DNA from: Planctomycetota bacterium
GTDB taxonomy: Bacteria > Planctomycetota > Planctomycetia > Pirellulales > Pirellulaceae
Reading direction: 5' to 3'
NCBI GenBank assembly: GCA_027622275.1
Contig: JAQBZB010000030.1
Coordinates: 1 to 47,751, forward strand
DNA length: 47,751 nt
This document shows positions 1 to 47,751 of this stretch, piece after piece (position 1 is the first letter of the stretch; every line of letters starts with the position of its first letter). The translations under genes were made by a program, and so were the position numbers. The notes below the pieces were generated by a model. It was not told the origin of the DNA. It saw nothing but the letters and a program-made list of their open reading frames with translations, and made no database searches.

Positions 1-33
1 CCCGCCGAGCCTTTCCCCGGATGGCTCGGCGGG
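1..33. repeat. Perfect 11-bp inverted repeat (hairpin)
   Basis: CCCGCCGAGCC at 1-11 and its exact complement at 23-33 enclose an 11-base loop. It could end transcription of a gene left of the window or be one of the many intergenic palindromes of this genome. No T-run follows, so a classical rho-independent terminator is not supported. Confidence 0.6.
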
Positions 34-124
34 AGCCTCGCCCTCCCAAAACTCAAATCGGGAAGTTGTTGATCATCACTTTCTAAGCGAGTTTATGCGT
101 AGGTTCAACTTGGAAGCCAACATC

Positions 125-1237
125 ATGAAAATCGACCGTATTGAACTGTATCACGTCGCCATGCCGCTGCTGTATCCGTGGCGAACGGCGTATGGCGAAG
201 ATGCCGCGATCCACAGTGTACTCTGTCGCATGACGAGCGGCTCGGTCGATGCCTGGGGCGAGAGTTCGCCGCTGGCCGCTCCGTGTTACAGCCCGGAATG
301 GGGTGGTGGAGTCTTTGCGACGGCGCGGGATTGGTTCGCGCCGGCGATCATTGGCCACGACATCGCCAGTGGCGCTCAACTACAACAACGGCTTGGCATC
401 TACAAGGGAAACAGCTTCGCCAAGGCGGTGCTCGATACCGCGTGGTGGAGTTTGCAGAGCAAGCTGACCGGCACTCCGTTGCATCAATTGCTCGGTGCGA
501 CGCGCGGCGAAGTCGTCGTCGGTGCGGATTTTGGCGTGATGGATTCCATTGACGAGTTGATCGCCGCGATCGGACCGGCGGTCGACGAAGGATTTCCCCG
601 CGTGAAGCTGAAGTTCCGCCCGGGCTGGGATATCGACATGCTCCGGGCAGTTCGTCACGTGTTTCCGGAGCACACGTTTCACATTGACTGCAACAGCGGC
701 TATCGCTTGGCGGATGCCGAGTTGTTTCGCGCGATCGACGAATTCAATCTTGCCATGATCGAACAGCCGCTGCCGCACGACGACGTCTATCAGCACGCGC
801 AACTCCAGGCCCAAATCCGCACGCCGGTCTGTCTTGACGAATCGATCACGAACCTCCGCCGAGCGGAACTCGCGATCGAGTTGAACAGCTGTCGTTTCAT
901 GAACATCAAACCGGGCCGCGTCGGTGGTCTGACCAATGCCGTGGCGATCCACAATGCCTGCCGCGACGCGGGCGTTCCCTGTTGGGTTGGCGGAATGTTA
1001 GAAAGCTCGACGGGCAGCGCCCACTGCGTGGCGCTGTCGATGCTCGACAACTTCACGTACCCCGCCGACATCTTCCCTACCAGCCGCTTCTACGCCGAGG
1101 ATCTCTCCGCCCCGCCCCTGGAGCTTCACCGCTCCCCGGCGGGTCAACCCGCGGTTCAAGCGTTCGCGGAACTCCCGGAGCCTCATCCCCAGCGACTAAG
1201 ACATCTCACCCAGCAACAAGCTGTCATCCTTGGCTGA
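125..1237 (+). CDS. menC: o-succinylbenzoate synthase-like enolase-superfamily protein
   Basis: A 370-residue enolase-superfamily protein of the MenC (o-succinylbenzoate synthase / N-succinylamino acid racemase) type. In menaquinone synthesis MenC dehydrates SHCHC to o-succinylbenzoate in the cytosol. The barrel signature is complete: K161-x-K163 (VKLKF), metal ligands D188 (HIDCNSGY), E213 (MIEQPL) and D238 (CLDES), and the second catalytic lysine K262 (NIKPGRVGG). The open frame reaches back to an ATG at 95, but the family pattern begins at MKIDRIELYHV, so the ATG at 125 is preferred. No other men genes are in the window, so N-acylamino-acid racemase activity cannot be excluded; the family is known to do both. 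Confidence 0.88.
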   Translation: MKIDRIELYHVAMPLLYPWRTAYGEDAAIHSVLCRMTSGSVDAWGESSPLAAPCYSPEWGGGVFATARDWFAPAIIGHDIASGAQLQQRLGIYKGNSFAKAVLDTAWWSLQSKLTGTPLHQLLGATRGEVVVGADFGVMDSIDELIAAIGPAVDEGFPRVKLKFRPGWDIDMLRAVRHVFPEHTFHIDCNSGYRLADAELFRAIDEFNLAMIEQPLPHDDVYQHAQLQAQIRTPVCLDESITNLRRAELAIELNSCRFMNIKPGRVGGLTNAVAIHNACRDAGVPCWVGGMLESSTGSAHCVALSMLDNFTYPADIFPTSRFYAEDLSAPPLELHRSPAGQPAVQAFAELPEPHPQRLRHLTQQQAVILG

Positions 1238-1270
1238 GGACTCGTCAACACACAAGCGACCGTGTGCAGG

Positions 1271-1399
1271 TCATGGATTCGCCGAAAGGACGCTCACATC
1301 AATGCCAAAGAAGTCAGCGAGTTTGCGAATGATCTGTTTGCTAAACGGCTTCTTTCCAGCCAGCATTTCCGACTCGGTTGATTTGGCAATTCCAGCGAC
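1271..1399 (-). pseudogene. C-terminal fragment of an XRE-type HTH protein (antitoxin-like)
   Basis: Reading the minus strand in the frame ending at the TGA at 1271-1273 gives a helix-turn-helix tail: GIAKSTESEMLAGKKPFSKQ, then a stretch containing RKLADFFGIDVSVL. This matches HigA/XRE antitoxins, where a stabilising helix follows SEMLAGKKPFSK. No start codon or N-terminal half is present. Immediately upstream the sequence changes to a different family in another frame (transposase remnant), so this is a fragment and not a working gene. Confidence 0.6.
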
Positions 1400-1564
1400 T
1401 TGTCGCCTCGCTGCAGTTGTTCCTCCAAAGCCGCCACGATCGCAGCACGGTCGGCCAGGTCCTTCTTCGTTTGGTCCACGTTCAAACAGACGACGTAACG
1501 ACGCTCGTCAATCCTCACGTTCTTGACTTGCAGCGGAGCAGGATCTCCGCACTGTAGAAAACGA
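1395..1564 (-). pseudogene. Remnant of an IS4/IS1634-type transposase
   Basis: The minus strand encodes a stretch with VKNVRIDERRYVVCLN, QTKKDLADRAAIVAAL and QRGDKSL. This is the pattern of the region preceding the conserved GDKSLVGNKGYRRY segment of IS1634-like transposases. It breaks off exactly at GDKSL, where the reading switches to the HTH fragment in another frame. Both ends are missing, so it is a relic of an old insertion. The family call is from memory of the motif and is moderately certain. Confidence 0.5.
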
Positions 1565-1672
1565 GTCTGGCTTGCGGCAGAGCAGAACGATGGCTACAAA
1601 CCAACAGCAGTCTCATTCAAGACCGCACGTGGTATAGTTAGGTGACCCTAAACCTCCGGAGAAGTTGCGGCA

Positions 1673-2761
1673 ATGGATTCGCGCGATCGTCAGTCAGAAA
1701 TAGATACCCCGATATCCGGTGATGTGAAGCCGGGCGATCCAATTGTCGCCACGCCGGAATCTTCGCAGGTCTACGAGTACTTGATGTACGGGTTGTCCCT
1801 GCCCGAAAGAGCGTTGCGCGCGACGTCCGCGGTCGTGGGCGGAACGATCACCGAATCGGCGGCGTTGCTCGTACCACAGGCGTTCCGCAATTCCAAGTCG
1901 TACGAAGTCTTCGTGCAACAGATGCTCGATATGATGGTGCGAAACGTGGGCGGCGTCGAAGATCCGTCCGGCGAGAAGCCGCAGGACGACGACGTCGAAG
2001 GTTTCGTGGCACGGAAGGCGGTCGGCAGCTTCCTCGATTTGGCCGGCATGGCGACGCTTCACCTGTCGCCGCTGACGGTGCTGGCGATTGTGAGCGACGT
2101 CGCGTACGGCTCGCAAAGCTACTTGAAGGAACTGAGTGCCGAGCTGAAACAGGCGGGGATCATCGACCAAGAAACAACAATCGATCACGCCGCCGATTTG
2201 CTCGAAGCGATCCGCAACACAACCGCATCAACCGCAAACGCGCTGGACCTGCCCCCGCTTTCCGTGGATGGCTTGCGTGAAACGATCGAGCAAACGCAGC
2301 GTGCGGTTCGAGGAATCGACCCGACGAGCATCATCCCCGAAGCGGAGATGAAGCAGCTGTGGAATCAGATGCACGAAGCCGCAAGCCGCGAGGGGGTCGG
2401 GCTGCTCGACGTATCCAGCACGATGACGTTGTTCGCGCTCGACAAGGTTGGCCGTGTCGGACAGGGGGCGTTGTCGTCGGTCAAGGTCGCCGGCAACATG
2501 TTCGACCGTCACATCTTCGATCATTACCGACAAGGACTGACGGAGATTCAGGAGCAGGGCCTGTATTCGACTTTGGCGACTGCCAGCCAACCCTATATTA
2601 GCGCCGTCTGGACAAACTTCTCATCGGGACGCGAAACAATCACCGAGGATCTCTTTTCTGGACGGCTGATTGGACGAGCGTGGACCGGTGTCCGAAGTTG
2701 GTTCCGTGGCGAATCCTCGTCGACCGGCGATTCAGGGAGCAGCGCCGGTGCAGATTCCTAG
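1673..2761 (+). CDS. Hypothetical protein, alpha-helical, unknown function
   Basis: A 362-residue protein I do not recognise. It has no N-terminal signal peptide; the first 30 residues are polar and acidic. The middle contains a moderately hydrophobic stretch around residues 120-150 (LDLAGMATLHLSPLTVLAIVSDVAYG) that could be a membrane or amphipathic helix. Elsewhere it is helical with regularly spaced hydrophobics, and it ends in a Ser/Gly-rich tail. The ATG at 1673 is preceded by a purine-rich CGGAGAAG. It lies 27 bases upstream of hemL on the same strand and is probably cotranscribed. The arrangement of hydrophobic patches recalls phasin- or apolipoprotein-like proteins, but that is only a resemblance. 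Confidence 0.7.
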   Translation: MDSRDRQSEIDTPISGDVKPGDPIVATPESSQVYEYLMYGLSLPERALRATSAVVGGTITESAALLVPQAFRNSKSYEVFVQQMLDMMVRNVGGVEDPSGEKPQDDDVEGFVARKAVGSFLDLAGMATLHLSPLTVLAIVSDVAYGSQSYLKELSAELKQAGIIDQETTIDHAADLLEAIRNTTASTANALDLPPLSVDGLRETIEQTQRAVRGIDPTSIIPEAEMKQLWNQMHEAASREGVGLLDVSSTMTLFALDKVGRVGQGALSSVKVAGNMFDRHIFDHYRQGLTEIQEQGLYSTLATASQPYISAVWTNFSSGRETITEDLFSGRLIGRAWTGVRSWFRGESSSTGDSGSSAGADS

Positions 2762-2788
2762 GAACGCCATCGTACAACGGAGATGTAG

Positions 2789-4072
2789 ATGAATCGCAAG
2801 AAGAGTCACGAGATTTTCTCACACGCACAGCAACTTATGCCTGGCGGTGTCAACAGTCCGGCGCGGGCCTTTGGCGCGGTTGGCGGCGAGCCGGTGGTCA
2901 TGCAGCGCGGTGAAGGTGCCTATCTATTCGACGTCGACGGCAATCGATACATCGACTACATCGGATCGTGGGGGCCGATGATCCTTGGCCACGCGCATCC
3001 GAACGTGACCGAAGCGATCAACACGGCAGTTCGGCAGGGAACCAGTTTCGGCGCGCCGACGGAAGCGGAGAACACGCTTGCTGAATTGATCATCGCAGCG
3101 GTGGCGTCGGTCGAGAAAGTGCGGTTGGTCAACTCGGGCACCGAGGCGACGATGAGTGCGATTCGCCTGGCTCGCGGATACACCGGGCGGGATGTTGTCG
3201 TTAAGTTTGCGGGGAACTATCACGGCCACGTCGACAGCTTGCTCGTCGCAGCCGGCAGTGCGGCCGCGACCCTGGGAGTTCCCAATTCGCCAGGAGTCAC
3301 CGCCGGGACGACCAAGGATACGCTCGTCTTGGCGTACAACGACGTGGCGGGTCTCGAAGCCGCGTTCGCCGAACATGGCTCACGTATTGCTGGCGTCATT
3401 CTGGAGCCAATCGTCGGGAACATGGGAACCGTTGTCGCCACGCCCGGGTTCCTGAAAGCGTTGCGACACTTGACGCAAGAGCACGGCACCGTCCTGATCT
3501 TCGACGAAGTTATGACGGGCTTTCGTGTTGCGTACGGCGGTGCACAATCGCTGAACGGCATCACACCGGACCTCACCACGCTGGGCAAGATCGTTGGTGG
3601 AGGGATGCCGATCGGAGCCTACGGTGGCAAGGCCGAGATCATGGATCATGTCTTGCCCGCGGGAAAAGTCTTTCAAGCCGGGACGCTGAGTGGCAACCCG
3701 ATCGCGACGACCGCTGGCATCGCGACGCTGACCACGCTCCGTGCTGAAGATCCGTATCCGCGTTTGGAACAGCTGAGTGAGCGGCTCGCCAACGGTTTGA
3801 TTGAAGCAGCCGCTTCGGCGGGAGTGCCACATTCGCTCACGCGGGTCGGCAGCATGATGACGTTATTCTTCAACGGCGAGACCGTGACGAATTGGGACTC
3901 GGCGAGTCGATCCGACACGGCGAAGTTTGGGAAGTACTTCTGGGGATTGATCGACCGTGGCGTCTACATGCCGTGCAGCCAATACGAAGCTTTGTTCGTC
4001 TCGGCTGCGCACACCGAGGCGGATATCGACAAGACCGTTGAAGCAGCGCGAGCCGCCTTCGCGGAGCTGTAA
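2789..4072 (+). CDS. hemL: Glutamate-1-semialdehyde 2,1-aminomutase
   Basis: HemL converts glutamate-1-semialdehyde to 5-aminolevulinate, the entry to tetrapyrroles by the C5 route, using PLP. At 427 residues it has the normal family length. Visible signatures are the N-terminal MPGGVNSPARAF, the NSGTEATMSAIRLARGYTGR segment that binds the cofactor phosphate, FDEVMTGFR with the PLP-ring aspartate, and the Schiff-base lysine K267 in TTLGKIVGGGMPIGAYGG. The ATG at 2789 has GGAG seven bases upstream. Its stop lies 8 bp from the stop of tsaB, which converges on it. Confidence 0.97.
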   Translation: MNRKKSHEIFSHAQQLMPGGVNSPARAFGAVGGEPVVMQRGEGAYLFDVDGNRYIDYIGSWGPMILGHAHPNVTEAINTAVRQGTSFGAPTEAENTLAELIIAAVASVEKVRLVNSGTEATMSAIRLARGYTGRDVVVKFAGNYHGHVDSLLVAAGSAAATLGVPNSPGVTAGTTKDTLVLAYNDVAGLEAAFAEHGSRIAGVILEPIVGNMGTVVATPGFLKALRHLTQEHGTVLIFDEVMTGFRVAYGGAQSLNGITPDLTTLGKIVGGGMPIGAYGGKAEIMDHVLPAGKVFQAGTLSGNPIATTAGIATLTTLRAEDPYPRLEQLSERLANGLIEAAASAGVPHSLTRVGSMMTLFFNGETVTNWDSASRSDTAKFGKYFWGLIDRGVYMPCSQYEALFVSAAHTEADIDKTVEAARAAFAEL

Positions 4073-4080
4073 CGCGCGCC

Positions 4081-4767
4081 TTACTTGAGCAACCCCTGGT
4101 CGAATGTTTCTTCCGCCGCGCTCTTGCGGAAGTATTGCGGAGTCAGCTTCCAGAAGTCCGATCGCTCGCCCGACTGGTACTTTGCCAAGGCTAGTCTTCC
4201 GAGCATTGCTGCCTGGAGTGTCCAAGCCTCTTCTGCAACGACCTCGATGTCGCTTGGCAATCGTTTCGCCAATTTGACGAGTCCCATTCCGGTAACGCTG
4301 TCTCCGGTGACAAGACGTTGTAACCACACGTCGTTATCGACGATTTGCGTCGCGAGAATGAGGCGAAGATCCGTGTCGCCTGTGAATGCAAACTGCGCGA
4401 CGAATACCTGTTGCCGCTGTGCATCCATTACGGCCCAGAGTCGGTCCGAAACAACATTCGCCTGGGCCGCAACGACTTCCAGTGTGTTCACAGCGACGAC
4501 TTCGGCTCCGGTCACATAGGCGAAGACTTTAGCGCAGGTGACGCCTGCACGGAGACCGGTAAAGGAACCGGGACCGCCTGTCACTGCGATTAATTGAACG
4601 TCACGAGGTTCCCAATTTGCTTCTTGCAGAATCGATCGAAGGGCCGGTGCCAGCGATTGAGCCGTCCGCAGTACCTGGCCCAGGTCCAATTCGGCAACGA
4701 GGCAGCTGTCTTCCAAGACGGCAATTGATGCGGTCGAGCTGGAGGTTTCGAGAGCTAGAGTTCGCAC
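4081..4767 (-). CDS. tsaB: tRNA N6-threonylcarbamoyladenosine biosynthesis protein TsaB
   Basis: TsaB is the ASKHA-fold partner of TsaD in the complex that installs threonylcarbamoyl-adenosine at position 37 of ANN-decoding tRNAs. The 228-residue protein begins MRTLALETSSSTASIAVL, the first strand of the fold, and carries the hallmark GGPGSFTGLRAG at residues 64-75. The start codon is GTG at 4765-4767. It converges with hemL with an 8-bp gap, so the two transcripts end against each other. tsaD and tsaE are not in the window. Confidence 0.94.
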   Translation of the reverse strand: MRTLALETSSSTASIAVLEDSCLVAELDLGQVLRTAQSLAPALRSILQEANWEPRDVQLIAVTGGPGSFTGLRAGVTCAKVFAYVTGAEVVAVNTLEVVAAQANVVSDRLWAVMDAQRQQVFVAQFAFTGDTDLRLILATQIVDNDVWLQRLVTGDSVTGMGLVKLAKRLPSDIEVVAEEAWTLQAAMLGRLALAKYQSGERSDFWKLTPQYFRKSAAEETFDQGLLK

Positions 4768-5033
4768 GGCCAGTTCGATCCTCGATGTTCGGGCGAGTTC
4801 GGTGAGGTTTCGCCCACCAGTGGGCCGATCCGGATGCTAGTGTATAGAATGAAGGAGTTGTGCGGCACCAATCACTAGTTGAGCTAAGCACCGATCGAGG
4901 AATTAGTGAGCGGAATGGCGCTAGCCACCGGTTCTTCGTGCGCCGTGAAACACCGGCGGCTAGCGCCGTGCCGCTCACCTGAATTCGGACAGGTATTTCT
5001 CGAACGGTCCTAAGCTGCCGATGAAGCGGGATA
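4768..5033. other. Intergenic region between divergent tsaB and a phosphoesterase gene
   Basis: No coding sequence is supported here. The stretch contains the large inverted repeat at 4906-4978 and the start region of tsaB. The rest, up to 5169, holds a promoter-like pair and the ribosome binding site of the next gene. Confidence 0.6.
4906..4978. repeat. Long imperfect inverted repeat (GGCGCTAGCC family)
   Basis: The arm 4906-4931 (GTGAGCGG, then GGCGCTAGCCACCGG) is nearly the complement of 4953-4978 (CCGGCGGCTAGCGCC, then CCGCTCAC). They are separated by about 21 bases. A related core with the same GCTAGCG centre occurs inside the element at 11508-11689. It behaves like a dispersed REP-type palindrome rather than a terminator, since no T-run follows. 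Confidence 0.7.
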
Positions 5034-5062
5034 TTGCACGCTCCCGAACGTGCTAGTAGACT
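5034..5062 (+). promoter_or_regulatory. Candidate sigma-70 promoter for the first phosphoesterase gene
   Basis: TTGCAC at 5034-5039 and TAGACT at 5057-5062 are separated by 17 bases, about 107 bases before the GTG start at 5170. Spacing and hexamers fit a housekeeping promoter. Sequence only; no transcript evidence. Confidence 0.4.
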
Positions 5063-5169
5063 GTCGCGTTTGGAGTTACGACTCGAGTGAGTAAACTGGT
5101 CAAAGGTGGAACTCCGCGTCGACGGTATCAGCCTGGGCCATTAAACGCCGTTGTTGGAGGTAGATTGGC

Positions 5170-5922
5170 GTGAAGCGAGCTTTAATCAGCGATGTACACG
5201 CCAATCTCGAGGCGCTGACCGCCGTTTTGGCGGACATTCGGAGCCAAGACATCCGCGAGATTTTTTGCCTCGGAGACATCGTCGGCTATGGTCCAAATCC
5301 TTGTGAGTGCCTTGATGAGGTGATGAGACTCTCTCAGGTAACGATTCTCGGCAACCATGACCAAGCGACATTGTTCGACCCAGATGGTTTCAACCCGGTT
5401 GCTTTGCAGGCGGTTTATTGGACGCGCGAGCAGCTTGAATCGGCCAACGGCAGCCCGCTGCAAATCAACAAACGTTGGGATTATCTAGGCGAGTTGCCAA
5501 GGACGCATACCGAAGGCGATTATCTTTTTGTCCACGGTTCGCCCCGCGAGCCAACGAACGAGTATGTTTTCCCCGAGGATGTCTATAACCAGCGGAAAAT
5601 GGACGCGTTGTTTTCGCGAGTCGAAAAGTACTGCTTTCAAGGCCACACACACATTCCCGGCGTCTTTACCGTGGATCGCGAGTTTCTGACGCCCGAGGAC
5701 ATCGATTATAGGTATCGCCTCGGCGACGAACCGGTCATGGTCAACGTGGGGTCGGTCGGTCAGCCTCGTGACAACGACCCTCGCTGTTGCTATGTCGTGA
5801 TTGAAGACTCGGTGCTGACTTATCGACGCGTCGACTATGATGTCGACAAGACCGCGCAGAAGATCTACGACATTCCCGACTTAGACAACATGTTGGGAGA
5901 TCGGCTCCGCTCCGGTCGGTAG
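5170..5922 (+). CDS. Calcineurin-like metallophosphoesterase (YfcE/MJ0936-type), copy 1
   Basis: A 250-residue cytosolic phosphoesterase with the full dinuclear-metal set: D8-x-H10 (SDVHANLEA), GD at 35-36 ([12 protein letters not shown]), GNHD at 61-64, H122 (FVHGSPR) and GHTH at 158-161. The substrate cannot be told; relatives hydrolyse phosphodiesters or phosphoproteins. The start is GTG at 5170, with GGAGG about 10 bases upstream. The next gene is a paralogue of exactly the same length in the same orientation, about 80 bp downstream. The shared C-terminal signature, with KIYD and DLDN followed by LGDRL, is not part of the catalytic core and marks this subfamily. Confidence 0.88.
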
Positions 5923-6002
5923 CCTCACTTGACGTATCACACGACCACTCTTAGACTTGCGGGCAACGAAGTGATGGGCAGTCGAGCAGCAGAGGCCGGT
6001 TT

Positions 6003-6755
6003 GTGAAACGCGCAATTCTAAGTGATATTCACGGCAATCTCGAAGCGCTCGAAGCCGTTCTTGCTGACATCGCGGGCCAAGGGATCGAGACGATTTACTG
6101 TCTCGGCGACATTATCGGTTATGGGACGAATCCACGAGACTGTGTTGATCGGGCGATGGGATTCGACCTCTGTGTGCTCGGCAACCATGACCAAGGGGCG
6201 CTGTTCGATCCGGAAGGCTTCAGCAGCGGTGCCGAGCGAGCGATCTTCTGGACTCGCCGACAGCTCGAATCGCCAGACGATTCCGTGGAGCTGCGGCAGA
6301 AACGTTGGACGTTCCTTTGTGAATTGCCTCGACAGCACCGCGAGGAAAGGCTCCTCTTCGTGCATGGCTCGGCCAGGAACCCGCTCAACGAGTATGTCTT
6401 CCCGGAAGACGTCTACAACCCGCGAAAGCTCGGTCGGATCTTCAGTTTGATTCTGGAAACCTGTTTCCAAGGGCACACCCACGTTCCCGGCGTGTTTACC
6501 GAGGATTGCCGATTTGTCTCGCCGCACGAAGTCGGCGGTTGTTACAAGCTGAACGGCACGAAGACGATGATCAATGTCGGCAGCGTCGGTCAACCTCGCG
6601 ATGGGAACCCCAACGCCAGCTATGTCGTCTTGGAAGACAACCAGAAAGTCCATTTTCGTCGAGTTCCTTACGACCGCGAGACGACCGCGCAAAAGATCTA
6701 CGACACGCCCGATCTCGATAACTTCCTGGGAGATCGGCTTGGCGAGGGGCGTTAG
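6003..6755 (+). CDS. Calcineurin-like metallophosphoesterase, copy 2 (tandem paralogue)
   Basis: A 250-residue paralogue of the preceding gene, alignable end to end with identical length. Metal ligands are D8-x-H10 (SDIHGNLEA), GD at 35-36, GNHD at 60-63, H121 (FVHGSARNP) and GHTH at 157-160. Differences concentrate in the segment after GNHD and before the FVHGS motif, which may tune substrate. The start is GTG at 6003. The pair arose by tandem duplication. Both copies keep every metal ligand, so both are probably active. Confidence 0.88.
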
Positions 6756-6777
6756 ATTGACAGGGCGTTAGATTGAC
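6749..6777. repeat. Short tandem direct repeat over a stop codon
   Basis: GCGTTAGATTGAC occurs at 6749-6761 and again at 6765-6777, a 16-bp period. The first copy contains the stop codon of the second phosphoesterase gene, so the duplication leaves the protein unchanged. Confidence 0.6.
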
Positions 6778-6800
6778 TCCCATTGCAAGAATTGTCGTTG

Positions 6801-6830
6801 GCGGGAGAATTACTGTTCATAAACTCCCGC
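6801..6830. terminator. Weak hairpin downstream of the phosphoesterase pair
   Basis: GCGGGAG at 6801-6807 pairs with CTCCCGC at 6824-6830 around a 16-base AT-rich loop. It lies 45 bases after the stop of the second phosphoesterase gene and before yidC. There is no clear T-run, so a terminator role is only possible. Confidence 0.3.
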
Positions 6831-6917
6831 TTGCTGCTGACCGTTGCCGCACCGATCGCTGTCTTTGTCATGACGGCGGGTAAGTGCTGGCTCTGCTGCG
6901 TTTAAGGTTCTCCGACT

Positions 6918-9329
6918 GTGGAAAAGCGTTTCGTTGTGTTTCTTGGGCTGTCGCTCGGCATTTTGGTCGGGTACAGCATGTTGTCGCGGATGTTCTTTCC
7001 AGCGCCACCCGTCGCGGAAAAGAAGGACGATGTTGCAGCTGCCGGCAATCCCGCTGATCAAGGAGACGAAGGGAACGAGGCGGCTCCCGATGAACCTGCG
7101 GCACCCACGCAACCAACCGCTGAAGAACCCACGACCGTCCAGGACAATCCGGAACCCGAGCCGGCGACTCCCGCCGAAAACCAACAACGCTGGGAGACAT
7201 TCGGTTCTTATGCAGCGAGCAGCGGGCAATCGCTGTTGGTGACCTTCAATAGCAAAGGGGCCGCCATCGAACGCGTCGAGCTGACGACGCGCGATGCGAA
7301 CGGCAAACTCAAGTATCGAAACCTCGAAGACAAGAGCGGCTATCTCGGCAACCTCGCTCTGACCGTTCGACTCGCGGGCGGTTGTACCGTGAACGTCGTG
7401 GGGGACGGCACTCCTGCCGCGTTGGCCGGTCTACAACGCGGCGATGTGCTACTTGCCGTCGATGGTGCGCCGCTCAGCGAACCATTCGAGTTGCAGCAAG
7501 CCCTGTCGATGAAAAAGCCTGGTGAGTCACTCACTTTACAGATCGAGCGTCCCGGCTCGACGCCGCCCGCCGAGTTATCGCTCACCGCAACGCTGGATGT
7601 CCGCCCGCTCGAACTGATCCGCCCCGAGCCGCTTCACGTCGATGAGGTCATCCCGCATCCGCTCTCGTTCCTGATGTCATTGACCGAGAAGAAGGGGGCG
7701 ACCTCCGTCGAGAGCGATTCACCTTCGGAGAAGAATTGGTCCATTGAACAAATCAACGAGGGTATCGTCGAGTGCCGCCTGCGGCTTGGGCAAACCGCCG
7801 CTTCCAGTGAGCCGCTCGAACTTGTCAAACGATTCCGACTAGGCACGTCGGAAGACCTCCTGACAGAAGAAGACCTGACGACTGCCCAAGACTCAGAGAC
7901 CGCCGCGCCACCCCGCGCCTACCACGTCGACATGGAACTGGAGTTGCACAACGGCTCCGAATCGAAACGCCAGCTCGCGTATTCGCTCACCGGTCCGACT
8001 GGGTTGCCGCTGGAAGGTTGGTGGTATTCGGCAAAGATTCACCGGGAGTGGTTCGCAGGAGCGGGAGCGAGGGACGTCTTAATCAAAACCGGCGGCGGCG
8101 ATCCACGCATCATCGGCTGCCCCGCACTGTACAAGCTTGCGAAGAAGAGTCCGGATGCTCGAGAAGAAGTTCTGTTTGGTGAAGGTGAGAAATCCGAAGA
8201 GTCTGGTGTCGAGTACATCGCTGTAGATACCCAGTTCTTCGCGGCCGCACTACAACCGTTTGCGCCTGATGGTTCGATCGGCTATCAGTTCCAACGTGCA
8301 GAGGCCTTCGCCTTGGGGGACGTCACCAAGCAGCCGAAAGGCTACAGTCGCACGACGGATGTGAGTTTCAAGTTGGACAGCCCACCAATCACTCTCGAAG
8401 GAAACACCAGCCATAAGCAAGCGTTTCGCATTTACCTCGGTCCGAAAGATCCGCAAGTCCTCGAACCTTATGCACTTGACAACGTCGTCTACTACGGCAC
8501 GTTTCGGTGGATCTCGAAGATCCTGCAACGAATCTTGCACTTCTTCTACGGCATCGTTGGCAACTACGGGATCGCGATCATTTTGCTAACCGTGGTCGTT
8601 CGCGGATGCATGTTCCCGCTCGGACGCAAGGTCGCGAAGAACGCGGCGATGATGCAAGAACTGGCTCCCGAGATGCGGAAGCTGACCGAGAAGTACAAGG
8701 GCGACATGGAGAAACGCTCCAAGGCTCAGCAGGAGCTGTTCCGTAAGCACAACTACAATCCGTTTGGCGGCTGTTGGATGATGTTTCTTCAGCTGCCGAT
8801 TTTCCTCGGGTTGTATCGCTGCATCGCGGTCGATATCGAATTGCGGCAAGCCGCGTTGATTCCCGGCCTTGAATGGTGTTCGAATCTCGCCGGTCCAGAT
8901 ATGGTGTTGTATTGGAAGAGTTTCATGCCGAACTTTCTGGTCGCCGAATCGGGCATGCTCGGTCCCTACCTGAATGTATTACCGTTGATCACAGTCAGTC
9001 TATTCCTCCTCCAACAAAAACTCTTCACGCCGCCCGCGACCGACGAGCAATCGCGAATGCAACAAAAGATGATGAAGTACATGACGGCGTTCATGGGCGT
9101 CTTGTTCTTCAAGGTGGCCAGTGGATTGTGTCTGTATTTCATCGCGTCGAGTCTGTGGGGCGTGGCGGAACGCAAGTTGGTTCCCAAGCCAAAGGTGAAT
9201 CTCTCGGGAGGCACGAGTGGCGGCGGGGGCGGCAACCCACCGCCACCGCCGAAGAAGACACCGCCGGCCGGTTCGAACGGCGTCGAAGAGAAGAAGGCGG
9301 CTCGCAAGAAGCGAAACAAGGCGCGATAG
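6918..9329 (+). CDS. yidC: Membrane protein insertase YidC with an inserted PDZ domain
   Basis: YidC/Oxa1 insertase, 803 residues. It places membrane proteins in the inner membrane alone or with SecYEG. The first membrane helix is at residues 5-27. An Ala/Pro/Glu-rich linker follows to about 100. Then comes the periplasmic domain, into which a PDZ-like module is inserted at about 150-230 (GTPAALAGLQRGDVLLAVDG). The C-terminal core starts near 530. The groove arginine is R561 in LLTVVVRGCMFPL, followed by the long cytoplasmic hairpin and a last helix ending near LWGVAERK. The tail is Gly/Pro- and Lys/Arg-rich, as in YidCs that bind ribosomes. The start is GTG. The usual rpmH-rnpA neighbours are absent. 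The enzyme call is firm; the PDZ call rests on its GLQRGDVLLAVDG motif. Confidence 0.93.
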   Translation: MEKRFVVFLGLSLGILVGYSMLSRMFFPAPPVAEKKDDVAAAGNPADQGDEGNEAAPDEPAAPTQPTAEEPTTVQDNPEPEPATPAENQQRWETFGSYAASSGQSLLVTFNSKGAAIERVELTTRDANGKLKYRNLEDKSGYLGNLALTVRLAGGCTVNVVGDGTPAALAGLQRGDVLLAVDGAPLSEPFELQQALSMKKPGESLTLQIERPGSTPPAELSLTATLDVRPLELIRPEPLHVDEVIPHPLSFLMSLTEKKGATSVESDSPSEKNWSIEQINEGIVECRLRLGQTAASSEPLELVKRFRLGTSEDLLTEEDLTTAQDSETAAPPRAYHVDMELELHNGSESKRQLAYSLTGPTGLPLEGWWYSAKIHREWFAGAGARDVLIKTGGGDPRIIGCPALYKLAKKSPDAREEVLFGEGEKSEESGVEYIAVDTQFFAAALQPFAPDGSIGYQFQRAEAFALGDVTKQPKGYSRTTDVSFKLDSPPITLEGNTSHKQAFRIYLGPKDPQVLEPYALDNVVYYGTFRWISKILQRILHFFYGIVGNYGIAIILLTVVVRGCMFPLGRKVAKNAAMMQELAPEMRKLTEKYKGDMEKRSKAQQELFRKHNYNPFGGCWMMFLQLPIFLGLYRCIAVDIELRQAALIPGLEWCSNLAGPDMVLYWKSFMPNFLVAESGMLGPYLNVLPLITVSLFLLQQKLFTPPATDEQSRMQQKMMKYMTAFMGVLFFKVASGLCLYFIASSLWGVAERKLVPKPKVNLSGGTSGGGGGNPPPPPKKTPPAGSNGVEEKKAARKKRNKAR

Positions 9330-9383
9330 CGAAGGTCCAAATCGTCGCGCGAGTTGTCCTACGACAAAACTGGACCACGACGC

Positions 9384-11369
9384 CTACTCGTAGCGGACTT
9401 TGTCTTCGCCAACCAAACGAACTAAGTCCGGCAAATCGTAGACTTCGAGAGCACCGTGGATCACGCTGTCGAGTTGGCCTTGAGGAAGCGATTGCTTGAC
9501 GACAGACGACCAATCGCGTGGCGTGTTGCGTAGCGTGACGGACGCAAACAACTCGGGGCGAAGGGCAGCGGCGTGAATCGCGACGATGCCGGCTTGGCCG
9601 ACGCCGACGAGATGGACGCGGCGAGGCTTGTCTTCAGGCTTCTGATAGTAGGCGACAAAGTGCCCGGCGGCTAAGGCGTCTTCGACACGCAGACCAAGCA
9701 ACGGTTTGCCCAAGAGATAGGCAAGGTAGTAGGTCTTCCAATCCGTTAGCAACTCGTCACGCTTTCCGGACGCGGTTTCGCCTTGTCCCCGTAAATCGAT
9801 TGAAACGACGGCGTAGCCATCGCCGACCAGTTGCTCGATCGGGCCATCCGGTTCGGAATCGCCGAGCTTGCCGTCGTCATGCAGATACAAGTAGGCGTCG
9901 TCCTGTGGTGATTGGGGGTGGAATGTTAACCCAGGCAGTGGCACACCCGAGTCCGTCCGCAGAATCAACCGGTCGATGTGATATTCGTCCCGTTGAATGC
10001 GGCCGGCGTCTTTAAACTTCGGTGGTTTAAGCGCTTCCTTGCGACGCACACCCGCTCGCTCTCGAATGTTCTCCACCATCACTTCTCGCGGCTCTGCCTC
10101 CCATAGATTCTGCCGCTGCGTGGCGAGCTGTGCTTGGCGTTCAGCGTTCAAGTCGAAGACCGATCTCTCATCAGGCATGTGCAGAACTTGTCCCGACGGC
10201 GTGCATAGCAAGTCGGCAGGCGAACGTGTTGTCAACTCGGCGATCGGCACAACTTCGTCGCGATCGAGCAACCAACGTTTCATCCAATGCGCGATCGTTG
10301 CGAGATTCTGCGGTTGGACACCGTGGCTCCCTTCGATCTCGACAAGATCGACCCGTTCCGGATAGCCCAGCCGCCCGTAGATGCGTTTCGCCTGGCGATA
10401 GTTGTCCCACGCTCCTTGATAGTCAAAGAAGTCGCCTGTGGTCGCACTGATCAACGTTGGGCGAGGTGCTCGCATCAGCACATAGTCAGGCTGATCGAGA
10501 CCGAACGCAATTTGGCCAAAGATATTCTGCTCGGCGTCCTGCGGGCCGATGGTTTCGATCAAACGCCGAAACGTCGTCAGGTAACACGCGGGTGCAGCGC
10601 AAGTCACTCGCTCGTCCAATGCCATGACATAGCTCGTCAATGTCCCGCCACCTGAACAACCGGTGTAGCCGATTCTCGCGGGATCAATTTCGGGGCGGCT
10701 GACGAGATAATCGATCGACCGCATCCCGTCCCAGACGCGATAGGTGGCCGTGTTGCGTCCGACAAGCGTCGAACCGACACCAATTAAGAAATGCTCGGTG
10801 GTCGTGCCCGAGTACTTCGGGTTACCTGTGTCATCGAGAATCTGCGACCGCTCGCCTTGTCCGATCGGGTCGAAGCACAACGCCGCCATGCCTTGTTTGG
10901 CCATCATGATGCCGAAGCGTTGGTTATAGTCCGCCGTCTTTCCGGTTCGGCTGTGGCCGCTGGAAACCACAACACCGGGAAACGGTCCATCGCCATCCGG
11001 TACGTAAAGATTCGCCGTGACGTGATGCTGCGGCTGGCTTTCGTAGATCACGTTCTCGATGCGGTAGCCGTCAGCTTGGATCGTGCGGACGGTTCTTGCG
11101 TTCAACGGGGTCCGCTCGGGGAAGCCGCCGAGTTGTTTCGTGAAGAATTCTCGCAACCGTTGTTGATACGCTTGAATCTGCTCGGGAGTTTTCAGCTGTT
11201 CATAGGTCTCGCTCCGTCGATCCAACGCCGCGTACGCTTCTTGTTGCAAGTGGGAATACAGCGAGGTCGACGCGCGCTCGCTATCCGGAAGGCAAGTCAG
11301 TTCGTCGGCTTGTGCAAACGAACAAAGCATGGCAACTGCGGCGAGCAGCGAGAGATAGATGCGGTTCAT
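9384..11369 (-). CDS. Secreted two-domain alpha/beta hydrolase (acetyl xylan esterase-like)
   Basis: 661 residues with a signal peptide (residues 1-21, cleavage near SFAQA). The first half is an alpha/beta hydrolase like planctomycete acetyl-xylan-esterase/dienelactone-hydrolase relatives. It has an oxyanion-type VVVSSGHSRTGK stretch, a nucleophile elbow GCSGGG with S239, a candidate acid D313 (TTGDFFD) and H349 (GSHGVQ). The second half, from about 450, repeats the fold (VVSIDLRGQGET, then HLVGVGQAG), but its elbow has Gln in place of Ser, so that domain looks catalytically dead. Its role is probably deacylation of plant or algal polysaccharides outside the cytoplasm. It converges on yidC with a 54-bp gap. 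Confidence 0.8.
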   Translation of the reverse strand: MNRIYLSLLAAVAMLCSFAQADELTCLPDSERASTSLYSHLQQEAYAALDRRSETYEQLKTPEQIQAYQQRLREFFTKQLGGFPERTPLNARTVRTIQADGYRIENVIYESQPQHHVTANLYVPDGDGPFPGVVVSSGHSRTGKTADYNQRFGIMMAKQGMAALCFDPIGQGERSQILDDTGNPKYSGTTTEHFLIGVGSTLVGRNTATYRVWDGMRSIDYLVSRPEIDPARIGYTGCSGGGTLTSYVMALDERVTCAAPACYLTTFRRLIETIGPQDAEQNIFGQIAFGLDQPDYVLMRAPRPTLISATTGDFFDYQGAWDNYRQAKRIYGRLGYPERVDLVEIEGSHGVQPQNLATIAHWMKRWLLDRDEVVPIAELTTRSPADLLCTPSGQVLHMPDERSVFDLNAERQAQLATQRQNLWEAEPREVMVENIRERAGVRRKEALKPPKFKDAGRIQRDEYHIDRLILRTDSGVPLPGLTFHPQSPQDDAYLYLHDDGKLGDSEPDGPIEQLVGDGYAVVSIDLRGQGETASGKRDELLTDWKTYYLAYLLGKPLLGLRVEDALAAGHFVAYYQKPEDKPRRVHLVGVGQAGIVAIHAAALRPELFASVTLRNTPRDWSSVVKQSLPQGQLDSVIHGALEVYDLPDLVRLVGEDKVRYE

Positions 11370-11736
11370 AACGGCGTCTCAATCAAGGAGGAAAGTGAAG
11401 GAAGAAACTCACATGGATCATGATACTCGGAAGGCCATCGTGCGTTCCATCCATGCGCGAGGGCTTCTCGCTGTGTGGCACCGACGATATCATGGCATCG
11501 TTCGATCGTTACCCCGGATTATTCATGAACCGGTCAGCATTCTTCAAAATATACGTTTGTGAAGCGAGTTACGGCTACGTTGCCAAAAACACCGCGCAAA
11601 TCAGCCGCCACGCGCTAGCGTGCGGTTCTCTCGAACTTCGCGAGAACCGCAGGCTAGCGCCAGGCGGCTGATGAATAATCCGGGTTAAGTGTACGGAAAT
11701 CGCCGCCCGGCAAGCGGTAGCGGACAAGGATGGCTG
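11370..11736. other. Intergenic region between divergent esterase and SNF2 genes
   Basis: Contains the start regions of both divergent genes and the MITE-like element at 11508-11689. An AAGGAGG at 11384-11390 lies some 20 bases before an ATG at 11413. The 49-codon frame that follows runs into the element and resembles nothing known. Confidence 0.6.
11508..11689. mobile_element. MITE-like element with 19-bp terminal inverted repeats
   Basis: The left end 11508-11526 (GTTACCCCGGATTATTCAT) matches the complement of the right end 11671-11689 at 17 of 19 positions. Inside lies a second, larger palindrome around 11607-11669 whose arms contain CAGCCGCC, the GCTAGCG core and GCGGTTCTC. The 182-bp unit encodes nothing. 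Its internal GCTAGCG core links it to the inverted repeat at 4906-4978. No clear target-site duplication is visible. Confidence 0.55.
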
Positions 11737-14454
11737 ATGAGTATCGTACTGGCATTCACACCGACGGGGCGTCTCACGGCCATCGAATCGTCTCGTGTGC
11801 AGGTGACTCTGCTGGACGTTGACGCTGTCGACAATGTCGACAGACGGATCACCAAAGTCGCCAAGGCTTTCACCTCGTCGCCAGCGGAAGGATTGTTCAC
11901 GCTGGCGACGGAAAAGTTTGACGCAACGCTCGCCCCGTCGTTGGTCTACTGGCGTTCTTTCGCTGGCCGCTACTTGACCGAGTTGTGCCATGCGGCGGAC
12001 CCGAGCCTCAGTGCAACTCCTGCTCCTGAAGCGACGGAACTCGATACCATCGTGCGAAGCGCGCCGCCGATGCAAGGTGCCGAATACCTCACGAGCGATG
12101 CGCTGGCCGACGTTTGGTCACAGCTCGATACGTGGGTGCGTGCCGAGGGAGCGGCTTTCGAAGGTGGCTTGGCAGGTTTCCTGGAACGCCGCGCCCCGCT
12201 GTGGCATCAGGTTGGGCGAGTCTGTTTTCACTTGGCCGAGAACCGTCGCGATCCCGAGTATCCATTTGCATTTCTGGCGACGTACTCACCGACGGTCACG
12301 GCGAGTTCACGCGTTCAGTACCAGCCGCTCAGCAACGCGTTGCGGGAATACAGCGGCCAGCGGGACAAGAAGACGCTGATCAACCTTCTTTCGCCCGTGC
12401 ATGTCGCCTCGCAGCGCAGCGAGTTCGCGCGGGAGTTGATTGAATCGGGGGACATCTATCAGCCGCTCGCGTGGACGCCGCCTCAAGCCTATCGCTTTCT
12501 CAAGGAAGTGCCGCTGCTCGAAGACAGTGGGATTCTGGTGCGGCTGCCCGATTGGTGGAAGAAGCGGCCGCGACCGCGCGTTAGCGTGACGATCGGTGAT
12601 AACCAACAGAAGCGGTTCGACGCTCAAGGAATGCTGGACTTTCAGATCCGGTTGGCGCTCGGCGATCAGGAACTGACGGCAGACGAGTGGCGAGAATTGA
12701 TGGCGGCCGATGACGGGTTGGTGCTGCTGCGTGGGCAATGGGTCGAGGTTAACGGCGAGCGTCTGAGTGAAGTCCTGGAGCATTGGAAGCAGGTGGAAGC
12801 ACATGCCTCTGACGGATTGTCGTTCGTCGAAGGGATGCGGCTGCTGGCCGGTGCGCCGAAAGATCTGGCCGACGACGATTCGGGGCTCGACGAGCAGCGA
12901 GACTGGTCGTTCGTGCAGGCCGGCGACTGGCTGGGGAAGCTGCTCGCGGACTTGCGTCGTCCAGAGCAACTTGAAGAATCCGATCCAGGCTCAACGTTGA
13001 AGACAACGCTCCGTCCGTACCAGCAGACGGGCGTCAGTTGGCTGTCGTTTTTGTCGAGTCTGGGGCTGGGAGCTTGCCTGGCCGACGACATGGGACTTGG
13101 GAAGACGATTCAGATTCTGGCACTGTTGCTCGTGCTGAAGAAGAATCAGAAACAACGAAGTAAGCCATCGCTGTTGGTGCTGCCCGCTTCGCTGCTCGCC
13201 AATTGGAAGTCGGAAATTGAAAAATTTGCTCCGACACTAAGAGCCGCGTTTGTCCATCCGTCCGAAATGCCGGCGGACGAGTTGACTCGCATCGCCAAAC
13301 AACCGGAACGCGAACTGCGCGATGTGGACGTCGTGCTGACAACTTATGGCATGTTGCTGCGACAAACGTGGTTGCTCGATCTTCAGTGGCAACTAGTGGT
13401 CTTGGACGAAGCACAAGCGATCAAGAACCCGGCGGCCCGGCAGACTAAATCCGTCAAGCGAGTGAAGGCCGATGCGCGAATTGCATTGACGGGAACGCCG
13501 ATCGAGAACCGCTTGTCGGACCTCTGGTCACTGTTCGACTTTCTTTGTCCGGGACTATTAGGCTCGCAGAAGAAGTTCAAGGAGTTCGTGAAGCGTCTGG
13601 ACGCTCGCAAGCAGGACAACCGCTACGCACCGCTTCGCAGCCTGGTCCAGCCCTACATCCTGCGACGCATGAAGACCGACAAACGGATCATCTCCGACTT
13701 GCCGGACAAGATCGAGGTCCGAGCTTTCTGTGGACTGAGCAAACGCCAAGCGGCCCTGTACACCAAGCTCGTGAAAGAACTGTCCGACGCGCTGAAGGGG
13801 CTCGATGGAATCAAACGACGCGGCTTAGTCCTCGCTTATCTGATGCGGTTCAAGCAACTCTGCAATCACCCCAGCCAACTGACCTCGGACGGCGGCTTCG
13901 AACCAAAGGATAGCGGCAAATTTCTGCGGCTGGCCGAGATCTGCGACGAGATTGCGTCGCGACAAGAGAAAGCGTTGATCTTCACTCAATTCCGCGAGAT
14001 GACCGAGCCGCTAGCAGGTTACCTCTCGACCGTGTTCGACCGTCTGGGGTTGGTGTTGCACGGCGGAACCGCAGTCAAGCAGCGCAAGAAACTGGTCGAC
14101 CAATTCCAGTGCGACGACGGCCCGCCATTTTTTATTCTGTCTTTGAAAGCGGGTGGCACGGGGCTGAATCTGACAGCGGCGTCGCACGTCGTTCACTTCG
14201 ACCGCTGGTGGAACCCGGCCGTCGAGAACCAAGCGACCGACCGGGCCTTTCGGATCGGCCAGCGGCGCAATGTACTCGTTCACAAATTCGTCTGTAGCGG
14301 TACGATTGAAGAGAAGATCGACGCCTTGATCCAGGAGAAGACACAACTGGCCACCGACCTGCTGGAAGGAGGAGGGGAGAAGTTGCTGACGGAGATGAGT
14401 GACAAGGATCTGCTCAAACTCGTCTCGCTCGACGTGGAACGGGCGGGCGCGTGA
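11737..14454 (+). CDS. SNF2-family DEAD/DEAH-box helicase (SWI2/SNF2, bacterial type)
   Basis: 905 residues. The N-terminal 430 residues are the bacterial SNF2-associated region. The ATPase follows: Walker A DDMGLGKT with K456, Walker B DEAQ at 557-560, LTGTPIENRLSDLWSLFDF, and motif VI QATDRAFRIGQ starting at 832. Such enzymes translocate on duplex DNA and displace bound proteins; no nuclease domain is present. An upstream ATG at 11689 lies inside the terminal repeat of the MITE-like element, so the ATG at 11737, with AAGGA about 8 bases upstream, is preferred. The SWIM-domain gene 71 bp downstream is a frequent partner of bacterial SNF2 genes. Confidence 0.92.
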   Translation: MSIVLAFTPTGRLTAIESSRVQVTLLDVDAVDNVDRRITKVAKAFTSSPAEGLFTLATEKFDATLAPSLVYWRSFAGRYLTELCHAADPSLSATPAPEATELDTIVRSAPPMQGAEYLTSDALADVWSQLDTWVRAEGAAFEGGLAGFLERRAPLWHQVGRVCFHLAENRRDPEYPFAFLATYSPTVTASSRVQYQPLSNALREYSGQRDKKTLINLLSPVHVASQRSEFARELIESGDIYQPLAWTPPQAYRFLKEVPLLEDSGILVRLPDWWKKRPRPRVSVTIGDNQQKRFDAQGMLDFQIRLALGDQELTADEWRELMAADDGLVLLRGQWVEVNGERLSEVLEHWKQVEAHASDGLSFVEGMRLLAGAPKDLADDDSGLDEQRDWSFVQAGDWLGKLLADLRRPEQLEESDPGSTLKTTLRPYQQTGVSWLSFLSSLGLGACLADDMGLGKTIQILALLLVLKKNQKQRSKPSLLVLPASLLANWKSEIEKFAPTLRAAFVHPSEMPADELTRIAKQPERELRDVDVVLTTYGMLLRQTWLLDLQWQLVVLDEAQAIKNPAARQTKSVKRVKADARIALTGTPIENRLSDLWSLFDFLCPGLLGSQKKFKEFVKRLDARKQDNRYAPLRSLVQPYILRRMKTDKRIISDLPDKIEVRAFCGLSKRQAALYTKLVKELSDALKGLDGIKRRGLVLAYLMRFKQLCNHPSQLTSDGGFEPKDSGKFLRLAEICDEIASRQEKALIFTQFREMTEPLAGYLSTVFDRLGLVLHGGTAVKQRKKLVDQFQCDDGPPFFILSLKAGGTGLNLTAASHVVHFDRWWNPAVENQATDRAFRIGQRRNVLVHKFVCSGTIEEKIDALIQEKTQLATDLLEGGGEKLLTEMSDKDLLKLVSLDVERAGA

Positions 14455-14525
14455 TCATAGCAAGAGTGGTTAAACAGCGAATCGCTTAAAAAACATTACC
14501 CGAGAGTTAACGGAGTAACGACACC

Positions 14526-15464
14526 ATGGGACGCTACGGATACGGTTACAGTGACGATTGGAAACCCTATGTTTCGGTCGCCCAGCGACGGCGTAACGCT
14601 GCGAAGGAACTGGAATCTCTTCGCAAGAAAGGCCTGGACGTCCAGCCCGTTGCGATCGATGGCCGCAAGATTGCGAAGACTTTCTGGGGCGCAGCCTGGT
14701 GCGACCATTTGGAATCGTTTAGCGACTACAGCAACCGCTTGCCACGCGGCAGAACGTATGTACGAAACGGCTCGGTTTGCCATTTGGGAATCGCACAAGG
14801 AGACATTGATGCGCGCGTTTCCGGATCGGAACTCTACACGGTCCGGATTCAAATCAAAGAATTGGCGAAACCCAAGTGGCTCACCATCAAACAGCGCTCC
14901 GCTGGCCAGATCGGTTCGCTGCTGGAACTGCTCCAAGGGAAGCTCTCGGATCAGGTGATGCAGATCGTCACCGATCGCGCGGAAGGCTTGTTCCCGCTGC
15001 CGAAAGAAATCTCGTTCCGTTGCGACTGTCCTGATTCGGCCGGCATGTGTAAGCACATCGCGGCCGTCATGTATGGCATCGGCGCACGGTTGGACACGAG
15101 TCCCGAGTTGTTGTTCACGCTGCGCGGCGTCAATCACGAAGAACTGATCGCGGTCGACGCCGAAGCCGCCGTCTCGGCCGCCACCACGTCCGGCAAGTCC
15201 AAGCGACTCGCCGCCAGCGAGTTGTCCGACGTCTTCGGAATCGACCTTGCATCCACCGATGAATCAAGTACCAATGCCGCCGGCGCGCCGACAACGAAGA
15301 AACGTAAGCGAGTAGCGACGAAGAGCTCTGAAACAAAGAAGCCCCGTTCGAAGAAGGTAACGAAGAAAAAGGCAACCAATCGCAAGAAGAAGTCGCCGAC
15401 GAAGGCACCGCTTGTAGGCGAGGGAATTGCGGAGCGGAAGGCCGTCAAGAAGAAAAAGAAATAG
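14526..15464 (+). CDS. SWIM zinc-finger protein with histone-H1-like tail
   Basis: 312 residues. The SWIM signature CxCx6CxH is at 166-177 (CDCPDSAGMCKH) and should bind zinc. Residues 1-160 match the domain that usually precedes SWIM in these SNF2-linked proteins (FWGAAWCDHLESFSDYSNRLPRGR at about 53-76). From about 235 the protein is a disordered basic tail rich in Lys, Thr and Ser, ending in KKKKK, like eukaryotic histone H1 or the AlgP/Hc1 tails, and it probably binds DNA without sequence preference. The ATG at 14526 begins MGRYGYGYSDDWKPYV, typical of the family. It is likely cotranscribed with the SNF2 gene. Confidence 0.85.
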   Translation: MGRYGYGYSDDWKPYVSVAQRRRNAAKELESLRKKGLDVQPVAIDGRKIAKTFWGAAWCDHLESFSDYSNRLPRGRTYVRNGSVCHLGIAQGDIDARVSGSELYTVRIQIKELAKPKWLTIKQRSAGQIGSLLELLQGKLSDQVMQIVTDRAEGLFPLPKEISFRCDCPDSAGMCKHIAAVMYGIGARLDTSPELLFTLRGVNHEELIAVDAEAAVSAATTSGKSKRLAASELSDVFGIDLASTDESSTNAAGAPTTKKRKRVATKSSETKKPRSKKVTKKKATNRKKKSPTKAPLVGEGIAERKAVKKKKK

Positions 15465-15475
15465 ACCGCTTCTCA

Positions 15476-16078
15476 ATGCATGAAAGACCGATGCCGACTC
15501 CGTCTCGCAGACGCTGGTTTCGATTCAGCTTGCGGTCTGCACTGATCGCAATTGCATTACTGTCGTTGATACTGGCCTGCATCGGCAATCTTCTCCACGT
15601 CTATTACGCCGAGCAACGGGTTGCGACCGAGATTCAGAATGCAGGAGGTGGTTTCGAGACGAGTCTCTTCGGCCACATGCCTTCCGATAGTCTGAACGGT
15701 TGGGAAGAAGGCCCCAGATTGTTTCACTGGGTTGTCTTTGTGAGGCTGAGCGGTACCGATATAGGCGACAAAAAGCTCGCCCGTCTTCAACTGCGTCGTT
15801 TTACGCATCTACAGTCCCTGTCGTTCGGCTACGACGCCGTGTTTGGTATCGACGGTCCGAAATGGGAGGCCATGCCAGCACCAATCACAGATGAAGGGCT
15901 CACCCACTTGCCGCCGTTTCCGAAGCTGCGATCCCTAAACCTTTGGGATCTGCCGATCGGCGATTCGGGATTGGAAGGCCTTGGACGGAAGGCTATATGC
16001 TGTCATCGCTTCGCGATTGGGAATCATCGCAAATTCAAAACCGCGCGCCCGGGACTATTGAATCATCGCGTGAGTTAA
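15476..16078 (+). CDS. Membrane-anchored LRR-like protein, apparently cut short
   Basis: 200 residues. The beginning RRRWFRFSLRSALIAIALLSLILACIG is the basic patch plus single membrane helix found on many planctomycete proteins of unknown role. Residues 95-165 contain leucine-rich-repeat-like turns (LTHLPPFPKLRSLNLWDLPIGDSGLEGLG). After about residue 167 the pattern stops abruptly and the remaining 33 residues (KAICCHRFAIGNHRKF and so on) look like out-of-frame translation. The gene is therefore probably a truncated remnant of a longer LRR protein. It follows the SWIM gene by 11 bp. Confidence 0.55.
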   Translation: MHERPMPTPSRRRWFRFSLRSALIAIALLSLILACIGNLLHVYYAEQRVATEIQNAGGGFETSLFGHMPSDSLNGWEEGPRLFHWVVFVRLSGTDIGDKKLARLQLRRFTHLQSLSFGYDAVFGIDGPKWEAMPAPITDEGLTHLPPFPKLRSLNLWDLPIGDSGLEGLGRKAICCHRFAIGNHRKFKTARPGLLNHRVS

Positions 16079-16115
16079 CATCGTGGGGCGGCCTTCGTGC
16101 TGCTACAATGCCTTC

Positions 16116-16498
16116 ATGCCCAGCGAGCGAGACCAGGCGAGCGAGAATCCGGACGAATCGCCGCGCACTATTAATCTGTCCGCGACGCCAGATAGATTCG
16201 GTCTGGCGTATATTTTGTCGCAGCCGTCCTCTGGATCGAGGGTCTCGTTGTCTATCAGCCCACGAGTTACCAAGCTCCGGTTTTCGCCATTTGGATGTCA
16301 TGCGTGCTCCTCGGCGGGTGTGTCGCTTTCGTCCAACGAAAGTGGCTTTTTCCAGCGACGACGCTGGTCAGTGGAGTCGGGTTCCCGATGGTCTTGGTGA
16401 TATACACCGGAGCAATGCCGAGTCGTTATGTGGGCTTGATCGCGCATGTCATCCTAGGGGGTGTCATTGGGTGCCTGTTCGCTCTTACAGTCGTTTAG
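16116..16498 (+). pseudogene. Small multi-pass membrane protein split by a frameshift
   Basis: From the ATG at 16116 the frame gives MPSERDQASENPDESPRT and so on to FGLAYI. At the TTTT run 16213-16216 the hydrophobic continuation moves to another frame: FVAAVLWIEGLVVYQPTSYQ, then three further hydrophobic stretches, ending LGGVIGCLFALTVV at the TAG at 16496-16498. One extra T would join them into a protein of about 127 residues with 3-4 membrane helices. The frame of the second part has no start before the ATG at 16295. It is either a real inactivation or a one-base sequence error. Function unknown. Confidence 0.5.
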
Positions 16499-16522
16499 GA
16501 CACTACCCAAGTGTCGAATCGG

Positions 16523-16552
16523 TTGCACCTTTTTGACGAAGTTGGCTATACT
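16523..16552 (+). promoter_or_regulatory. Candidate promoter of the DUF1501 gene
   Basis: TTGCAC at 16523-16528 and TATACT at 16547-16552 are 18 bases apart, 55 bases before the preferred ATG at 16607. This supports the internal start over the longer open frame, since a promoter inside the coding part would be odd. Confidence 0.45.
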
Positions 16553-16606
16553 GCCGACAATCATCCACATTGTTTGATGCGTTCTCCAATTGGCGAGGTA
16601 GCTGAC

Positions 16607-17932
16607 ATGCTTGAGGTCAATGGCCGTGCATTCGCGTGCTGTGACGGGATCACTCGGCGCCGTGCTTTAAGAGTCGGATTCCTTGGGCTTGGCGGCCTGA
16701 CGCTGCCCGGTTTGCTCGCCCGGCGAGCGGCTGCTGCCGCCGAGGGAGAACCGCTTCGGAAGACATCCGTCATATTCGTCGAACTAGCCGGCGGCCCGTC
16801 ACACTTCGAGACCTACGACCCGAAACCCAACGCCTCGGCCGAATATCGCGGGCCGCTGCAGCCGATCTCGACCAAGTTGCCGGGTGTGCAGTTCAGTGAG
16901 TTGATGGTCGAGCAGGCGAAGATCGCGGACAAGCTGGCAATCCTCCGTTCCATTCACCACGACTCGTCGAGTCACAGCACGTCGAGCCACCTGACTCAGA
17001 CCGGCTATTACCTCCGCGATCGGCAGAACCGCGAGAACGAGATGCCTTGCGTCGGCTCGGTCGCTGTGCGGTTGCTAGGCTCGCATTCCAAGGGGATTCC
17101 AGCGTATGTCGCGTTACAGCGCTCGATGCGTTACGGTCGAGCCGCTTACTTTGGCAAGGCATTGAATCCGTTCGAGGTCACAAATGATCCTAGCAGCAGC
17201 AACTTTCTGGTAAACAACCTCGGGTTGATCGGCGGCCTGGATGCGGAACGAGTGACCGATCGACGGTACTTGCTCGATCGGTTCGACGAAGCGAAAGAGC
17301 TGATCGATACCAGCGGTGTCACGGATGCTGTCGATCGCTTTGCGGTCGAAGCATTCGAGATGGTGACGGGCGGAAAGGCGCAAGAAGCGTTCGACATCGG
17401 CCAAGAGCCCGACACCGTCCGCGAACGCTACGGTCGCAACCGCACGGGCCAGGAGTTCCTCCTTGCACGTCGATTGATCGAAGCGGGCGTGACCTTTGTT
17501 TCAACCCGCGTGAGCAGTTGGGATGACCACAACGGAATCGCAAAACGCATGAAGGACAAAGGACCATCCTACGATCAAGCTCTTGCAGCGCTCGTTAGTG
17601 ACTTGCACGAACGCGAGATGGATCGGGACGTACTGGTCGTCGCGATGGGCGAATTCGGCCGCACACCGAAAGTGAACCGGAATGCCGGCCGCGATCATTG
17701 GGGAGCCGTGATGAGCGTTTTGCTTGCCGGTGGCGGATTAAAGGTCGGACAGGTCGTTGGCAGTTCGACTCCCAAAGGCGAGACGCCCCAGGATAATCCA
17801 TATCGCCCCGAAAACATTCTGGCGATGGTCTACCGCCATCTAGGCATTCAGCCGGGACAGACCTTCCCGGACTTGAGCGGCCGCCCACGGTACTTGCTCG
17901 AAGAACGTGGGCTGATCGACGAGTTGATCTGA
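16607..17932 (+). CDS. DUF1501 domain-containing Tat-exported protein
   Basis: 441 residues. The N-terminus has a twin-arginine signal (TRRRALRVGFLGLGGLTLPG at about 16-35, then an Ala run). The rest is DUF1501, a sulfatase/phosphatase-fold family abundant in planctomycetes: FVELAGGPSHFETYDPKP, the HSTSSH loop, and AMGEFGRTPKVN followed by AGRDHWG. The DUF1501 members usually sit beside DUF1549/DUF1553 genes. Here the partner is about 9 kb away and not adjacent. The open frame extends to an ATG at 16511, but GAGG before the ATG at 16607 and the promoter-like pair upstream favour the shorter protein. Its enzymatic activity is not established. Confidence 0.9.
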   Translation: MLEVNGRAFACCDGITRRRALRVGFLGLGGLTLPGLLARRAAAAAEGEPLRKTSVIFVELAGGPSHFETYDPKPNASAEYRGPLQPISTKLPGVQFSELMVEQAKIADKLAILRSIHHDSSSHSTSSHLTQTGYYLRDRQNRENEMPCVGSVAVRLLGSHSKGIPAYVALQRSMRYGRAAYFGKALNPFEVTNDPSSSNFLVNNLGLIGGLDAERVTDRRYLLDRFDEAKELIDTSGVTDAVDRFAVEAFEMVTGGKAQEAFDIGQEPDTVRERYGRNRTGQEFLLARRLIEAGVTFVSTRVSSWDDHNGIAKRMKDKGPSYDQALAALVSDLHEREMDRDVLVVAMGEFGRTPKVNRNAGRDHWGAVMSVLLAGGGLKVGQVVGSSTPKGETPQDNPYRPENILAMVYRHLGIQPGQTFPDLSGRPRYLLEERGLIDELI

Positions 17933-17935
17933 TCC

Positions 17936-18982
17936 CTACCAGGCGACTTCGAGGCCAACATTGCCGCCTTGGTAGATGAGTGTTGCCAGGTCAACATTGC
18001 CAGCACCGGTAGCCGCACTGAAGTCGTCGATTTGATCCGCGGCGAGTCCTACCCGATCCAGCCATAATCCTCGGTAACCAATTCGTCCGCTGAGGTACGG
18101 CGTGAACCGATAGACTGCCGTCACGGCTAGTTCGGCACCGTACGCAGTCGAGCTAAACGCACGGTTGACGGACGGCGTCGTTGCTCCGCCCGTGCGGACT
18201 TCACCGTCCAGCTTCATGTCGTTATAGAACACGCCGCCCTTCAATGTCGCTTCGACGCGACACCTGCTCGGCGTTTCCCACAGGACTCGGCGGAACCCCA
18301 GTTGGCCACCATAAAGATCATTCGAGAAGTCAATTAGCGCACCTTCCGTGAGGTCGGTAGTCACGAAAGTCTCGAGGTCTTCGGACTGGCGTAATGCACG
18401 GAAGCCGACAACGGGCTCGAATCCCCAGCGCTCGCACAGCCACACATTCAGCTCGCCGCTTTGCAAGTCGGAGGAGTAAGCGGTGGTTAGATCCGTGTAC
18501 GAGCCATTTAAGGTATCGAAATGGATGATCGCCGCATCGTTCGTGGCGACAGCATCTCCGTCATCATACACTCGACGCTCTCGCGCCAGTTGATCGAAGA
18601 TGCCGAAGTAGCGTACTTCCCAAGTCTGCCCATTGCGGCGCTTCCCGCGTAGTCCCATGTCGATTCCAGCTTCGACATTGAAATCCAGCTCGGAAGTGTG
18701 CAGAACCGAAAGCGCCGGCGCGTTCGCAGGTGCGACAATCAGAAAGTTTGGATCGACTTTTCCTCGCCCCAACCACAGCAGATCGGCGCTGAGCGCGTAG
18801 CAGGTTTGGGGTTCACATCCACAGACCAGCCCGCAATCGCCGTGACAATCGTCATTCGTGACGAAGCCGCGATCCCACCCGGCGCTTAATTCATCCGATA
18901 GCACTTCGTCCGCTCGGGCTGACAAAGCAGCCACCAGAATCAATGCGGCCGACCGGAGCATTGTCGTAAGATTCCAACGCAT
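17936..18982 (-). CDS. BBP7-type outer-membrane beta-barrel protein, copy 1
   Basis: 348 residues with a signal peptide (MLRSAALILVAALSARADE). After a Cys-rich linker (CHGDCGLVCGCEPQTC) it shows YALSADLLWLGRG, many alternating hydrophobic beta strands, the hallmark GFRxL turn (VVGFRALRQSEDL), GGVFYND, and a terminal aromatic residue (VGLEVAW) as in outer-membrane barrels. The best start is ATG at 18982, because GGAG lies 8 bases before it; longer frames lack one. It converges on the DUF1501 gene with a 3-bp gap. It is a diverged paralogue of the next gene upstream and probably shares its transcript. The function is probably a pore or surface barrel, but this is inferred from fold alone. Confidence 0.75.
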   Translation of the reverse strand: MRWNLTTMLRSAALILVAALSARADEVLSDELSAGWDRGFVTNDDCHGDCGLVCGCEPQTCYALSADLLWLGRGKVDPNFLIVAPANAPALSVLHTSELDFNVEAGIDMGLRGKRRNGQTWEVRYFGIFDQLARERRVYDDGDAVATNDAAIIHFDTLNGSYTDLTTAYSSDLQSGELNVWLCERWGFEPVVGFRALRQSEDLETFVTTDLTEGALIDFSNDLYGGQLGFRRVLWETPSRCRVEATLKGGVFYNDMKLDGEVRTGGATTPSVNRAFSSTAYGAELAVTAVYRFTPYLSGRIGYRGLWLDRVGLAADQIDDFSAATGAGNVDLATLIYQGGNVGLEVAW

Positions 18983-19041
18983 TAGCTCAACTCCACATCG
19001 CGTGTTCATACGCATCGTACATCGTCTCGGGCAACCCCACC

Positions 19042-20094
19042 CTACCAAGTCAACTCGGCACCGACGTAGCTGCCGTGGTACAGCACCGTGCCATAATCGA
19101 AAGCGCCAAACCCTAATTGAATACTGAAGTCATCGTGCTGATCTGGGGCCAAGGCGACACCGTCCATCCACATCGCGGTGTACCCAACTCGTATCGAGAA
19201 TTGAGGACAGATCTGATAGGCAAATTCCAGATTCACTTCGCCGAAGAAGGCGACATGATCCCCCGAGAAACTTGCTGTGGGATCGACCGTGGTCGTCGCC
19301 ATGGTGACAGGATCGGTGATCGTGATGTCTCCACCACCGGTTCTCAGTTGGAGATCGTTGTAGAAGACGCCCCCTTTGATCGTTGATTGAAGCCCGACAG
19401 GTCCGGTATCCCACAACAGTGCTTCGCCGCCGATCTGAAATCCCCAGAGTTCATTGTCGGCCATGCTCGTCTGAAGCTGTGCCGAAGCATCCCCAGCCAA
19501 GCGGTCGAATCGATCTTCGAGTTGAATGAATCGCACACCTGCCAGCGGCGCGAAACGGCTCCATTGCCGGGTACGGCCATTGAATTCGACGCTACTGAGT
19601 GTCGACAGGTACGATGTTTGAAAACTCGTTCCGGTCGATGGGGTGACCGAAGGAAACTCAAAGTAGTCGTAGAAGGCCGTTGCCGCGCTATGCGTCCGCG
19701 AGTTATCGAACCGGGCTCCCAGATAGTTGAACACGAGGTCACAGCCATCGTCGCCCGTTAACACCAGATTGAAACGGAACGCGGCCGTCAGCGGAAATCC
19801 CAGATCGGTTGCATTTAGAAGTGGATTGCCGGTCCCAACTTCGGTCACGATGGTTCGCGAATCTGCGTCGGAGCGATCGAAGAGCAAGATGTCAAATGTC
19901 GCCTGGCCGAGCCAGCACGGACCGGGATCTCGAAAGCAACCCATTTCCAATCCACCGGGATCGTAAAACGGTTCGCCGGCGTAGGACGCCGCGCCGTCGG
20001 GAAAATAGCCGGAGTTGATCTGGGCCAGCACTGACGAGTGGCAACAGGCCATGAGCAAGCCGAGAATGATCGGCACGCGAATGCGGAATTGCAC
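19042..20094 (-). CDS. BBP7-type outer-membrane beta-barrel protein, copy 2
   Basis: 350 residues. The preferred start is GTG at 20094, because GGAGG sits 7 bases upstream; the ATG at 20115 overlaps that ribosome binding site. The signal peptide runs through VPIILGLLMACCHSSVLAQ. The barrel region has the same landmarks as copy 1: QATFDILLFDRS, AGVRFIQLEDRF, KGGVFYNDLQL, the GYTAMWMDGVALAPDQ segment that matches GYRGLWLDRVGLAADQ of copy 1, and a C-terminal VGAELTW. The shared C-terminal third shows the two arose by duplication. Confidence 0.75.
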   Translation of the reverse strand: MQFRIRVPIILGLLMACCHSSVLAQINSGYFPDGAASYAGEPFYDPGGLEMGCFRDPGPCWLGQATFDILLFDRSDADSRTIVTEVGTGNPLLNATDLGFPLTAAFRFNLVLTGDDGCDLVFNYLGARFDNSRTHSAATAFYDYFEFPSVTPSTGTSFQTSYLSTLSSVEFNGRTRQWSRFAPLAGVRFIQLEDRFDRLAGDASAQLQTSMADNELWGFQIGGEALLWDTGPVGLQSTIKGGVFYNDLQLRTGGGDITITDPVTMATTTVDPTASFSGDHVAFFGEVNLEFAYQICPQFSIRVGYTAMWMDGVALAPDQHDDFSIQLGFGAFDYGTVLYHGSYVGAELTW

Positions 20095-20414
20095 TCTACT
20101 ACCTCCATGTTCCAAGCCCGATGTCGCCGCTGGGCGACCGAGACCGGCCGACGTCTAAATCCATGACAACGCGGCACCAGCCCGCGACCATAGGTGTAGA
20201 TCGACGCGCCAAGTTTCAAACACGAAGAAGCTCCGAGAGCGCAGACCAACCGTTATGACGAGGGCTCGACGGAATAATCGTGATCAACCGACTCTCCGCC
20301 ATTACCCAACCGCAGTCCCCCTCGAAAGGCCAGACGCCCCACTACAAATCGGATCAGATTGCGGGCCGAGGTCCGGTATTACGCCTTGGTGGTATTATGC
20401 CGAATGATCGCAGA
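20095..20414. other. Intergenic region, no gene seen
   Basis: About 320 bp between the barrel gene and the end of the WD40 gene. I see only the barrel gene's ribosome binding site at its left edge and a small GTCGCC/GGCGAC palindrome near 20123-20138. No coding signature on either strand. Confidence 0.5.
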
Positions 20415-23400
20415 TTACTCCGCACCCGCTGTTGCCGCAATCGCTGGCGGAACAATGGGTGGTTCGAAGTTCACAAGTACGGTTCCGTTCTCCTCCCAGA
20501 TGCGGACGACGCTGTCTTGTCCACCAGAGACAATCACCTTGCCGTTCGCGCTGGCTCCGACGGCGTACATAAAGTCGGCGGGCCCCGCATAGCTGCGGAC
20601 GTTGCCGCCGTTGTCGGCGTTCTTCATTTGAACGGTCTTGTCGCCGCAAGAGGCAATCACGTTACTTCCATCGGCGACGAAGCGAATCGCCGTGACTTCC
20701 TTGTTGAAGCCCGCGATCGTGCGTTGTTGATCGCCGGTCCGTACGTCCCAGATCTTAATGACATTGTCGGCACCGCTGGTGGCGAGCACCCGCCCGTCGG
20801 CCCGCCAACTGACACCCAGCACATGATGCGTGTGGCCTTCAAACGATCGCACAAACGCACCCGTGGCGACGTCAAAAATCTTGGCAAAGCGATCCGAAGC
20901 AGAACTCGCAATCTGCTTGCCGTCCGGAGAAAACTCCAAACCGTAGATCACGTCGCTGTGGGCTTCCTTGACCTCGCGGACCAAGGTGCCGTCGGTCACA
21001 TTCCAGAGCTTGAGTTCACCGCTACGCGACGGTTCGCCGCCGCCGGTGGCCAAAAGGGTGCCGTCCGGGCTGAAGTCGAGCGTCGTCACGCGGTCGACGA
21101 ACTGTTCCACTGAGTCAACCGACCCGATCGTGCGGGCCAGCTTCCACTCCGCGTTACTATCCCACCAGACAGCCGTTTTATTGGCGGCCACGGAAATCAC
21201 ATTCGAGTCCGAAGCGTAGGCGACGGCAGTAATGGCCGCGGCGTGACCCTCGAACGTCTCGATGGCGGCACCGGTTTCGCTGTCCCACGTATGCACGCGC
21301 TGGTCGTCGCCACCAGTCGCTAACGTCAAGCCGTCAGGCGAAAAGGCAACGGTAAGATTGGGCTTTTCCGTTTCCGCCGTCGACTTCTGGACTTCAACGA
21401 GAGTAGCTTCTTTCTGTTTCGCGGTTTCCTCAGCAGCCGTGACGGTTGCTTCAACGGGCGGGATGGCTTCGGTCGCTTTCGTGACGGAATCCTTGGCGCG
21501 AGCCACGGTTCGAACCGCTGATTGGAGCGAACGCTCGGCAGCATTCTGTTCGTCAATTGCTTTTTGAGCTGGGGCAGCAAGCGCTGTGACCGTCGCCTCG
21601 GCGGCTTTGATGTCGGTCGCTCCCTTCGCAATCGCAGCTTCTGCGACCTTCTTGGTTTCTTCGAGCGTCTTCTTCGTGACTTCCCCGTCGGTGATGACCT
21701 TTTGCGCCGCGACTTTCGTGGCTTCGGCGGCCTTGTTCTGCGCGTCAGCCGCATCCTTCACCGCCTTGTCGACCGACGCAGCAAGTGCCGCCAAGGCTTT
21801 ATTGTCAGGATCAGCCTTGGCCGCCTCTTGGACCTTGGCCAGACCTTCTGTCAATGTGTCCGTGATGGTTTTTGTGGCGGCCACCGACTGAGCGATGTAA
21901 GCGTCGGCCACGACAACATCAGCCTGGGCCTTCTTGATTGCCTCGTCGGTCGCGACCATTCCTTCTTCGGTCGCCTTCTTGTCCGCTTCGTACTTGACTT
22001 GCGCCGCTTGCAAATCGATCACCGCCTTGTCGGCCGCGGCTTTGTCCTCGACGGGCTTTTTCGCAGCTTCGACTTTCGTCTTATGCTCCTCGTCCGCTTT
22101 TTTCTGAGCCTCTTCAGCCGCAGTGGCGTTCTTCTCTTCGGCTTCTTTCCGATCCGTCGCGGCTTTTAGATCGGCCTTTGTGGCATCGATATCACGTTTG
22201 GCGAGGGCCACCATGCGTGTTACATCTTCGACATGAATCTGAGCGCGGAATTCGCCTTTCAAGTCAGCGAGCTGCTTGCCCGCCGCATCCCATAATTTCG
22301 TCGTGTTGTTGGAACTTGCCGAGGCAAAACGCTGTCCGTCCGGGCGTACTGCGATCGCAGTAATTGGTCCCCCATGGTTCACTTGACGGACCATGTTTCC
22401 GGCGTTGACGTCCCACACTCGAAGTGTCCCGTCCTGGCTTCCGGAAGCAATCTGCGTGGGAGTTGGCAGGATCGCGGCCAGCGAGGTGACAGGGCCGCCG
22501 TGGCCCGTCAGTTCCTTAAGCGGCACGATGGGAGCCGCAGCCTTGTCGGCGGCCGCCTTTGCGAGCGCGGCTTTGTCCGCTGCATCTTTGTCGGCCGCTA
22601 CCTTCTCTTCGTTGGCTTTCACGGCGGCGAGCTTGTCTTCTTCCGTTCCGGACTTTGCTTTTTCATCAGCCGCTACTGCAGCTGCCGTCTTCTCGGCCGC
22701 GACTTTATCAGCCGCGACCTGTTCGGCGGTGGCTTTCTCAGCAGCTGCCAACAGCGCGGCCACGGCTGCTGGATCGGGCAACGCCCAGACACGAATGATG
22801 TTGTCAGCGCCCGCGGTTGCGATTTGCGAGTTCTCGGCCGCGTATACCACGGCATTCACGACCGCTGGTGTCGCGATGCTGCCAGCCGACTGGCCGTCCA
22901 CGACGTTCCAAACGCGAAGTGACTGGTCTTGACCGCCGGAAACCAACTTGCTGCTGTCAGTGGAAAAGGCAACGCTTGTCGCGCCGCCGGCGTGCGCTTC
23001 AATCGTCCGAGCCAGGCTGCCAGTTGGGAGTTCGAATAGCCTCAACTTGCCGCTCTCTTCGGCCATGGCGAGCCATTTGCCGTCGGGGCTTACCGCGATC
23101 GATTTCACGGGGCTCTCGACTCCGGCGAGGTCGAGCTTGTGAGCGTTGCGGATGCGGCTCCAGAACTTAACATTGCGATAACCGCCTGAAACGAGCAATC
23201 CGCTGTCCGGACTGAATCGCAGCGACTGGACCAAGTCCAGGTGCGCAATACCTTGGTTGCCAGTGGCGGCATCAACCAACGAAGGGTCCGTCAAGCGACC
23301 AACTTCGCGTTTGCTGCCGACGTGATACATAAAGATCTGATTGGCTCGACCGGCGGCAGCGTATTGACCGTCCGGCGAGATGGCAATCGAGTAAATCGGA

Positions 23401-23882
23401 TTAACACCCGGCGGAAGTGGTTGCCACACGACTGGCCCGCCGTTTCCAGTCACTTCGCCCTTCGCTCCCTGATCAATCCAGAGTTTGAGCAAACCCAGCT
23501 CTTCGGGAGTCAGTGGCTTGGCACCGACATCGTTGTCCGCCGGAGGCATAAACGGTTCCACCTGTTTAGCAGCCGCCTTCAACAGCAGGCTTTCCAATGC
23601 TTTGCCCGCCACAACGGCTGGCCCTTCCGAACCGCCCTTCAAAATCGTCTGCGGCGTCTCCAAGACGAGATCGCTCTCCGCGTCGGTGTTGTTGTGACAC
23701 GCCAGGCACTTGCGCCGGAAGATGGGCAGAATCTCTTTTTCAAAGTCGACATCGCCTTCGTGTTGCACTTCGGCAATCGAGATCGCATCGTCGGCACGGA
23801 GCAGCTGCAGGTCGGCACCTGGTGTTGCCATAACGAGAACCGCCAAAGCAAAGGGCAGACTGTGTTTGATTCGCATCAACAT
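20415..23882 (-). CDS. Secreted cytochrome c-like / WD40 protein with two coiled-coil insertions
   Basis: 1155 residues with a signal peptide (residues 1-30). A planctomycete-type cytochrome c module follows, with heme motif CLACH at 59-63 and a possible distal Met in EPFMPPADND. From about 155 come WD40 blades (SPDGK, WD and GHxxxV motifs recur about a dozen times). Two blade loops are replaced by Ala/Lys/Glu-rich segments: about 366-451 (KAAADKAA-type), and about 546-835, a long predicted coiled coil. The propeller resumes at PNLTVAFSPDG. The propeller is therefore split by a coil of about 290 residues that could form a stalk or dimerise. The protein should be periplasmic or paryphoplasmic. 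It is the last gene of the set with the PPC and DUF1549/1553 genes. Confidence 0.85.
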   Translation of the reverse strand: MLMRIKHSLPFALAVLVMATPGADLQLLRADDAISIAEVQHEGDVDFEKEILPIFRRKCLACHNNTDAESDLVLETPQTILKGGSEGPAVVAGKALESLLLKAAAKQVEPFMPPADNDVGAKPLTPEELGLLKLWIDQGAKGEVTGNGGPVVWQPLPPGVNPIYSIAISPDGQYAAAGRANQIFMYHVGSKREVGRLTDPSLVDAATGNQGIAHLDLVQSLRFSPDSGLLVSGGYRNVKFWSRIRNAHKLDLAGVESPVKSIAVSPDGKWLAMAEESGKLRLFELPTGSLARTIEAHAGGATSVAFSTDSSKLVSGGQDQSLRVWNVVDGQSAGSIATPAVVNAVVYAAENSQIATAGADNIIRVWALPDPAAVAALLAAAEKATAEQVAADKVAAEKTAAAVAADEKAKSGTEEDKLAAVKANEEKVAADKDAADKAALAKAAADKAAAPIVPLKELTGHGGPVTSLAAILPTPTQIASGSQDGTLRVWDVNAGNMVRQVNHGGPITAIAVRPDGQRFASASSNNTTKLWDAAGKQLADLKGEFRAQIHVEDVTRMVALAKRDIDATKADLKAATDRKEAEEKNATAAEEAQKKADEEHKTKVEAAKKPVEDKAAADKAVIDLQAAQVKYEADKKATEEGMVATDEAIKKAQADVVVADAYIAQSVAATKTITDTLTEGLAKVQEAAKADPDNKALAALAASVDKAVKDAADAQNKAAEATKVAAQKVITDGEVTKKTLEETKKVAEAAIAKGATDIKAAEATVTALAAPAQKAIDEQNAAERSLQSAVRTVARAKDSVTKATEAIPPVEATVTAAEETAKQKEATLVEVQKSTAETEKPNLTVAFSPDGLTLATGGDDQRVHTWDSETGAAIETFEGHAAAITAVAYASDSNVISVAANKTAVWWDSNAEWKLARTIGSVDSVEQFVDRVTTLDFSPDGTLLATGGGEPSRSGELKLWNVTDGTLVREVKEAHSDVIYGLEFSPDGKQIASSASDRFAKIFDVATGAFVRSFEGHTHHVLGVSWRADGRVLATSGADNVIKIWDVRTGDQQRTIAGFNKEVTAIRFVADGSNVIASCGDKTVQMKNADNGGNVRSYAGPADFMYAVGASANGKVIVSGGQDSVVRIWEENGTVLVNFEPPIVPPAIAATAGAE

Positions 23883-23932
23883 GAGATTTCAACCTGATCA
23901 AAAGGCTTGTTGGACGATGAAACCAATTCTGT

Positions 23933-23983
23933 GTAGGGTGGGCTGTGCCCACCGTTGGCGAAGGTGGGCACAGCCCACCCTAC
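23933..23983. terminator. Perfect 21-bp inverted repeat between PPC and WD40 genes
   Basis: The arm 23933-23953 (starting GTAGGGTGGGCTGTG) is an exact complement of 23963-23983, with a 9-base loop. It begins 3 bases after the stop of the PPC gene on the minus strand. It may end or attenuate transcription before the WD40 gene. The sequence type (GTAGGGTGGGC with TGCCCACC) also looks like a dispersed genomic repeat, so a repeat role is as likely as a terminator role. Confidence 0.6.
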
Positions 23984-23986
23984 GGT

Positions 23987-26900
23987 TTACTGCGTTGCTT
24001 CAACTTTCTCGACTTTCAGGACTACCTGCTGCGTTGCCTCAACGTCGAGTCCGTTGAACTTGGCTTTCGCCCGCACGGTGACCGCATGGTCGCCGGGCGT
24101 TGCGTCTTTGGCTGCAGTCACTTCAAACTTACCGTCCTGCTGATCCTTGGCGATGGTGACTTTCGAGATCGTCAGGCCGGCCACTCCTTTGGGAAGTTCG
24201 AGCGTTACCTCGGTGTCTTCCGCAAAGCCGTACAAACGTTCGAGCGATACAGGCAACTCGAGCTTCTCGCCTTGCTTCAACGCATTGGCCGGAGCAGCCG
24301 CCGTCAGCTTCAACGGCGTGCTGACGATTCGCAATCGGATCGGCGTTGAAATGTAGGCGACGTTCTTGTCTACCGGAGCATTCGCCTTCGTCGTATCGGC
24401 CACCTGTTTGTCCGCCGCAGCCTTCGCCGCTTGGGCTCGTTTCAGTTTGGCATCGGTATCAACGGCGTTCTTTTCGGCGGCCACCTTCGCGTCTTCGGCC
24501 TCCTTCGCCTTCGCCTGAGCATCGACAGCAGCCTGGTCGGCGACTTTCTGTTTCGCGGCGGCGTCCGCACTTGCGGTGTCGGCATCCGTCTTCGCCTTTT
24601 CGGCATCCGCGGCTGCTTTGGCAAGTGCCTCGTCACCCTCGTTCTTGGCGGCGGCCTCCTTCGCCGCGGCGAGATTGGTAGCGGCCAGTTGCGCGGCGTC
24701 GGCCGCTTGTTTCGCGGCGGTGTCCGCAGCCGTCTTGGCATCGGCCGCCTGCTTGGCAGCCGCGGCAGCATCGACCGCGGCCTTGGCGGTCGCCGTCTTA
24801 TTCTCGTTCGCCACCTTCAGCGTTTCCGTGACTTCTTTGACCACGGCGTCGAGCGTCGTTTGTGCCTGCGTCGCAACCGCCACGGCACCAGGATCGCGTG
24901 AATGCTTGATCTTCGTGTCGGCCCGCAAATAGAAAGTGTAGACGCCAAGCTTCGTGGCCTTGTTCTTGATGTCGAGCGCCAAGGTTCCCTCGGCGGCATC
25001 CGCCTTCATGTCGACGTTCCCAGGCTTGAACTCGTTCGCTGCGTCGATTGGGACCAGACTGATGTCGCTCTTGAAGTCTTCGCGGCGAACGACCTTGACC
25101 GCAATGTCCAGCTTGCCACCGAGCGAAGTCTCCCAGATCTTGTCATCGCCGACATCAATGAACGCCTTGTCTGGATCTTGATCGATCACGGCAAACATAA
25201 TGTCGCGACTCGCTCGATAATTGACCGGCTCGAGAGCGCGATTTCCGTTTTCCCACACCACAACGCCGCCTCGTGCGTAACGAGTCAGTTCCGTGCCGTC
25301 GACGTTGGCCTTGCCAACAACGCGGATGTTGCCGCTCCATGCGGCGGCATCTTCCGCCGCTTGGAATACTAACACGCCGGCGCTTTGGCTCGCGCCAATA
25401 TGAGTCGATCGGCAAGTCACGCCCGCCGGCAGCCCCTCGGCCACAATCTCCACTTCACCGTCAAAGCCTTCGCGGCGTTCAACTCGCACATCGTATAACG
25501 CGGTTCCCCCGCGGCGGATCGACGTCGTACCAGCGAGGACAGCAGCTGCATTGATCGGAGCTTGAATCTGTTCGGCGACCGCAACGACTCGGAAATCCGG
25601 TTGCGGCGGCCGGATGACCAGCCGATAGACGTTCCGCGGGTCGGGAACGGCGTCTCCGTTTTGGTCACGGAGAATGACCCGATAGATCGCGTCTTGATCC
25701 GCCGTCAAGCGATACGCAGGATCGTCGGTCGAAGTGTCGAAGTTGCTGCCGATCCGGCCGTTGCGGTCCCCCGGATCGTCAATGGTAGCGATGTTCGCGA
25801 CGACTTCTTCGCCCGCTTCGTTCTTGGTCACGCGTTGGACGATGAGATACGGGTCGGTGGTCAGTCCCAACCGCTGCGAGATGAGGTCAATAAAAAAGAC
25901 CTCGCCCTTCTTCGCCTCGAATTGCAACTGGTCGTGGTCGCTGCGTGGATAGAACTGCCCGACGAATTCACATGGAACAGTCACTAGCTGCGCCTGTTCC
26001 GGATCGTCATTGGGCTCTTGCTCTTTGACAACCGGAGCCCGCGCGAAATAGATCGGTGCTGGATTCGCGGTGTTGAAGCGGTAAGCGTATGAATCGAGAA
26101 CAGCCGCTTGTGGTACGACGAGTTCTGCGAAGTCCAACTGCCGAGCTGCAGTCTCATCCGCCGGCAGCGGAATATTCGCGGTCACTTGCTCCAACGCTAC
26201 ACCATCGATCTTCATCTCCGATAGCTGGCCGTTCGGGAGGTTCCGTCCGTAAATCACGTAGGCGTCGTTCGAGCCCGCGACGCCCGAGGGAGGAAAAATA
26301 AAATCGATGTGCGGTCCCATGTGCGCGGTCAGCCGGTAAAACGAATCGTTTCCGCCACGGTAGACAAAGTCATACAGCGCGACGATATAGTCGCCGCCAA
26401 CCGAAGCCTTGAGATCGATGAACGGGTCGGTCCCGATGCTGTCGCGTGTCCGAGCGATCTCGCGACCGCTGGGATCGTAAACGACCAGTGTGCCGTCCAG
26501 GCGTGAATCGATCCGCTGCGCCGCACAATCCAACAGCACTCGTTGCCCTTCCTGCAAAGCCAACTTGAAGTGATCGACGTTATTCGCGTCGACCCAACCA
26601 CTCACCGTCTTGTCGACTCCAATCTCCAAAGCGGTCGCGACGCTATTGTTCCCGCCTCGCTCAGCGAGTTCGTCGTGGATTCCGACGGTGAAGGCCCGCG
26701 GATTTGAAACACCATAGCGGCCGACGACGCGAGCTTCATAAATCCCGGGCGGAACGTCTCCCGCAATCGCCACGGAAAACTGTCCTTGCAGCGGTTGCTC
26801 GGCCAGGAACTCGTTGGGCGTCACCATTTTCTGCGTCGCCTTGATGCCGGGGTGCGAGAACACCAGCTGCGTCAAGTCGATCTGATCCGCGCCCGAGACC

Positions 26901-27085
26901 TGCACGTCTACCGTCGTCCCAAACTTTCCACCCGGCGGGAAGACGCTCGAAAATTGCGTACTGGGCAGCTGCGCCCAAAGCGCGGGCGAGACGCATGACA
27001 CCAGCATTCCGCAGGTCACCGCGAACAGCAGCGGCGAACGGGAGAGACGATGTGAAGCTCGAACGGCGTACGTTCTTCGCGCCAT
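23987..27085 (-). CDS. Secreted PPC-domain protein with an Ala-rich coiled-coil insertion
   Basis: 1032 residues. The signal peptide is LLFAVTCGMLVSCVSPALWAQ. At least two PPC-like (bacterial pre-peptidase C-terminal) beta-sandwiches are visible: one with SGWVDANNVDHFKLALQEGQ, and one introduced by the typical QEPNDDPEQAQ with DHDQLQFEAKKGE. Residues about 748-905 are Ala/Lys/Asp-rich (KAAADAEKAK type, TolA-like). The last 125 residues form another beta domain (LPVSLERLYGFAEDTEVTLELPKG). The start at 27085 has AAGGAA upstream; the open frame extends further but without signal logic. It lies between the DUF1549/1553 gene and the WD40 gene on the same strand, a common planctomycete set. No catalytic site is evident, so a binding or scaffold role is likely. 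Confidence 0.78.
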   Translation of the reverse strand: MARRTYAVRASHRLSRSPLLFAVTCGMLVSCVSPALWAQLPSTQFSSVFPPGGKFGTTVDVQVSGADQIDLTQLVFSHPGIKATQKMVTPNEFLAEQPLQGQFSVAIAGDVPPGIYEARVVGRYGVSNPRAFTVGIHDELAERGGNNSVATALEIGVDKTVSGWVDANNVDHFKLALQEGQRVLLDCAAQRIDSRLDGTLVVYDPSGREIARTRDSIGTDPFIDLKASVGGDYIVALYDFVYRGGNDSFYRLTAHMGPHIDFIFPPSGVAGSNDAYVIYGRNLPNGQLSEMKIDGVALEQVTANIPLPADETAARQLDFAELVVPQAAVLDSYAYRFNTANPAPIYFARAPVVKEQEPNDDPEQAQLVTVPCEFVGQFYPRSDHDQLQFEAKKGEVFFIDLISQRLGLTTDPYLIVQRVTKNEAGEEVVANIATIDDPGDRNGRIGSNFDTSTDDPAYRLTADQDAIYRVILRDQNGDAVPDPRNVYRLVIRPPQPDFRVVAVAEQIQAPINAAAVLAGTTSIRRGGTALYDVRVERREGFDGEVEIVAEGLPAGVTCRSTHIGASQSAGVLVFQAAEDAAAWSGNIRVVGKANVDGTELTRYARGGVVVWENGNRALEPVNYRASRDIMFAVIDQDPDKAFIDVGDDKIWETSLGGKLDIAVKVVRREDFKSDISLVPIDAANEFKPGNVDMKADAAEGTLALDIKNKATKLGVYTFYLRADTKIKHSRDPGAVAVATQAQTTLDAVVKEVTETLKVANENKTATAKAAVDAAAAAKQAADAKTAADTAAKQAADAAQLAATNLAAAKEAAAKNEGDEALAKAAADAEKAKTDADTASADAAAKQKVADQAAVDAQAKAKEAEDAKVAAEKNAVDTDAKLKRAQAAKAAADKQVADTTKANAPVDKNVAYISTPIRLRIVSTPLKLTAAAPANALKQGEKLELPVSLERLYGFAEDTEVTLELPKGVAGLTISKVTIAKDQQDGKFEVTAAKDATPGDHAVTVRAKAKFNGLDVEATQQVVLKVEKVEATQ

Positions 27086-27242
27086 CGGAACATTCCTTTC
27101 AGGTTCAGGTAGGCTGGCACCGCTGGTGTGGTTAGCGACCGGCGGTCGAAGCGGCAATCAACGTGCTAGTCTCAGTTTGATTGCCGCGGTGGGAGGATTC
27201 AATTGTGGGGCACACGTCTCATCGATCGGCAAGTTAACTCGA

Positions 27243-27343
27243 TCCCAGGCTCCAGCCTGGGACCGCACTGTTCCGCGAGGCTCCGCCTCTCGTCACCGGC
27301 AGAGCCGGACGAGCAGCGGGTTCCCAGGCGGGAGCCTGGGAAC
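27243..27343. repeat. Cluster of palindromes including two CCCAGGCNNNAGCCTGGG copies
   Basis: TCCCAGGCTCCAGCCTGGGA at 27243-27262 is palindromic except at its centre. GTTCCCAGGC with GCCTGGGAAC at 27320-27343 is a second, longer copy. Between them is GAGGCTCCGCCTC (27277-27289). All lie in the 270-bp gap between the DUF1549/1553 and PPC genes, so they are transcribed if the two genes form an operon. A third copy is at 30179-30202. Confidence 0.7.
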
Positions 27344-27357
27344 CAGGAATGGTCTGT

Positions 27358-29874
27358 CTAGTGGTTGAACAAAAACTCCTTCGTATTGATCAACGCCCAA
27401 ACGATATCTTCGTAGGCACGCTTCGTATCGTCGCCACACTTCTCGATGTGAGTCATGGCGATCGCGGCTTCATCGGCCAGCGGCTCGCGTGAGAAGGATA
27501 GCAAATACAATTCGCGAATCTTCGCTTGGTGATCGCGCTCTTTGTCAGCGGCGAGCTTGGCGGCCCGTCCACCACCGTCGGTCAACTTGCCTTGAATCTC
27601 GCTCGAATTCAGCAGATGCAAGCTCTGCGCAAGATTAGCCTCGGAAGATCGTTCGCATTCACAGGCGCTACTCGCCTCGGGCCGCCCGAATACGGTGAGG
27701 AAGTACGAACTGAAGCCGCTATCGGGCAGTTGCACCGCGCGAGTTCCGCTGGGTGCGCCGCCGAACCCGGTCGTCGTGCCGGTCACTTGATTGATCGAGT
27801 CGAGTAACACTTCGGCATTCAATCGTTTCGGGTAGTACCGCGAGAAGTTCTGCTTGTCGTCACGGTTCCAATCGTTTGGCTCAGCCGCCAGCTGGTAGGT
27901 GCTGGAGCTACAGATCGTGCGAATCAAATGCTTCAGATCGAACTTGCTGGCGATGAAGTCCTGAGCCAAGGCATCCAGCAATTGTGGATTCGACGCCGGA
28001 TTTGTCACTCGCATATCGTCTTCCGGATCGACCAGCCCGCGACCGAAGAAATGCTTCCAGTAGCGATTCGCAAGAGCGTAGGCGAAGAACGGATTGTCTT
28101 TGTCGGCCATCCAATTCGCCAGTTCGACGCGTGGATCATCTTGCGGGTCCAACTTGGGCGGCTCGCTGCCGAGTCCCGTCGGCGGGACGTTTTCCTTCGT
28201 CTTCGGGTTCTGAGCTTGAGCAGCACCAGGGTTGTGGAAGATTCTGTCTTGGCCTGTGATGTAGCCCTTCTTTTTCCCAACCCGCGAGAAGAAAGCTGAA
28301 AAGCCGTAGTAGTCCTGCTGACTCCACTTCTCGAAGGGATGATGGTGGCAGCGGGCACATTGAATGCGGAGCCCGAGGAATAACTGAGCCGTGTCTTCGA
28401 CTTGAGCGGATTGATCCGCGACTTCCCGATACCAAGCAACCGGGGCGTTGGTGCCGGGCGTTCCCGAGGCCGTCAAGATCTCGCGCACGAACTGATCGTA
28501 CGGCTTGTTCTCGTAAAGGCTCTGACGGATCCAATCGTAAAATGCGAAGGTCGCAATCTTGTCGGAGTCTTGGCGACGTTTGTTGCGCAGAATAGCAGAC
28601 CATTTGTTGGCGAAGTACTCGGCGTGGTCGCTGCTGTCGAGCACACGATTGATGGCCGCCATTCGCTTTTCGGACGAAGTATCGGCAAGGAATGCTTCCG
28701 CTTCCTCCATCGATGGCAACCGCCCTGCGACATCGATCGTCAGCCGGCGCAGGAACGTCGCATCGTCGGCGATTTGCGAGGCCGGTAGCCCGAGGTCTAT
28801 CAGCTTGGCAAAGACGTTTTCGTCAACGAGATTCTTTACGACCGGCAGACTCTCCACCTTAATACCGAGCGGGATCGTCGAACGAAAGACGCCGACATGG
28901 CCCTGATAACGAGCCATCACGGCGACGCTGCCAGTAAGTTGCGCCGTTGTCACAAGTCCCGTAACGCTAACTTCGCCCATTTCAGTATCGTTCGAATCGA
29001 ATTGTGTTGTGCGCGTCACGTCCTCGGAAGAACCGTCGGAGTAATGTGCGATCGCGACAAGCTGCTGCGACGCGTCACGCCCCATGATTCTTTCTTTGGG
29101 AAGTACCTCGATATGCGTGACCGTCGGGTCGTCAGCATTGCCATACGGAGCACCTTGTTCGATCCAACGGCGTAGCAAGCGATATGCCGGAGAGTCGGCA
29201 GCGATTCGGTGACCACCGCCGTGTGGCAGCTTGGCAATCGATTTTTCGAGTAGCAAGCTACGATCCGGGGCCGACAGGAACAGGCGGCGACCGCGTCCTT
29301 CCTTCACGAGATATTCATAATCCTCCGTCGGCTCGAAGCCGAGCAGCGAAAGTCGAAAGCCATTCTGGCCGCCTGACTTTCCGTGGCAACCGCCGCTGTT
29401 ACAACCGTATTTTGTGAATACAGGAACGACTTGGTTCGGAAAATTGACGGGCAAGTCTTGCAGGATGTTCGTGACCGTCACGTTGATCGTCGCATCCGCG
29501 GTGGCATCGCCACCGGCCATCGACTTCACGTGAATCGTGGCATCACCTTCGGCGATCGAAGCGACATGTCCCGTGGCGTCCACGCGAACGATTCCGTCCG
29601 GCGACGCCGTGTAAGTCGCCGCGCGAGTCAAATCACGTTTCTGGCCACTGTCGTAGTCGCCAGTGACGACCAATTGCTGACCGGCATCCCGTCCAGAGAC
29701 GAGGAACTTACCGTCAACGGTTCGTCCCGTCTCAATCGAGATTGTCAGGAGCTTTCCGGGATCACCTAGCCCCGGCGGCTTAGGTGCAACGTCATCTTCG
29801 GCGTGGAGTGAGTTGATCGAGGCGGGAGATAGCACAGCCAGCAGAATGGCCGTGGCGCGGAGAGTACGGAGCAT
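27358..29874 (-). CDS. DUF1549/DUF1553 protein with Ig-like domain and heme-type motif
   Basis: 838 residues with a signal peptide (MLRTLRATAILLAVLS to SLHAED). Residues about 35-135 are a BIG2/Ig-like domain (TIHVKSMAGGDATADATINV). C158-NSGG-CH164 is a CX4CH heme-type motif in the segment that normally introduces PSD1 proteins. DUF1549 follows (ASQIADDATFLRRLTIDVAG), then a cysteine cluster CARCHHHPFEKW, which is a CXXCH motif, and DUF1553 (NPFFAYALANRYWKHFFGRG). The protein is presumably exported and heme-binding; its biochemical role in planctomycetes is unknown. The start ATG at 29874 has GAGGGA upstream. First gene of the set reading into the PPC and WD40 genes. Confidence 0.88.
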   Translation of the reverse strand: MLRTLRATAILLAVLSPASINSLHAEDDVAPKPPGLGDPGKLLTISIETGRTVDGKFLVSGRDAGQQLVVTGDYDSGQKRDLTRAATYTASPDGIVRVDATGHVASIAEGDATIHVKSMAGGDATADATINVTVTNILQDLPVNFPNQVVPVFTKYGCNSGGCHGKSGGQNGFRLSLLGFEPTEDYEYLVKEGRGRRLFLSAPDRSLLLEKSIAKLPHGGGHRIAADSPAYRLLRRWIEQGAPYGNADDPTVTHIEVLPKERIMGRDASQQLVAIAHYSDGSSEDVTRTTQFDSNDTEMGEVSVTGLVTTAQLTGSVAVMARYQGHVGVFRSTIPLGIKVESLPVVKNLVDENVFAKLIDLGLPASQIADDATFLRRLTIDVAGRLPSMEEAEAFLADTSSEKRMAAINRVLDSSDHAEYFANKWSAILRNKRRQDSDKIATFAFYDWIRQSLYENKPYDQFVREILTASGTPGTNAPVAWYREVADQSAQVEDTAQLFLGLRIQCARCHHHPFEKWSQQDYYGFSAFFSRVGKKKGYITGQDRIFHNPGAAQAQNPKTKENVPPTGLGSEPPKLDPQDDPRVELANWMADKDNPFFAYALANRYWKHFFGRGLVDPEDDMRVTNPASNPQLLDALAQDFIASKFDLKHLIRTICSSSTYQLAAEPNDWNRDDKQNFSRYYPKRLNAEVLLDSINQVTGTTTGFGGAPSGTRAVQLPDSGFSSYFLTVFGRPEASSACECERSSEANLAQSLHLLNSSEIQGKLTDGGGRAAKLAADKERDHQAKIRELYLLSFSREPLADEAAIAMTHIEKCGDDTKRAYEDIVWALINTKEFLFNH

Positions 29875-30226
29875 GTGAGGTTCCCTCAAGTAACTGGAGT
29901 TACTGCGTCCATGGAACGGTGTGTTTACTAACGGTAGGCGGGTATTAGATTAACATATCGATGGCCATGAATGCAAGGTTTGCCGTCGGTCACGGCTTGA
30001 AAGAATCTCGAGTCATTCGCCTGATTGTGCCGCTTTCCTTGGATTTTGTGGGGTTTTCACCGCGAAATCTCTCCTCGTCCATCCCACCCAGAAATCGCCC
30101 GAAACCCCGCGGACACCATGGAAGAGCATCTCGGTGCCGACTTCAGCGAGGAGCAGGCGGGAGCCTACAAGACATCACGTTCCCAGGCAGGAGCCTGGGA
30201 ACGAGCATCCGAACGTCGGTGAAACA
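29875..30226. other. Intergenic region with a palindromic repeat
   Basis: No gene is supported. It contains the upstream region of the DUF1549/1553 gene and, near the end of the giant gene, the GTTCCCAGGC palindrome with a degenerate neighbour (GCAGGCGGGAGCCTAC around 30153). Confidence 0.5.
30179..30202. repeat. GTTCCCAGGC palindrome, third copy
   Basis: GTTCCCAGGC at 30179-30188 and GCCTGGGAAC at 30193-30202 flank AGGA. The sequence differs by a single base from the copy at 27320-27343. It lies 24 bases after the stop of the giant minus-strand gene, where it could also act as a transcript end. Confidence 0.7.
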
Positions 30227-33200
30227 TCAAGGTGTCGGCAACGGTGCCGAGCGGAACCGCGCGAGCTGTGCCTGGAGCGTTGTTGCCGTCGGGCGCAAGG
30301 CGACTGAGCGTTCGGACAAGCGGATCGCCTCGTCGCGGTCGCCGAGATGAAAATGAACTTCGGCCAGCGTGTCGATGTATCCCGCGCTGATCGGTTCGAG
30401 TTCGACCGCCTTTTCGGCGTGCAACAACGCTTCGTCGAGGCGCCGGTGGCAACGAGCCGTTGCCCAGGCCAAATTGTTGTGCAGCAAAGCGGACTTCGGG
30501 TGAACTTCGCACAGCTTCTCATAATGACGGACGACGTGTGAGATGACCCGGTCGGCGAGTTCACGTTGCTCCGCGGCATCGAGCAGCGGGACAACTTCTT
30601 CGGCAATGTTGGTGTCGCCGGGTGATAGGGCCAACGCCAACTGCACGGCTGCTTCCGCCGCTTTGAAATCGTTCCGTTTGATCGCGTCCAGCGCACGCGT
30701 TTTATGCAAGAGCGCAGGGACACTCAAGTAGCTGACGTCGTTCAGGAACCAGAAGGCCGGCCGCACGTCACCGAGCAGATAATGTTGCCACAACGGTGCC
30801 GCCAATTCAGGTTCGTGCCCATAAGCGTTCATCGCCAACTGCCTTGCCGCGTCGTTCAACTCCAGCGACTCGAACGGCGCCGTCCGCAGTAGTATTTGCC
30901 ACTGACCGTTAGCAGCATCGTTTAGTCCACGTTGTGTCAGAGCCAGTGCGAGTTGGTAGCGTGCCCTGGGTGTGACGGCATGAAGTTCGGCGAGCCGTTG
31001 CCACATTTCTCCTTCCGCAACTTCGCCCGCCCGCTGTTTGGCAACACCGGCGAGGAACAACAGGCCGAGTTGATCGTAATCTTGCGACCAAGCCTCGTGA
31101 TACGCATTCGCAGCGTCGGCCCAGCGTTCGGAAGAGAGCAGCAAGTCCGCATAGGCAACGGTCCCGTCAAATGTCATTTCATCGACGTGTTCGAAGCATT
31201 CAATCGCAAGCTCTTGCTGGCCGAACGCGGTACACGTGCCCGCCAAGCCGCGCCAGAACCATTCGCTTTGTGGGCCGCTTGCTCCAAAGTCCATCGCTTG
31301 TCTCGCGAGATCTGGGAACGAATTGACGGCTTCCACGCTCGTTGGATTCATCACGTCGTCGATTCGTTGGAGACGTAGCTCCGACTTCTCCACGCTGTTC
31401 TGAAGGTGCAAGACCGACCACCAGACTCGAGCTTCGGCTGCCCGTGTCCCAAAAACGTCGGAGAGCACAGCCGGCGGGTAACTCACTCGTTGGTCGATTA
31501 CTTTTGACGCGGCATTCCACGCGCGCTCCTTCGAGCCAATGCGGTAGAGACCACCGCTGTACCATTGCCAAAGCTGATTCCGTGCCGGCGACACGCCTTG
31601 TATCGGCGTACTCTCGATGAGTTCTTCGAGGTACGAGAACACGCTCCCGGCTGCTTCTTCACGACCCACGAGCCGCAACAATCTGGCGACTTCGATGGCG
31701 AATTCAAACCGTTTCTGAACGTCGGCGCTGGCCTTTCCGAACGGCAGTGCGTCGTACCAATCGCGGTTGGCAACGAAATGCTCTCCACAGCCGACCGTCT
31801 CAAAAGCCGCCTGATAATCGTTTCGGTGAGCGAACAATTTGAAAGCCACGAGCGGTCGCGAGCCTCTCACAAGGCGCAAACCTTCGTCGACGCGATCGTT
31901 AAGCAGTAACGCTTGAGCAGCATCCCAGACGAGCTGCGAGTTAGCTTGATTGGCGGCCGCGAAGGCAACCAACTCGGCAACCGTACTCTCAAACCGCGCC
32001 TCGTCACCAGCCAACCGGTAACAGGACGCCAGCATCCCGAGCTGTTCGACGCGCTGCGTGTTCTCGTCCTGCTGCATGCCTTGGGCAACATCGACAGGCG
32101 GCGGGAGCGGCGATTCGGCTTGCAACACGGCAGCTTCGGACCACTTTCGTCGTTCGACAAGGAGCGGACGCAGCAGGCGGGCATCGCCAATGGATTCAGC
32201 AATCTCCGTCGCTCCGACAAGATCGCCGCTGGCCCGCAGCAAATAGGAAAGAAGTCGCGTTTCGTAGTCACTGCGCGTCTTCACATCTTTTTGCCGGAGC
32301 CTCTTGATCTCCGAATCAAGCTGCCCGCGCGACGCGCGGTACGACACGACCCAGCTCATCGCGCGATCGCCGTTGTGTTTTTCCAGCAGCGTTTCCACTT
32401 CACCAAACTGCTCGTGACGCAACAAATGCCCCAGCACTCCCGCAGGTGTGTAGAAGAGATTTTGCCGGTGCTGAACACGGTAGGCTTCATCCGGCAATAA
32501 CTCGATCAGTTTCTCCAACTCGGCGAGCTTGCCGGCCTCGATCCAGCGACGGCGCAGATCCGGGTCCGAGACAAGCCGCATCACGATACCCGAACGGTAA
32601 CGTGCTTCGACGTCGCCGACCATCGCCACGAACACTTCCAATTCGGTGAGGTTGGCAAGTTGGCGGCGGCTGCTATCGTTGTAGACGAGTGACTGCAAAC
32701 AGCTTTGACGGAGTGCGGCGCTTTCCGATCGCCGAATCAACTCGAACAGGGCGGGCAGCTTCTCTTGTTCCGCGAAAGCGGCCATCGTTCCGCGGGAGAC
32801 AAGGATCTGGCGTTGAAGACTTTCGCGGTAAGACTCGTTCGATACCTTCGCAACGCGGTCAAGCAACTCGTTCAACTTGCCGGCACTCGTCAGGACTCGC
32901 AAGGCATCTTCGTTCGAGACGATTCGGTACAAGAAGTAGGGATACTCGTTCCCGCGGGGTTCGTCAGCCACGAGCTGCATGAGGAATTGATGCTGGCCCG
33001 ATTTGGCCAACTCACTGATAACGGCGGAATTGGAAACCATCGAACGATAGACGCTCTGCAGCCGCGAAGGATCGAGTTCTTGCTCGGCAGCTCTGACCAA
33101 TCGGTCGCCGCATCCGTGTCTCATCAAGGCGGGAAACGCTTGAGATTGGCCGATGACGCCATTGAGCCAACTGTGGCGGCGGTTCTCGTCGGGCTCGGCA

Positions 33201-36200
33201 AGCGCGTCGTCAACTAACGACTCCAGGCGGTCTGCCATTGCGAATTTGTCGATTGCGGCGGCGGAATTCAAGAGCGCGGCGAACTGGCGACGCCGCTCGT
33301 TGCCATCTGGCTCGGATTCACACAGTTCAACAAAGCTGTCGAACAATTCGGCTTGTATCAATTCACCGACCAGCCGCTGGTTCGAGCAGAGTCTCGCGAC
33401 GTACGCACGACGGGTACCGGCGTCCGTCTCGTCTTTCGCGTAGTTCAGGATCACGCTCCATTGACCGGAAGCGGTAAGCTGCTCGATGGCCTTGTGGTGC
33501 GTGAGCAATTGCCCGACCAGGCTGTTGCGCGTCTCCGGATCCTGGCTGAGCGTGGCGAGCTTGTATAAGTCCACAAAGTTCCCGCGATCAATCAACAGGC
33601 CAACGGCGTTTTGATTGTTCAGCAATCGGCTGAAAAAGGGAACCGAGACTCGGCCGTCCGCCTCCGTCGCATAGGACAGCAGCAAATCGACTTTTTTGTC
33701 CTCCACAAGCTTGGCGAGCGCCTTCGACGACGTCAGCAACTGGGCGCGGAGGTGATCTCTTGTTTCGCCGCTGGTGTGCTGCTGTGTGATCCGCAGCAAA
33801 TCGTCGAAATGGCCTTGCTCGACCAGCAGATCCACAACATCGCCGCGGCCGAAGGTGCTCGCCAGGATCTGTGCTCGCGTCTTTGCGCTGGCCTCCCGCT
33901 CGATGAAGGCGAAGAACTGATTGAGAGTCTTCGTTTCGATGTAATGCTGCACGACGTCGGGCGAGGAGAACACGGCTCCGAGCAACATCGCCTGCCGGTT
34001 CGCATCGGGCACACTCTGTATCGCCGCGCAAAGAGTTTCGAACTGCCCGGCGTCAAGCAACGCCTTGCGCGAGTTGTCGCTTCGCACAAGGGTGTACAGC
34101 ACGTCGTGTTTCGCGTTGGGATCGAGTTCGTCCGCCGCGAAGCGGAGGAGATCAGCCAGCTTGTCCGTCTTCGTCATATGCTCCAAGACAATCGGTGAGC
34201 GAACGAAGTCGTCAAGTTGTGATCCGCCGTGGCGTTTGGCGGATGTCAACAGCCGCTCGAAATGACCTTGTTCGATCAGAGCGTGGACGGCGGTGTTATT
34301 CGAGAAGACGGTGCGCATGAGCGACTGCTGCGTGGTGACAGGAATCCCCGTTTCAGTGGCATCGAGCAATTTCAGGCCGTATCCGAGCTCGACCAGCGCC
34401 TCGAAAGACGGAGGTCGACCGAAGAGGGATCCCAGCCAACTGGCCCGAATGTTCGGATCGGACTCCGCGACCGCATCGCTAAGAATCTGCGCCAACTGCC
34501 CATCCGCGGCCAGCCTCGCAACCGCCTTGGCCGAGAAGACAACGGTTGCCAGTTGACGTTTCCGCGCCGAGGCATCCGGTTCGGAACGCAAGGCGGCCAT
34601 CAGCGATTCAAACAACTCGCTCTTGAGCATTTCCTCGACGAGACGCTCGTTTCCGCAAATCGTCGCCAGAGAGGCGCGGCGCGAGTTCGCATCGGCTTCG
34701 CTCTTGATGATCGAGACCAGTGTCCCAACGTCGTTCCTGACAATCATCTGCTCGACGGCCTTCTGGCTGTACAGCAGCCGTCCGATCAACGCGTTACGCA
34801 ACTTGATGTCGTGATAGGTCGTGGCAATCTTGAAGATGTCGCCGTAGTAACCGTGTTCCACCAGCAAGTCGGTTGCGTTAGGAGCCGCGAACAAGCGCGA
34901 GATGTAGGCCCCCACGAAGTCGGCGTCCGCATCGCCCGTGTAGGACAGCAGAAGACCAACTCGCTGATCCGCCTTGATCCGCTCGAGCGCCTTGGCGTTC
35001 GTGACGATCTGCGCCAGGATGTCACCGCGTGATTTTCCGGTAGCGTGCTGGTTCGCCAACGTGATCAGCGCGTCGAGACTGCCGCGCTCGATGAAGATGT
35101 TGAGTGTGTCACTGCGGCTCGTCAGATACGCCATCAGGCGGATGCGGACGACCGGCTCCGGCTCGTCCGAGATCATCGCCAGAAAGTCATCGAGCTTCTT
35201 CAAGGTTGCGAAGTGCGTCACGACCGGGGGCGACGAGATCACGGGACCCAGCAGCGAGGCCCGCCACATCGGATCGCGTTCTGCCTGGATCAGCCGCAGG
35301 AGGCGGGCGAAGTTCTCCGAGGCAATCAACGCCTCGACAGTCTTTGGGTACACGAAGACGTTTCGCAGCAGGTTGCGCCGCGTGTTGTCATCGGCTTCGT
35401 TGGCGGCGAAGTCCAGGAACAGATCGAACCGTTTCGTCGCCGCCAGGTGCTCGATCACTTTGGGCGCGGCGAGAAACTCGTCGAAGTTCGTGCCGCCGTC
35501 TTGCTTCGCCAAGGTGACGAGGCGGTCGAAGTGGCCTTCGTCCATCAGCAGCGTCACGGCCCGTTGGTTTTGAAACAACCGCGGCAAGAACTGCCGGCGT
35601 GCGCCTTCGTTCTCGGTCTCGGCGTAGGTGAGCAGCAATTTGCTATCGCCGCGCTTGATAAGTTCGTCCATGACGCGGTAGTTCTGGACAAACGCACCGA
35701 ACAAACTGGCTTGCCGGGCCGCGTCAGCGTCGTTCTGAATGAGTTCCAGGAACGTGTGATAGTGGCCGCCTTCGAGCAAGGGAGTCATGGCCTTCGAATT
35801 GCGAAAGACTCCCTGCAGACACAGTTGCCGGACCGTTGCATCGGGGTCTTCCCTCACCACCTGGATCATGAGTTCGATCCGCTTGGTCTCGACCAGGTGG
35901 TCGGCAACGTCGGCACCGGCGAGGAAGTTGGCGAGGATCTCACCGCGCGAGCGGATCGGCAGGTTGCGCGCCAGCGACAGCATCGTCTCGAAGTGCCCAT
36001 TCTCGATCAACACGCGCTGAGCTTGTGCGTTGGGAAGCAGGAACCGCAGAATGTCTTCGCGGATCGGGCCGGTGGCGTCGTCGCTGGCGAGCTTCAGAAT
36101 CCAGGCGGCTTCGTCCTTGTCCTGGAACAACGCGTTCGAGCGATGCGTCTGAAGCAGCACGATCAATGTTTGTGCCCGCCACACGGCGTTCTTGTCCGCT

Positions 36201-37429
36201 TTGATCAACTGCCAAAGCTCCGCGATGGTTCGTTCGTCGTTCAGCGAGTAGACGAAACTTGTGTCGTGCAGCAGGGCCTGAAGGAACTCGTGCCGCGCGG
36301 CATCGTTCGTTTCTTCTTTCGCCAGTTTGACCGCCAATTCGGACAAGCCATGCTGCTGAAGGAATGTTCTGACCGCCGAGGAAGAAATCGCGGCACCGAG
36401 CAGTCGGCCCCGTCTGACGGGATCCGCTTCCTTCGATACCAACGCGATCACTCGGTCGACGCCGCCATCCTTCAGCATCGACTCGACAATCGGGCCTGAC
36501 GCCAACAGGCGTTCGATCAACTTCTGCTGGCCGGCGGCATCGGTCTGCTCCCGCGAGAACGTCAAGATCGCGTCCAGTTGCTTGTTCGTGACGATCGCTT
36601 GGGCCGCCTGCGGGTTCGCGAAGATTTCCTCCAGGAACTCGCCGCGGATCTTCAGGTCCGGCTCGGCTCGCAAGGCGTCCAACAGGAAGCCAAGTTCGTT
36701 ACGCGCCAAGACGACGCCGACGGCGGGAGTTCTAAAAATCGCCGCGAGCATCAACTGTCGCTGCTGCGGGTCGTTCTCCTCGCGAATCAGCTTCGGCAAG
36801 TTCGACAAGGTGCCCGTTTCCGCCAATCGCGACAACGTATTCGGCGCGAACATCAACTGCATCGTGACGGCCCGTTTCCAAGACTCGTCCTGGTCGAACC
36901 CGACAGCGTCCACGAGCGAGCGAATGCGATCCCGGACAATGTACCTGTCCACGATCGCGGGCGATTGAAACAGGAACAGCAGCAACGATCTGCGTGTTTG
37001 CGGATCGGGCTCGAAGCGAACGAGCCGTTCGACGACTCGGATCTTTTTCTGTTCGACGAGCCATCGTAACGCTTGCTGATGTTCAACGCCCTTGGCATCG
37101 CGAAACTGGCGTATGGCCTGCCGGATGTCGACCGGGACGTCCGGCAAGATGCCGTATTCGAAGTCACGCAACAATTGCTTCGCGCGTAAACGCGTTTCCG
37201 CGTCCCGGCTGTTGGCCGCCGCCCGCAGTGCCGGTTCCGCCGCCAGCCCGTATCGCCACAACTGGCGGGATGCCTGCTCGCGAGTCGCATAGTCTCTCGC
37301 CTCGAGCTGTCGAATCACCGCACGAATGCCATTCTCGCGAGTTGCATCGGCATCGCCACCGGCGGTTTGCCCGACCAGCGAGGCCGCAACTGCAATCGAA
37401 AAGAACATCGGTGACATGCAACAACCCAT
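30227..37429 (-). CDS. Giant secreted alpha-solenoid protein (about 41 x 38-residue repeats, TPR tail)
   Basis: 2400 residues with an N-terminal signal-like segment (MFFSIAVAASLVGQTAGG); the exact start is uncertain (ATG at 37429 or 37417). Residues 35-105 are HEAT-like (YATREQASRQLWRYGLAAEP). From about 110 to 1700 runs a tandem array of helical units of about 38 residues. Its consensus is roughly a leucine-rich LLxxLF helix, xxxxAVxxLI, then GHFDxLLxLA and ExDxxxR. Units near 633, 1056 and 1479 (GHFDRL, GHFERL, GQHQFL) are spaced by exactly 423 residues, as are 784 and 1207. From about 1700 to the end are TPR-like helices, clear in the last 150 residues (LHNNLAWATARC, then GYIDTLAEVHFHLGDRDEA). 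I know no named family for the array. No catalytic motif was seen. It is probably a periplasmic scaffold or binding solenoid. Confidence 0.85.
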   Translation of the reverse strand: MGCCMSPMFFSIAVAASLVGQTAGGDADATRENGIRAVIRQLEARDYATREQASRQLWRYGLAAEPALRAAANSRDAETRLRAKQLLRDFEYGILPDVPVDIRQAIRQFRDAKGVEHQQALRWLVEQKKIRVVERLVRFEPDPQTRRSLLLFLFQSPAIVDRYIVRDRIRSLVDAVGFDQDESWKRAVTMQLMFAPNTLSRLAETGTLSNLPKLIREENDPQQRQLMLAAIFRTPAVGVVLARNELGFLLDALRAEPDLKIRGEFLEEIFANPQAAQAIVTNKQLDAILTFSREQTDAAGQQKLIERLLASGPIVESMLKDGGVDRVIALVSKEADPVRRGRLLGAAISSSAVRTFLQQHGLSELAVKLAKEETNDAARHEFLQALLHDTSFVYSLNDERTIAELWQLIKADKNAVWRAQTLIVLLQTHRSNALFQDKDEAAWILKLASDDATGPIREDILRFLLPNAQAQRVLIENGHFETMLSLARNLPIRSRGEILANFLAGADVADHLVETKRIELMIQVVREDPDATVRQLCLQGVFRNSKAMTPLLEGGHYHTFLELIQNDADAARQASLFGAFVQNYRVMDELIKRGDSKLLLTYAETENEGARRQFLPRLFQNQRAVTLLMDEGHFDRLVTLAKQDGGTNFDEFLAAPKVIEHLAATKRFDLFLDFAANEADDNTRRNLLRNVFVYPKTVEALIASENFARLLRLIQAERDPMWRASLLGPVISSPPVVTHFATLKKLDDFLAMISDEPEPVVRIRLMAYLTSRSDTLNIFIERGSLDALITLANQHATGKSRGDILAQIVTNAKALERIKADQRVGLLLSYTGDADADFVGAYISRLFAAPNATDLLVEHGYYGDIFKIATTYHDIKLRNALIGRLLYSQKAVEQMIVRNDVGTLVSIIKSEADANSRRASLATICGNERLVEEMLKSELFESLMAALRSEPDASARKRQLATVVFSAKAVARLAADGQLAQILSDAVAESDPNIRASWLGSLFGRPPSFEALVELGYGLKLLDATETGIPVTTQQSLMRTVFSNNTAVHALIEQGHFERLLTSAKRHGGSQLDDFVRSPIVLEHMTKTDKLADLLRFAADELDPNAKHDVLYTLVRSDNSRKALLDAGQFETLCAAIQSVPDANRQAMLLGAVFSSPDVVQHYIETKTLNQFFAFIEREASAKTRAQILASTFGRGDVVDLLVEQGHFDDLLRITQQHTSGETRDHLRAQLLTSSKALAKLVEDKKVDLLLSYATEADGRVSVPFFSRLLNNQNAVGLLIDRGNFVDLYKLATLSQDPETRNSLVGQLLTHHKAIEQLTASGQWSVILNYAKDETDAGTRRAYVARLCSNQRLVGELIQAELFDSFVELCESEPDGNERRRQFAALLNSAAAIDKFAMADRLESLVDDALAEPDENRRHSWLNGVIGQSQAFPALMRHGCGDRLVRAAEQELDPSRLQSVYRSMVSNSAVISELAKSGQHQFLMQLVADEPRGNEYPYFLYRIVSNEDALRVLTSAGKLNELLDRVAKVSNESYRESLQRQILVSRGTMAAFAEQEKLPALFELIRRSESAALRQSCLQSLVYNDSSRRQLANLTELEVFVAMVGDVEARYRSGIVMRLVSDPDLRRRWIEAGKLAELEKLIELLPDEAYRVQHRQNLFYTPAGVLGHLLRHEQFGEVETLLEKHNGDRAMSWVVSYRASRGQLDSEIKRLRQKDVKTRSDYETRLLSYLLRASGDLVGATEIAESIGDARLLRPLLVERRKWSEAAVLQAESPLPPPVDVAQGMQQDENTQRVEQLGMLASCYRLAGDEARFESTVAELVAFAAANQANSQLVWDAAQALLLNDRVDEGLRLVRGSRPLVAFKLFAHRNDYQAAFETVGCGEHFVANRDWYDALPFGKASADVQKRFEFAIEVARLLRLVGREEAAGSVFSYLEELIESTPIQGVSPARNQLWQWYSGGLYRIGSKERAWNAASKVIDQRVSYPPAVLSDVFGTRAAEARVWWSVLHLQNSVEKSELRLQRIDDVMNPTSVEAVNSFPDLARQAMDFGASGPQSEWFWRGLAGTCTAFGQQELAIECFEHVDEMTFDGTVAYADLLLSSERWADAANAYHEAWSQDYDQLGLLFLAGVAKQRAGEVAEGEMWQRLAELHAVTPRARYQLALALTQRGLNDAANGQWQILLRTAPFESLELNDAARQLAMNAYGHEPELAAPLWQHYLLGDVRPAFWFLNDVSYLSVPALLHKTRALDAIKRNDFKAAEAAVQLALALSPGDTNIAEEVVPLLDAAEQRELADRVISHVVRHYEKLCEVHPKSALLHNNLAWATARCHRRLDEALLHAEKAVELEPISAGYIDTLAEVHFHLGDRDEAIRLSERSVALRPTATTLQAQLARFRSAPLPTP

Positions 37430-37552
37430 TCAAGACAAGATCAACGGCCCCGCAGCAGATGCCGTGCGTTCAGTCGGAACACCTCGTTGAGTCTACCAAG
37501 TCACCGGTGGAGTGTCACGCAATTCAGAGTGCGGGTAGGGTGCTTTCGTGGC

Positions 37553-37594
37553 ATTTCGCTCCGCGAAATTGCGTCCGTTCGCGGGAGCGAACGG
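37553..37594. repeat. Two adjacent hairpins downstream of fabI
   Basis: ATTTCGC/GCGAAAT at 37553-37569 (3-base loop) and CCGTTCGC/GCGAACGG at 37575-37594 (4-base loop) follow the fabI stop on the minus strand by 16 bases. They could stop transcription between fabI and the giant gene. The paired arrangement also looks like a REP unit. Confidence 0.6.
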
Positions 37595-37609
37595 CCACGT
37601 AAGAGCTTC

Positions 37610-38416
37610 CTAATCCCCACTCGTCGCCCGCCGTACGACGTCGCCGTCGAAATAGTTGATCGACATTCCCGCGTCAATCACCAACGTCTGAGCGCTAATG
37701 CCGGACGATCGTGGACTCAGCAAGAACAGGGCGACATTCGCCGCTTCTTGCGTTTGGACGGCTTGGCCACGGGGGATGACTTGCTCGGCGAAGAGATACG
37801 AATCGACGTACCCCGGGATGCCGGCCGACGCCGAGGTCTTCAACAGCCCAGGCCCGATGGCATTGAACCGCACACGTGAGAACTGACTGAACGACTTGGT
37901 GAGAAAGCACAGCGACGAGTCCAATGCCGCCTTGATCGGAGCCATGTAGCCATAGCTCTCGCTCGCCATTCGCGTCGTCGAAATCGAGATCGCAACCACG
38001 GACGCATCTGAATCAAGCAGATCCTTCAAGGCATTTGACAGCGCGATTAACGAGTAGCACGAGATGTCGACGGCCCGAAGGAACTGCGTTTTGCCGGTCT
38101 CGTGAAACGGCTTCATGCCTCCTTCGTAGTCAGCAAATGCGATTGAATGCACAAAGCCGTGAAGTGTCGAGTGCTTGGCCGCGAGTTCGCCGCGCAGTTG
38201 CTCGATCTGCTCGGGGAATTCGACGTCGCAGACATATATCTCACGATCCTTCAGTAGCTTGGCGACGCTTTCCCTGCGCTCCGCGCTGCGCACGACATAG
38301 ACTACTTTTGCGCCGGCTTCTTCCAGCGTTTTGCCGATGTGATACGCCACGCTCTTGCGATTGGCGACGCCAAAGACGACGAGCGTCTTGCCGGCTAGTT
38401 GCAGAAAGTCATCCAC
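37610..38416 (-). CDS. fabI: Enoyl-[acyl-carrier-protein] reductase, FabI type
   Basis: A 268-residue short-chain reductase of the FabI branch, which reduces trans-2-enoyl-ACP with NAD(P)H. The cofactor site is [20 protein letters not shown] at 16-35, with the FabI-style VANRKSVA in place of the usual TGxxx[13 protein letters not shown] at 91-100 corresponds to the FabI SIAFAP loop, and the catalytic pair is Y155 and K162 (Y-x6-K). The additional upstream tyrosine of classical FabI, ten residues before, is not seen (TTRMASES region), so substrate binding may differ. It lies 24 bp after fabZ on the same strand. Confidence 0.85.
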
Positions 38417-38440
38417 GCTGTTTCGCTCCTGCCGCTGTGT

Positions 38441-38863
38441 TTACGATTTGGAAGCCGTCGTACAGGCAAAGTCAAAACGAACCGCAACCTTGCCGTCACA
38501 GGTGACCTTTGCTTGCAGGAAAAATGCTCCTGCAATTCGCTCGTTCAGCTTCACCGCCATCTCGATCGTATCGCCGGGGTGAATCATCTTTTTGAACTTC
38601 ACGTCATTCAACCTTGTGGCAACGGGAACGCCGCTGCCCTCCGCGACGAACTTCGATAACAAGATCGCACCAGCCTGCATCGCCGCTTCGCACAAGATCA
38701 CGCCCGGCACGATCGGCTGATCGGGATAATGGCCCTGAAAGAAAAACTCATCGTCGCGAAAGGTCTTGCGGCACAGAATCGTGTCTTCGCCGTGCCCGAC
38801 GATTTCATCGACCAGCAGCATCGGCCCACGGTGAGGAATCGCGTTAAGGATGTCGTCGGTCAT
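38441..38863 (-). CDS. fabZ: 3-hydroxyacyl-[acyl-carrier-protein] dehydratase, FabZ/FabA type
   Basis: A 140-residue single hot-dog domain that dehydrates 3-hydroxyacyl-ACP. The start MTDDILNAIPHRGPMLLVDE fits the family beginning; an ATG further upstream at 38902 would add 13 residues overlapping the preceding gene. The active-site histidine is H45 (FFQGHYPDQPIVPG) and the acid is E59 (LCEAAMQ). It lies 10 bases after the CrtI-like gene and before fabI, so it should act on the same acyl chain as its neighbours rather than be the only general FabZ of the cell. That last point is inference. Confidence 0.85.
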   Translation of the reverse strand: MTDDILNAIPHRGPMLLVDEIVGHGEDTILCRKTFRDDEFFFQGHYPDQPIVPGVILCEAAMQAGAILLSKFVAEGSGVPVATRLNDVKFKKMIHPGDTIEMAVKLNERIAGAFFLQAKVTCDGKVAVRFDFACTTASKS

Positions 38864-38873
38864 AGTTCGCAAA

Positions 38874-40319
38874 TCAGCTAACCGGCTGAGTCGCCGCGCC
38901 AACTTGCTTCATCAGCAAAGCATCCACGTCGTTGGCCACGATCACGCCATAGTTAATGGCACCCAACCACCCGGACATGATAATGCCGACACTCCCCGCG
39001 TGGTACAACCCCTTGACTTGCGCGGGCAACGCGCGGCTGACCGCCAATCCCTCGAACTTCGTGCCAAAGCTCGCCCCGGCCACGTGCTGCGTGTAGTGCT
39101 GGAACGTCCGCGGTGTCGAGGCTTCCACATGAGCCAGCCGCTCGCGAATGTTCGGCACGTATTGATCGAGATGGTCGAGCGTCTTATCGATCAGATCCTG
39201 CTTGCTCGCTTCGTATTCGTCGTCGGACAGCTTGGCCCAATCGCCGTAGTGGGCGTTGGTGCTCGATACGATCAATGTTCGTGGCCGGCCTGCGGGGCGA
39301 GTCCGCGGGTAATAGATCGAGTAGGTTCTGCTCGTCACATCGCGGCTCAGCAACAGGTCCGTCTTGAACTCCTTGGCGGTTGACGTGAAGAACAAGTCGC
39401 CCAGCGATTCGTCGATCGTCTCGCCCGGATTCAAGGCCATGTAAACCTGCGTGCTGGAATTATTCAGCCGCACCGCGCGAGCTTCTTCGACGAACTGCTT
39501 GTCGAGCGTCTCTTCGCCCAGCAAACGAAAGATGGTGGCGTTGATATTCGCGTTCGAGATGACGGCGCGAGCCTTGATCGTCCGTCCGTTCACCGACACG
39601 CTTTGAACCCGGCCATGCTCGACGTGGATCTTCTCGACGTCACAGCGAATGCGGATGTCGACGCCGTTCTTCTTCAGCTCCTTCTCCATCAGCGAAATCA
39701 GCAGATCCGTTCCGCCTTCGAACGTGTAAACCCCTTTCGACATGAAGTTCGAGAAGACGATGCCGTACGTGATCGCCGGGTCTTCCAGCGTCGAGCCGTT
39801 GGCATAAACAATCGGCTCCATCAACAAGCGATGCACGTCTTCGCGGCCGGGAAAGAACTTGTTGAACAACTCGCCGGTCGTCAGCGACTGGTCGTCGTAA
39901 AAATTCATGCCGCGAGCCGTCTCGAAGAACTCCGCAACTTTCGCTGGTGCGATCTTGAACTGCGTCGTCAGCAGCTTGGTAAAATCTTCGCGGTTGTAGG
40001 TCGTGGTCAGCGAGAACATCGGATTGTCGAACCGAATCCCCTTCAGCTGCACGATCGAATCCGCGATCTCCTGGCTCCAATACCGCCGGCAGCTTTTGAT
40101 CATTCCATACGGAAACCCGTGCAGCGACACATCAAAGATATGCCCGCCCGGCCGCTTGAACCAAGTCGCCATGCCGCCGAGCTTGTAGTGCTGTTCCAAC
40201 AACAACACCGAATACCCCGCCCGCCCCAACACATTCGCCACCGTCAGTCCGCCCAGCCCGCTGCCGATGACGATCACGTCATATTCGTCGTTGGCACCTT
40301 TGAGAAAATCGCGTGGCAT
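38874..40319 (-). CDS. FAD-dependent oxidoreductase, phytoene desaturase (CrtI)-like
   Basis: 481 residues. The dinucleotide fold is complete: [18 protein letters not shown] at 15-32, E42 at the end of strand 2, and [14 protein letters not shown]. The C-terminal FAD-binding stretch is [22 protein letters not shown]. This belongs to the CrtI/CrtO/all-trans-retinol saturase group, which desaturates or saturates polyenes and related lipids. Substrate cannot be read from the sequence. Adjacent fabZ and fabI, and a second CrtI-like gene upstream on the same strand, suggest a dedicated acyl or polyene pathway. Confidence 0.85.
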
Positions 40320-40431
40320 GTCGTCCGTGCCTTCAGGATTGTGGGAGAACCCACCAGCTTACCGCCAGGACGAAGAATGAAAAAGGGTTGCCGCGCGCCT
40401 GCGGATCAATTGAATCACGCAAGTGCCAGTT

Positions 40432-41154
40432 CTATTCAGTCTCCTCTTCGAGTCGCACGAACACGCCGAATGTGGGCTCGTCACGATATGGCGTCCCTTT
40501 CAGTTTGTCTTTGATGTGAAGACGGACGAGATCGAGCGGCTCGACGGAGGTTCCGGAGTCCTTCAACTTCAATTGAATCGTGTGCCCGACGCCAAAGGTT
40601 GCATAGGAACGGCTATATGCACTATCTTCCATCCGGCTGACCAATTCTGCCGGCAATTGAGTTGGGGAGTCTATGCTGCTTCCATCTTCATCGGTAACGA
40701 CATACTTGCGAACCCACTTGCCTTCGTGATCCCGACGCAAAGTGAGTTCGAGATCGACGTATCCCGTAAAGATGGCCCCAAATCTTTGGACGTGCGAACC
40801 TTGGACGTTGAAGTTGCTCTTGGGCGGCGCATCTCCCAAAAACTCGCGGATGATAAACTTCCGTCCCGCCGGCAAATAGAGCTTCCACTTCCACGTCAGA
40901 TCGTCGAGCGTCTTGACGGCGACGATGTAAGGCAAGTTCGTATTGCGGACGTCAAGGTAACCGACCTCTCGTCGCAATTCTCGCAACTCGGAATTCGCGA
41001 AATAGAGTCGGACAGACGTGATGAGATGAGAAGCGACGATCGTCGCAATAATGCAGACCGCAAAGAGCTTTCGGAGCGAGAACCGCCATTTGCGGCGCGG
41101 ACGCCGCGCGGCGACGGCTTGTTCGCTGTCAGTATCCCGGCTAACGCCGCTCAC
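40432..41154 (-). CDS. Hypothetical single-pass membrane protein
   Basis: 240 residues. A basic patch (RRPRRKWRFSLRKLF) precedes one membrane helix (AVCIIATIVASHLITSVRLYF, about 32-52), then a predicted coiled-coil start (NSELRELRREVGYLD) and a soluble domain of alternating beta strands that I do not recognise. The GTG start overlaps the stop of the Uma2 gene (GTGA), which points to translational coupling. No known domain; function unknown. Confidence 0.7.
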   Translation of the reverse strand: MSGVSRDTDSEQAVAARRPRRKWRFSLRKLFAVCIIATIVASHLITSVRLYFANSELRELRREVGYLDVRNTNLPYIVAVKTLDDLTWKWKLYLPAGRKFIIREFLGDAPPKSNFNVQGSHVQRFGAIFTGYVDLELTLRRDHEGKWVRKYVVTDEDGSSIDSPTQLPAELVSRMEDSAYSRSYATFGVGHTIQLKLKDSGTSVEPLDLVRLHIKDKLKGTPYRDEPTFGVFVRLEEETE

Positions 41155-41726
41155 TCGGATTCGACTCCCGCTGGCGGTTTGAACAAGTCGGAGACGAGAC
41201 AGCGAAAACCGGGAACGACGGCTTCGCCATCGAGATGGTCTTTGCTTGTGAGAATCGCTCGGGTGTCATCTGGGCGATAGACTAACACTTCTTCACCGAC
41301 CGGATCAACGACCCAGACAAGATGCACTCCGGCATCGAGATACTCGTGGACCTTAATCGAAACCTGACTGAATTCGTCGTTCGGCGAAACGACTTCGACG
41401 ACAAGATCGGGGACAAGCTTGCAGTGGCCCTTCGGGTGCTGCCCCACAAGACGGTTGGCCGCGAGAAAAGAAACGTCGGGTTTGCGGACCTTGGCAGGAT
41501 CGTCGCTGAAGCATTGGTAGCTCGTGTCAGCGGGCAGAACCCAGCCAAGTCCTTTGCTATAGCAATAGGTCGCGAGGAAAAGAAACAACTGTCCGCCGAT
41601 GAAGCTTGACTCAAATCCCATGTTCTTCTCCACAAGCTGCCCATTAACCAACTCAAACGATTTGCCATCCGGCATGTGGAGCAGGTCTTCTGGTGTGAAG
41701 GTGGTTTGTTGCGAAGGAACGCTCAT
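41151..41726 (-). CDS. Uma2 family (DUF820) putative endonuclease
   Basis: 191 residues of the Uma2/DUF820 family, which has a PD-(D/E)XK nuclease fold. Visible are SFELVNGQLVEKN, VRKPDVSFL, and the core PDLVVEVVSPND (aspartate, then glutamate) followed by the lysine of VSIKVHEYLDAG. The family is expanded in cyanobacteria and planctomycetes, and no clear function is established. The ATG at 41726 starts 3 bases after the stop of the CrtI-like gene upstream, and its own stop overlaps the next gene, so it is in one transcript with both. Confidence 0.88.
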   Translation of the reverse strand: MSVPSQQTTFTPEDLLHMPDGKSFELVNGQLVEKNMGFESSFIGGQLFLFLATYCYSKGLGWVLPADTSYQCFSDDPAKVRKPDVSFLAANRLVGQHPKGHCKLVPDLVVEVVSPNDEFSQVSIKVHEYLDAGVHLVWVVDPVGEEVLVYRPDDTRAILTSKDHLDGEAVVPGFRCLVSDLFKPPAGVESE

Positions 41727-41729
41727 GTT

Positions 41730-43088
41730 TCAATCTCGCAGGCAGTGTTGGTTCGCAATCGAAATGCCGCTGACGATGGAACCTATGATACCAACAAAGC
41801 CTTGATCCGTGCCACACAGGAACAAGTTGGGAAGATGCGCCGTGCCGTCGAGACGCTTTTCGGGCGCGCCGTAGACAGCTCCGTTGTCGTGCCAGGTGAA
41901 GCGGCGGATGGTGTTGGGCGTGAACATGTCGGTCTCGATGACGTGGCCGCGGAAGTCGGGGATGAAGCGCACGGCGGAGGCGATTGCGCGGTCGTACCAA
42001 CGCAGCTTTTCGAGTTTGTATTCTTCTTCAGGCAACGCCATCCAGAGGGCGCTGTCCGCGATCGACGTGATGCGGATCACGCCGTCGGGCAAATCGCCGT
42101 CCGATTCGTCGTACAAGTAGTTGTTCGGCGAACAGATCACGCCGGTGCGCATGTCGCACAAGGCTTCGGTTGGTTTCTGCCAGTGGAACGTCGGCGAATC
42201 GTTGTAGAAGACGATTGTCCGGTCGAAGCCGAGTTGCTTGGGCGGTTTGTCGAGGATCGAAATCGACTCGGTGAATGACATTTGCCCCGCTTGTTGCCCG
42301 TCAACTTCCGTAATGTCTTCGCATAGACGAATTGTTTCGACGAGCCCCGCCGACGAGAGAATTCGGCGTCCTTCAAGTTCCTCGCCGTTGTCCAAGACGA
42401 CGCCGATCGCTTTGCCGTCTTTCACTTTGATCCGTGCGACGCCGCTGCGCAGTTTCAATTCGCCGCCCAGCGAGCGGAAGCGGCGCACGAGGTTCTTCAA
42501 GATCAGCCGCACGCCGGCGAACGGGCGGGCGAAACCTTCCATGAAGATGCTGCGGAACATGATGCAGAACTGGCCGAAGTCCATGTCGTGCTCGCGGGCA
42601 TTGCCGTACCACATCAGCGGACAGAGCAACATCTCGACGAGTAGCGGGTCGCTGATCGTCTCGGATAGAACCTTCCGCGTCGAGCCGCCGAAGTTACTCT
42701 CATCCAGATCGTCGTAGTCGATGATCTTGGCGAGCAGCCGTTGAAACGCGTCCTTCTGTGCCGGAAACTTTGCCGCGATCTCGGCTTCAAGCAATTCCAA
42801 GCCGTTGCCAAAGTGAAGCTGAACGTCGGGGAAGGCGATCGTCGATCCGACCTGCGGCGCAAGTGCAAAATCTTCCCACTTGAAGCGCAGCTGGCGCAGG
42901 AGCCGAGCCAGCGGACCCTTCTTGGCTCCTTTGGGCGTGAAGTTGGTAACGGCGTGCAACCCGACGTCGTAGTCACGACCGCCCAACCGATAGAACGAAT
43001 TCAAGCCGCCAATCGTGTAGTGGCGCTCAAGGACACAAACTCGCTGATTGAAATGCGCGAGCCGGATGCCCGCCGCCAGCGCCGACAT
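41730..43088 (-). CDS. FAD-dependent oxidoreductase, CrtI-like, 5' end missing
   Basis: 452 residues from the first ATG, but that methionine sits inside the FAD fold: the frame upstream reads PDRYDTIIIGAGMSALAAG, so strand 1 and the first glycines lie before it. Going back to the in-frame TAG near 43185, no ATG, GTG or TTG occurs. The protein otherwise looks whole: LERHYTIGGLNSFYRLGG, SSAGLVETIRLCEDI, and the C-terminal LFLCGTDQGFVGIIGSIVSG. The start was probably lost when the repeat-rich junction at 43126-43170 formed, so the gene is likely inactive or uses a non-standard start. It heads the run with Uma2. Confidence 0.7.
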   Translation of the reverse strand: MSALAAGIRLAHFNQRVCVLERHYTIGGLNSFYRLGGRDYDVGLHAVTNFTPKGAKKGPLARLLRQLRFKWEDFALAPQVGSTIAFPDVQLHFGNGLELLEAEIAAKFPAQKDAFQRLLAKIIDYDDLDESNFGGSTRKVLSETISDPLLVEMLLCPLMWYGNAREHDMDFGQFCIMFRSIFMEGFARPFAGVRLILKNLVRRFRSLGGELKLRSGVARIKVKDGKAIGVVLDNGEELEGRRILSSAGLVETIRLCEDITEVDGQQAGQMSFTESISILDKPPKQLGFDRTIVFYNDSPTFHWQKPTEALCDMRTGVICSPNNYLYDESDGDLPDGVIRITSIADSALWMALPEEEYKLEKLRWYDRAIASAVRFIPDFRGHVIETDMFTPNTIRRFTWHDNGAVYGAPEKRLDGTAHLPNLFLCGTDQGFVGIIGSIVSGISIANQHCLRD

Positions 43089-43132
43089 CCCAGCGCCAAT
43101 GATGATCGTGTCGTACCTATCGGGAGCGAGCG

Positions 43133-43166
43133 TCGAGTGGCGGGTGTCGAGTGACGAGCCACTCGA
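43133..43166. repeat. CACTCGA repeats at the junction of two truncated genes
   Basis: TCGAGTG occurs at 43133-43139 and again at 43147-43153, and its complement CACTCGA at 43160-43166. The 5' end of the CrtI-like gene and the 3' end of the carboxypeptidase-regulatory-like remnant both break off in this short interval, so the repeats mark a recombination joint. Confidence 0.6.
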
Positions 43167-43613
43167 TTCGATACGTTCCGTTCGTATCTACTGTCGTGGC
43201 CCCACCCACGTCGCCTACCAGCGGAACCGCTACGACGGAGGCCCCTGCGATGGGCGTGTCCGTTGAGGAATAAGTCACCGTCCCTGTAATACTGCCCCCC
43301 GCGATTGCGTCGAAATCTACAACCCCGCTTTCGCCATCGCGAGCGGTCACCAAGTCTGGTGAAACTAGCAATCCGTTGTCGAAACTAAACCGAAACTCGC
43401 CCGCCACCACTTCCGGGATGACAAAGGAGCCATCAACATTGAGAGACGTGGAATACACTTCATTAGAGATTGTGTTTACCGCTCTGATCGTGGCACCGCC
43501 TAGTGTCACCGCTAAATCCGCCGAGTTGATCCACCCAACGATCGACGTTCCAACCGCTGCCGTGGCGCGGTCGATCTCCATCCAGATCAGCTCTTCCATC
43601 GATGCGGGTTGAT
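43166..43613 (-). pseudogene. Fragment of a carboxypeptidase regulatory-like (Ig-like) domain protein
   Basis: The minus strand encodes GTSIVGWINSADLAVTLGG, then TRDG-like turns and SITGTVTYSSTDTPIAGASV, then TTVDTNGTYRIEW. These are CarboxypepD_reg-type beta-sandwich repeats of a secreted protein. The 5' end is cut by the IS66 end at 43614 and the 3' end stops at the CACTCGA joint. The open frame runs back into the IS66 element, but that part is only the antisense of tnpA. Confidence 0.6.
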
Positions 43614-43694
43614 GTAAGCGCGCACCAGCACCACTCTTGACGAGTGCTTTAGCCTGGCGGGTTTCTTTCACTCTGGCTCGAAGGAGGTCCGCTG

Positions 43695-44114
43695 ATGTCT
43701 CGTGTTCCCGATCCTGCGCTGCGATTGCAGTGGCAACGGCGTTTGCGTAAGTTTCATGCCTTTCACGGCTCGGTGCGGCAGTTCTGCTATGACGAAGAGG
43801 TCTCCGTGGCCTCATTCTATCAGTGGCGAACGAAGCTGACCGAGGTGCGTAACTCGACCAAGAACAAAACCAACGCCGCCCTACAGAACACCATCGCCGC
43901 GCACTTCGTCCCCCTGCAACTCGCGGAACCGACGCCGCGCGACGCGTCACCAACTCAGGCTGCCATCGTGCTGCCCGGAGGCACACGCATCGAACTTCCC
44001 AGCGAGGACTCGCCCCTCATCCAGGCCGTCATCCGCTGGGTCATGCACGAAGATGCAAAGCTCCTCGACGAGCGTCGCGAACTCGCTGTCGACAAGGCAG
44101 GAGGATTGCGATGA
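43695..44114 (+). CDS. tnpA: IS66 accessory protein TnpA (orf1)
   Basis: 139 residues. The N-terminal half is helix-turn-helix-like (FHAFHGSVRQFCYDEEVSVASFYQWRTKL). A later stretch AAIVLPGGTRIELP is typical of IS66 orf1 products, needed for transposition in a way not well defined. AAGGAGGTCC lies 7 bases before the ATG. The stop overlaps the tnpB start (ATGA), coupling their translation. No palindromic insertion was found in this gene. Confidence 0.88.
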   Translation: MSRVPDPALRLQWQRRLRKFHAFHGSVRQFCYDEEVSVASFYQWRTKLTEVRNSTKNKTNAALQNTIAAHFVPLQLAEPTPRDASPTQAAIVLPGGTRIELPSEDSPLIQAVIRWVMHEDAKLLDERRELAVDKAGGLR

Positions 44115-44482
44115 CCGCTTTGCCCACACACCAACCGATCTTCCTCTGCACCACGCCCACCGATATGCGCAAGAGCTTCTGCGGATTGACCGGCATCATC
44201 CGCCAAGCGTTTGGACGCGAGCCGACCGATGGCAGCTTGTTCTTGTTCGTCAATCGTAAACGCGATTCGATCAAGATCTTGTATTGGGATCGCGACGGCT
44301 TGGCGATCTGGTACAAGCCGACCAACCTCCGGTCGGTGCCCGAAGCCGGCACGTTCGAACAACCTCGCGCAGCAGGCGATCAAGCGGCGCTGCAAATCGA
44401 TGCCACGCAACTGGCGATGATTCTGGGCGGTGTCTCGTTGCAGTCAGCCCAGCGCAGAAAACGCTATCAACAAGTCGCTTGA
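44111..44482 (+). CDS. tnpB: IS66 accessory protein TnpB (orf2), with an in-frame 24-bp hairpin insertion
   Basis: 123 residues of the IS66 orf2 family: TTPTDMRKSFCGLTGIIRQAFGREP, LFLFVNRKRDSIKILYWDRDGLAIWYK, then EAGTFEQP. In the family WYKR-LEAGTF is continuous. Here PTNLRSVP stands between WYK and EAGTF, encoded by the 24-base hairpin element at 44319-44342. The frame is kept, so the protein may still work with an 8-residue loop added. Confidence 0.85.
   Translation: MTALPTHQPIFLCTTPTDMRKSFCGLTGIIRQAFGREPTDGSLFLFVNRKRDSIKILYWDRDGLAIWYKPTNLRSVPEAGTFEQPRAAGDQAALQIDATQLAMILGGVSLQSAQRRKRYQQVA
44319..44342 (-). repeat. IS66-embedded palindromic element, copy 1 (in frame in tnpB)
   Basis: Begins CGACCAACC and ends GGTCGGTGCCCG on the plus strand, the reverse orientation relative to most copies. 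It differs from copy 2 at one of 24 positions when reversed. It adds 8 codons to tnpB. Confidence 0.75.
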
Positions 44483-44562
44483 TGTCGAAGCGAAACGCGT
44501 CCCGCGGACGCGGACAACTCTTTCACAAAACAACACCGATCGTCGTCTCAAAACACTCCACA

Positions 44563-44617
44563 CAAGACAAGTGCTCGGTCGCTCGACGTGGACCAAAACA
44601 CTTGTCTTGCTTTTTTT
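44563..44617 (+). terminator. Terminator-like hairpin with T-run between tnpB and tnpC
   Basis: CAAGACAAGTG at 44563-44573 pairs exactly with CACTTGTCTTG at 44599-44609, followed by C and seven T at 44611-44617. The loop is 25 bases. It would end the tnpAB transcript. A promoter-like TTGCGC (44640) and TACACT (44662), 16 bases apart, then precede tnpC. Confidence 0.55.
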
Positions 44618-45036
44618 GTCGAGATTGTTGAAAGAGGACTTGCGCGATTTGGAAATGGCGATACACTAGGTGGCCATGAGTGATGCACTGGCCATGCCTG
44701 ATGACTTGCAAGCCTGCCAAACGCTGGTCGAGCAACTCGCCATCACCGTGGCTGAGCTAGAGCTTAAGAACGCCGACCTCATCGACAAGCATCTCGCACA
44801 GCAACTCGAAATCGCGTACTTGATCAAGCTCGCCTTTCATCGTCGCAGCGAGCGTTATCTTGACGATCCAAATCAACTCAAGCTCGACTTGGGAAACAGC
44901 GACGAAGCTCACGACGCGGCCGAGGGTCTTCAAGACGCGAAGCAAGAACAAGCTGCCGCCGATGAACTCATCATCGCCGAGCACATTCGCAAGAAGCAGG
45001 CGAAGGCCAAGAAACCACGCGATGAACAGCTTCCCG

Positions 45037-45060
45037 CGGGCACCGACCGTAGGTTGGTCG
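45037..45060 (+). repeat. IS66-embedded palindromic element, copy 2
   Basis: CGGGCACCGACC, GTA, then GGTTGGTCG: 24 bases. It lies between the codons for EQLP and LPRYEVEAP of tnpC and shifts the frame. Stem ACCGACC/GGTTGGT. Confidence 0.75.
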
Positions 45061-45297
45061 TTGCCGCGTTACGAAGTCGAAGCGCCAGCCACGGACGAAC
45101 AGCAGCACTGCGAAACACACGGCGAGCGTAAAATCATCGGCTACGACGAAGTAGAAACGCTCGAGTATGTCCGCCCGCAGTTGAAAGTCCGTGTCACGAA
45201 GTATCCGAAGTTCGCTTGTCCCAACGCGCCGGAGTGTGGCGTGACGAGTCCTGAACGAGCGGTCGGCTTGGTGGAAGGGAATCGCTATGACACGTCG

Positions 45298-45328
45298 CGA
45301 CCACCGGCATCCATGCCGGCGGTGCCCG
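45298..45328 (-). repeat. IS66-embedded palindromic element, copy 3
   Basis: CGACCACCGGCAT, CC, then ATGCCGGCGGTGCCCG: 31 bases, the longest copy, in reverse orientation. It follows the codons for GNRYDTS of tnpC and precedes AEIITGKYG. Confidence 0.7.
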
Positions 45329-45357
45329 CGCCGAGATCATCACTGGCAAGTACGGCT

Positions 45358-45383
45358 CGGGCACCGCCGCGTAGCGGTGGTCG
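45358..45383 (+). repeat. IS66-embedded palindromic element, copy 4
   Basis: CGGGCACCGC, CGCGTA, then GCGGTGGTCG: 26 bases, only 29 bases from copy 3 and in the opposite orientation. It puts a TAG at 45372-45374 into the tnpC frame, just before LPVYREQDW. Confidence 0.75.
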
Positions 45384-45729
45384 TTGCCGGTCTATCGTGA
45401 GCAAGATTGGTTCGCCAGCAGTGGCTGGACACCCTCGCACAGCACGTTGCTGAACATCATGATGCAGGCCGCTTTGCTGATCGCACCGCTGATGAAATAC
45501 TTCGCCGACGGTGTTCGCGAAGACACGGTGATTGGCACGGATGACACGGGCGTGACGCTGCTGATGCCGAAAGATATTCCGCCCATCGATCCGGATGACT
45601 CGCGCAGTCGGCGGATTCATGAAGTGTTGACGGCGGCTCGCGAGAAAGGCGAGCCGAGCGTCGGCGCAAAGATGTGGGCTTATCGCGGTGTGTATGTGCG
45701 GTTGAACGTGTTCGACTTTACGGTCAGTC

Positions 45730-45756
45730 CGGGCACCGACGCGAAGCAGTTGGTCG
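45730..45756 (+). repeat. IS66-embedded palindromic element, copy 5
   Basis: CGGGCACCGACGC, GAA, then GCAGTTGGTCG: 27 bases with one extra base in the right arm. It lies between FDFTVS and the GPDEFLIASGY region of tnpC and shifts the frame. Confidence 0.75.
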
Positions 45757-46221
45757 CGTGATGGGCCGGACGAGTTCTTGATCGCGAGCGGTTACGCCGG
45801 CACGATCATGGCGGATTGTTATTCGGGTTACCAAGGGATCACGCTGCGCAGTGACGGTTCGATGCAGCGCGGTGCCTGTAACTCGCACGCCCGTCGCAAG
45901 ATCTTTGATGCTCGTTCGAATCATCCCCTGGTGGCGAGTGTGTTGTTGGCGATGTATCAGGAGCTGTACGACATCGAGGATCGCGGCAAGTTGCTGAGCA
46001 ACGAGGCGCGGCAGGAGCTTCGTCAGCGGGAGGCGACCGTGGTGTGGACACGGATGCGAGCTTACCTGAACAGTCCTGTGGTGAAGAACTTATTACCGAA
46101 GGAAGCGATGGGAAAGGCAGTGGCTTACTTGAACAATCAGTGGGACGCCCTGCAGTTGTATCTCACCAGTGGCGGCATCCCCATCGACAACAACGACGCC
46201 GAGCAGTTGATGAAGCAAGTT

Positions 46222-46247
46222 CGGGCACCGACGCTCGGCGTTGGTCG
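46222..46247 (+). repeat. IS66-embedded palindromic element, copy 6 (in frame in tnpC)
   Basis: CGGGCACCGACGC, TCG, then GCGTTGGTCG: 26 bases. It encodes RAPTLGVG between EQLMKQV and RGRKNWLFIGS. In typical IS66 TnpC this junction reads KQVALGRKNWLF, so the copy adds about 8 residues without breaking the frame. Confidence 0.7.
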
Positions 46248-46579
46248 TGGTCGGAAGAACTGGCTATTCATTGGGAGCATCGCGGCGGGTGGGCGCGCGG
46301 CGGATCTGATGACGTTGGTGAGCAGTGCGCTGCGTAACGACTTGGACGTCTGTTCGTATGTGAAGGGCGTGTTGGACGCACTTCTATCGGGCAGCACGGA
46401 CTACGAGCAACTTCGTCCGGACGTCTGGGCTCAAATGCACCCGGAACAAATCCGCGAATACCGCCGCGAAGAGCGTCGCGACCGCGCCGACCGCAAGCAA
46501 TTCCGCCGAGCCCTCCGCCGCCAAGCCCAACGCCAAGCCGCCCGCTAGCCGGGCGACCCTGTCGCTGGTGTGCGCTTAC

Positions 46580-47423
46580 GCATAATACGGATTGCAAAGA
46601 ATGTGGGTGTGCCAGAACTGGTATGCAGAACTGGCCCTTGACGCGTGCCGAAGTATCATCCGTCTGTTGATAAGCAGTCGAAGTAAGTCCGGCCTGGACG
46701 ATGTCGTTGAACTCTTGCTCGAACGCAGTCGCCGTCTTCGTCAGAATATTCGACACCGACCAACGCTTCGCGTCGGTGCCCGCCAGTGGACACCTGGACC
46801 TCGAAGTTCAACAGCAACTCTCGAATCTTTGGCTCGCTCATGTTGCCGCAATACTTCAGCGACAAGATCAAGGCCCGCAAGTCCGCGCCGAAGTCTCCTT
46901 GATCGTGGCCCTCGGGGAGTGCTCCGCGAAGGAAGCGTGTTTCCTGCGCCGAGAAGTAGACATGTCGCGTGAAGCGTGTGTTACGCGGCTTGATCTCGAT
47001 GTCTTGGACGATGACCGTTTCGTCTTCCACACGCACCGCATCGGGCGGCAGCGTGGCGGGATCAACGGGACACTCGACTTCTTCGTGAATCGGCACGTCG
47101 TTGAACGAGCGACCGTCGCGTGCGGCGCGATGCTTCTTGTCGCATTTGCGTCGCTGCTGTTCGGAGGAATGATTCGAGTTGAGGGGAGCAGCTTGGTCGT
47201 CATCTTGTTGGGAATTGGCAGTAGTGTTGTCTTTCTTCTTCTGTTCGAGTTGCTTCCTCAGTCGCTGCACTTCCTCGGCGAGTTCGTGCTTATCGGCACT
47301 GAGCGCCTCGACGACATTCAGCAGCTTCTCCACGGCCTCTTCCGCCTCGACGGGCAACGCCCCCGCCCTAGCCAGCAACGCTTCCACCTGTTTCAAAACT
47401 GATTCGACATTCACACTGCTCAT
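46580..47423 (-). pseudogene. tnpC: Second IS66-family transposase (TnpC type), frameshifted and truncated
   Basis: From the ATG at 47423 (GGAG just upstream) the minus strand encodes an N-terminal coiled coil (SADKHELAEEVQRLRKQLEQ), a basic linker, then VECPVDPATLPPDAVRVED, RFTRHVYFSAQETRFLRG, SLKYCGNMSEPKIREL and NFEVQVSTG. At the hairpin element 46757-46782 the frame shifts to SNILTKTATAFEQEF and YQQTDDTSARVKGQF, the start of the catalytic domain. A 13-bp tandem duplication (CAGAACTGG at 46613 and 46626) shifts it again to FWHTHILCNPYY, and it is cut by the other IS66 end at 46579. No tnpA or tnpB accompanies it, so it is of a different IS66 subgroup. Confidence 0.82.
46757..46782 (-). repeat. 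IS66-embedded palindromic element, copy 7 (in the second transposase)
   Basis: Read on the minus strand it is CGGGCACCGACGC, GAA, then GCGTTGGTCG: 26 bases, almost the same as copies 5 and 6. It interrupts the second IS66 transposase between QVSTG and SNILTKTA. Confidence 0.75.
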
Positions 47424-47464
47424 AGCTCCATCATACGCAACCCAGCAAACTACGAGATGCTAGC

Positions 47465-47647
47465 GATGGGAAGATACCAGAGAATCTCGCTTTTTGGGAT
47501 TCCGTCCGCGGCGAGTACCGCGCTTATTTTCGTGATTTCGATGAAGACGGCATTCGAGGTATCAAGACAGCGACTTCGAAGGACTTCGTGAAATGGAACA
47601 AACCCCAGTGGCTCGTCTTGGCCTTGATCGGAGTCTTGCGCAAGTAA
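47465..47647 (+). pseudogene. Fragment of a probable glycoside hydrolase family-32-like gene
   Basis: A short open stretch reads DGKIPENLAFWDSVRGEYRA, then YFRDFDEDGIRGIKTATSKD, then FVKWNKPQWL. This resembles the conserved blade of five-bladed-propeller glycoside hydrolases, where an arriving visitor-type sentence 'ATSKDFVxW' is common. It has no start and ends at a TAA inside the repeat that follows. The second IS66 relic abuts it on the left. Family assignment is tentative. Confidence 0.4.
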
Positions 47648-47711
47648 CCCGAAGCGTAAGCGAGGACGGCGCTGGTTTCCGCCTCAAATCCTCGCTCACG
47701 CTTCGGGTTAC
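47644..47711. repeat. Long inverted repeat (GTAACCCGAAGCGT family)
   Basis: The arm 47644-47665 (GTAACCCGAAGCGT, then AGCGAGG) matches the complement of 47690-47711 at 21 of 22 positions, with a 24-base spacer. It interrupts the glycoside-hydrolase-like fragment and supplies its stop codon. It is probably another dispersed palindromic family of this genome. Confidence 0.7.
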
Positions 47712-47751
47712 GATGGTCGAGTTGCTAGCATTTTTCCCAAAGTTCCGATCA

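Follow-up and report, generated by a model that had tools for sequence, protein, structure and literature searches.

The short hairpins found in the window (the whole stretch of 47,751 nucleotides analyzed here) on balance appear, judging from comparative sequence data, to be copies of a tiny, non-autonomous, REP- or RPE-like mobile element found in Pirellulales and related planctomycetes that would act as one folded DNA strand and be moved in trans by a putative enzyme. Many sites are filled in one sequence and empty in its relatives, target bases are replaced without duplication, the anticodon arm of tRNA genes is preferred, copies are nested, and mobile DNA is enriched in them.

All seven copies of the original prediction are present in the window, and neither a strict sequence pattern nor a covariance model detects another one there, as had been claimed. 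Six of these lie in a single IS66 element. The hairpin E1 (24 nt; 44319..44342, minus strand) is located within orf2 (TnpB; 44111..44482, plus strand; Pfam TnpB_IS66, 2.3e-28), where it replaces 6 bp and the frame remains open; the empty site is 6 nt long in 11 of the 12 homologue loci, the 12th giving no sensible pairing. The other five split the IS66 transposase (TnpC) gene (44670..46548, plus strand), as delineated by Pfam search and frame analysis. E2 (24 nt; 45037..45060, plus strand) replaces 5 bp and shifts the frame, with a 5-nt empty site in 4 of the 12 loci, the remaining ones being unaligned or implausible. E3 (31 nt, with a long stem; 45298..45328, minus strand) also replaces 5 bp and has a 5-nt empty counterpart in one locus only, L094; the other loci mis-pair, probably because the spacing between E3 and E4 is only 29 nt. 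E4 (26 nt, with a GTA triloop; 45358..45383, plus strand) again is matched by a 5-nt empty site in L094 only and, as read by eye, contains a TAG stop at 45372 that lies in the frame employed further along the gene. E5 (27 nt; 45730..45756, plus strand) replaces 5 bp in the DDE region with a frameshift, the reading frame switching at this point; 5-nt empty sites are found in 10 of the 12 loci, and none was obtained in the other two. Finally, E6 (26 nt; 46222..46247, plus strand) replaces 5 bp in frame (+21), with a 5-nt empty site in 11 of 12. One frame is open through every inter-element segment longer than 30 nt, and apart from the hairpins no lesion was seen in the gene. The family sequence is continuous at all six IS66 sites, as predicted: the homologues, which might have carried the same residues at these places, lack the insert. 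E7 (26 nt; 46757..46782, minus strand; strict pattern and covariance model) resides in a second, different transposase-like ORF (46656..47423, minus strand). This ORF had been assigned to IS66 as well, but it has no match in a Pfam search, and its matches in five plasmid records, three of them annotated ‘transposase’, are 31-34% identical. Rfam covariance models yield no matches up to E=1 in the region 43400-47751.

The strict pattern has 68 matches (67 distinct) in the 9.78-Mb genome, compared to none for the reversed pattern, and the covariance model gives 79 genome matches at E < 0.01 among the 150 of 14,978 first-look candidates that were scored. Two congeners yield 5 and 13 strict matches, some of these chance-like. 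An exact core occurs in 87 stretches from 84,980 genomes; among the 80 listed, 79 are titled planctomycetes and one only bacterium. A second exact core has no match in viral contigs, and the convincing copies in complete genomes are too few for a comparison of replication strands. The elements are 23-34 nt in size and consist of an unpaired 5-nt foot, CGGGC, a stem that begins with ACCG/TGGT, an inner stem that is variable yet complementary, a loop that most often is G..A (GNA or GNNA, in 47 of the 67 strict copies), and an unpaired tail, CG. The first stem usually includes a G.T wobble and sometimes A.T (17 G.T and 7 A.T in the 24 copies outside the strict pattern), so that invariance of the wobble is not upheld. 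Foot and tail vary in these 24 copies, which compare with 161 strict ones, most of the loci having been fetched by strict patterns.

The predicted covariation of the stems is borne out: changes on both sides are seen in 30 cells, whereas shuffled sequences give 9.8 +/- 2.0, and sliding the partner column leaves 1-6 such cells. The set behind these counts consists of 28 distinct sequences drawn from the strict matches, and its outer bases are fixed because the strict pattern selected them. The covariation, together with the absence of matches to the reversed control, rules out chance palindromes. The folding energy of single copies, only 1.0-1.2 sd below that of shuffles, counts against folding. 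When the two strands are compared as DNA, the CGGGC strand has the more stable fold in all three pairs tested (-4.8/-3.7, -6.0/-4.1, and -6.1/-4.4 kcal/mol); for the 24-mer, however, the best predicted DNA fold is in a shifted register.

Comparison with empty relatives reveals that the element takes the place of target bases. The usual number is five in IS66, introns, and tRNA genes and six in palindromes, with occasional losses of four or seven. At 25 distinct tRNA sites, five bases were lost in 15 cases, six in 7, four in 2, and seven in 1. The palindromes CCCTCTC-CCNNNGG-GAGAGGG are represented by 25 distinct filled and 38 distinct empty sites, with six bases lost at 21 of the 25 filled ones; a six-base loss also is seen at E1, one IS91 site, and one intron site. 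Empty IS91 and group II intron sites were found as well, including the reciprocal paralogues C87 and C175, which belong to the same genome. Target-site duplications, for which a search had been proposed, were not found. Duplications of 3, 4, 5, 6, and 7 nt occur at 0, 1, 0, 0, and 0 of 62 sites, no more often than in shuffles (1.6, 1.2, 0.1, 0.03, and 0), and this MITE hallmark is accordingly rejected. The lost pentamer has A at position 4 in 15 of 25 cases and a pyrimidine at position 5 in 22 of 25; the preference for A is carried by the ten non-tRNA pentamers, hand-taken with one homologue per site (10 of 10), the tRNA sites alone giving 5 of 15. Outside tRNA arrays, masked pentamers fall in predicted loops above background (0.60 vs 0.45 and 0.64 vs 0.47), whereas within the arrays they do so below background (0.21 vs 0.41 and 0.31 vs 0.40), and accordingly hairpin loops are not the general target. 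The favoured targets are palindrome apices, other copies of the element, and the anticodon arm.

The proposed confinement to IS66 is overturned by the distribution of the copies, most of which reside elsewhere: in tRNA arrays, group II introns, and transposase genes of IS91, IS21, IS110, and other IS. Furthermore, the window's own genome has three more IS66 loci with long open reading frames (C453, C222, and C486), none of which is among the element sites. In other genomes, many copies sit in palindromic repeats. Copies also are nested within copies, with empty relatives available. Among the Pfam families listed at element sites, 4 of 13 and 11 of 17 are transposase, integrase, or reverse transcriptase families, compared to none of the 25 in a list, capped at that number, for 17 other loci (150 ORFs), which were not matched for contig position and were taken from 20 loci with 174 ORFs by omitting two loci open in all six frames (12 ORFs), the whole of L266 with its 10 ORFs, and another 2 ORFs from L265. 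In IS91, some copies are in frame and several IS91 copies share insertions, indicating that carriers multiplied and that some hairpins spread together with them.

Among 53 elements tested, 43 map within tRNA genes and 10 have no tRNA match; the 33 of the 43 with flank identity of at least 0.80 (up to 1.00) represent 25 sites distinct by tRNA, position, and strand, which need not all be independent because adjacent positions of one tRNA were kept separate. Of the 25 sites, 13 start at canonical positions 27-34, in the anticodon arm, against 8/72 expected (p = 6e-7); the insertion often destroys the anticodon, and one tRNA-Met has the element in place of its entire 7-nt anticodon loop. The element is on the same strand as the tRNA at 17 sites and on the opposite strand at 8.

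Under the interpretation that we favor, the active form would be a single strand, 5'-CGGGC...CG-3', folded on itself and recognized through foot and loop by a trans-acting enzyme that would also cut the target on either side of about five bases; new copies would be tolerated mainly where loss of function is cheap. Clustering of the proteins encoded near elements in three genomes gave a sole common cluster, the group II intron reverse transcriptase, which is itself interrupted in places and therefore is taken as a host.

It is not very likely that no dedicated enzyme exists and that stalled replication or break repair, aided by microhomology, fills short gaps by copying a hairpin that is already present. 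Such template switching fits the target loss of variable length without duplication, the nested palindromes, and the complementary variable inner stems, and palindrome-correcting switches could also explain the covariation. However, the CGGGC foot and CG tail recur across genomes although differing sequences would also fold, and the lost pentamer has position-specific base preferences, that for A coming from the hand-taken non-tRNA set.

Mobilization of a REP element by a RAYT or class 3 Y1 (HUH) transposase seems unlikely. The size, unpaired foot, strand asymmetry, and nested and clustered copies fit such an origin; class 3 Y1 proteins, which have hairpins with a CnGA foot on their flanks, are known mainly from Planctomycetes, Acidobacteria, and Proteobacteria, and the reverse strand of the present element reads CCGA where the base after it is G, at 35 of 62 sites. 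Nevertheless, none of 50 Y1_Tnp loci scanned over up to 1.5 kb on each side, less at contig ends (20 of 21 matches in the same genome and 30 of 66 in six others), is flanked by the element, and we reject the association for these loci. A relaxed pattern matched three of them, of which L219:125-144 is a true relative but more than 1 kb from the gene, whereas the matches at L054 and L244 are unlike sequences; several Y1 genes are adjoined by other hairpins. In addition, we know of no loss of target bases in IS200/IS605-type insertion.

We regard as improbable the possibility that the host or a rival element silences transposons, introns, and anti-defence tRNA arrays by writing hairpins into them, and give equally little weight to its broader form, a bacterial mutational defence that replaces about five bases in folded DNA of mobile elements and tRNA arrays. 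The accumulation of copies in IS, introns, and tRNA arrays, the frequent hits in anticodon arms, and the six copies in one IS66 element with an otherwise seemingly undamaged transposase gene are compatible with silencing, as is the view of mycobacterial tRNA arrays as a putative antidefence system (PMC12803027). However, neutral tolerance accounts for the same enrichment, many copies of other genomes are in palindromic repeats, and the in-frame and shared insertions in IS91 show multiplied carriers. It is extremely improbable that the cell removes the hairpins as introns or skips them as bypassed (byp-like) inserts, as the intact flanking gene parts and open frames might suggest: target bases, even a whole anticodon loop, are gone, so that exact removal would restore neither gene nor frame, and insertions occur on both strands.

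To our knowledge, no bacterial element is described whose insertion exchanges a short stretch of target for a 24-nt hairpin, and a literature search, mostly outside subscription papers, found no description of this element or outcome. Such replacement offers a distinct biochemical signature for which to search, and makes it possible to test how orphan palindromic repeats are mobilized, a question of long standing. The case also presents a selfish element that is frequent in tRNA arrays, which are thought to be anti-defence aids of plasmids and phages; if defence were involved, transposons and anti-defence tRNAs would be silenced by hairpin writing.

Rickettsia palindromic elements insert within genes, as the planctomycete hairpins do, and the likeness noted at the outset is upheld, the hairpins being dispersed, able to fold, and covarying in their stems. 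These elements and the CGTC-tagged repeats are likewise small palindromes with no known transposase (PMC3733652). The Rickettsia elements, however, belong to another phylum, whereas the planctomycete hairpins replace about five bases and prefer the anticodon arm; the CGTC superfamily has a CGTC-type unpaired end, in contrast to CGGGC and CG here, with a reverse strand starting with CGAC. REP elements and REPtrons (RAYT, Y1 HUH) similarly are 20-40 nt hairpins with an unpaired foot and strand asymmetry, some families being inserted inside other palindromes (PMC3733652, PMC6006769). Unlike the present element, they have a GTAG or GTGG foot, seen in none of the 24 variants either, flank a Y1 gene, as the hairpin does at none of the 50 loci scanned, and lie mainly between genes; the planctomycete hairpins often are inside tRNA and transposase genes, as well as palindromic repeats elsewhere, and replace target bases. 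Mitochondrial repetitive hairpin elements and GC clusters also are mobile hairpins, some of which (Allomyces) lack flanking duplications (PMC2800124), but those described here are bacterial, with a defined loss of target bases and with tRNA genes and transposons as hosts.

All seven hairpins of the original prediction were located in the sequence, at 44319, 45037, 45298, 45358, 45730, 46222 and 46757 (E1 to E7), with a strict pattern of fixed outer bases and a variable core, CGGGCACCG-N8-22-TGGTCG, and neither this pattern nor R2, the covariance model built for the element, detected further copies within the window. In the 9.78 Mb genome to which the window belongs, the strict pattern yielded 68 matches, 67 of them distinct (one element was read twice), vs none for the reversed pattern used as the control, and R2 yielded 79 matches at E < 0.01 among the 150 of 14,978 first-look candidates that were scored. 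No Rfam family matched the element.

The element consists of a foot (CGGGC), a stem (ACCG.../...TGGT), an inner stem of 2-7 variable pairs and a tail (CG). Among 28 distinct sequences, 95% of the cells are paired, and the predicted covariation of the stems was borne out by 30 double-sided changes vs 9.8 expected from shuffles and 1-6 with slid partners. The fourth pair is G.T by definition in strict matches; of 24 copies outside the strict pattern, 17 have G.T at this place and 7 have A.T, and their foot and tail also vary. Folding energy by itself gives weak support, with the three top strands falling 1.0-1.2 sd below shuffles, and the best fold of the 24-mer is in a shifted register. A GNA or GNNA loop is present in 47/67 strict copies; C-G-closed GNA triloops are very stable DNA minihairpins. 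The complementary strand contains no such loop and folds more weakly in all three pairs tested; the active form is probably the strand with the GNA/GNNA loop, as DNA.

The presumed confinement to IS66 genes did not hold. Among the copies classified, the homes include IS66 (the window and C541), IS91 (C48, C363 and C477, plus C17, C33, C141, C186, C189 and C319, which resemble an IS91 homologue), IS21, IS110, DDE transposase and group II intron genes, as well as tRNA neighbourhoods, with a recognised tRNA gene no more than 400 bp away from 14 of the 68 elements in the window's genome. Some copies adjoin ordinary genes (DHDPS, arginine decarboxylase, DUF1501, GNAT), and the IS66 loci C453, C222 and C486 are not among the element sites. 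Transposases, integrases and reverse transcriptases account for 4/13 and 11/17 of the Pfam families listed for element-site ORFs, besides HNH, and for none of the 25 listed for control ORFs; this enrichment in mobile DNA is probably due to tolerance. A scan of 84,980 genomes for the exact core yielded 87 stretches; of the 80 listed (17 assemblies), 79 are titled planctomycetes and one (L124) bacterium only. Two of 2.9 million viral contigs contain the exact core, in one case inside a 25-tRNA array.

The claim that the element interrupts continuous family sequence was confirmed by a protein-anchored comparison, in which IS66 homologues are empty at E1-E6. The empty site has 5 nt for E5 (10/12 loci), E6 (11/12), E2 (4/12) and E3 and E4 (1/12 each), and 6 nt for E1 (11/12), the other loci of the 12 pairing implausibly or not at all. 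At two IS91 sites, 5 and 6 nt, respectively, are present in 5/5 paired homologues; a third has no paired homologue. Three group II intron sites have 5 nt in 8/8, 4/4 and 1/1 paired loci, the latter two belonging to a reciprocal pair from the same genome (C87 and C175), each empty at the other's site. The C174 intron site has 5 nt in 3/4 loci and 7 in one, and a fifth has 6 nt in its single homologue; for two intron sites, no empty homologue was found. No target duplication was found at the element sites. The lost pentamer has A at position 4 in 15/25 cases (p 7e-6), mostly from ten hand-taken non-tRNA sites (10/10, vs 5/15 tRNA sites), and a pyrimidine at position 5 in 22/25 (p 4e-5); GCG is favoured in the right flank.

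A second palindrome family, CCCTCTC-CCNNNGG-GAGAGGG, frequently houses the element at its apex (L112-L191). In other Pirellulales, the empty form of these CCCTCTC/GAGAGGG palindromes (38 distinct) has a 7-nt apex, mostly CCNNNGG, and filled palindromes in the same loci have lost six bases (21/25 distinct) or five (4/25). Nested copies, judged by eye and assuming an outer triloop apex, show a loss of five bases in L199, L200, L201 and L204, of six in L206 and L208, and of four in L202.

Planctomycete genomes, and also one viral contig, contain arrays of 6-35 tRNA genes (L014, L007, L124, L130, L132, L135, L139, L169, L104-L107, L298, L301-L303, L306, L312). Eight of nine low-copy genomes of other genera, hand-picked from the matches, carry a copy within an array or small cluster of tRNA genes, either inside or between the genes (G008, with a second copy outside the array, G015, G030, G044, G057, G088, G137 and G178); G083 has none at such a place. 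Single arrays hold 5/8 strict matches in G203 and 4/6 in G204. In the congener G001, one of three copies examined lies in an array and another <500 bp from a single tRNA gene; none of five does in the congener G002. An HNH endonuclease gene is present in 3/3 arrays checked (L007, L124, L169). By best intact match, 43/53 elements from 20 loci map into tRNA genes, and the 33 with flank identity of 0.80 or more represent 25 distinct sites. At 13 of these the element begins within canonical positions 27-34 (8/72 expected, p 6e-7), in 12 cases on the tRNA's own strand; overall, 17 sites have the same and 8 the opposite orientation. Five bases were replaced at 15 sites, six at 7, four at 2 and seven at one. 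Four genomes, each from a different genus, carry the element at the same tRNA-Lys(UUU) anticodon site (L105:3510-3535, L107:2090-2115, L301:1421-1448, L302:1433-1460), with paired stems and three different apices, two being 5-nt loops. This may reflect either an ancient insertion that they share and whose folding was kept, or repeated insertion events.

In the IS66 transposase gene, every segment >30 nt from E2 to E6 retains one open frame, and the gene therefore shows no lesion except the elements: either these were inserted recently and in a burst, or selection acted on the carrier for some time. The frame reads through the 26-nt element in the IS91 copies C477 and C363. At L038:851-876, an IS91-type transposase ORF (522 aa) is open across a 26-nt element, a protein-coding palindrome that replaces 5 bp with a net gain of 7 codons. 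Several IS91 copies have identical insertions with common flanks, so the carrier multiplied after insertion. Restoration of the original genes by splicing or bypass is ruled out because target bases are lost.

The observations establish that the hairpin covaries and has a loop signature on one strand, that it takes the place of a short piece of target without duplicating it, prefers certain sites, inserts into its own copies and is patchily distributed. Movement probably proceeds through a folded single strand, with a nuclease or transposase acting in trans. The obvious candidates, Y1 transposases, HUH enzymes that include the RAYT type and are thought to move REP elements, found no support: the element flanks none of the 50 loci examined (37 further Y1 matches lie outside the scan), and several Y1 genes have their own, different hairpins. 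Such hairpins, of the types AGCCTGGGSCAACGSCCCAGGTT, GGACGGGTCTCC and GCCCGGCGTNTTACGCCGGGT, adjoin Y1 genes in L042-L044, L047, L060, L239 and L247, and in L042, L044 and L060 they stand on either side of the gene. The window itself contains, at 47644-47711, a 23-nt inverted repeat, GTAACCCGAAGCGTAAGCGAGGA (96% complementary, 22-nt spacer), that is unrelated to the element.

Other mobile hairpins, those of mitochondria, are described in PMC2800124, and tRNA arrays in PMC12803027. Compared with REP elements (PMC3733652, PMC6006769) and Rickettsia palindromic elements (PMC3733652), the element appears to work similarly but, as far as tested, lacks their defining tags and associations, and for this reason we file it separately, as a new variant among small mobile palindromes that belongs to neither group.
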